In this document: piece by piece, positions 1-37,311 of the stretch
How positions within the stretch are numbered: position 1 is the stretch's first letter
Layout: the number at the start of each line of letters is the position of its first letter
From: Clostridia bacterium
GTDB taxonomy: Bacteria; Bacillota; Clostridia; Christensenellales; Borkfalkiaceae
Assembly (NCBI GenBank): GCA_017508105.1
Contig: JAFVZP010000008.1
Coordinates: forward strand, 1 to 37,311
Direction: 5' to 3'
DNA length: 37,311 nucleotides
Notes under the pieces: generated by a model
Told to the model about the DNA's origin: nothing
Seen by the model: only the letters and a program-made list of their open reading frames with translations
Database searches by the model: none
Position numbers and translations under genes: made by a program

Positions 1-1
1 C

Positions 2-247
2 CGTGAAATCGAAAACAATCTCGCCTCGTCCATACCCTACGTACAGGCAATTTACAGCCAAGGGGGAGCGTATTGCTTTAAATCCGGTCAATGCAACGTA
101 TATATCAAGAGCGTTGCCGAGCAAAGCCAAAAAGGCGAGAAGGGTGAACCGAGCAAGCGGTTGCAAAACGCCGTCGCCGTGCAGGCCGAGATAGTGGAGG
201 AGAGCGATTTTCAGAGCGTGCTCGCCCAATTGGAGGTGCAGGCATGA
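2..247 (+). CDS. C-terminal end of an unidentified protein (5' truncated)
   Basis: An open frame with no stop runs from the left edge to a TGA at 245-247, giving about 81 residues of the C-terminal end of a longer protein. Its stop overlaps the start of the next gene in an ATGA arrangement (ATG at 244), so the two are probably translationally coupled in one operon. The visible part contains the segment GGAYCFKSGQCNVYIKSV and a charged QSQKGEKGEPSKR stretch, followed by an acidic, helical-looking tail. No signal peptide, membrane segment or family signature can be seen in this fragment, and I do not recognise it. The ATG at 3 begins a different frame and has no support. Confidence 0.55.
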   Translation, partial: REIENNLASSIPYVQAIYSQGGAYCFKSGQCNVYIKSVAEQSQKGEKGEPSKRLQNAVAVQAEIVEESDFQSVLAQLEVQA

Positions 248-1548
248 GCGACTTTCCCCTTCCCGAGGCGTTTTTGGCTCGCATGCGCCAACAGCTCAAA
301 ACCGAGCAAAATTTTCAGGCGTTTTTAGCCGCGTACGAGCGCCCCGCCTGTAAAGGCATTCGGGTGAACACCTTAAAAATCTCCCCCGAGGCGTTTCAAA
401 AAATAACGCCCTTTACCCTCACGCCCGTCTCTTGGGAGCCAAACGGCTTTTGCCTTTCAGAGGACAAAGCGGGCAGGCATGCCCACCACTTTGCAGGGCT
501 GTATTATTCCCAGGAACCCTCCGCCATGAGTGTGGTGCCCTTATTGAACGTACAGGAGGGGGATAGGGTGCTGGACTTATGCGCCGCACCCGGCGGCAAG
601 AGCACGCAAATTGCGCAGGCGTTAAAGGGCACGGGTATTCTCGTCAGCAACGAAATCGTGGGCAGCCGCGCAAAAATTTTATCGCAAAATATAGAACGGC
701 TTGGTGTTACCAACGCCGTCGTCACCAACGCCGCGCCTGCAGAGCTTGCCAAGCGCTTTCAGGGCTATTTTGATAAAATATTGGTGGACGCGCCTTGCTC
801 GGGCGAGGGTATGTTCAAGAAAAACCAACAAGAAGCCCTTGAAAATTGGAGCGAACAAAACGTCCTGCTGTGCGCCGAGCGCCAGCGTGAAATTTTACAC
901 TCGGCGGCGCAAATGCTGTCCGTCGGCGGAAGACTGGTCTATTCCACCTGCACCTTTGCCGAGGAAGAGGACGAGGCGCAAATTTCCGCATTCTTAACCG
1001 AGCATTCCGAATTTACGTTGTTGGAGCAGAAAAAGCTGTACCCGCACGAAGTTGAGGGCGAAGGGCATTTTTACGCCGTACTGCAAAAAAACACGGGCGA
1101 GGCGGGCAAAAAATTACCCCTTTTAAAGAGCAATCTCTCCCAAAAGGAATTATCCCTCTTTATCTCGTTTTGTCAAACGGCGCTCCGTCAAACGCCGAGC
1201 GGTACGCCCTATAAAGTGGGGGATACCCTCTATCTCCTGCCCGAGGGCATGTTTGCCGTGGACAAGCTCTCAATATTGCGCGCGGGCGTGCGTGCAGGCG
1301 AGTTTAAAAAGGATAGATTTACCCCCGCCCATGCCCTTGCCGTGAGCCTAAAACAAGAGGATGCCCAACGCAGTGTTTCGCTGACGGTCAGCGAAAGCGA
1401 GAATTACCTTCGCGGAAACACCTTCAACGCCGATATTGCAAACGGCTGGTGCTTGCTCTGCGTCGATCATTTCCCCTTGGGTTGGGGAAAGGCGGTCAAC
1501 GGTCTGGTCAAAAACCATTTCCCCAAGGGGCTGTGGCTGTTAAAATAA
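244..1548 (+). CDS. rsmF: RsmB/NOP2-family rRNA (cytosine-C5) methyltransferase, RsmF-like
   Basis: S-adenosylmethionine-dependent RNA m5C methyltransferase, probably modifying 16S rRNA in the cytoplasm. The 434-residue protein has an N-terminal RNA-binding part (RVNTLKIS near 40; YYSQEPSAM near 90), the SAM-binding motif DLCAAPGGKST (about 111-121), the DAPCSGEGMF motif IV with one conserved Cys, and the STCTF motif VI with the catalytic Cys. The C-terminal domain ends in DHFPLGWGKAVNG, typical of the RsmF/YebU extension that packs like a PUA domain. The ATG overlaps the stop of the preceding gene by four bases, which supports this start. A terminator follows. The exact target nucleotide cannot be read from sequence, and RsmF versus a Firmicute-specific paralogue is uncertain. 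Confidence 0.9.
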   Translation: MSDFPLPEAFLARMRQQLKTEQNFQAFLAAYERPACKGIRVNTLKISPEAFQKITPFTLTPVSWEPNGFCLSEDKAGRHAHHFAGLYYSQEPSAMSVVPLLNVQEGDRVLDLCAAPGGKSTQIAQALKGTGILVSNEIVGSRAKILSQNIERLGVTNAVVTNAAPAELAKRFQGYFDKILVDAPCSGEGMFKKNQQEALENWSEQNVLLCAERQREILHSAAQMLSVGGRLVYSTCTFAEEEDEAQISAFLTEHSEFTLLEQKKLYPHEVEGEGHFYAVLQKNTGEAGKKLPLLKSNLSQKELSLFISFCQTALRQTPSGTPYKVGDTLYLLPEGMFAVDKLSILRAGVRAGEFKKDRFTPAHALAVSLKQEDAQRSVSLTVSESENYLRGNTFNADIANGWCLLCVDHFPLGWGKAVNGLVKNHFPKGLWLLK

Positions 1549-1560
1549 TCAAATGAAAAG

Positions 1561-1590
1561 AGCGAACAGCGTCTGCTGTTCGCTTTCCTT
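1561..1590 (+). terminator. Rho-independent terminator after the methyltransferase gene
   Basis: A perfect 10-bp stem, AGCGAACAGC (1561-1570) with GCTGTTCGCT (1575-1584), closes a GTCT loop and is followed by TTCCTT. It lies 12 bases after the rsmF-like stop. Confidence 0.75.
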
Positions 1591-1604
1591 ATATAATATA
1601 ATAG

Positions 1605-1637
1605 AAAAAATCGACCCGGTTAACAGGTCGATTTTTT
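1605..1637. terminator. Bidirectional terminator between convergent genes
   Basis: The stem TCGACC (1611-1616)/GGTCGA (1626-1631) is flanked by A6 on the left and T6 on the right, so it can end transcription from both the rsmF-like gene and the minus-strand lipoprotein gene that stops at 1648. Confidence 0.75.
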
Positions 1638-1647
1638 ATTTTAAGGT

Positions 1648-4600
1648 TTAGTCGTTGTAAGGGTTATCGTCGTTTGCATCTTGGTCTTCGTCGCTTTCGA
1701 TAGCCAAGTTGAGCTTGCGGATATAGCGCTGTTTCTTTGCGTTATAGCGGTTGTTCGCTTGTGCATCGGACGTCTTAACGAACTTCTTGATCAATCTCGT
1801 AGTCAACATAATGAGCAGGATAACGATGAGTACAACTGCCACGATAATCGAGGAGAGCATGAACCAGAAGTCAGGGCTTTCCCACCATTCCGTCGTTTCG
1901 GTGTCCTGAGGTTTAACGTCAACGCCCGTTTGAGGGGAAACGTGTTGGTTCATGGGAGCATAGTTGAGGAACATGGTGTAGTTGTATTCGTTGGATACAA
2001 CCGCGCCTTCCGTGGACTCATAATAGAGATAGGTCAATTCTTCTGCTCTGTCCGACTGAGCGTACGTGCCGTAAGGATTGCCGTTATTATTCTTGTCCAA
2101 AGTCTTGTCGTATCTCTGGAAGGAAGTATCGTCGTAGAAGGTGTAGGTGTAGTATTGCGCGTCAGCGTATACGGTATCCGTGCCCTTTTCTACCAAGCGG
2201 CCGGTTTCAACGTCCTTTTCCAAGCCCATATCGTCGATGGCTTCTTCGAGCAATCCGTCGTAAGTGGAGTTGAGGTCGGGGGTATTGCATACGTCGAAGA
2301 TAACGGTGGAGCCTGCGGGGTTCTTAACGCTGCCATCGCGGGAGCCGGAGAAGGCTTCCAAGCGGTAGGGGAAGCTGTCGTTGCCCGTATGGATATAGAA
2401 GCTTACGGTTACCCACTTGCCTGCAACGTTTGCGTCGGTACCGTCAACAACGATAACCGTTTCCACTTTGTTTGCGCCGGTTACGGTAACGCCGTCACCC
2501 AAGGTAACGCTGCCCAAGGTGTCGAGGTAGCTCTTGGAGATATAGCGTGCGTACTGCGTTGCAAAGGCCGTGCCGAAGTCTTTTACTTCCATGCTGCAAT
2601 CTTTGTCAGCGTAGAACTTACCTTCGTTTTCATAGAAGGCGATGCCGTCGTCCGTATAGGAATCCGAATAGTCGTAAGTGGTAAGGGGATTACCGCTTGC
2701 ATCGGTTTCAACAATCAAATTGCCTTCATCGTCTACGTCGTAGTTCTTGAGGTTTGCATAGGTAGCGGTATCGTCTTTGTCGAGATTGTTCTTATACAAA
2801 CCGTTTTCGGTGCGGTAGAAAGCTACGTCGGATTTTGCGTTGAAGTCATCGGCTTCGGGGTCTTTGGTGCATACGTTGCCTTCGTCGTCATACCAGTAGG
2901 TTACGTTGACGGTGTCCATACCGACGGTGGTGTAGCCTTCAAAGATGTCAGAGGTATCGATGAGGTAGATATACGCCTTAGCGCCTGCGCTGACTTTAAC
3001 TCTCATGGAGACTGCGGAGTAGCCGTTTGCGCTCAGGGTCAGGCTTTCGGAATAATAGCCGTAAGCCGCCTGCATAGCGTTATAAATTACCAAGGGTTGG
3101 GTAGCGCCGCCAAAGACGTTCTGCCAAGTAGCGGTGGTGCCAAAGGAGGTTGCCAAAGGCGTTAAAATTGAGGTATAGTTTGCAGCATAAGTCTTATTCA
3201 AAAGACCTGCGGTTTCGTTGGCGTTGGTTGCGTTGATGGGGTCGCTCATATCGGTAACCGTACCGCCTACCCAAACGCTGCCCGCGTTGACGCCCTTATA
3301 GTTCATGGGGTCAGCATAGCCGTTTTCAATCTTTTCTTTGTCGATGTTACCGACTTGGTCGAAACCTGCCTTGGAGGTATCCTGTTCTTTACCCATCAAG
3401 GATACGACGGTGCCGTTGGTTGCCGAACCGGCATAATCGGTAAATTCTTTTTCGGTCATGGACTGGCTTTCAAAGCCTGCAAACGCCGCATAGCCTTCGT
3501 ACAAGTAGTTGGCATTCTTCAAGGAAGAAACGTCGGTAAGACCGTAGCTGAATTCCAAGCGGTAGCTCTTAGCGCTCTCCGTATCGTTGCCGATAAAGAA
3601 GAAGCACTGTACCCAACCGTCGTGGATATCCTCTTGCTCGTCGGAGTCTACCTTAGCCATGGTGGTGGTGTTGTAGGAACCGAGCGTGCTTTGGGTTGTG
3701 CCGTCAAAGAGTTTGATGGTTGCGCCGGTATAGCCCAATACGTCAGAGGTCTTTACCCAGAAGGATAAGCGAACGTATTCTTCGGGAGCAAGCACGAATT
3801 CATTGTTTGCGTCCGCCTGCATTTTTGCGGTGTAAGCGGCACCGTGCGTGCTCATGAGGAAGATCATGTTGCTTGCCTTATCGAAGGGGAAGGTTTCGCT
3901 ATTGAAATCGTCTGCCCAGAAGGCGTTGAGGTAAGCGTTGTCCGCAGTCTGAGAATTCAAAGCGTTCCAGGTGGTAACGGCCTTGATGTCCTTGTCTACG
4001 TTAACGCCCAAGTTTGTATAATCGGGAGTAAAGGTTACGTTGTTGACGGTTGCCTTGGTGTAATCAACCGCAACGTTTACAGCGGAGAGGTCGAAGGGGT
4101 TAGCGGATTGATACAAATCCAAAGTAAAGACGTCCTTGTCGCTGAGGCCGGCTGCGTCGGTTTCAAAAACCTTTTCTTCTTTAGAGGAGTTCAAACCGCA
4201 GGTAACGTCGGCGCCCAAGGCTGCGGTAGCCGTTTCGTATGCGCTGTTGGAGATAATTTCCATATCGACGTCGTCGAAGAAAGCGTAACCGTTAACGGCT
4301 CTGAAATAGTTGTTTTCGGAAATTTCTTGACCCAAGCCCAATTCAATGTTAAAGGTGCTGGTGGCGTAGCTGCAAGCTCTGATATAGACGGTATATTGCT
4401 TCCAGCCGTTGTTTGCCGTAACGCCCTTGGTATTGATGTTGGTAATTTGCATTTGGTCCAACTTCTTGCCGCCCACGGTATGGGTAACCGAGATGTTGGC
4501 GCCACACAAGCCGTCTGCTTCTTCGCCGTCGGCATCATAGGTCAGGTTTTGCGTCTTTACCCAAACGGAAACCTTGGCGGCGGTGCCGGGGTCCAAGGTA

Positions 4601-5262
4601 ACGGTGGTGGTGGAAGAATATCTCTGTGCCGTACCGTAGCCGTTATCGGTTTGGTTCGAAATCATCAAAACGGCGGTATTGTCCGTATCGGTGCTGTCGT
4701 GCTTGCCGGGATTAGCGCAATCGGGCAAATCTTCGGCTGCGATGCTGTAAGTATATTCGTTATACAGCTCGAAATCGGAGAGGGACTTGCTCGTTGCGTT
4801 TTTGCTGTTGTACTCTGCCAACAACGCTTCAAAATCTGCGTAGAACTCCAAACGGTCCAAAACGGACATTTCGTCCCACACCTTTTCAACGTCGTTCATC
4901 ACGGCATCGGGATTGTCGCCGGTGATGGAATAGGCGTGCGTGGAAGTGGTCATCGAAGTCCAAAGCTCGGCATCCGTTTGAACGATACCCGAAGAACGGG
5001 TAGAAGCCTGCAAATCGGTGGATTTGGTCCAACTTTCGGGCAAGGTAACCAACTGGAGGTTGCTGTCGTCCGAGTAGTACTCAAAGTTGCCGTTTGCAAT
5101 GGCGCAGTTGTCGGTCTTGACCGTAGTGGTAGGGGTAGACGAACCGCCGTCACCCGTAGGCTCGCATGCAGCCATAAAGCAAACGCTAAACGACATTACG
5201 AAGGCTACCAGTAAAACCAAGATATTTTTGCTTCTTTTGTTTTTGCTGAAAAATGCTGTCAT
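1648..5262 (-). CDS. Large extracytoplasmic lipoprotein with carbohydrate-binding-like modules and C-terminal membrane anchor
   Basis: A 1204-residue protein of unknown family. The start at 5262 is preferred over an ATG 16 codons upstream because GAAGGTAG lies just before it and the signal peptide then begins at once. A basic N-terminus and hydrophobic stretch end in the lipobox FMAAC, with Cys33 as the likely lipidation site. At least three beta-sandwich-like modules can be read. Module 1 (about 50-335) has the classic galactose-binding pattern: NGNFE near the start, a VSVWVKT strand, a GWKQYTVYI strand and a closing GYAFFDDVDMEI. Module 2 (about 465-600) has LSFWVKT, DGWVQCFFFI and EGYAAF. 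Module 3 (about 720-995) has VSMRVKV and GKWVTVSFYI, split by an acidic insertion. A transmembrane segment (about 1133-1155) precedes a basic, then acidic, cytoplasmic tail. I infer a surface glycan-binding or envelope role. No catalytic motif is visible. Confidence 0.85.
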   Translation of the reverse strand: MTAFFSKNKRSKNILVLLVAFVMSFSVCFMAACEPTGDGGSSTPTTTVKTDNCAIANGNFEYYSDDSNLQLVTLPESWTKSTDLQASTRSSGIVQTDAELWTSMTTSTHAYSITGDNPDAVMNDVEKVWDEMSVLDRLEFYADFEALLAEYNSKNATSKSLSDFELYNEYTYSIAAEDLPDCANPGKHDSTDTDNTAVLMISNQTDNGYGTAQRYSSTTTVTLDPGTAAKVSVWVKTQNLTYDADGEEADGLCGANISVTHTVGGKKLDQMQITNINTKGVTANNGWKQYTVYIRACSYATSTFNIELGLGQEISENNYFRAVNGYAFFDDVDMEIISNSAYETATAALGADVTCGLNSSKEEKVFETDAAGLSDKDVFTLDLYQSANPFDLSAVNVAVDYTKATVNNVTFTPDYTNLGVNVDKDIKAVTTWNALNSQTADNAYLNAFWADDFNSETFPFDKASNMIFLMSTHGAAYTAKMQADANNEFVLAPEEYVRLSFWVKTSDVLGYTGATIKLFDGTTQSTLGSYNTTTMAKVDSDEQEDIHDGWVQCFFFIGNDTESAKSYRLEFSYGLTDVSSLKNANYLYEGYAAFAGFESQSMTEKEFTDYAGSATNGTVVSLMGKEQDTSKAGFDQVGNIDKEKIENGYADPMNYKGVNAGSVWVGGTVTDMSDPINATNANETAGLLNKTYAANYTSILTPLATSFGTTATWQNVFGGATQPLVIYNAMQAAYGYYSESLTLSANGYSAVSMRVKVSAGAKAYIYLIDTSDIFEGYTTVGMDTVNVTYWYDDEGNVCTKDPEADDFNAKSDVAFYRTENGLYKNNLDKDDTATYANLKNYDVDDEGNLIVETDASGNPLTTYDYSDSYTDDGIAFYENEGKFYADKDCSMEVKDFGTAFATQYARYISKSYLDTLGSVTLGDGVTVTGANKVETVIVVDGTDANVAGKWVTVSFYIHTGNDSFPYRLEAFSGSRDGSVKNPAGSTVIFDVCNTPDLNSTYDGLLEEAIDDMGLEKDVETGRLVEKGTDTVYADAQYYTYTFYDDTSFQRYDKTLDKNNNGNPYGTYAQSDRAEELTYLYYESTEGAVVSNEYNYTMFLNYAPMNQHVSPQTGVDVKPQDTETTEWWESPDFWFMLSSIIVAVVLIVILLIMLTTRLIKKFVKTSDAQANNRYNAKKQRYIRKLNLAIESDEDQDANDDNPYND

Positions 5263-5356
5263 ATAACTACCTTCAAAAGATTTTTTTTCTAACACAAGTT
5301 TTTCCCGCATCTGCCTGTCCCGTATCTTGCGTCAAAAGGAAAAACTACGTTCTTAT

Positions 5357-5385
5357 ATTTTAATATAAAAAGCCGTTCAAGGCAA
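5357..5385 (-). promoter_or_regulatory. Probable promoter of the large lipoprotein gene
   Basis: On the minus strand, TTGCCT (5380-5385) is followed after 17 bp by TAAAAT (5357-5362). This leaves a leader of roughly 90 nt before the chosen start. An overlapping alternative, TTGAAC-N17-TATAAG, is shifted by five bases. Confidence 0.5.
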
Positions 5386-5520
5386 GCAATTCTTGTAATA
5401 AAAACACGAAAAAATTGAAATATTGTAATTTTTTTCTTTTGTCGCAGGCGTATGCGCCCACGCACGAGGGGAAAATGAAAAAAATTTTCCCGTTTGATGT
5501 TAATTTTTTTCAAAATAGTA

Positions 5521-5549
5521 TTGACAAGGCAAAAAAAGAGTGATAAAAT
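5521..5549 (+). promoter_or_regulatory. Upstream promoter candidate (P1) for the ppx gene
   Basis: TTGACA (5521-5526), a 17-bp spacer and TAAAAT (5544-5549). It lies in the A/T-rich divergent region between 5311 and 5802, which contains no gene I can support. Confidence 0.6.
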
Positions 5550-5663
5550 TAGCGTATAAAAGTACGCTTTTGAAATTTACCAAAAGAAATTGCAATTTTT
5601 TATCAAAAAATATATCCAAGGTAAAAAATTTGAAAAAATTGGCAATAATTTTTAAAAAGGGTA

Positions 5664-5692
5664 TAGACAAATCAAAAATTGTGTGTTAATAT
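5664..5692 (+). promoter_or_regulatory. Downstream promoter candidate (P2) for the ppx gene
   Basis: TAGACA (5664-5669), a 17-bp spacer and TAATAT (5687-5692). The resulting leader of about 100 nt holds a small hairpin, CGGTTT-TTT-AAACCG (5773-5787), directly before the ribosome binding site. Its role is unknown. Confidence 0.5.
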
Positions 5693-5802
5693 ACAATGGG
5701 GGAAAGGAAAGCCTTTTGCGCTTTTCCCTCAAAATCAAAGCGCAGAGAAAAATTTGTAGGGTAAAAAAATAACGGTTTTTTAAACCGAACGAGGTGTTAA
5801 AA

Positions 5803-7317
5803 TTGGAAAAAATAGCAATCGTGGACTTGGGGTCCAACTCGGCAAGATTGGTCATTGTTAACTTATTTGCCGACGGATATTTTATGGTGATTGACGAGCT
5901 CAAAGAGAGTGTTCGTCTCGGGCATGATATGGACCGAGACGGCTTTTTAAAGCCGCAAAGAATTGCCGAAACCATCAGAACGTTAAAAATGTTCAAGCGC
6001 CTGTGCGACGCGCACAAGGTATCCCGTATTATTGCCGTGGGTACGGCGGCGGTCAGACGCGCAAAAAACCAGCGTTCCTTCTTAGATGAAATTCAAGCCA
6101 CCTGCGGCATGAAAATTCACGTACTCTCGCCCGAAGAAGAGGCAATTTACGTCTACCGTGGGGTCATCAACTCCATGGACATTCCCCGTGGCGTTATTTT
6201 GGAAATCGGCGGCGGCAGCACGAAAATCATTCACTACAACCGCAGAAATATTTTAAACTACGAGGTTTTGCCCGTGGGCGCCGTTACGCTGACCGACCTG
6301 TTCTATGAAGAGGGCGGCAAGCCCGAGGACGCCGTGGCAAGAATCGAGGAGTTTTTCACCGAACAGCTCAAGCAAATTGAATGGCTCAAAGAAATCGACC
6401 CCGAAGTGCCCTTAATCGGCGTGGGCGGTTCTTTCCGCAATCTGTTCAAAATCAATAAAATGGTCAGAAAATATCCCCTCGACACCGTGCACAACTTCAA
6501 TTTTGCCGTGGACGATTTCAATAACATTTACGACACCGTCAAGGTGCTTTCGGTGGAAAAATGCAAACGTATTCGCGGTCTTTCCCCCGCCCGTGCAGAC
6601 ATCATGCCCGCGGCGCTTGCCATCATCAAAGCGGTGGTATCCTACCTCGGCGTGCAGAACTTCACCATCGGCGGTTCGGGCTTGCGTGAGGGCATCATGT
6701 TCAATCAGGCGGTACCCATGACCGTGGAGAAGCCCATTTCCGACGTGCTTTCTTATAGCTTGAACACGCTCATCAAATATTATGATTGCGACGAGTCGCA
6801 CGTTGCCAACGTCGTGCATTTGAGCATTCAGCTCTTCAAACAGCTGCGCGTACTCCACAAATTCCCCCGTCAGTATCTCAAAATTTTAAAGATCGCCGCA
6901 TCCCTGCACGATTGCGGTATGCGCATTAAATACTACAACCATCAAAAGCACAGCTGGTACACCATCTTGAACTCCACCGTTTACGGCGCTACCCACCGTG
7001 AAATCGTGTTGGCGGCCTTCGTGGCGAGCGTGCACCGCAAGGACGACGTCAATATGTCCGAATGGCAAAAATATAAAGATATCGTACAAGAGGAAGATTT
7101 GGAGGTCGTACACAAGCTGAGCATGCTGCTGCGCATTGCCGAAAGCTTGGACAGAAGCATGGCAGGCTTGGTCAAGGGCATCAACTGCGACCTTTTGGGC
7201 GACTCCGTCATCATGAAAACCGAGGTTTCGGGCGATGCTACGCTTGAAATTCGCAACGCAATGGCGTCCAACGCCGATTTCAGAAAGGTATTCCATAAGA
7301 ATTTGGAAATCCTGTAA
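5803..7317 (+). CDS. ppx: Ppx/GppA-family phosphatase with C-terminal HD domain
   Basis: Exopolyphosphatase or (p)ppGpp-pyrophosphatase-family protein, which releases phosphate from polyphosphate or converts pppGpp to ppGpp. The N-terminal half has the ASKHA fold motifs IVDLGSNSARLV, GTAAVRRAKN and EIGGGSTKI. The C-terminal part (from about 310) carries an HD-type helical domain with SLHDCGMR near 370 and later histidines (HQKHSW; HREIVL). The TTG at 5803 is preferred: GAGGTG at 5791-5796 sits at the right distance, whereas a GTG start at 5794 would lie inside that site and have none of its own. Length about 504 residues, normal for the two-domain form. Polyphosphate versus guanosine substrate cannot be decided from sequence. 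Confidence 0.88.
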   Translation: MEKIAIVDLGSNSARLVIVNLFADGYFMVIDELKESVRLGHDMDRDGFLKPQRIAETIRTLKMFKRLCDAHKVSRIIAVGTAAVRRAKNQRSFLDEIQATCGMKIHVLSPEEEAIYVYRGVINSMDIPRGVILEIGGGSTKIIHYNRRNILNYEVLPVGAVTLTDLFYEEGGKPEDAVARIEEFFTEQLKQIEWLKEIDPEVPLIGVGGSFRNLFKINKMVRKYPLDTVHNFNFAVDDFNNIYDTVKVLSVEKCKRIRGLSPARADIMPAALAIIKAVVSYLGVQNFTIGGSGLREGIMFNQAVPMTVEKPISDVLSYSLNTLIKYYDCDESHVANVVHLSIQLFKQLRVLHKFPRQYLKILKIAASLHDCGMRIKYYNHQKHSWYTILNSTVYGATHREIVLAAFVASVHRKDDVNMSEWQKYKDIVQEEDLEVVHKLSMLLRIAESLDRSMAGLVKGINCDLLGDSVIMKTEVSGDATLEIRNAMASNADFRKVFHKNLEIL

Positions 7318-7337
7318 GAAGAACCAGTTTCATCCAT

Positions 7338-7372
7338 AATGCCATTTTTTCATCGAAATGGCATTCTTTTTT
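7338..7372 (+). terminator. Terminator between ppx and maf
   Basis: The 10-bp stem AATGCCATTT (7338-7347)/AAATGGCATT (7356-7365) is followed by CTTTTTT. It covers the first codons of the longest possible maf frame, which argues that maf starts downstream. Confidence 0.7.
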
Positions 7373-7378
7373 ATCCGT

Positions 7379-7972
7379 ATGCAAGTAATTTTAGCCAGTA
7401 ATTCTCCCAGACGCAAGGAACTTTTTTCTAAAATCTGTCCGTCTTTTATCACCGCTCCCGCCAACGTCAACGAGGACGTGGAAGAGGGGGTTTCTCCTCT
7501 GCAAACGGTAAAAATCCTCGCCCGCCGCAAAGCCGAGCACGCCTTTCAAACGGCGCTCAACGCAGGCATGGGTGGGGGTAAACCGCTCATTGTGCTCGGT
7601 TCTGACACGGTGGTGGCGTATAACGGCGCCATACTGGGCAAGCCCAAAGACGAAGAGGAAGCCGCTGCCATGCTCACCGTGCTTTCGGGCAATACGCACA
7701 CCGTCTATACGGGGGTATGCTTTGTCACGCAAACGGGCGTTTGGTGCGAGGCGGACGCATCCGAGGTGCAATTTCATGCCCTGACGGATAAGCAAATTGC
7801 GGACTATATCGCCACAGGCTCGCCCATGGACAAGGCAGGGGCGTACGGCATACAGGACGGCGGCTTGGTCAAAGGGTATACGGGCAGTTATACCAATATC
7901 GTCGGTCTGCCCTTGGAGCTCACCGAAAAAATGTATAAAGAGGTAATCAAAAATGTTGAAAATCGCCATTGA
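7379..7972 (+). CDS. maf: Maf-family nucleoside triphosphate pyrophosphatase
   Basis: House-cleaning pyrophosphatase that hydrolyses non-canonical or methylated NTPs, or dTTP/UTP, to the monophosphate plus PPi; linked to septum formation in Bacillus. The start at 7379 puts the diagnostic ILASNSPRRKELF at the N-terminus. An in-frame ATG at 7358 falls within the terminator hairpin. The SDTVV strand, GKPKDEEEA, SGNTHTVYTGV and the DKAGAYGIQ substrate motif are all present. Length 197 residues, normal. No clear Shine-Dalgarno precedes either start, so the start is not certain. The 3' end overlaps the mreB-like gene by 20 bp, indicating translational coupling; a maf-mreB neighbourhood is also known from Bacillus. 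Confidence 0.92.
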   Translation: MQVILASNSPRRKELFSKICPSFITAPANVNEDVEEGVSPLQTVKILARRKAEHAFQTALNAGMGGGKPLIVLGSDTVVAYNGAILGKPKDEEEAAAMLTVLSGNTHTVYTGVCFVTQTGVWCEADASEVQFHALTDKQIADYIATGSPMDKAGAYGIQDGGLVKGYTGSYTNIVGLPLELTEKMYKEVIKNVENRH

Positions 7973-8948
7973 TTTAGGCACTTCCAGCACGAAAATTTAT
8001 GAAATCGGCAGCGGTATCGTTCTGCACGAGCCCTCGTGCGTTGCCGTCAATGCCGAAACCAAGCAGGTCAAGGCAATCGGTAACGAGGCAAAGGCGCTGG
8101 TCGGCAAGACGGCGGAATTTACCTCCATCGTATTCCCCGTATTCGAGGGGGAAATCGTCAATCATGCCATGGCGGTGGTCATGCTCGACGCTTTTTTAAG
8201 CAAAATCGGCATTAAATCCGGGCGCGGTAGGGTCGAAGTTCTCTTTTGCGTTCCCTGCGGCATATCCGACAAGGCAAAATCCTCGGTCTATAATGTCTGT
8301 GACGACTTGGGTATCTCCCACCTTCATTTTGTAGAGGTTCCCTATCTTTCGGCGCTCGGTCAGGACTTGCCCATCAGCGATTCCAACCCCGCCTTCGTCA
8401 TCGACGTGGGTGCAGGCACCACGAATATCGCCGTACTCTCGTTGGACGGCATCATCGCCGGTGCATCCCTCAACATCGGCGGCAGCAACATGGACGTGCA
8501 TATCATCGACCACGTTGCCGAGCATTTCGGCTTAAAAATCGGCTCGCTCACCAGCGAACGTCTCAAAAATACCGTCGGCAGCCTGGCAGAAGGGGATAAC
8601 CAAAGCACGGTGGTCAACGGCAGAGACATCACCACGGGCAGACCCCGTTCGGTAGCGGTAAGCTCCTCGGATATTTCCTATCCCGTGCGTGTATACATTG
8701 ATAAAGTGTTGGAATACGTGGGTATGATTTTGAAAAAGCTCCCCGCCGAGGTCTCGGCAAGCATCTGCAAAAGCGGCGTGCATTTATCGGGCGGCGTGAG
8801 CAAGCTGGTCGGACTGGGCGAATACGTGGAGCAAAAGCTGGACATGGAAGCGCACGTCTGTGATGAGCCCCAAATGGCAGTCATTCTCGGCGCGGGTAGG
8901 GCAATCGGCAACCCCGCCACGCTCAAAAAAATCAAAATGGAATTTTAA
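7953..8948 (+). CDS. mreB: MreB/Mbl-like bacterial actin
   Basis: Actin-fold ATPase of the rod-shape MreB family, 331 residues, acting at the inner face of the membrane to guide cell-wall synthesis. The phosphate-1 motif IAIDLGTSSTKIY, phosphate-2 motif FVIDVGAGTTNIAVLS and adenosine motif HLSGGVSKLVGL are present, in the MreB order. The N-terminal motif differs from the common DLGTANTLIY, so this is a divergent member and may be a secondary paralogue. It overlaps maf by 20 bp. No mreC or mreD follows; a terminator and the cls gene come next. MreB family membership is secure, its precise cellular role less so. Confidence 0.85.
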   Translation: MLKIAIDLGTSSTKIYEIGSGIVLHEPSCVAVNAETKQVKAIGNEAKALVGKTAEFTSIVFPVFEGEIVNHAMAVVMLDAFLSKIGIKSGRGRVEVLFCVPCGISDKAKSSVYNVCDDLGISHLHFVEVPYLSALGQDLPISDSNPAFVIDVGAGTTNIAVLSLDGIIAGASLNIGGSNMDVHIIDHVAEHFGLKIGSLTSERLKNTVGSLAEGDNQSTVVNGRDITTGRPRSVAVSSSDISYPVRVYIDKVLEYVGMILKKLPAEVSASICKSGVHLSGGVSKLVGLGEYVEQKLDMEAHVCDEPQMAVILGAGRAIGNPATLKKIKMEF

Positions 8949-8965
8949 TCGTTGACAATCATAGC

Positions 8966-9011
8966 AAAAAGGCGTACTCTTTTTAACTCTAAGATGAGTC
9001 GCCTTTTTTTA
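8966..9011 (+). terminator. Terminator after the mreB-like gene
   Basis: AAAAAGGCG plus ACTC pairs with GAGT plus CGCCTTTTT, with a single bulged T at 8975, and runs into seven T residues. It lies 17 bases after the mreB-like stop. Confidence 0.75.
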
Positions 9012-9064
9012 CTAATAATTTGCTTGTAGGGGTGTACTCTATCGGAATATAGGAGGGAAGAGGC

Positions 9065-10678
9065 TTGGTTCAATTCTTTTCAAAATTATTCAAATTTTTC
9101 CGTCGGCTGTGCAAGGTGTTATTTTCCCGTACCATCATCATCGGCTTGGGTATCATTTTGCAAATCGTCTGGCTATGGATTGTTTTAGAGGTGCTCACGG
9201 GCGTCAATACCGTCGTCTATCTCGTCACCAGCGTTACGCTCGGGGTAATTTTGTGCTTGGTCATAGTCAATAAAGACGAGGTCGCAGAATATAAACTGCC
9301 TTGGATATTAGTAACGGCGCTCTTTCCTTTACTCGCCGCCGTACTCTACTTCTTTTTCGGCAACACCAAGCCCAGTAAAAAATTCCAACGCCGTTTTCAA
9401 TCCTCGCTGCAACATTTCGAAGAATTTTTTGCGCAAAACCGGTCTGTTTTATCCCAATTAAAGGCGGAAGATCCCGTAGCGGCATCGCAGGCGCAGTATG
9501 TTTACAATAGCAGCAAATCCCCGTTGTATGCGGGCATGGATACCAGGTATTTCCCAATGGGCGAGGATATGTTCCCCGTTTTATTGCAGGAATTGAAGAA
9601 AGCCGAAAGGTTTATCTTCATGGAATATTTCATCATCGAAAAGGGTAAGTTTTTCGACGCCATTTTAGAGGTTCTCACACAAAAAGTCAAAGAGGGCGTG
9701 GAAGTGCGCATCATGTACGACGATTTGGGCTGCATGGGCAAGTTACCCATGGGCTATGCCGCACAGCTCAGAAAAGCGGGTATTCACGTGCGGGTATTTC
9801 ATCCCTTCCTCCCCGTTATTTCCGCCATGCACAACAACCGTGACCACCGTAAAATCACCGTTATCGACAATCGGGTGGCGTTTACGGGCGGCATCAACCT
9901 CGCCGACGAATATATCAACCAAAAGGTGCGCTTCGGCACTTGGAAGGACGCAGGTATTTTATTGAAGGGCGATATCGTTCAAAGCTGTACGCTTTTATTT
10001 TTAAGCCTTTGGAATTTATATGCCGTTAAAAAAGACCAACCCGAAAAGTATTGCTCCAATTTAAAATTAACATCGGCCATGCCCGAGGATACCGCCCAAA
10101 ACCAAGAGCATTCTCCCGCAAAGGAAAAGGGATACGCCATCTTCTTCGGCGACGGTCCCAACCCCTTTGACGGGCAGCAGGTCGGTAAAAATATATATCT
10201 GAATATTTTAAACAGCGCCACCGATTACGTCTATATTACCACACCCTATCTCGTGTGCGATAACGAATTGCTCTCCGCCTTGCGTTTAACCGCACAGCGT
10301 GGGGTAGACGTTCGGCTCATCACCCCGTTTATACCCGACAAACGGCTGATTCAGCTCATTACCCGTTCGCATTACGCTTCGTTAATCGAGGCAGGCGTTA
10401 AAATATACGAATACACCCCGGGCTTCATTCACGCCAAGAACTTTGTCAGCGACGATAAATTCGCCACCGTCAGTACTATTAATTTGGATTATCGCTCACT
10501 CACCCATCATTTTGAATGCGGCGTATGGCTGTACAAGACGCCCACGGTAGCCAAGGTCAAGGAAGATTTTAACAAAACCTTTGCGCAATGTACGCAAATC
10601 ACCCTTCAAAAAGCCCGCCTCAACCCCATCCAACGACTGGTTAAGAGCGTGTTACAGCTCATCGCCCCCCTGCTGTGA
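9065..10678 (+). CDS. cls: Cardiolipin synthase, phospholipase D superfamily
   Basis: Integral membrane enzyme condensing two phosphatidylglycerols to cardiolipin and glycerol. The 537-residue protein has two N-terminal transmembrane segments (about 23-45 and 50-90 region) and the two HxKx4D catalytic motifs of the PLD superfamily: HRKITVID with the following GGINLADEY, and HAKNFVSD with STINLDYRSL. A TTG start at 9065 is supported by a strong AGGAGGG at 9051-9057. Length and order match ClsA-type enzymes. It is flanked by terminators on both sides and is probably monocistronic. It ends with TGA, one of several genes showing TGA is a normal stop here. Confidence 0.94.
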   Translation: MVQFFSKLFKFFRRLCKVLFSRTIIIGLGIILQIVWLWIVLEVLTGVNTVVYLVTSVTLGVILCLVIVNKDEVAEYKLPWILVTALFPLLAAVLYFFFGNTKPSKKFQRRFQSSLQHFEEFFAQNRSVLSQLKAEDPVAASQAQYVYNSSKSPLYAGMDTRYFPMGEDMFPVLLQELKKAERFIFMEYFIIEKGKFFDAILEVLTQKVKEGVEVRIMYDDLGCMGKLPMGYAAQLRKAGIHVRVFHPFLPVISAMHNNRDHRKITVIDNRVAFTGGINLADEYINQKVRFGTWKDAGILLKGDIVQSCTLLFLSLWNLYAVKKDQPEKYCSNLKLTSAMPEDTAQNQEHSPAKEKGYAIFFGDGPNPFDGQQVGKNIYLNILNSATDYVYITTPYLVCDNELLSALRLTAQRGVDVRLITPFIPDKRLIQLITRSHYASLIEAGVKIYEYTPGFIHAKNFVSDDKFATVSTINLDYRSLTHHFECGVWLYKTPTVAKVKEDFNKTFAQCTQITLQKARLNPIQRLVKSVLQLIAPLL

Positions 10679-10708
10679 GCATTGTCCGTTCCCTTTGTAA
10701 CGCAAATG

Positions 10709-10740
10709 AAAAGACGGGAAATTAACTCCCGTCTTTTTCC
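10709..10740 (+). terminator. Terminator after cls
   Basis: Stem AAAAGACGGG (10709-10718)/CCCGTCTTTT (10728-10737) with a nine-base loop and a T-run included in the distal arm. The remaining bases to 10915 hold only the minus-strand terminator of the next gene. Confidence 0.75.
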
Positions 10741-10743
10741 ATA

Positions 10744-10791
10744 TAAAAAAATAATCCAAACCATTCGCTTGCGGCAAACAGTTCGGATTAT
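10744..10791 (-). terminator. Terminator of the minus-strand lipoprotein gene
   Basis: Read on the minus strand, ATAATCCGAAC (81-91 of the 10700 block) pairs with GTTTGGATTAT (10751-10761), with one mismatch, followed by a T-run. It lies about 125 bp past the lipoprotein stop. Confidence 0.6.
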
Positions 10792-10915
10792 GCTTAGTCT
10801 ATATGTATAATTTACACGAATGTTATAAAGTAGTGATTATTACAAGTAAAATCAATATTAAACGTTTCACCGTTATCATTTCGTTCCTTTTTAAATTGTA
10901 ATTTATGTTTTCGGC

Positions 10916-12163
10916 CTATTGCAAGCTATCCGCATTATAAATCCAGTGTAGGGGATAATAAGTGGGCATTGAATAGCCGACATAAACCAACTCTTTCGTG
11001 GTTTCATTATATTTGAATACGATCTGTGGGGAAGTTTTCGACGTACCTATGCCGAAAAAGCTGTCTTCGTTCACCAAAACGAAAAACAACTCCCCATTGT
11101 TTACAAAGACTGACTTCCAATTTAACCCAACAAATATTTCCGAAACCTGCCGCAAAACTTTTGCACCATTTCCCGTCAAATTATCAGGAACGAGGCGATA
11201 TTCTTCCCCCGTATCGAGGTCTTGAATGGACAGCTCTGTCGGCGCAGTAGACGTTTGCGTGGAATCGGAAACACTCTCCCATGTATATCGTTTTCCATTA
11301 TATTCAAATAAGTTTTGAACAGGCATGATTGTTTCCGCAGCAAAATACGTTTGGTATAATGCATACGATTGCTCTTGGTTGAGCTGTTCCCCAGTTTTAT
11401 AGTTGACGCAGATGCATTGCTCTTGCTCATTTCCTACTACGCAATAAAAAAGATAGTCACCACGAAAGTCTAGTTTCCAATTTCGCCAATTGTTCTCAAG
11501 TAGAACTTCGTACTCGATTAAATGCTCGTCAAAAATCCGAACGAGCATTCCATCATCGGTGCGATTATATAGCAAAAAGCCACCGCCGCCAGACGAAAAC
11601 GTGGAAAATGAGTATTGATGCACCCCAGGAATGCTTGTCATTTCGTACGTGGTGCGATTGATTGCATAAAAGTTCTCTTCGTCTTGGCAAAAGAAATAAT
11701 TCCCTTGCGAGTTAAATACCTTAAAGCTGGCATCGTTTTGCGTTGGCAAATAGCAATTGATTTTTATATCAAGATACGGCAAAGACGTACTGCCGATAGC
11801 AAACTTATATTCTCCTTGCCAATAATCGTTTTCGTTATGCTTACGTTCATAGCAGACAATGAATTGCATCGACCTGCCATCATCGGAAAGAATATAGTAC
11901 AAGTCTCCGCCATTTGTAAACAACAGCTTTTTTTCCTTTCGAATAACCTTCAAAACTTCGGCTTCTATATCAATATAGTCGTTTCCGTTGGTTATCCCTG
12001 CGGATGTATTAAGAAATATGTAATTGCCTTCCTTTGGTATCCGTTGCAGGGTCCGTTGATTGATAAGCTGTTTGCACCCCAAGAAACTTACACTCATACA
12101 AAGCATAAATAAAAGAGCAAGCCCGATTGTTAATAATTTTTTAATCTTTTTCAACTGAATCAT
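10916..12163 (-). CDS. Putative lipoprotein, possibly beta-propeller-like, function unknown
   Basis: A 415-residue protein with a basic N-terminus, one hydrophobic segment and a lipobox VSFLGC (Cys30), so it is likely anchored on the outer face of the membrane. The mature part alternates short beta-rich stretches that resemble one another: NGGDLYYILSDDG, QGNYFFCQDEENFYAIN, RGDYLFYCVVGNE and NGELFFVLVNED. This suggests a repeated blade-type fold, as in lipoproteins of the DUF5050/propeller kind, but I cannot assign a family. AAAGGAG lies only one base before the ATG, so a TTG three codons later is an alternative start. The region is more A/T-rich than its neighbours. It has its own promoter and terminator. 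Confidence 0.75.
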   Translation of the reverse strand: MIQLKKIKKLLTIGLALLFMLCMSVSFLGCKQLINQRTLQRIPKEGNYIFLNTSAGITNGNDYIDIEAEVLKVIRKEKKLLFTNGGDLYYILSDDGRSMQFIVCYERKHNENDYWQGEYKFAIGSTSLPYLDIKINCYLPTQNDASFKVFNSQGNYFFCQDEENFYAINRTTYEMTSIPGVHQYSFSTFSSGGGGFLLYNRTDDGMLVRIFDEHLIEYEVLLENNWRNWKLDFRGDYLFYCVVGNEQEQCICVNYKTGEQLNQEQSYALYQTYFAAETIMPVQNLFEYNGKRYTWESVSDSTQTSTAPTELSIQDLDTGEEYRLVPDNLTGNGAKVLRQVSEIFVGLNWKSVFVNNGELFFVLVNEDSFFGIGTSKTSPQIVFKYNETTKELVYVGYSMPTYYPLHWIYNADSLQ

Positions 12164-12191
12164 ACTCCTTTGTGTATTTTATCGCTACTAT

Positions 12192-12219
12192 ATTATAGCA
12201 TTTTTTCCTTAAAAGTCAA
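12192..12219 (-). promoter_or_regulatory. Promoter of the lipoprotein gene
   Basis: On the minus strand, TTGACT (12214-12219), a 16-bp spacer and a perfect TATAAT (12192-12197), giving a short leader of about 20 nt. Confidence 0.7.
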
Positions 12220-12339
12220 CCTATTATTCAAAATCGTACCTTATCGCGATTATTTTTCACCTTTGAACCGTTCGTGCAAGGTTACATAAGCGGCCTTTCC
12301 AGAAGCTCCCTATCATTAACATTCAAGGCAAAAACACCC

Positions 12340-12393
12340 TAAAAAGCAAAACACACTTCCATACCCCTATAACTTCAAGGTGGTGGAAGTGTG
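12340..12393 (-). terminator. Terminator of the tRNA-Gly transcript
   Basis: On the minus strand, a perfect 10-bp stem CACACTTCCA (12384-12393)/TGGAAGTGTG (12352-12361) is followed by TTTTGCTTTTT. It begins 7 bases after the tRNA 3' end. The remainder, 12220-12340, shows no gene. Confidence 0.75.
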
Positions 12394-12399
12394 CTTGGT

Positions 12400-12474
12400 T
12401 GGAGCAGGTGACGGGAGTCGAACCCGCCCGAATCAGCTTGGGAAGCTGACGCCATACCGATAGGCGACACCTGC
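12400..12474 (-). tRNA. tRNA-Gly (anticodon CCC)
   Basis: The minus strand folds as a complete cloverleaf of 75 nt: acceptor GCAGGTG/CACCTGC, D-arm GCC...GGC, anticodon stem TCAGC/GCTGA with loop TTCCCAA (anticodon CCC, reading GGG), five-base variable loop, and T-arm with TTCGACT. The discriminator is T, usual for glycine, and CCA is encoded. Confidence 0.95.
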
Positions 12475-12488
12475 GTTTTGTGTTCCCC

Positions 12489-12517
12489 ATTATAAATTTT
12501 TTTCGTGGCTTTGTCAA
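12489..12517 (-). promoter_or_regulatory. Consensus promoter of tRNA-Gly
   Basis: On the minus strand, a perfect TTGACA (12512-12517), 17-bp spacer and perfect TATAAT (12489-12494), 14 bp before the mature tRNA 5' end. Confidence 0.88.
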
Positions 12518-12554
12518 ACAAAAACGCGCAAGCACCGCAAAAGACTGAAATATA

Positions 12555-12583
12555 TTGATAAAATTTTTAAATTGTGTTATAAT
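12555..12583 (+). promoter_or_regulatory. Promoter of the lon operon
   Basis: TTGATA (12555-12560), 17-bp spacer, TATAAT (12578-12583). It is divergent from the tRNA promoter. No CIRCE sequence or CtsR-type repeat is visible near it. Confidence 0.7.
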
Positions 12584-12652
12584 AACGCAAAATAGGTTTA
12601 TAAGTAAGAGGATACTTCAACGCAATTTACCAAAGGCAGGTATATTACAGTT

Positions 12653-14968
12653 ATGGAAAGAGAAAAAATAAAAATTCGCACGTTATCCGTCATTCCCTTA
12701 AAGGACAAGGTCATTTTTCCGGATACCATCGTGCCCGTAGACGCCGAGAGGGAATGCTCGATTAAGGCCATTGAATATGCAGACGCGCGGGACAATTTGG
12801 TGCTCTTTTGCACGCAAAAGACGGACGTGGGCAACGCCGTTACGCCGGACGATTTATATCTCGTCGGCTGCGTGTGCCGCATCAAGCGTGTCAACGGGCT
12901 GTTCCCCAATCACATCAAGGCGGAATCTTTATACCGTGCCGAGATAAAGGATTTATACGTCGACGACGGGTGCATTTTTGCCGAATGTGAAGAAATAACC
13001 CCCATTCACGGCAACGAGGCGCTGGAAGAAGCCTTTTTCCGCTCTGCCCGTGCCATCGTGCGGGACATTCAGCAGTCGGAAGGGCGCGTCGCCAAGGAAA
13101 TCTGGACGCAGCTGGAAAGCTGCACGGACATAGACCGCTACATCAATCTCGCCGTCAGCAGCATGCGCATCCGCAAGGAAGTAAAGCAGGAAATTTTAGC
13201 CGAAAGACGGGTGGTGGACAGACTGCGTCTGTTTGAAGTCTGCCTGAACGACGAATTGGAAATCAGCAAATTAGAGCGTAAAATCTCCGCCTCGGTGCGT
13301 AAAAATATCGATAAAGCGCAAAAGGAATATTATCTTCGTGAGCAAATTCGCGTCATTCGCAAGGAGCTGGGCGAGGATGAAGAGGAGCGGGATACCCTGC
13401 GTGAGAGTATTTTAGCCAAAAAGCTCCCCGAAAATATTGAAAAAAAGGCGTTGAAAGAGCTGTCGCGCATGGACAAAATGCCCAATTCTTCGCCTGAATA
13501 CACGGTCATTCGCACCTATCTCGATTGGGTGCTGGATTTGCCCTGGCACGAACAGACCGAGGATACCGAGCTGTTGGGCGATTGCGTCAAGGTGCTCGAA
13601 GCCGACCACTACGGCTTGGAAAAAATCAAAGAGCGCATCGTGGAATATCTCGCAGTCTTAAAGCTCACCAAGAGCATGAAGGCGCCCATTCTCTGCTTTG
13701 TCGGCCCTCCCGGCGTGGGTAAAACGTCCATCGCACAGTCGGTGGCGCGGGCGTTGGGCAGAAAATTCGTGCGCATGAGTCTGGGCGGCGTCAAGGACGA
13801 AGCTGAAATCCGTGGGCACAGACGCACGTACATCGGCTCCATGCCCGGAAGAATTTTATACGCCATGAAGGAAGCGGAAAGCATCAATCCCGTCTTTTTA
13901 TTGGACGAAATCGATAAAATTTCCTCGGATATGCGCGGCGACCCCGCCAGCGCACTCTTGGAGGTCTTGGACACCGAGCAAAACGCCACCTTCCGCGACT
14001 GATTTTTGGAAGAAGCGTACGATTTATCCAAAGTACTCTTCATCGCCACGGCAAACTCGCTCGACACCATTCCTGCCCCTTTGCGTGACAGAATGGAGAT
14101 TATCGAGCTAAACGGCTATACCATGTCCGAGAAGAAGGAGATTGCCAAGCGCTATCTCTGCACTAAAAAAACCAAAGAAAACGGCTTGACGGAGGCGCAA
14201 ATTGCCTTTACCGACGAGGCGCTGAGTCAAATTATCGACAACTATACCCTGGAAGCGGGCGTGCGCAGCTTGGAACGGCATATCGGCACGGTCTGCCGCA
14301 AGGTCGCCGTCGCCTACGCCGACTGTCCCAATCTGGAAAAAATTACGGTGGACGGTGCGGCGGTGGAAAAATACCTCGGCCCCAAAAAGCACTACAAAGA
14401 GGATAAAATGCTCTCTGCCGACGAGGTCGGCGCGGCAACCGGCTTGGCTTGGACGGCGTTTGGCGGCACCACGCTGACCGTCGAGGTGGCGCTCTCCAAG
14501 GGCAAAGGGGAGCTCAAGCTGACGGGCAAATTGGGTGACGTCATGAAGGAATCGGCGCAGGCTGCGCTCACGTTTATCCGCACCCATGCCAAAGATTACG
14601 GCTTAAAAGCAAGCGATTTTGAAGACGCCGACGTGCACGTCCACGTTCCCGAAGGGGCAACCCCCAAGGACGGGCCGAGTGCCGGCATCACCATCGCCAC
14701 GGCAATTCTTTCGGCGTTTACCGAAAAGCCCGTGCGTCGGGACGTCGCCATGACGGGTGAAATTACCCTGCGCGGCAAGGTTCTGCCCATCGGCGGCTTG
14801 AAGGAAAAGGCGTTGGCAGCCCACCGCATCGGCATCAAAAACGTCATCATTCCCAACGAAAACAAGCGGGATTTACAGGACGTGCCCGAAACCGTGCGCG
14901 AGGAATTGAATTTCATCGTCGCAGAAAACGTACAAACGGTATTTTCTACCGCTATTTTGGGGATATAA
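12653..14968 (+). pseudogene. lon: ATP-dependent protease Lon, interrupted by an in-frame TGA
   Basis: Lon (La) degrades damaged and regulatory proteins in the cytosol. Read through, the frame gives about 770 residues, the normal length. The N-terminal substrate domain begins RTLSVIPLKDKVIFPDTIVPV. The AAA+ module has Walker A GPPGVGKTS and Walker B VFLLDEIDK. The C-terminal Ser-Lys protease domain has PKDGPSAG and the GGLKEKALAAHR lysine. The reading frame is broken by TGA at 14000-14002 (codon 450), between NATFRD and FLEEAYDLSKV, where family members usually have His. Nothing else is missing and both parts are in the same frame. As written, only a truncated ATPase without protease domain would be made, unless the TTG at 14006 allows restart. 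It may be a true mutation or a sequence error. Next gene is engB, a familiar pairing. Confidence 0.85.
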
Positions 14969-14980
14969 AGTAGGATACAA

Positions 14981-15568
14981 ATGATTATCAAAAACGCAAC
15001 ATTCATCACTTCGGCGGCAAGACCCGAACAGTTTTTAACCCCGCAAAAGCCATTGATTGCCATATGCGGTAAATCCAACGTCGGCAAAAGCTCGCTCATC
15101 AATATGCTTGCCAACCAAAAGAAATTGGCAAAAACCAGCTCTTCCCCCGGCAGAACGCGGCTGGTCAACTATTTCGACTTCGGCGAATTTTGGCTCGCCG
15201 ATCTGCCCGGTTACGGCTATGCGCAGGTCTCCAAGGTGGAAAAGGAGAAATGGGCAAAGACCCTGCAAAAATTCTTCAAACGGGGTAAAGACATCACCCA
15301 TGTCTTAATTTTAATTGATATCCGTCACGGTGCCACCGAGGACGATATGGCACTTTTACAGCTTTTAAACTATCATATCATTCCCTTTACGGTGGTATTC
15401 ACCAAGGCAGACAAGCTCTCCCGCATGAAGGTCAACGAGCACGCCAAAAAAATTGCCGACAGTATGTTTTTAACCCGATTGAACACAATCGTTACCTCTT
15501 CCGAATCACGTTTGGGCAAAGAGGAGCTGCTCGATAAAATCGAGAGCGTCATTCGCAACGATTTTTAA
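14981..15568 (+). CDS. engB: Ribosome biogenesis GTPase EngB (YsxC/YihA)
   Basis: Small Era/Obg-class GTPase needed for assembly of the 50S subunit. All G motifs can be read in the 195 residues: G1 GKSNVGKSS, G2 SSSPGRTR, G3 DLPGYGYA, G4 TKADKLS and G5 TSS. The length is usual. It starts 12 bp after the lon stop with an AGGA site and probably belongs to the lon operon, as lonA-ysxC do in Bacillus. Being in-frame and complete downstream of the disrupted lon, it shows that the region is otherwise intact; polar effects of the lon stop are possible but not visible. Confidence 0.95.
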   Translation: MIIKNATFITSAARPEQFLTPQKPLIAICGKSNVGKSSLINMLANQKKLAKTSSSPGRTRLVNYFDFGEFWLADLPGYGYAQVSKVEKEKWAKTLQKFFKRGKDITHVLILIDIRHGATEDDMALLQLLNYHIIPFTVVFTKADKLSRMKVNEHAKKIADSMFLTRLNTIVTSSESRLGKEELLDKIESVIRNDF

Positions 15569-15594
15569 CTTACTTACAAAGAGGAGAAATTCCG

Positions 15595-16443
15595 ATGACA
15601 AATCTTTTATCCACCGTGCAAACCGAATCGTTCTTCAACGACCCGTACGCACTCTTATTGTTCATTTTATTGGATATATTTTTAGCAGCCGTGCTTGTCA
15701 TCGTTGCTTACCGTCCGTTTTTCAAGTACGCCTTGGATTTTTTATGCGGACTCTTTCTCTGCGTCATTACTCTGCCCGTCTGGCTCACGGTCGCCGTCGT
15801 CTCCAAAATTTATATCCTGAGAACCAACCGCTTTCAGTCGGTATTCACCGCCCGTTTCGTGGCGGGTAAAAACGGCAAGCCCATTGCCTTGCATTCCTTC
15901 ACCGTCCTGGACAGCTTGGATAAACAGCCCACCAAATTCGGAAATTTCCTGCGCAAAACGGGCATCGAGCATTTACCCATCATTTTTGACCTGCTCCTTT
16001 TAAAGGTCAGCGTGGTGGGGGTCAAGCCCCTCTTGCTCTCGGATGAAAAATTCGTCAGCGAGGAAGACTACGCCCGTTTTTCCGTCCGTCCGGGGCTACT
16101 CAACCCCTTACTTTTGGAAGAAAGCACGCACGAGTGTACCTATGAAGATATGTTTCACTCGGATATTCGCTACGTCCATCAATACGGTTTCTTTAAGGAC
16201 GTTCAAATCTTTTTCATGCTCTTTATCCGCAAAATCCGCGGTGAAAAGGGGGATATTTTCGGCGAAACGGCAAAAAAGGACTATGCCCAGGTGCTTGTAG
16301 AGCGGGGTGAAATTTCCCAAGAGGACACCGCCGAAGCACAGCTGCAGGTGGATACCTTCATGGAAGAATTGAAGTCCCCCCAAGAGGAAGAAGAGGAGGA
16401 TTGGAACGCTTACGAGGACTATGAGGACGACGAGGAAGAATGA
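15595..16443 (+). CDS. Sugar transferase-like membrane protein (WbaP/PglC-related) with altered catalytic dyad
   Basis: Related to monotopic phosphoglycosyl transferases that attach a sugar phosphate to undecaprenyl phosphate. A transmembrane segment (about 18-40) and the re-entrant hydrophobic helix (about 44-75) precede the family core: GKNGKPIALHSF, TKFGNFLRKTGIEHLPIIFD, a VVGVKPLLL strand and SVRPGLLNP. The family's TSLDELPQ signature, which holds the catalytic Asp-Glu pair, is here TGIEHLPI (Glu125-His126), and the PRP motif reads VKP. The protein ends in a strongly acidic tail rich in Glu, Asp and Tyr (from about 262). Start supported by AGGAG. It lies 26 bp after engB. A catalytically changed or inactive homologue is my inference; a sugar-binding or scaffold role is possible. 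Confidence 0.72.
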   Translation: MTNLLSTVQTESFFNDPYALLLFILLDIFLAAVLVIVAYRPFFKYALDFLCGLFLCVITLPVWLTVAVVSKIYILRTNRFQSVFTARFVAGKNGKPIALHSFTVLDSLDKQPTKFGNFLRKTGIEHLPIIFDLLLLKVSVVGVKPLLLSDEKFVSEEDYARFSVRPGLLNPLLLEESTHECTYEDMFHSDIRYVHQYGFFKDVQIFFMLFIRKIRGEKGDIFGETAKKDYAQVLVERGEISQEDTAEAQLQVDTFMEELKSPQEEEEEDWNAYEDYEDDEEE

Positions 16444-16478
16444 TAATATAATCACCGAACGGGGGAAAGAATATAACC

Positions 16479-17405
16479 ATGCCCGAAAACAAGTATGAAA
16501 AAGAGGTCGGTAAAACCTCGCTCGTAACCTTGGCAGGCAATGCGGTTTTGTCCCTTGCCAAGCTGTTGGCGGGGCTGTTGGCGCATTCCGCCGCCCTCAT
16601 CTCGGACGCCGCAAACTCCATCACCGACTGTTTCTCCACCGTTGTGGTCATGGTCGGGGTACATATCTCTGCGCAAAAATCGGATAAGGATCACCCCTAC
16701 GGGCACGAGCGCATGGAGTGCATCGCCGCTCTGGTTCTTGCCGCCACGTTCATCGCCACCGCCGCCGTCATCGGCTGGCAGGGGGCACAAAAAATCATTG
16801 ATATTGCAAACGGCGTATCGCCCACGGCGCCCACTTATTTGGCTCTGTTCACGGCACTCGGCTGCATTCTCGTCAAGGGCGGGCTGTATTTATATACCGA
16901 GCACCAAGCCAAGCACTTAAAATCCTCAGCACTCCACGGCATGGCGGTCGATCATTTGAGCGATTCGCTCTCCTCTGCCGCGGCGGCGGTGGGTATCGTC
17001 GGGGGTATGTGCGGTATTTTGGTACTCGACCCCATAGCGTCCGTTTTAATTGCGCTCATGATTGTCAAAACAGCCTGGAACGTCTGCCGCATCGCCATCG
17101 ACCAGCTCGTGGATAAATCCGCAGACGGGGAGAGCGAGGCACAAATTACTCAAACCGTTCTTGCTACCGAGGGCGTCGAGCGTATCGACGTACTCCGCAC
17201 AAGGCAGTACGGCAATAAAATTTTCGTGGATTTGGAAATAGCCGTTGCGCCTACGCTCTCGCTCATTGAGGCGCACCGCATTGCCGAACGGGTGCACGAA
17301 CGGGTGGAGCACGGCGCCTTGCAGGACGTCAAGCACTGTATGGTGCACGTCAATCCGCTCACCGGGGACGACCATCACGAAACGCCCGAGGAGCAAATGC
17401 ATTAA
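16479..17405 (+). CDS. Cation diffusion facilitator transporter, possibly manganese-type
   Basis: Proton-coupled divalent metal exporter of the CDF family, 308 residues. Six hydrophobic segments occupy about 12-200; a cytoplasmic ferredoxin-like domain (about 205-300) follows with TEGVERIDVLRTRQYG and VDLEIAV. The transport site reads N46-x3-D50 in TM2 (DAANSITD) and D158-x3-D162 in TM5 (DHLSD). An Asn/Asp plus Asp/Asp set is associated with Mn2+ exporters rather than the His-containing zinc sites, so manganese is the likelier substrate (inference). HPYGHERME is the conserved loop after TM2. The C-terminus is His-rich (DDHHE). It starts 35 bp after the sugar-transferase-like gene, probably in the same operon. 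Confidence 0.88.
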   Translation: MPENKYEKEVGKTSLVTLAGNAVLSLAKLLAGLLAHSAALISDAANSITDCFSTVVVMVGVHISAQKSDKDHPYGHERMECIAALVLAATFIATAAVIGWQGAQKIIDIANGVSPTAPTYLALFTALGCILVKGGLYLYTEHQAKHLKSSALHGMAVDHLSDSLSSAAAAVGIVGGMCGILVLDPIASVLIALMIVKTAWNVCRIAIDQLVDKSADGESEAQITQTVLATEGVERIDVLRTRQYGNKIFVDLEIAVAPTLSLIEAHRIAERVHERVEHGALQDVKHCMVHVNPLTGDDHHETPEEQMH

Positions 17406-17514
17406 AAAACCGTTTCTTTTTATCAAAATCAGTCAAAATTTGTCAAAAAACAAAAAAATCGCCCTTGAATTGGAAAAATTTTCCCATAAAATTTGCGATA
17501 AAATTGTGTATCGC

Positions 17515-17543
17515 TTGCCTTTTTAACGGGGAAGTGGTATAAT
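17515..17543 (+). promoter_or_regulatory. Promoter of fba
   Basis: TTGCCT (17515-17520), 17-bp spacer, perfect TATAAT (17538-17543), about 45 bp before the ATG. The preceding 110 bp are A/T-rich without a clear terminator. Confidence 0.75.
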
Positions 17544-17588
17544 CGACAGAGAAAATAAAAATTTATTATTGTTTCGGAGGAATCAAAC

Positions 17589-18455
17589 ATGGCATTGGTA
17601 TCGGCAAAAGATATGCTCAACAAGGCGCTCGCAGGTAAGTATGCGGTAGGTCAGTTCAACATCAACAACCTTGAATGGACCAAATCCATCCTGCAAACGG
17701 CGCAGGAATTGCAGGCTCCCGTCATTTTAGGCGTGTCCGAAGGCGCAGGCAAATATATGTGCGGTTTCAAAACCGTTGCAGATATGGTCAAGGCGATGAT
17801 TGAAGAACTCAACATCACCGTTCCCGTTGCGCTCCACCTCGACCACGGCACCTACGAAGGCTGCTATAAGTGCATCAAGGCAGGCTTCTCTTCGGTTATG
17901 TTCGACGGTTCTCACTTCCCCATCGCAGAAAACGTTGAAAAGACCAAGGAGCTCGTTGGCGTATGCAACGGCTTGGGCCTTTCCTTGGAAGCCGAAGTCG
18001 GCTCCATCGGCGGTGAAGAGGACGGCGTTGTCGGCGCAGGCGAATGCGCAGATCCCGAAGAATGCAAGAAGATTGCAGACCTCGGCGTAACCATGCTCGC
18101 TGCAGGCATCGGCAACATTCACGGCAAATACCCCGCAAACTGGCAGGGCTTATCCTTTGAAACCTTGGCAGCTGTTAAGGAAAAGGTCGGCGCAATGCCC
18201 CTCGTACTCCACGGTGGCACGGGTATCCCCACGGATATGATTCAAAAGGCAATCTCCCTGGGTGTAGCAAAAATCAACGTAAACACCGAATGCCAGCTCG
18301 CATTCCAGGAAGCAACCAGAAAATACATCGAAGCCGGCAAAGATATGCAGGGCAAGGGCTTTGACCCCAGAAAACTCCTCGCTCCCGGCGCAGAAGCCAT
18401 CAAGGCTTGCGTTAAGGAAAAGATGGAAATTTTCGGCTGCATCGGCAAGGCGTAA
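17589..18455 (+). CDS. fba: Class II fructose-1,6-bisphosphate aldolase
   Basis: Zinc-dependent aldolase splitting fructose 1,6-bisphosphate into glyceraldehyde 3-phosphate and dihydroxyacetone phosphate in glycolysis. The 288-residue protein has the metal and substrate residues of the class: HLDHG (catalytic Asp and Zn-binding His), SLEAEVGSIGG, GIGNIHGKYP (Zn His), VLHGGTG (Zn His) and KINVNTE at the phosphate site. Length fits the short FbaA type of Firmicutes. A strong GGAGGA precedes the ATG. Codon choice is more biased than in its neighbours, as expected for a highly expressed gene. It sits just before gap, though each gene has its own promoter. Confidence 0.96.
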   Translation: MALVSAKDMLNKALAGKYAVGQFNINNLEWTKSILQTAQELQAPVILGVSEGAGKYMCGFKTVADMVKAMIEELNITVPVALHLDHGTYEGCYKCIKAGFSSVMFDGSHFPIAENVEKTKELVGVCNGLGLSLEAEVGSIGGEEDGVVGAGECADPEECKKIADLGVTMLAAGIGNIHGKYPANWQGLSFETLAAVKEKVGAMPLVLHGGTGIPTDMIQKAISLGVAKINVNTECQLAFQEATRKYIEAGKDMQGKGFDPRKLLAPGAEAIKACVKEKMEIFGCIGKA

Positions 18456-18528
18456 GAAAAAATTCCATAATCTGCCTTCGTTCGCCCTTATTTTATTAGG
18501 GTAAGGGAGAGAAAATCTTGAAAAAGAA

Positions 18529-18557
18529 TTGACGGACGGGCGGAAATATGGTAAAAT
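18529..18557 (+). promoter_or_regulatory. Promoter of gap
   Basis: TTGACG (18529-18534), 17-bp spacer, TAAAAT (18552-18557), about 60 bp before the ATG. A weak CCCTTA/TAAGGG inverted repeat at 18485-18507 may end the fba transcript. Confidence 0.72.
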
Positions 18558-18617
18558 AATCCGGCAGTTCAATATTAGACAATAAAAAATTTATAAATTT
18601 TTGGAGGAATTATTATT

Positions 18618-19631
18618 ATGGCAAACGTAAAAGTTGCAATCAACGGCTTTGGCCGTATCGGCAGATTGGCATTCAGACAGATGTTCGAAGCACCCGGTTA
18701 TGAAGTCGTTGCGATTAACGACCTCACCGACCCTAAAATGCTTGCACACCTCTTGAAGTATGACTCTGCACAAGGCAGATATAAGTATGCTGACAAGGTA
18801 AGCTGTACCGACCATTCCATCATCGTTAACGGCACCGAAATCGAAATCTATGCTGAAAAAGACGCTAACAACTGCCCTTGGGCTAAGCACAACGTAGACG
18901 TTGTTTTGGAATGCACCGGCTTCTACTGCTCCGAAGAAAAGTCCATGGCTCACATCAACGCAGGCGCAAAGAAGGTTGTTGTTTCCGCTCCCGCAGGCAA
19001 GATGAAGACCGTTGTTTACTCCGTAAACGAAGACATCTTGACCAAGGACGACAAAATCATCTCCGCTGCATCTTGCACCACCAACTGCTTGGCTCCCATG
19101 GCTAACGCTTTGAACAAGCTCTGCAAAATTCAAAAGGGCTACATGACCACCATCCACGCTTACACCGGCGACCAAATGGTTCTCGACGGTACCCACAGAA
19201 AGGGTGACTTGCGCCGTGCTCGTGCCGCTGCTGCTAACATCGTTCCCAACTCCACGGGCGCTGCAAAGGCAATCGGCTTGGTTATCCCCGAACTCGACGG
19301 CGTATTGGACGGCTGCGCACAACGCGTACCCGTACCCACCGGCTCCTTGACCCAGCTCGTAGCTATCTGCCAAGGCGAAGTTGACGCTGCAACCGTAAAC
19401 GCTGCTATGAAGGCTGCTTCTTCCGCATCCTTCGGCTACACCGAAGAAGAACTCGTTTCTTCCGACATCATCGGTATCACCTTCGGTTCCTTGTTCGATG
19501 CAACCCAGACCAAGTGCATGCCCGTAGGCGACGGCACCACCCTCGTAAAGGTAGTTTCCTGGTACGACAACGAAAACTCCTACACCAGCCAAATGGTTAG
19601 AACCATTAAGCACTTCGCTGAACTCAACTAA
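18618..19631 (+). CDS. gap: Glyceraldehyde-3-phosphate dehydrogenase, type I
   Basis: Oxidises and phosphorylates glyceraldehyde 3-phosphate to 1,3-bisphosphoglycerate with reduction of NAD+. The 337-residue protein has the Rossmann motif [14 protein letters not shown], an acidic residue after the second strand (AINDLTD) favouring NAD+, the active site [10 protein letters not shown] with catalytic Cys, the general-base His in [10 protein letters not shown], the [12 protein letters not shown] phosphate site and the C-terminal [15 protein letters not shown] precedes the start. Codon use is strongly biased, as in fba. A terminator follows directly. Confidence 0.97.
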
Positions 19632-19648
19632 TTTATCATTAGAACTTA

Positions 19649-19682
19649 AAAAATCCGCTTGTGAAAACAGGCGGATTTTTTT
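19649..19682 (+). terminator. Terminator after gap
   Basis: The stem AAAATCCGCTTGT/ACAGGCGGATTTT, with one G-T pair, has a GAAA loop and ends in an eight-T tail. Strong intrinsic terminator. Confidence 0.85.
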
Positions 19683-19794
19683 CACGCTTTTTTCGCTTAG
19701 AATAGCCGTCTATATCCGTCCACAGCCGTCAAAGTATAAATTTAGCTTAAAACGGGCATAGTAAGAGCAAACATTTTTCAAAGAGGGGTACACT

Positions 19795-20175
19795 TTGCTC
19801 GACAGACGAACGGCGCTTTTATTACAAAAGATAAACTTGCTGTGCGTAGACGGGAGTTATAAAATTTTAGAAAAGGACGAGCTGCTCTCTGCCTTTCCCG
19901 CATACTTGCCGCAGGGCGAGGAGGGGTTGGCTGCCATGCTGCAATATTTAAAGGAGCACGAGTATATCGACGTGCGCTATGCCGATAAGGAGCGCGGCGT
20001 ATACTGTCTGTACCCCTTGCCGGCAGGGAGATTATACGCCGAAAGCGTCACCAACGAGCAAGCCAAAGAGGCGCGCGAGCTGAAAAGAATTTTGCTTGCA
20101 GCCTTTTTAAGTGCCTTCGTGGGTTCTACACTCGGCGCGGGCATGGTAGCGCTCTTTTTTGCGCTCCTCGTTTAA
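19795..20175 (+). CDS. Small winged-helix-like protein with C-terminal membrane anchor (A)
   Basis: A 126-residue protein I do not recognise. The TTG start at 19795 is supported by AGAGGGG eight bases upstream. Residues 5-80 look like a winged helix: helices with a KILEKDELLSAF stretch, then AAMLQYLKEHEYIDVRY and a charged wing (ADKERG) followed by CLYPLPAGRLYAE. A charged linker leads to one hydrophobic segment (about 101-126) at the extreme C-terminus, giving a tail-anchored layout with the DNA-binding-like domain in the cytoplasm. The next gene begins 5 bp later and has the same architecture. I infer a membrane-tethered regulator pair; DNA binding is not proven. Confidence 0.7.
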   Translation: MLDRRTALLLQKINLLCVDGSYKILEKDELLSAFPAYLPQGEEGLAAMLQYLKEHEYIDVRYADKERGVYCLYPLPAGRLYAESVTNEQAKEARELKRILLAAFLSAFVGSTLGAGMVALFFALLV

Positions 20176-20180
20176 AAGCT

Positions 20181-20540
20181 ATGCTGAATTTAAAAGAACG
20201 CCGCATCATGAACGCCGTCTACGAGCTGTGCGAGGGCGCAGGCAGCTGTCTGTGCGCCCCTTGGGATATTCTCGCGAGAATCGAAAAAAAGCAACGCTTT
20301 GACGAAGCGACGCTGGAAAAAATTTTACACGATCTGCAATCGGACGGCTATCTCGATTTAATCCGTTCGGAGCGCAAGGGCGACCCCGTGTACGTCATCA
20401 CGCTGCGCGCAAACGGTTATGCCTATCAAAGGCAAAATCTGTTCTTTAAGCGCAATTTTTATTTAAAAATCGCTTGGACGGTGGGCGGCGCCGTGCTCTC
20501 CTTTCTCATCGGACTTTTGTTGCGTTCTTTTTTTTCTTAA
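20181..20540 (+). CDS. Small winged-helix-like protein with C-terminal membrane anchor (B)
   Basis: A 119-residue protein with the same plan as its upstream neighbour: an N-terminal helical domain (LKERRIMNAVYELCEG; PWDILARIEK), then LEKILHDLQSDGYLDLIRS, a charged wing and YVITLRANGYAY, and one hydrophobic segment (about 96-115) near the C-terminus. The L-x6-L spacing followed by Y-[IL]-D and a charged turn is shared by both proteins, so they are probably diverged duplicates. It begins 5 bp after the stop of gene A and has no ribosome binding site of its own, so translation is likely coupled. Function unknown. Not a member of the uvrB operon, which has its own promoter. Confidence 0.7.
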   Translation: MLNLKERRIMNAVYELCEGAGSCLCAPWDILARIEKKQRFDEATLEKILHDLQSDGYLDLIRSERKGDPVYVITLRANGYAYQRQNLFFKRNFYLKIAWTVGGAVLSFLIGLLLRSFFS

Positions 20541-20544
20541 ACGA

Positions 20545-20573
20545 TTGTTTTTTTATAAATAAAGTGATATAAT
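20545..20573 (+). promoter_or_regulatory. Promoter of uvrB-uvrA
   Basis: TTGTTT (20545-20550), 17-bp spacer, perfect TATAAT (20568-20573), about 40 bp before the ATG. I see no LexA-type (Bacillus GAAC-N4-GTTC) box over it. Confidence 0.65.
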
Positions 20574-20613
20574 ATTCCAAAGAAAAGTTTTTTCAATCAC
20601 ACAAGGGAAGTCT

Positions 20614-22569
20614 ATGCAATTTCAATTACGCTCCAAATTTCAGCCAACGGGCGACCAGCCTCAAGCCATTCAAAAACTCACCGAAGGGGTTTTGGACGGC
20701 ATTCGCACGCAGGTATTGGTCGGCGTTACGGGCAGCGGTAAAACGTTTACCATGGCAAACGTCATTCAAAACGTAAACAAGCCCACGCTGGTCATTGCGC
20801 ACAACAAAACCTTGGCGGCGCAGCTTTGCAACGAGTTCCGTGAATTCTTCCCAGAAAACCGAGTGGAGTATTTCGTCTCCTATTACGACTATTACCAACC
20901 CGAAAGCTACATTCCCTCCACCGATACCTACATTGAAAAGGATTTGAGCCTGAACGATGAAATCGATAAGCTCCGCAACTCCACCACCTGTTCGCTCGGC
21001 GAGCGCGAGGACGTCATCGTCGTATCCTCGGTGTCCTGCATTTACGGCTTGGGTGCGCCCGAGGAATATTTTAAGCTGTCCATCTCCCTGCGCCCCGGCG
21101 ATACTATCGAGCGGGATGAGCTCATGCGTCGGCTGGTCGAGCTGCAATACTCCCGCAACGACGTGGACTTCAAGCGCGCCACCTTCCGCGCGAGGGGGGA
21201 TATTTTGGAAATCTTCCCCGCCTCCAACTCGGAAATCGCCATTCGCGTGGAGTTTTTCGGCGACGAAATCGACCGCCTGTTCGAGGAGGACGCCTTGACG
21301 GGTAAAATTGTCAACGAGCTCAAGCACGCCGTCATCTTTCCCGCCAGTCATTACGCCGTGGGCAGCGAGCGGTTGGGCTCGGCGCTCTCGGTCATTGCGC
21401 AGGATTTAAACGACGAAGTCAAGGCGTTTGAAGCCGAGGGCAAGCTGTTGGAAGCTCAACGCCTCGCCCAACGCACCAATCACGATTTGGAGATGATTCG
21501 GGAAATCGGCTATTGCTCGGGCATCGAAAATTACAGCCGTTATTTCGACGGCAGAAGTCCGGGCGAGCCGTCCTTCACGCTGTTGGACTATTTCCCCAAG
21601 GGCAACTTTTTGGTGTTTATCGACGAGAGCCACATGACCATTCCGCAAATCCGCGCCATGTACCACGGCGATTTATCCCGCAAAACCAACCTCGTCAACT
21701 ACGGCTTCCGTATGCGCTCGGCGTACGACAACCGACCCTTGAAGTTTGAGGAATTTGATGCAAGGGTACCCCAACTCATCTGTGTATCCGCCACGCCTGC
21801 CCCCTACGAATTGAATGAGGCGGGCAACGTCGTCGAGCAGTTAATCCGTCCCACGGGGCTGTTGGACCCCGTCGTAACCGTCAAGCCCACCCGAGGGCAG
21901 ATTGACGACTTACTCTCGGAAATCAACCTCGTCACCTCGGGCATGGGTAGGGTATTAGTGACTACCTTGACCAAGCGCATGAGCGAGGAATTAACCGATT
22001 ATTTAAAGGAACACGGCGTAAAAGTCAAGTATATGCACTCGGATATCGACGCTCTGGAGCGCATCGACATTATCAACGGACTGCGCAGCGGCGAGTTCGA
22101 CGTGCTCTGCGGCATCAACCTTCTGCGCGAGGGGCTGGACTTACCCGAAGTCAAGCTGGTTGCCATTTTAGACGCCGACAAAGAGGGTTTTTTGCGCAGC
22201 GATACGGCGTTGGTGCAGACCATCGGGCGCGCGGCGAGAAACAGCGAGGGGCGGGTCATCATGTACGCCGACACGGTCACGGGCTCCATGCAGCGTGCCA
22301 TCGGCGAAACCGAGCGCAGGCGTAAAATCCAGCACGAATACAATCAGGCGCACGGCATCGTGCCCAAAACCATCATCAAGGAAGTCAAGTCCACACTCAA
22401 CATCACCAAGAAAAAGAAAGCGGGCGAGGGGCTTGCAACCAAGGATATCCCTGCGGAAATCGAGAAATTAAAGGCGCTCATGAAGGTTGCTTCGGCGCAG
22501 CTCGACTTTGAGCGCGCCATTGAAATCCGTGACGCCATCGCAGCCCTGCGCGCAAGGCTGCGGCGATAG
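20614..22569 (+). CDS. uvrB: Excinuclease ABC subunit B
   Basis: Damage-verifying helicase-like subunit of nucleotide excision repair, which receives damaged DNA from UvrA and recruits UvrC. The 651 residues show Walker A GVTGSGKT (37-44), the beta-hairpin region [17 protein letters not shown] used to clamp DNA, the DESH box ([12 protein letters not shown]), helicase motifs V and VI ([26 protein letters not shown]) and the C-terminal UVR domain ([20 protein letters not shown]) that binds UvrA/UvrC. Length is normal. AAGGGAAG precedes the ATG. It forms an operon with uvrA 24 bp downstream. Confidence 0.97.
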
Positions 22570-22593
22570 AAAAATACAGCAAAACTGAACGGT

Positions 22594-25410
<2,817 letters not shown>

Positions 25411-25451
25411 CCCCACCTCAATACGGGCATGGGTATAGGCAATTAAAAAGA

Positions 25452-25490
25452 AATATCCCCGACGGATAAATCCGTCGGGGATATTGTTTT
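25452..25490. terminator. Bidirectional terminator between uvrA and pgi
   Basis: A perfect 15-bp stem, AATATCCCCGACGGA (25452-25466) with its complement (25471-25485), closes a TAAA loop. A T-run follows on the plus strand and TTTCTTTTT on the minus strand, so it can serve both convergent genes. Confidence 0.85.
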
Positions 25491-25514
25491 ACGTTTTAAG
25501 CTGAATTTTTATTC

Positions 25515-26941
25515 TTATACCATGTACTTTTCGTTGGAAGTGGGAGCCGATTCAATCTCTTCTCTCTTTTGGTCGTAGCCTTTTTTGCCGAGCAGGGCGA
25601 AGGTGGCAATTTTGCCGTTTTCCACGCCGGGCTGGTTGAAGGTATTGATGTTGAACATAGCGCCGGCATAAGCCGTCTGCATTTCAAAATAGAACAGCAA
25701 CTGACCCAAGGTAAAGGCGTTGAGCTCGGGCAGGGTTACGGTGTAGTTCATTCTGCCTGCCTGCATCAAGGCGTAAGCCGTTGCCTTATTTTCTGCCTGA
25801 ATCAATTCTTCCATGGTGTGTCCGCCCAGGAAGCCTACGTCGGGAATATCCTCGCAGCCGTGGGGATTACCGTTTCATACTGATACTTGCCCAAGGAAAG
25901 GAAGGTAATTACCTTGTCGTAAGGCCCTTCGGCATAGAGCTGTACCTGCGAGTGCTGGTCGGTAACGCCAAGCGCCTTAACGGGGGTTTGACCGACGTTG
26001 CAGTCCTCGCCCGAAAGGGTCTTGTTCTTACCCAACGATTCCGCCCAAAGCTGTGCGTACCAGTCGGAAACGAACTACAAGTTATCAGAATAGGGCATCA
26101 TAACGCCGATATTCTTACCGTCCAGCATGGCGGCGTATTGCAATACAGCCGAGAGCAGAGCGGGGTTTTTATACATATTCTTTTGCTTGCAGAGTTTATC
26201 CATATACGCAGCGCCGTCTAAAAGTGCCGTGATATCAATGCCGAGCACCGCCGCAGGCAACAGGCCGACGGGGGAGAGCTGGGAGAATCTGCCGCCGACG
26301 CCGTCGGGGAGAACGTAGCTCTTAACGCCGCCGAGAGATTGAGAAATCTTTACGAGATTGCCTTTCTTTGCGTCGGTGGTGAAGATGAGGTTTTCCTTCA
26401 AATCCACGCCTGCCTTGGTCAGGATATCGCTGATAACGAGGTATTGCGCCATGGTTTCGCTGGTAGCGCCCGACTTGGAAACGACGTTGAAGCAGGTCTT
26501 TTTAGGGTCGATAACGTCCAACAAATCGTGCATTCTTACGGGGTCAACGTTGTCTTCTACGAAGAACTTGGGACCCTTGCGCTTTTTATCGGGCAGGTCG
26601 TTGTAATGTAAATGGCAGAGTGCCGTATACGCCATGATGGGGCCGAGTGCGCTGCCGCCGATACCCAAAACGACGAAATATTTAAACTGTTTTCTGATTT
26701 TTCTTGCCGTCGCCTTGATGTCGGCAACAATTTCCTTTTGATTATAGGGCAATTCCGTCCAACCCATATAGAGTTCGTCCTTGCCTCTGTTTTCCGCAAC
26801 GTATTGATAAGCCTGTTTGGCCTGTGCACTGTAAGAAGCCAAGCGTTTATCGGTAAAACCTTTTTCGCCGAGGGCGGAAGCCATCATGTTGTTATAGTCC
26901 ACCGTCAGGCGCATACTTTCGCAATAAGCCTTATTCTTCAT
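25515..26941 (-). pseudogene. pgi: Glucose-6-phosphate isomerase, disrupted by a nonsense codon and a frameshift
   Basis: Pgi interconverts glucose 6-phosphate and fructose 6-phosphate. The start at 26941 is chosen because GGAGGTTCAA precedes it; an ATG 13 codons upstream lacks this. Family motifs are present: VLGIGGSALGP, SKSGATSETMAQY, GVGGRFSQLSPVG and a C-terminal NTFNQPGVENGK. The frame is broken twice. TAG at 26075-26077 (codon 289) interrupts [20 protein letters not shown], where an AAG Lys codon is expected. Then one base is missing in a run now reading CCCC on the coding strand (25862-25865): the text leaves ETVIP and resumes as [19 protein letters not shown] one frame over. Repaired, the protein would be about 475 residues, normal. 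This is either a decayed gene or sequence error; intact fba and gap nearby make loss of this step notable. Confidence 0.88.
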
Positions 26942-26980
26942 TTGAACCTCCGAAAAATTTTTAACTTTTTTTCCTATCAT

Positions 26981-27009
26981 ATTGTATATTAAAATCGCTT
27001 GAATGTCAA
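26981..27009 (-). promoter_or_regulatory. Promoter of pgi
   Basis: On the minus strand, perfect TTGACA (27004-27009), 17-bp spacer, TACAAT (26981-26986). The -35 box overlaps the stop codon of the upstream flippase gene. The promoter looks intact although the coding frame is not. Confidence 0.75.
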
Positions 27010-28532
27010 ACGGATTTTGCCGTTTTCAGCGATACTTTTATATTCATTTGCCCCGAAATGAACTCTTTATGCGTTTGAGTCGCCCAAAGCAAAAGCGCTT
27101 GCACCGAAAGCATTGCCACGCTGCATACAATCATGGCGAGCCATACGTTCATAATTTGTGTCAGAAGGGGATACAGGAACAGCCCCAACGCCCCTTCGGG
27201 TAGGGTGATGAGTAGCATTTTAAGCACGAAGCCCAGGTATTTTGGCTTACGCACGCATTTTTTATGCAACAGCCGTAAATTTAAAACGCTGCAAATGAGA
27301 TGGTCGAAAAATTGCCCCACGCACAGCCCGTAAATGCCGATATAGGGCGGCAGCAGCCAAACGCACAGCAGCATCGCCACCGCTCCGCAGGTGAAATTAA
27401 TCAACGTATGCCGTTCGCAGCCCAGGGAGTTGAGCATGCTCGTGCTGATCATATTGAGCGTCATGGGCAAGAGCATAATACAGCAGTTTTTTATAATCTC
27501 CCCGCTGCGCACAGACGAAAAGAGCAAAAATCCCATATCCTCGCCAAAAACAAAAAAGACGGGTATCAAGGTACAGGCGATGAGCGCCGTCACCTGCAAC
27601 GCTTTTTCCAGATTGTTTTTCAGCCGTTCGTGCTGGCCTCGGTAAAAGCTGTCCGAAAGCTCGGGCGTCAGCACCAAGGCAATCGAGCCGATCACCGTGG
27701 CGGGTGTATACAAAATGGGTATAGCCATGCCCAAAACCACGCCGTATTCGCTCATGGCTTCGCTCATCGTCATTCCGCCCAGAACCAGCCTTGCGGGCAG
27801 GAGTATGGACACCAATGAATTGATGAGCGAGGTGGACGTACGCATGGCGGTAATGGGCATTGCCGAAGCGAGCAGGGGCTTAAACTGTCCGTGCGGATTG
27901 ACGAATTTCCCGCCCTTGACGAAGAAATAAATCATGGCGACGGTAAAGGACGTGATATACGAAATGACCACGGCAAACGCCGCCCGTCTGGCGCCGTCCA
28001 CCACGTCGGTTGCGTGTAAAATGAGAATAGAGCCCACGGAAATCATCACCGTTTCCTCGATGAACTCAATGACCGAATAGGCCAAAAACTGTTTATTTCC
28101 CCAAAAGCTTCCCCGTACCACGGCGTACACCGAGGTAAAGACGAACCCGTACATTAAAATGAGAAAAACCTGCGTGCAGCGTTCGTCCGAAAACAGAAAA
28201 TCGAGGTAGCCATGCCCGAGATAAAGCAGTAAAAAGATGGGCAGGGCAAAGATAAGCGTCAAGCAGATTGCAGCGCTCACCGTCTGGCGTTGTGCCCGTA
28301 GGTTTTGCTTGGCTTTGTACTTTGCCAGCAGTCTGGATACCGTGATGGGAATGCCCGACGAGGTAAGAGTGATGAAAACGGCGAATACGGACAGGGTGAG
28401 CTGATAAATACCCATGCCCTCCGAGCCGATGGTGCGGGATAGGATGATGCGGTATAAAAACCCCAATCCCCGTTCGCAAATAGAAAGAGCGGTTACCACG
28501 CCCGCCATTTTAATTAAAGTGTTCTTGCTCAT
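27006..28532 (-). CDS. SpoVB/MurJ-like flippase of the MOP superfamily
   Basis: Polytopic membrane protein of the polysaccharide biosynthesis/stage V sporulation protein B family, which flips lipid-linked cell-wall or polysaccharide precursors. The 508 residues contain about 14 hydrophobic segments and the family's N-terminal pattern MAGVVTALSICERGLGFLYR followed by GSEGMGIYQL and TSSGIPITVSRLLAKY, close to SpoVB/YtgP. No soluble domain is attached. The start lacks a clear ribosome binding site. The gene is divergent from the LysM gene, with 55 bp between them, and it ends inside the pgi promoter. A sporulation-specific role versus general peptidoglycan precursor flipping cannot be separated here. 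Confidence 0.85.
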   Translation of the reverse strand: MSKNTLIKMAGVVTALSICERGLGFLYRIILSRTIGSEGMGIYQLTLSVFAVFITLTSSGIPITVSRLLAKYKAKQNLRAQRQTVSAAICLTLIFALPIFLLLYLGHGYLDFLFSDERCTQVFLILMYGFVFTSVYAVVRGSFWGNKQFLAYSVIEFIEETVMISVGSILILHATDVVDGARRAAFAVVISYITSFTVAMIYFFVKGGKFVNPHGQFKPLLASAMPITAMRTSTSLINSLVSILLPARLVLGGMTMSEAMSEYGVVLGMAIPILYTPATVIGSIALVLTPELSDSFYRGQHERLKNNLEKALQVTALIACTLIPVFFVFGEDMGFLLFSSVRSGEIIKNCCIMLLPMTLNMISTSMLNSLGCERHTLINFTCGAVAMLLCVWLLPPYIGIYGLCVGQFFDHLICSVLNLRLLHKKCVRKPKYLGFVLKMLLITLPEGALGLFLYPLLTQIMNVWLAMIVCSVAMLSVQALLLWATQTHKEFISGQMNIKVSLKTAKSV

Positions 28533-28587
28533 GCTTTATTTTATTGAGCCGAGTGGTTTTTTATACCCCGTGCGAATATATTATACT

Positions 28588-28878
28588 ATGCTTAAACTCA
28601 AAGTATTGTTAAAAGAATTTTACGTCGTAAAAGAGAGCGACACCCTGCAAAGCATTTGCAGTGCCGCAAACGTGTCGCCCACAGCGCTGATGAAGAAGAA
28701 CAATCTCCCCGCAGATACCCCGTTATTTTCGGGCATGCTCCTGTTTTTACCCCCGAGCGGAAATTTATATACCGTGCAGCCGGGCGACAGTGTAGAGCTG
28801 CTCTGCGGCAGTAAAGAACGCTTTGAAGCGCTCAACGGCACTGCGGATATTTATCCCGGTAAAAAGGTCAGAATTTAA
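28588..28878 (+). CDS. Small tandem LysM-domain protein
   Basis: A 96-residue protein with two LysM-type repeats: the first EFYVVKESDTLQSICSAANV through MLLFLP (about 10-55), the second LYTVQPGDSVELLCGS through IYPGKKVRI (about 60-96, shortened). LysM binds N-acetylglucosamine-containing glycans such as peptidoglycan. No signal peptide or membrane segment is visible, which is odd for a wall binder; similar proteins occur in spore coats. The ATG at 28588 has no ribosome binding site, and A/T-rich -10-like sequence ends right at it, so either it is leaderless or a start a few codons later (TTG at 28606) is used. A longer frame from 28414 overlaps the opposite-strand gene and is unlikely. Confidence 0.7.
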   Translation: MLKLKVLLKEFYVVKESDTLQSICSAANVSPTALMKKNNLPADTPLFSGMLLFLPPSGNLYTVQPGDSVELLCGSKERFEALNGTADIYPGKKVRI

Positions 28879-28895
28879 CAGCCGCTTATTTTTAG

Positions 28896-28924
28896 TTGCC
28901 ATTTAAAAAAAAATTTGCTATAAT
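28896..28924 (+). promoter_or_regulatory. Promoter of obg, apparently giving a leaderless mRNA
   Basis: TTGCCA (28896-28901), 17-bp spacer, perfect TATAAT (28919-28924). Only seven bases separate the -10 box from the obg ATG at 28932, placing the expected transcription start at or next to the start codon. No Shine-Dalgarno is present. Confidence 0.7.
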
Positions 28925-28931
28925 TTACCGT

Positions 28932-30215
28932 ATGGAAAAGAATCAGTTTACAGACAGAGTGAGAATACAAATTCGAGCAGGCAACGGCGGCGACGGCATG
29001 AACTCCTTTAAGGCGTACAAGGGCAAGCCCGCCTGCGGTCCGGACGGCGGTGACGGTGGCGACGGCGGCAGCGTCTATTTCTTGGGCGACAAGGATATGA
29101 CCGACCTTTTAACCTACCGTTTTGCCTCGCATTTTGCAGCCGAAAACGGCGAGCGCGGCGGCACCAACCGTTGCACGGGTAAAAACGGCGGCGACGTCAT
29201 TTTAAAAGTGCCCTGCGGCACGGTAATCAAGGACTTTGAATCGGGAAAAATCATTGCCGACGTCTTTTCGGACGGCGAAAAAGTCAAAATTGCCGAGGGC
29301 GGCAAGGGCGGCAAGGGCAACGTGCGTTTTACCACTGCACGCAGACATGCCCCCCACTTTGCGCAAAAAGGTCAAAAAGTAAAGCCGCACGATATTATCC
29401 TGGAAATGAAGGTCATTGCCGACGTGGGCATCGTGGGCTTCCCCAACGTGGGCAAGAGCACGCTGCTCTCGCGCATCTCGGCGGCAAGACCCAAAATTGC
29501 AAACTATCACTTCACCACGCTTTCGCCCAACCTCGGCGTGGTGCGTTACTATGAAAAATCCTTCATCGCCGCAGATATCCCCGGCCTCATCGAGGGCGCG
29601 GCACAGGGCGCAGGCTTGGGGCACGATTTCTTGCGCCATATCGAGCGCACCCGTATGATTTTACACGTCGTGGACATCTCGGCTTGCGAGGGTAGGGACC
29701 CCATTGAGGATTTCAAAAAAATCAACGACGAGCTGAAGGAATACAGCGAAGTGCTCGCCTCTCTGCCGCAGGTGGTGGTGTGCAACAAGTGCGACATTCC
29801 TTCCGCCGAGGAAAATTTAAAGAAATTCAAGAAAAAATACGGTAAAAAATACAAAATTTACTCCATGGCGGCAATTTCTGACAAAAATTTTGACCAATTG
29901 CTGCAAGGGCTGTTCGAGGTGTTGGACACGCTCCCGCCCGTCGAGCCCATTCGCCCCGAAGAGGAATTTATCTATACCGACCGCACGGATATTACCCACT
30001 TTGAAATTGTAAAATTGGATGCGGACGTGTACGAGGTTACGGGCGGCTTGGTGGAAATGCTCTGCCGCAACGTAGAATTAAACGACCCCGCTTCCATGGC
30101 GTATTTCCAAAAGGTACTGCGCACGCAGGGCGTCATCAAAGAACTGCAAAAATCGGGCTGTAAAGAGGGCGACACGGTCATCGTCGGCGACGTAGAGTTC
30201 GACTTTATGGAATAA
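28932..30215 (+). CDS. obg: GTPase Obg (CgtA)
   Basis: Essential GTPase acting in 50S assembly and stress/sporulation signalling. The 427-residue protein begins with the glycine-rich Obg fold (FTDRVRIQIRAGNGGDG; CGPDGGDGGDGG), then the G domain with G1 GFPNVGKST, G2 NYHFTTLSPNLG, G3 DIPGLIEGAAQGAGLG, G4 NKCD, and a C-terminal OCT domain (EEEFIYTDRTDITHF to VEFDFME). The start at 28932 (MEKNQFTDRV) is the canonical Obg N-terminus; an upstream ATG at 28896 lies in the promoter. It is followed 15 bp later by yhbY, a frequent partner in ribosome assembly. Confidence 0.96.
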   Translation: MEKNQFTDRVRIQIRAGNGGDGMNSFKAYKGKPACGPDGGDGGDGGSVYFLGDKDMTDLLTYRFASHFAAENGERGGTNRCTGKNGGDVILKVPCGTVIKDFESGKIIADVFSDGEKVKIAEGGKGGKGNVRFTTARRHAPHFAQKGQKVKPHDIILEMKVIADVGIVGFPNVGKSTLLSRISAARPKIANYHFTTLSPNLGVVRYYEKSFIAADIPGLIEGAAQGAGLGHDFLRHIERTRMILHVVDISACEGRDPIEDFKKINDELKEYSEVLASLPQVVVCNKCDIPSAEENLKKFKKKYGKKYKIYSMAAISDKNFDQLLQGLFEVLDTLPPVEPIRPEEEFIYTDRTDITHFEIVKLDADVYEVTGGLVEMLCRNVELNDPASMAYFQKVLRTQGVIKELQKSGCKEGDTVIVGDVEFDFME

Positions 30216-30230
30216 GGAGAAAGAGAAGTT

Positions 30231-30524
30231 ATGTTTACAAGCAAACAGAGAAGTCATTTAAAATCCATTGCGGCAAATTTAGAGCCGATTATGCAGGTGG
30301 GCAAAGAGGGCGTGGGGGACAACCTCTTAAAATCCCTGTCCGAGGCGTTGGAAGCGAGAGAGCTCATCAAAATCACCATTTTGGAGAGCGCCACCGACGA
30401 GCCCAAGGTTATGGCGCAGGAGATTGCCGACGCATTGAAGGCGCAAGTGGTCATCGTCATGGGCAGAAAGGCGGTGTTATACCGTTATTCCTCCAAAAAC
30501 AATTTCAAGCATATCGAGTATTAA
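30231..30524 (+). CDS. yhbY: YhbY/CRM-domain RNA-binding protein
   Basis: Small 97-residue protein made of one CRM (IF3 C-like) domain that associates with pre-50S particles. It has the typical start SKQRSHLKSIAANLEPIMQVGKEG and the later ALEARELIKI and GRKAVLYRYS, with the GxxG-type loop residues VIVMGRKAV. AAGGAGA lies before the ATG. It follows obg closely, consistent with joint transcription. Its stop lies at the edge of the displaced rpsR-terminator repeat. Confidence 0.92.
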   Translation: MFTSKQRSHLKSIAANLEPIMQVGKEGVGDNLLKSLSEALEARELIKITILESATDEPKVMAQEIADALKAQVVIVMGRKAVLYRYSSKNNFKHIEY

Positions 30525-30529
30525 ACAAA

Positions 30530-30565
30530 AAAACGGCGTTCCGAAAAAGCGGAACGCCGTTTAAT
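30530..30565. terminator. Terminator hairpin copied from rpsR, shared by yhbY and the fic/rpsR-fragment transcript
   Basis: AACGGCGTTCCG (30532-30543) pairs with CGGAACGCCGTT (30550-30561). On the minus strand seven T residues follow, so it is strongest for transcription coming from fic. On the plus strand the tail is only TTTAATG. The sequence is a near copy of the rpsR terminator at 36788-36824, differing in the loop. Confidence 0.8.
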
Positions 30566-30577
30566 GATTGCGTTGAA

Positions 30578-30675
30578 TTATTCTTCTTTGAAGGGGAGCA
30601 ATGCAACCACTCTTGCACGCTTGATGGCGTAAGCAAGGGTTCTTTGGTGTTTTGCACAGGTGCCGGTCATTCTTC
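30578..30675 (-). pseudogene. rpsR: 3' fragment of rpsR (last 32 codons)
   Basis: On the minus strand this stretch encodes the end of ribosomal protein S18, from the Arg-Arg-Met before [11 protein letters not shown] to the final LPFKEE and stop at 30578-30580. It begins in the middle of codon 51 of the intact gene at 36524-36772, has no promoter of its own, and lies directly behind fic. An ATG at 30668-30670 could in principle allow a 30-residue peptide by coupling to the fic stop. It is a duplication product, not a functional S18 gene. Confidence 0.93.
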
Positions 30676-30677
30676 AA

Positions 30678-31589
30678 CTAATTTCCAATCTCAAAATATT
30701 TCAGCAACGCTTTATAGGTATCTTGACCGTCAAGGCAGGTTTCAATTAAAAAACCGCGTTCGTTATTCCATTCACGCAAACCACGATAATAGAACATCTT
30801 TTTTCTGTTTTCGATAATAAAGGGAATAATATTGTTGCGCAGACACTCTTTGAAAGCAATCAATCTCCCCACGCGCCCATTCCCATCTTGGAAAGGGTGT
30901 ATTTTCTCAAAACGGTAGTGAAATTCTACGATATTTTCAAAAGTAATCGCCTCAACTCCTGCGTACCACGTAAGCAATTTTTGCATTTCAACGCATACAT
31001 GGTTGGGGGCAACCGTTGGCGCACCGCCTACCGTATTCGGTTTTGAGTTGTAATCGCCAACCCTAAACCAAGAAAGACGAGAATCGGACGTTGCCGTTTT
31101 CAAAATGCGATGCACCTCTTTGATAAACGCTTCCGTTAACTCATCTTCTGCGTGCTCGATAACGTAATCAATTGCTCGGAAGTGATTATTCGTCTCAATA
31201 ATATCATCTACGGGAACACCTTCTTCCACTCCAATCGTATTCGTTTCAAAAATCAAACGAGTTTGATCTTCGGAGAGTTTGCTCCCTTCGATACGATTGG
31301 AATTATAGGTTAAGCGTACCTGTGTTTCATGATAAAGCCCACCCGAAATTTTTGTTTCCATCTCTTCAAGCAAAACCTGTAAAACAGGATTATCGCAAAC
31401 CTCGCAATATAAATCTTCTATGGCGCAGGAAAAATACTCGGCGATCTTTTGCAATACGTTGTCTGCAATTTTTTCACCTTTACCAATCTTGGCAACCGTG
31501 CGTGACGAAATACCAAGAATCTTTGTTAAATCGGACTTTTTAAATCCGTTTTCTTTCAAAATCTTTACTAAATTATCGTAAGAAATCAT
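30678..31589 (-). CDS. Xre-type HTH and Fic-domain protein, class II
   Basis: Fic enzymes usually transfer AMP from ATP onto a hydroxyl of a target protein. The 303-residue protein has an N-terminal Xre-like helix-turn-helix (about 1-60; KKSDLTKILGISSRTVAKIGKG) and a Fic domain with an intact HPFQDGNGRVGR motif (231-242), including the catalytic His231. An inhibitory-helix motif S97-x3-E101-G102 (TYNSNRIEGSKL) lies before the Fic core, marking class II autoinhibited Fic proteins. GGGAGT precedes the ATG. The gene is clearly more A/T-rich than its neighbours and reads against them, suggesting acquisition. No partner antitoxin gene is adjacent. The HTH and the operator-promoter at 31601-31646 suggest autoregulation. 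Its target is unknown. Confidence 0.92.
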   Translation of the reverse strand: MISYDNLVKILKENGFKKSDLTKILGISSRTVAKIGKGEKIADNVLQKIAEYFSCAIEDLYCEVCDNPVLQVLLEEMETKISGGLYHETQVRLTYNSNRIEGSKLSEDQTRLIFETNTIGVEEGVPVDDIIETNNHFRAIDYVIEHAEDELTEAFIKEVHRILKTATSDSRLSWFRVGDYNSKPNTVGGAPTVAPNHVCVEMQKLLTWYAGVEAITFENIVEFHYRFEKIHPFQDGNGRVGRLIAFKECLRNNIIPFIIENRKKMFYYRGLREWNNERGFLIETCLDGQDTYKALLKYFEIGN

Positions 31590-31600
31590 AAAATACTCCC

Positions 31601-31646
31601 AAATCTTTACTTATTGTAACATATTTTAAATAAAAAGTAAAGATTT
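31601..31646 (-). promoter_or_regulatory. Promoter of fic with a perfect 12-bp inverted-repeat operator
   Basis: On the minus strand TTTACT (31636-31641), 17-bp spacer, TACAAT (31613-31618). A perfect 12-bp inverted repeat, AAATCTTTACTT (31601-31612) and AAGTAAAGATTT (31635-31646), places one half on the -35 box and the other at the transcription start. This is the expected layout for repression by the gene's own Xre domain. Confidence 0.75.
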
Positions 31647-31720
31647 TTTATAAAGAAAGCGCAACCTTTGCATATTATTTTTCGCTGCAATATGCAGAAT
31701 TACGCTTTTTTGTAAAGTTT

Positions 31721-31750
31721 TTGGTGGGAAGGATTACTGTGTTTTATAAT
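31721..31750 (+). promoter_or_regulatory. Candidate promoter of the grpE operon
   Basis: TTGGTG (31721-31726), 18-bp spacer, perfect TATAAT (31745-31750), about 110 bp before grpE. The region 31647-31720 also contains an imperfect TGCATATT/AATATGCA inverted repeat but no gene. Confidence 0.5.
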
Positions 31751-31756
31751 GCGTGG

Positions 31757-31779
31757 GAATATTTTTCAGGGAAATATTC
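31757..31779 (+). promoter_or_regulatory. Palindrome at the grpE transcription start, candidate heat-shock operator
   Basis: Perfect inverted repeat GAATATTT (31757-31764), seven-base spacer, AAATATTC (31772-31779), directly after the candidate -10 box. Its 8-7-8 form recalls CIRCE in layout but not in sequence. Confidence 0.45.
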
Positions 31780-31860
31780 AATCGGGCGTTTGAAAGGGAG
31801 AATTTTGGTTTACATTATAAAGTGTAAATCAATTTTAATTTTATCGGAGAAAAATACGAC

Positions 31861-32403
31861 ATGGAACAGAGTGAAAACACCAAGCAGGAAATTGCCGAAG
31901 AGGTACAGCCCGAGCAAGAAAGCGAACAGCCTGCGGCAACCGCCGAAGAGGTGCAGGCTGAGCCTTCCGAGCTCCAAAAGGCGTTGGCGCTTGCCGAGGA
32001 TTATAAGCGTAAATGGTATGCCGTAACGGCGGAATACGACAATTACCGCAAGCGCACGACGGCAACTGCGTCGCAAAAATACGCCGAGGGCGTTGCCGAC
32101 ATCGTGCTGAAAATTCTGCCCATCGGGGACAACATCGACAGAGCGCTCGCCGTCTGCGAGGACGAAAAGATGAAGCAGGGCTTGGAGATGATTAAAACGG
32201 GCTTTGAAAAGACCCTTTCGGACGAGGGAATCGAATGCTTCGACCCCACGGGCGAGGAGTTCAACTCCGCCACATCCGCCGCCATCGCCGCTTTGCCGTG
32301 CGAGGAAGGCGAGGAAGAGGGCTACGTAAAGCAAACCTTTTTAAAGGGCTATAAAAAGGGCGATAAAATTTTGCGTTACGCGCAGGTTATCGTTACAAGA
32401 TAA
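31861..32403 (+). CDS. grpE: Nucleotide exchange factor GrpE
   Basis: Co-chaperone that releases ADP from DnaK. The 180-residue protein has an acidic, Glu/Gln-rich disordered N-terminus (1-40), the long dimerising helix (LQKALALAEDYKRKWYAVTAEYDNYRKRT) and the C-terminal beta domain that contacts DnaK (FDPTGEEFNSATSAAI through GYKKGDKILRYAQVIV). The start is supported by GGAG. The order grpE-dnaK-dnaJ is the classical heat-shock operon, but hrcA is not upstream; the fic gene lies there on the other strand. Confidence 0.95.
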   Translation: MEQSENTKQEIAEEVQPEQESEQPAATAEEVQAEPSELQKALALAEDYKRKWYAVTAEYDNYRKRTTATASQKYAEGVADIVLKILPIGDNIDRALAVCEDEKMKQGLEMIKTGFEKTLSDEGIECFDPTGEEFNSATSAAIAALPCEEGEEEGYVKQTFLKGYKKGDKILRYAQVIVTR

Positions 32404-32478
32404 AAAAATTATTAAAAAAATTGATAAAGCCTGTTTAAAGGGCAAAAAATGCGTGTAAATTATAAATGTAAAAAATAA

Positions 32479-34302
<1,824 letters not shown>

Positions 34303-34315
34303 TCACTAAAAAACA

Positions 34316-34357
34316 TAGCAAAATTACCCAAATTATCCCTTTGGGTAATTTTGTGCT
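34316..34357 (+). terminator. Hairpin between dnaK and dnaJ, possible attenuating terminator
   Basis: AAAATTACCCAAA (34320-34332) pairs perfectly with TTTGGGTAATTTT (34340-34352) around a seven-base loop. The T-run sits inside the stem. It may partly terminate or stabilise dnaK mRNA relative to dnaJ. No separate dnaJ promoter is obvious. Confidence 0.6.
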
Positions 34358-34429
34358 AATAGAGCGCAAAATTTTTTAGGGCGTTTGCCCCATACGCTGC
34401 GCGGTACAGTAAAACACAGGTAAAAAATC

Positions 34430-35566
34430 ATGGCAGATAAGAAAAATTATTACGATATTCTCGGTGTGCAAAAAAACGCAAGCGATGCGGATATAAAAGC
34501 CGCCTACCGCAAAAAGGTAAAGGAATACCACCCCGACCTGCACCCCGGCGACGCCACGGCGGCTGAAAAATTCAAAGAAATCAACGAGGCAAACGAAACT
34601 CTGTCCGATAAACAAAAGCGCGCCGCCTACGACTACGAGCTCGAACATCCGGGCATGGGTGGCATGGGCGGCGGATTCTCCGGTCAGGGCTTCAGCGGCT
34701 TCGGCGGGTTCGAGGATATCTTCTCTTCCTTCTTCGGTGGGGGCATGGGTGGCTCGTCCGGCCGTCCCGAGGACAACGTCGGCGAGGATATCAAGCGGGA
34801 AATGAGCTTGAGCTTCATGGATGCCGCCAAGGGCTGCACCCGTGAGTTTTCCTACACCCGCAACAAGGCGTGTCCCGCCTGTAAGGGTACGGGCGCCAAA
34901 AACGGTACGGCATATTCGCCCTGCGCCAAGTGCAGCGGTCAGGGCCGCATTCGGGTAACGCAAAACACCATGTTCGGCAGAACGGTGCGGGTAACCGCCT
35001 GTCCCGACTGTTCGGGCACGGGCAAGAAGATTATTGAAAAATGCCACGTCTGTAAGGGCAAGCGTTACAACCGCGAAGAGGAGAAGCTGAACATCACCAT
35101 TCCTGCCGGTGCAGACAACCAGAGTTATATCTTAAAACGGGGCATGGGTCATGCGTCTTTGACGGGCGGCCCCGCCGGAGATCTGTATATCGTGTTCCGT
35201 GTAGAGCCGCACAAAATCTTCCAGAGAAAGGGCATGGACTTGTTTATCGACCTGCCCATTCCCTACGCCACGGCGGCGCTCGGCGGTAAGGTACGCGTAC
35301 CCGATTTAAACGATTCCTTCCTTTTGGATATTCCCGAAGGCACGCAAAACGGTACAACCATCATCATGCGCGGCAAGGGCATTGCATCCCGTCAGGGCAC
35401 GGGCAGTCTGCATATAAGAACGTACGTTGAAGTGCCCACCAAGCTGAGCAAGGAGCAGAAGAAAGAGCTGGAAAAAATCCTTCACGCAACGGATGTCAAG
35501 CAGTATCCCAGAGCCAAGCAGTACGCCGACGATATGGAAGCGCTTTACGGCAAAAAACCCTATTAA
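34430..35566 (+). CDS. dnaJ: Co-chaperone DnaJ (Hsp40)
   Basis: Stimulates DnaK ATPase and delivers clients. The 378-residue type I protein has the J domain with HPD at 34-36, a Gly/Phe-rich linker (GMGGMGGGFSGQGFSGFGGF), and a zinc domain with four CxxCxGx motifs: CPACKGTG, CAKCSGQG, CPDCSGTG and CHVCKGKR, the last lacking the terminal Gly as is common. C-terminal substrate domains follow (FQRKGMDLFIDLPI; PEGTQNGTTIIMRGKGI). The ribosome binding site is weak (AGG). Third gene of the grpE-dnaK-dnaJ cluster. Confidence 0.96.
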   Translation: MADKKNYYDILGVQKNASDADIKAAYRKKVKEYHPDLHPGDATAAEKFKEINEANETLSDKQKRAAYDYELEHPGMGGMGGGFSGQGFSGFGGFEDIFSSFFGGGMGGSSGRPEDNVGEDIKREMSLSFMDAAKGCTREFSYTRNKACPACKGTGAKNGTAYSPCAKCSGQGRIRVTQNTMFGRTVRVTACPDCSGTGKKIIEKCHVCKGKRYNREEEKLNITIPAGADNQSYILKRGMGHASLTGGPAGDLYIVFRVEPHKIFQRKGMDLFIDLPIPYATAALGGKVRVPDLNDSFLLDIPEGTQNGTTIIMRGKGIASRQGTGSLHIRTYVEVPTKLSKEQKKELEKILHATDVKQYPRAKQYADDMEALYGKKPY

Positions 35567-35579
35567 AAAACAAAAAAAG

Positions 35580-35610
35580 AGGCGGAAAGTTTATATTCCG
35601 CCTTTAAAAT
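35580..35610 (+). terminator. Terminator after dnaJ
   Basis: AGGCGGAA (35580-35587) pairs with TTCCGCCT (35596-35603), followed by a short TTT-AAAATTATT tail. Moderate terminator. Confidence 0.6.
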
Positions 35611-35612
35611 TA

Positions 35613-35641
35613 TTGACTTAGGGTCATAAATATAGTAAAAT
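35613..35641 (+). promoter_or_regulatory. Promoter of rpsF-ssb-rpsR
   Basis: TTGACT (35613-35618), 17-bp spacer, TAAAAT (35636-35641), giving a leader of about 95 nt before rpsF. Confidence 0.75.
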
Positions 35642-35646
35642 ATATG

Positions 35647-35735
35647 AACGGTGTAGCGAGAAAGACCGTTTTTTCGTCTGCACACATCAAACACCTTGCA
35701 TACCGTAGGAGGTATGCCGAATAAGACCGGGAGGT
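35647..35735 (+). promoter_or_regulatory. S6:S18-type ribosomal protein leader of rpsF
   Basis: The leader contains a hairpin GCATACC (35698-35704)/GGTATGC (35711-35717) immediately followed by CCGAATAAG, resembling the CCG-containing motif bound by the S6:S18 heterodimer to control its own operon. A first hairpin, AACGGT (35647-35652)/ACCGTT (35665-35670), ends in six T residues and could be a transcription terminator. ACACC (35691-35695) can pair with the Shine-Dalgarno region GGGAGGT. Assignment rests on recalled consensus, not on a model search. Confidence 0.6.
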
Positions 35736-35743
35736 AAAAAAGT

Positions 35744-36028
35744 ATGGCTAAATACGAAATGCTCGTAATGCTCAACAACGAGTCCGCCGATGAAACCAAG
35801 GAAGCAACTCTTGCAAAATTGGAAGGCATCATCACCAGCCGTGGCGGCGCCGTTGTATCCACCGACAAGTGGGGCACCAAGAAGCTTGCGTATCCCATCA
35901 ACTTCAAAAAGGAAGCGTACTACGTACTCTTGACGTTTGAAGGCAATGGCGATATCTGCAATGAGCTCGTGCGTGTCTGCGGCATTGACGCGGAAATCAC
36001 CAGACAGACGATTATGAAAATCGCATAA
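35744..36028 (+). CDS. rpsF: 30S ribosomal protein S6
   Basis: 94-residue ribosomal protein with the ferredoxin-like S6 fold: starts AKYEMLVMLNNES, then GGAVVSTDKWGTKKLAYPI and KKEAYYVLLTFEG, ending in ITRQTIMKIA. In the 30S platform it pairs with S18, whose gene lies two positions downstream. GGGAGGT precedes the ATG. rpsF-ssb-rpsR is the conserved bacterial order. Confidence 0.97.
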   Translation: MAKYEMLVMLNNESADETKEATLAKLEGIITSRGGAVVSTDKWGTKKLAYPINFKKEAYYVLLTFEGNGDICNELVRVCGIDAEITRQTIMKIA

Positions 36029-36052
36029 AAGAATTGATAAGGTAAAATAGAC

Positions 36053-36475
36053 ATGAACAAGGTTTTGTTGATTGGTAATTTAACGAGAGATCCCGAACTT
36101 ACTACGACGCCTTCGGGCGTAAGCGTATGCCGTTTTGCCATCGCCGTAAACAGAAACTATACCTCTGCAGACGGTGAAAGACAGACGGATTTCTTCAACG
36201 TCACCGCATGGCGTGGCTTGGGGGAAAGAATAGCGCAATACCAGAAAAAAGGCTCCAAAGTAGCAGTGAGCGGTTCCATTCAAATCAGAAATTACGACGA
36301 CAATCAAGGCGTCAGACGCACGGCTGTCGATATTATCGCGGAAGACGTAGAATTTTTAACGCCCAGAATGACAAATGAGGACGGCTCGCAGGACTCCTAC
36401 GCCCCTGCCGCTCCTACGGGCAAGAAAAAGCCTGTTCTGCAAGCATTTGAGGACGACAGCGATATCCCGTTCTAA
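36053..36475 (+). CDS. ssb: Single-stranded DNA-binding protein
   Basis: 140-residue OB-fold protein protecting single-stranded DNA in replication, repair and recombination. It has MNKVLLIGNLTRDPEL, the VCRFAIAVNRNY strand, DFFNVTAWRGLGE and KGSKVAVSGSIQIRNY, then a flexible linker and the acidic C-terminal tip DDSDIPF that recruits partner proteins. The linker is short for the family. AAGG lies before the ATG. It is encoded between rpsF and rpsR as usual. Confidence 0.97.
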   Translation: MNKVLLIGNLTRDPELTTTPSGVSVCRFAIAVNRNYTSADGERQTDFFNVTAWRGLGERIAQYQKKGSKVAVSGSIQIRNYDDNQGVRRTAVDIIAEDVEFLTPRMTNEDGSQDSYAPAAPTGKKKPVLQAFEDDSDIPF

Positions 36476-36523
36476 ACGCTAAGAAGCTACGGGAAGATAA
36501 ATTAAAATTAAGGAGTAACCGTT

Positions 36524-36772
36524 ATGGAAGAAAAGGCACCTGTAAAAAAGAGCTTTAAAAAGGCTCCTCGCAGAAAGGTTTGCGCTTTCTGTCAGGAAAA
36601 GGTTGAAGTAATCGACTATAAGGACGTTGCACGTTTAAAGAAATATATCGCCGAAGGCGGTAAAATTCTGCCCAGAAGAATGACCGGCACCTGTGCAAAA
36701 CACCAAAGAACCCTTGCTTACGCCATCAAGCGTGCAAGAGTGGTTGCATTGCTCCCCTTCAAAGAAGAATAA
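36524..36772 (+). CDS. rpsR: 30S ribosomal protein S18 (zinc-type)
   Basis: 82-residue S18, partner of S6 on the 30S platform. The core [30 protein letters not shown] region is canonical. CAFC together with CAKH forms a four-ligand set, so this is the zinc-binding (C+) version. AAGGAG precedes the ATG. Its last 32 codons, stop and terminator occur a second time in inverted orientation beside the fic gene at 30524-30675; this copy is the complete gene. Confidence 0.97.
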
Positions 36773-36825
36773 TTCAACGCAATCATCAAACGGCGTTCCG
36801 ATTTTCGGAACGCCGTTTTTTTGTT
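36675..36825 (+). repeat. Inverted repeat copy B: native rpsR 3' end plus terminator
   Basis: The native partner of copy A at 30524-30675. It starts in the second base of rpsR codon 51 and runs through the terminator. The two copies face each other around about 6 kb holding fic, grpE, dnaK, dnaJ, rpsF, ssb and the 5' part of rpsR. Confidence 0.95.
36788..36824 (+). terminator. Terminator after rpsR
   Basis: AAACGGCGTTCCG (36788-36800) pairs with CGGAACGCCGTTT (36806-36818) around a five-base loop, with a seven-T tail. Confidence 0.9.
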
Positions 36826-36847
36826 ATATTGGCTATTTTTTCCAAAA

Positions 36848-36880
36848 GGTATTGACAATACCAAAAAAATAATATAATAT
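36848..36880 (+). promoter_or_regulatory. Promoter of the terminal lipoprotein with a palindrome over the -35 box
   Basis: TTGACA (36852-36857), 17-bp spacer, TAATAT (36875-36880). The -35 box is the centre of a perfect palindrome GGTATTG-A-CAATACC (36848-36862), a possible operator. Confidence 0.6.
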
Positions 36881-36915
36881 TAAAATGAGAAACTTTATAT
36901 AATAGGAGGAAAAAA

Positions 36916-37311
36916 ATGAAAAAAGCAATCAAAAGCATAATAGCCTTGTCGTTGGTGGGTATTAGCTTGCTATCGCTGGTCGGTTGTAACGGGGGGATTA
37001 CGCAAAACGCGCTCTCGGAAATAGAGAGTAGGATTACTGCGTTAGAATCGGCATTGGCAAGCGAAAAAGCGGCTACAAGCGCACTGACGGAAAAAACGCA
37101 AGAGCAGGACGATACCATAGAGGTACTGTCTTCCGCCAATAGCCAATTAAGCGACAGGGTCGATGAGTTGACTGAGACGAATACCGAATTAAGCGACCGG
37201 GTCGATGAGTTGACCGAGACGAATACCCAGTTAAACGGCAGGGTTGATGAGTTGACCGCGGCAAATGGGCAACTTACCGAAAGAAACGAAGAGTTAAGCG
37301 ACCGGGTTGAT
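36916..37311 (+). CDS. Coiled-coil repeat lipoprotein (3' truncated by window end)
   Basis: The first 132 codons of a longer gene. AGGAGG precedes the ATG. A basic N-terminus (MKKAIKSI), a hydrophobic stretch and the lipobox LVGC (Cys24) mark an exported lipoprotein. The mature part is a predicted coiled coil: an initial ALSEIESRITALESALASEK stretch, then from residue 77 four 14-residue (two-heptad) repeats of the type QLSDRVDELTETNT, still running at the window end. No enzymatic domain is visible in the part present. It resembles lpp-like spacer or fibrous envelope lipoproteins, but no family can be named from the fragment. Confidence 0.85.
   Translation, partial: MKKAIKSIIALSLVGISLLSLVGCNGGITQNALSEIESRITALESALASEKAATSALTEKTQEQDDTIEVLSSANSQLSDRVDELTETNTELSDRVDELTETNTQLNGRVDELTAANGQLTERNEELSDRVD
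37144..37311 (+). repeat. Four 42-bp tandem repeats inside the coiled-coil lipoprotein gene
   Basis: Units at 37144-37185, 37186-37227, 37228-37269 and 37270-37311 each encode 14 residues. Units 1 and 2 are nearly identical, unit 3 is diverged (LNGRVDELTAANG) and unit 4 more so, its second heptad recovering ELSDRVD. Confidence 0.9.

Follow-up and report, generated by a model that had tools for sequence, protein, structure and literature searches.

Two adjacent small genes in a Clostridia bacterium of the family Borkfalkiaceae encode products of one plan, a winged-helix-like domain followed by a hydrophobic C-terminal helix, and the question that the locus raises is what such a pair might do at the membrane. 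The window, by which we mean the whole stretch of 37,311 nt that was analyzed, is contig 34 in a 1.16 Mb draft genome. The genes, here called A and B, are preceded by a gene (18618–19631) that, from its sequence, we take to encode glyceraldehyde-3-phosphate dehydrogenase. The earlier note had described a tandem pair spaced by 5 bp, and both open reading frames are present with that spacing; judged from the sequence, the TTG start of A has a good ribosome site (AGAGGGG).

19795–20175, forward strand: gene A, predicted tail-anchored winged-helix protein, 126 amino acids; TTG start behind AGAGGGG (open reading frame list)
19795–20019, forward strand: A winged-helix domain, residues 1–75, net acidic (AlphaFold2 model; charge count)
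20089–20172, forward strand: A predicted membrane helix, about residues 99–126, with stacked small-xxx-small positions (alignment, hydropathy)
20181–20540, forward strand: gene B, predicted tail-anchored winged-helix protein, 119 amino acids; ATG start (open reading frame list)
20181–20408, forward strand: B winged-helix domain, residues 1–76, with a conserved wing S-x-R-[KR]-G-[ED] (AlphaFold2 model; alignment)
20463–20522, forward strand: B predicted membrane helix, about residues 95–114 (AlphaFold2, hydropathy)

A and B are diverged winged-helix proteins

Conservation of both proteins across tens of genomes shows that A and B are not chance open reading frames. Neither matched a curated family in Pfam, NCBIfam, PHROG or PADLOC; the Pfam search gave nothing for A and, as the best hit of B, PF24101 at an E-value of 0.16, below the cut-off. 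None of the 30 B and 28 A family members matched a MarR or PadR model at E 0.01, and matches of the members to other curated families were isolated and weak. The profiles of A and B are homologous to each other over the domain (hhalign probability 99, 84 columns, 18% identity); by this comparison the two proteins are distant paralogues. The L-x6-L and Y-[IL]-D motif that the earlier note had read as shared occurs in both. The charged wing that it had also assigned to both does not hold for A, which has a neutral or acidic wing with conservation centered on Y-x-D ... [YF]-C-[LV]; the conserved S-x-R-[KR]-G-[ED] belongs to B. The pair represents an unannotated family of acidic winged helices, predicted to be tail-anchored, from one order of uncultured gut bacteria.

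Single-chain AlphaFold2 models, together with comparison with the PDB, support the proposed winged helix in both proteins. Each is modeled as helix-strand-helix-helix-strand-strand followed by one long helix (residues 76–125 in A and 77–118 in B) that contains the hydrophobic stretch, with a mean pLDDT of 94.4 for A (28 homologues in the alignment) and 84.9 for B (30 homologues). Alignment A1 omits L028, whose A has a long insertion, and L030, which is a cross-match to B; alignment A2 omits four weaker B matches lacking a locus and the second match of genome G054. The nearest solved structures are MarR- and PadR-type regulators, at modest scores (VIA-align Z about 8–10, Foldseek E about 1e-3), and the B sequence profile matched FabT at E 0.0012. 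Winged helices of cohesin/MukBEF were considered as relatives of B and set aside, as they were tied with many others among its fold matches. A viral structure library returned only general winged-helix matches for A. In family f16, A reaches about 258 amino acids through a long, charged, coiled-coil-like insertion between the winged helix and the membrane helix (L172:7464-8240, L028).

A single predicted membrane helix ends each protein

A single C-terminal membrane helix had been proposed for both proteins, and hydropathy agrees: the best 19-residue Kyte-Doolittle mean averages 2.23 in the A family and likewise in the B family, and the hydrophobic core is followed by only 0–8 residues in A (28 sequences) and 1–11 in B (30 sequences). 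As a prediction, this anatomy of a domain with a tail helix is solid. The segment ahead of the helix is basic (mean charge +2.8 in A, +3.6 in B), so the N-terminal soluble domain is probably cytoplasmic. The helices differ in their small residues. A GxxxG motif is present in 24 of the 28 A homologues versus 2 of the 30 B homologues, and position 110 of the A helix is G, A or S in all 28, with small residues spaced by four.

The recognition surface is acidic

We compared net charges with those of PadR domains from relatives, a control set of the 11 among 30 fetched loci that could be parsed, with positions chosen by pattern and the 19 lacking a pattern-found domain dropped. The mean for the winged-helix domain was −4.8 in A, −1.5 in B and +2.0 in the PadR domains; for the recognition helix, −1.2, −1.6 and +0.6; and for the wing, −1.1, −1.7 and +3.1, respectively. 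With slightly different boundaries the B domain gave −1.0 and the wings −0.5 (A) and −0.2 (B). Thus, neither A nor B has the basic recognition helix and wing of a MarR/PadR regulator. The net negative charge of both elements in the two families lowers the likelihood of a standard DNA-binding regulator. The case against ordinary DNA reading is stronger for A than for B, since the wing tip of B keeps conserved basic residues.

A is found only with B

Single-sequence searches of 61 relatives found A in 29 and B in 34. Profile searches of 200 genomes of the order containing Borkfalkiaceae detected B in 86 (88 before removal of G121 and G136, whose matches were weak and partial) and A in 84; 112 of the 200 matched neither gene. 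Named relatives that carry B are, for example, Candidatus Borkfalkia, Coproplasma and Scatosoma. Spread beyond the order was considered; in 391 genomes of the class, matches came from just 13 genomes of the order, besides two that were partial and marginal.

The earlier note expected the two genes to co-occur. This stands from the side of A, as all 84 genomes with A also have B, and fails from the side of B, which occurs without A in about 20 Borkfalkiaceae genomes. In G117 and G177, B was detected but A was not. In a contig scan (best 80 of 186), A lay directly upstream of B at 58 of 80 loci. Among the other 22, L116 is cut by a contig end and has its A on another contig; whole-genome searches for A in the 22 genomes, that of L116 included, otherwise returned B itself or nothing (G238, G245), with an additional partial match at a contig end in G237 that could be a cut A. 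The 21 B loci without an adjoining A (L116 excluded) form one clade in the B tree, so that A was probably lost once, in this B-only clade. Positions 99, 103 and 107 of the B membrane helix are shifted there; since three control clades also shift 2–3 helix positions, it is only suggestive that the B helix compensates for the loss of A.

Family f28, with small genomes, keeps both genes; most of its genomes have them split, usually in divergent orientation, at distances of up to about 20 kb. A there lies tail to tail with a putative RadC/JAB-like gene (L179:8765-9478, L180, L181, L183).

The pair is linked to uvrBA in ten families

A survey of conserved neighbors had been proposed in the earlier note, and it revealed what that note had not noticed: uvrB lies beyond B. 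The following features adjoin the pair in the window.

20539–20550, forward strand: LexA/SOS-box-like AAACGATTGTTT over the B stop codon, with counterparts between B and uvrB in Borkfalkiaceae relatives
20545–20573, forward strand: possible uvrB promoter, TTGTTT, 17 nt, extended −10 TGaTATAAT (by eye; unlisted by the promoter scan)
20614–22569, forward strand: uvrB, conserved downstream neighbor (open reading frame list, family match)
22594–25410, forward strand: uvrA, a name that we assume from its sequence and conserved order (open reading frame list)

Among the 86 B genomes, 62 have uvrB downstream on the same strand at a distance of up to 400 nt, and 7 more have it at 0.5–1.1 kb; this linkage (69/86) spans ten of the twelve families that carry B. 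In 16, uvrB is elsewhere or outside the fetched stretch (all 10 genomes of f19, 1 of f20 and 5 of one f1 genus), and the stretch from G125 ends too soon to place it. Positions missing from the UvrB-family search list were checked on the fetched loci. In several families the B stop and the uvrB start abut or overlap (L177, L178, L185, L171); the uvrB ATG comes immediately after the B stop in L177, and the overlap in L185 is 4 nt. We regard this neighborhood, a feature of gene order, as the strongest functional lead; through gene order it ties the family to a universal repair pathway.

All 200 genomes of the order have a UvrB-family match (183 over the cut-off), including the 112 without the pair, which means that excision repair in general can do without it. 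Because uvrA has further conserved neighbors as well (clusters c19 and c5), with gene order also conserved beyond it, general synteny could explain the linkage. For the heterodimer that the earlier note suggested, a mirror-tree analysis gave A-B partial correlations given UvrB of about zero (−0.14 and 0.09), that is, nothing beyond the species signal. The idea that the pair replaces Mfd was discarded, as an Mfd-family match is present in 200/200 genomes. In the Coproplasma-like clade, A-B is flanked on one side by an RqcH/NFACT gene plus the gene of a small membrane protein and on the other by that of a large protein matching no family, with Rnf genes beyond (L118:9229-9573, L122:10489-11787).

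uvrB seems to have its own SOS promoter in Borkfalkiaceae

We examined 59 loci, the window included, in which uvrB was recognized by a simple pattern (range L061-L140). A box of the form [AG]AAC[AG]nnn[AG]TT[CT] lies near the −10 element between B and uvrB in 55 of them. In the remaining four (the window and the three relatives nearest to it), AAACGATTGTTT or GAACAATTGTTT lies over the B stop, with flanks that escape the pattern. Counted in the window alone, the box pattern is not significant (3 found versus 1.4 expected). Upstream of lexA in this genome lies GAACGAATGTTT (L204:1415), and the boxes at lexA and at the uvrB promoter give a usable SOS-box consensus for Borkfalkiaceae. On these motifs, uvrBA seems to have its own SOS promoter in Borkfalkiaceae and A-B is probably made from a separate one; given an SOS-type promoter of its own, uvrBA need not be co-regulated with A-B in this family.

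Membership of A-B in the SOS regulon was rejected: xAACnnnnGTTx occurred less than 200 nt upstream of A in 1 of 20 loci of other families (L185, AAACAATGGTTT). So was an operator common to the A and uvrB promoters; none was seen by eye, and the site between B and uvrB, the sole conserved motif noticed there, is the SOS-type box. Ahead of A, inspection by eye showed promoter-like sequence but no conserved repeat. Farther upstream than the A promoter, a AATAATAAAGTATATTT-like stretch is conserved (L064-L099), possibly as part of a divergent acyl-CoA synthetase promoter.

A second DNA-repair gene adjoins the pair in family f19

In f19, a 103-amino-acid alkyltransferase (PF01035) with a PCHR site is encoded directly before A in 6 of 10 genomes (L174:7603-7914; also L175, L205, L207, L209 and L210) and about 1.5 kb upstream in 2; it was not found in the fetched stretch of the other 2. 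Alkyltransferase-like proteins that bind UvrA and UvrC mostly have tryptophan in place of this cysteine (PMC10779285). As the PCHR cysteine is kept, the f19 protein looks like a true O6-alkylguanine-DNA alkyltransferase rather than the UvrA/UvrC-binding type, and the parallel is limited to both concerning guanine-alkylation repair. The linkage is confined to one family-level lineage.

Discussion

What could a pair of winged helices in the membrane be for? Our preferred reading, which we hold tentatively and at somewhat less than an even chance, is a membrane-embedded docking pair that serves excision repair, the link to repair coming from gene neighborhood only. A and B would be diverged MarR/PadR-like winged-helix copies turned tail-anchored, with the domain facing the cytoplasm and the last helix continuing into the membrane. 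Their acidic recognition surface would have given up DNA reading for protein docking, and the glycine-rich A helix may pack within the membrane, either against B or against another A helix. B, the only one of the two that one clade retains, would be the core part and A, not seen without B, an accessory. The docked client would be the excision-repair machinery encoded at the same locus, UvrB and perhaps UvrA, and the pair would keep damage-repair complexes at the membrane or regulate them there. What speaks for this client is that the gene linkage extends over ten families and that f19 offers a second context with a repair gene. A narrower form, in which the pair is a dedicated membrane anchor for nucleotide excision repair and B, with A, recruits UvrB/UvrA and in f19 also the O6-alkylguanine alkyltransferase to the inner membrane, strikes us as unlikely.

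The position beside uvrBA might instead be ancestral synteny without functional meaning, the pair being a membrane-embedded winged-helix scaffold or regulator whose client, for example envelope or division proteins, lies outside DNA repair. This we consider somewhat doubtful and yet a serious possibility: 16 of the 86 genomes, including the Coproplasma-like clade, have the pair apart from uvrB, uvrB appears to have its own promoter in Borkfalkiaceae, and gene order is conserved past uvrA too, whereas the abutting or overlapping B and uvrB genes of several families and the f19 alkyltransferase point back to repair. Of the options in the earlier note, a role unrelated to DNA is the favored one, and a membrane-bound regulator is weakened by the acidic surface and the lack of an outside sensor domain. 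A one-component regulator pair of the ToxR/CadC/ArnR kind, which would sense through the membrane helix and bind DNA near the membrane, draws on the fold, with MarR and PadR structures nearest, on the basic wing-tip motif kept in B and on the precedent of ArnR/ArnR1, paralogous membrane HTH regulators (PMC13286277). We judge it improbable, however, since both families have a net negative charge in the recognition helix and the wing, no domain lies outside, and neither the B-uvrB interval, with its SOS-like box, nor the region upstream of A offers a further conserved site to the eye. The small adjoining genes and their patchy distribution might also suggest a minor accessory pair of another kind, toxin-antitoxin-like or phage-derived, for example. 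This is very improbable: a defense, plasmid or phage origin found no match in PADLOC or, for B, in 72,556 plasmid and 50,697 phage records, the chromosomal context is stable over ten families, and one clade keeps B alone without A.

Whether excision repair is organized at the membrane is itself disputed; a 2016 single-molecule study in E. coli cites a 1997 report of Uvr recruitment to the membrane, for which it saw no evidence of its own (PMC5007444). Should the pair dock Uvr proteins, it would offer a natural anchor with which to test the question directly. A literature search combining uvrB with winged-helix, transmembrane, operon and hypothetical protein gave no paper, and others turned up nothing about the A-B pair.

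The claim that no characterized system has this layout was too strong. ArnR and ArnR1 of Sulfolobus are two paralogous transmembrane proteins with an N-terminal HTH, a plan also predicted for A and B; they target archaellum promoters and undergo phosphorylation by kinases (PMC13286277), and the comparison is one of descriptions only. ToxR/CadC-like receptors likewise join a cytoplasmic winged helix to a single membrane helix (PMC5430869), as predicted for A and B. Besides an OmpR-type domain, these receptors possess a periplasmic sensor domain, whereas A and B stop right after the membrane helix, with 0–11 residues past the hydrophobic core in 58 aligned sequences and thus no periplasmic sensor. 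The MarR/PadR regulators FabT, BpsR, MepR and LmrR share the fold of the soluble domain, but A and B differ in the predicted membrane nature of the C-terminal helix, the acidic recognition helix and wing, and the absence of a Pfam match. The same genome encodes a PadR plus membrane protein (L249:1255-2769), which resembles A and B in having a winged helix with hydrophobic helices and differs in its genuine PadR match, its 504-amino-acid open reading frame, its long linker and, by eye, about four C-terminal hydrophobic helices. PadR matches in long open reading frames recur in related genomes.
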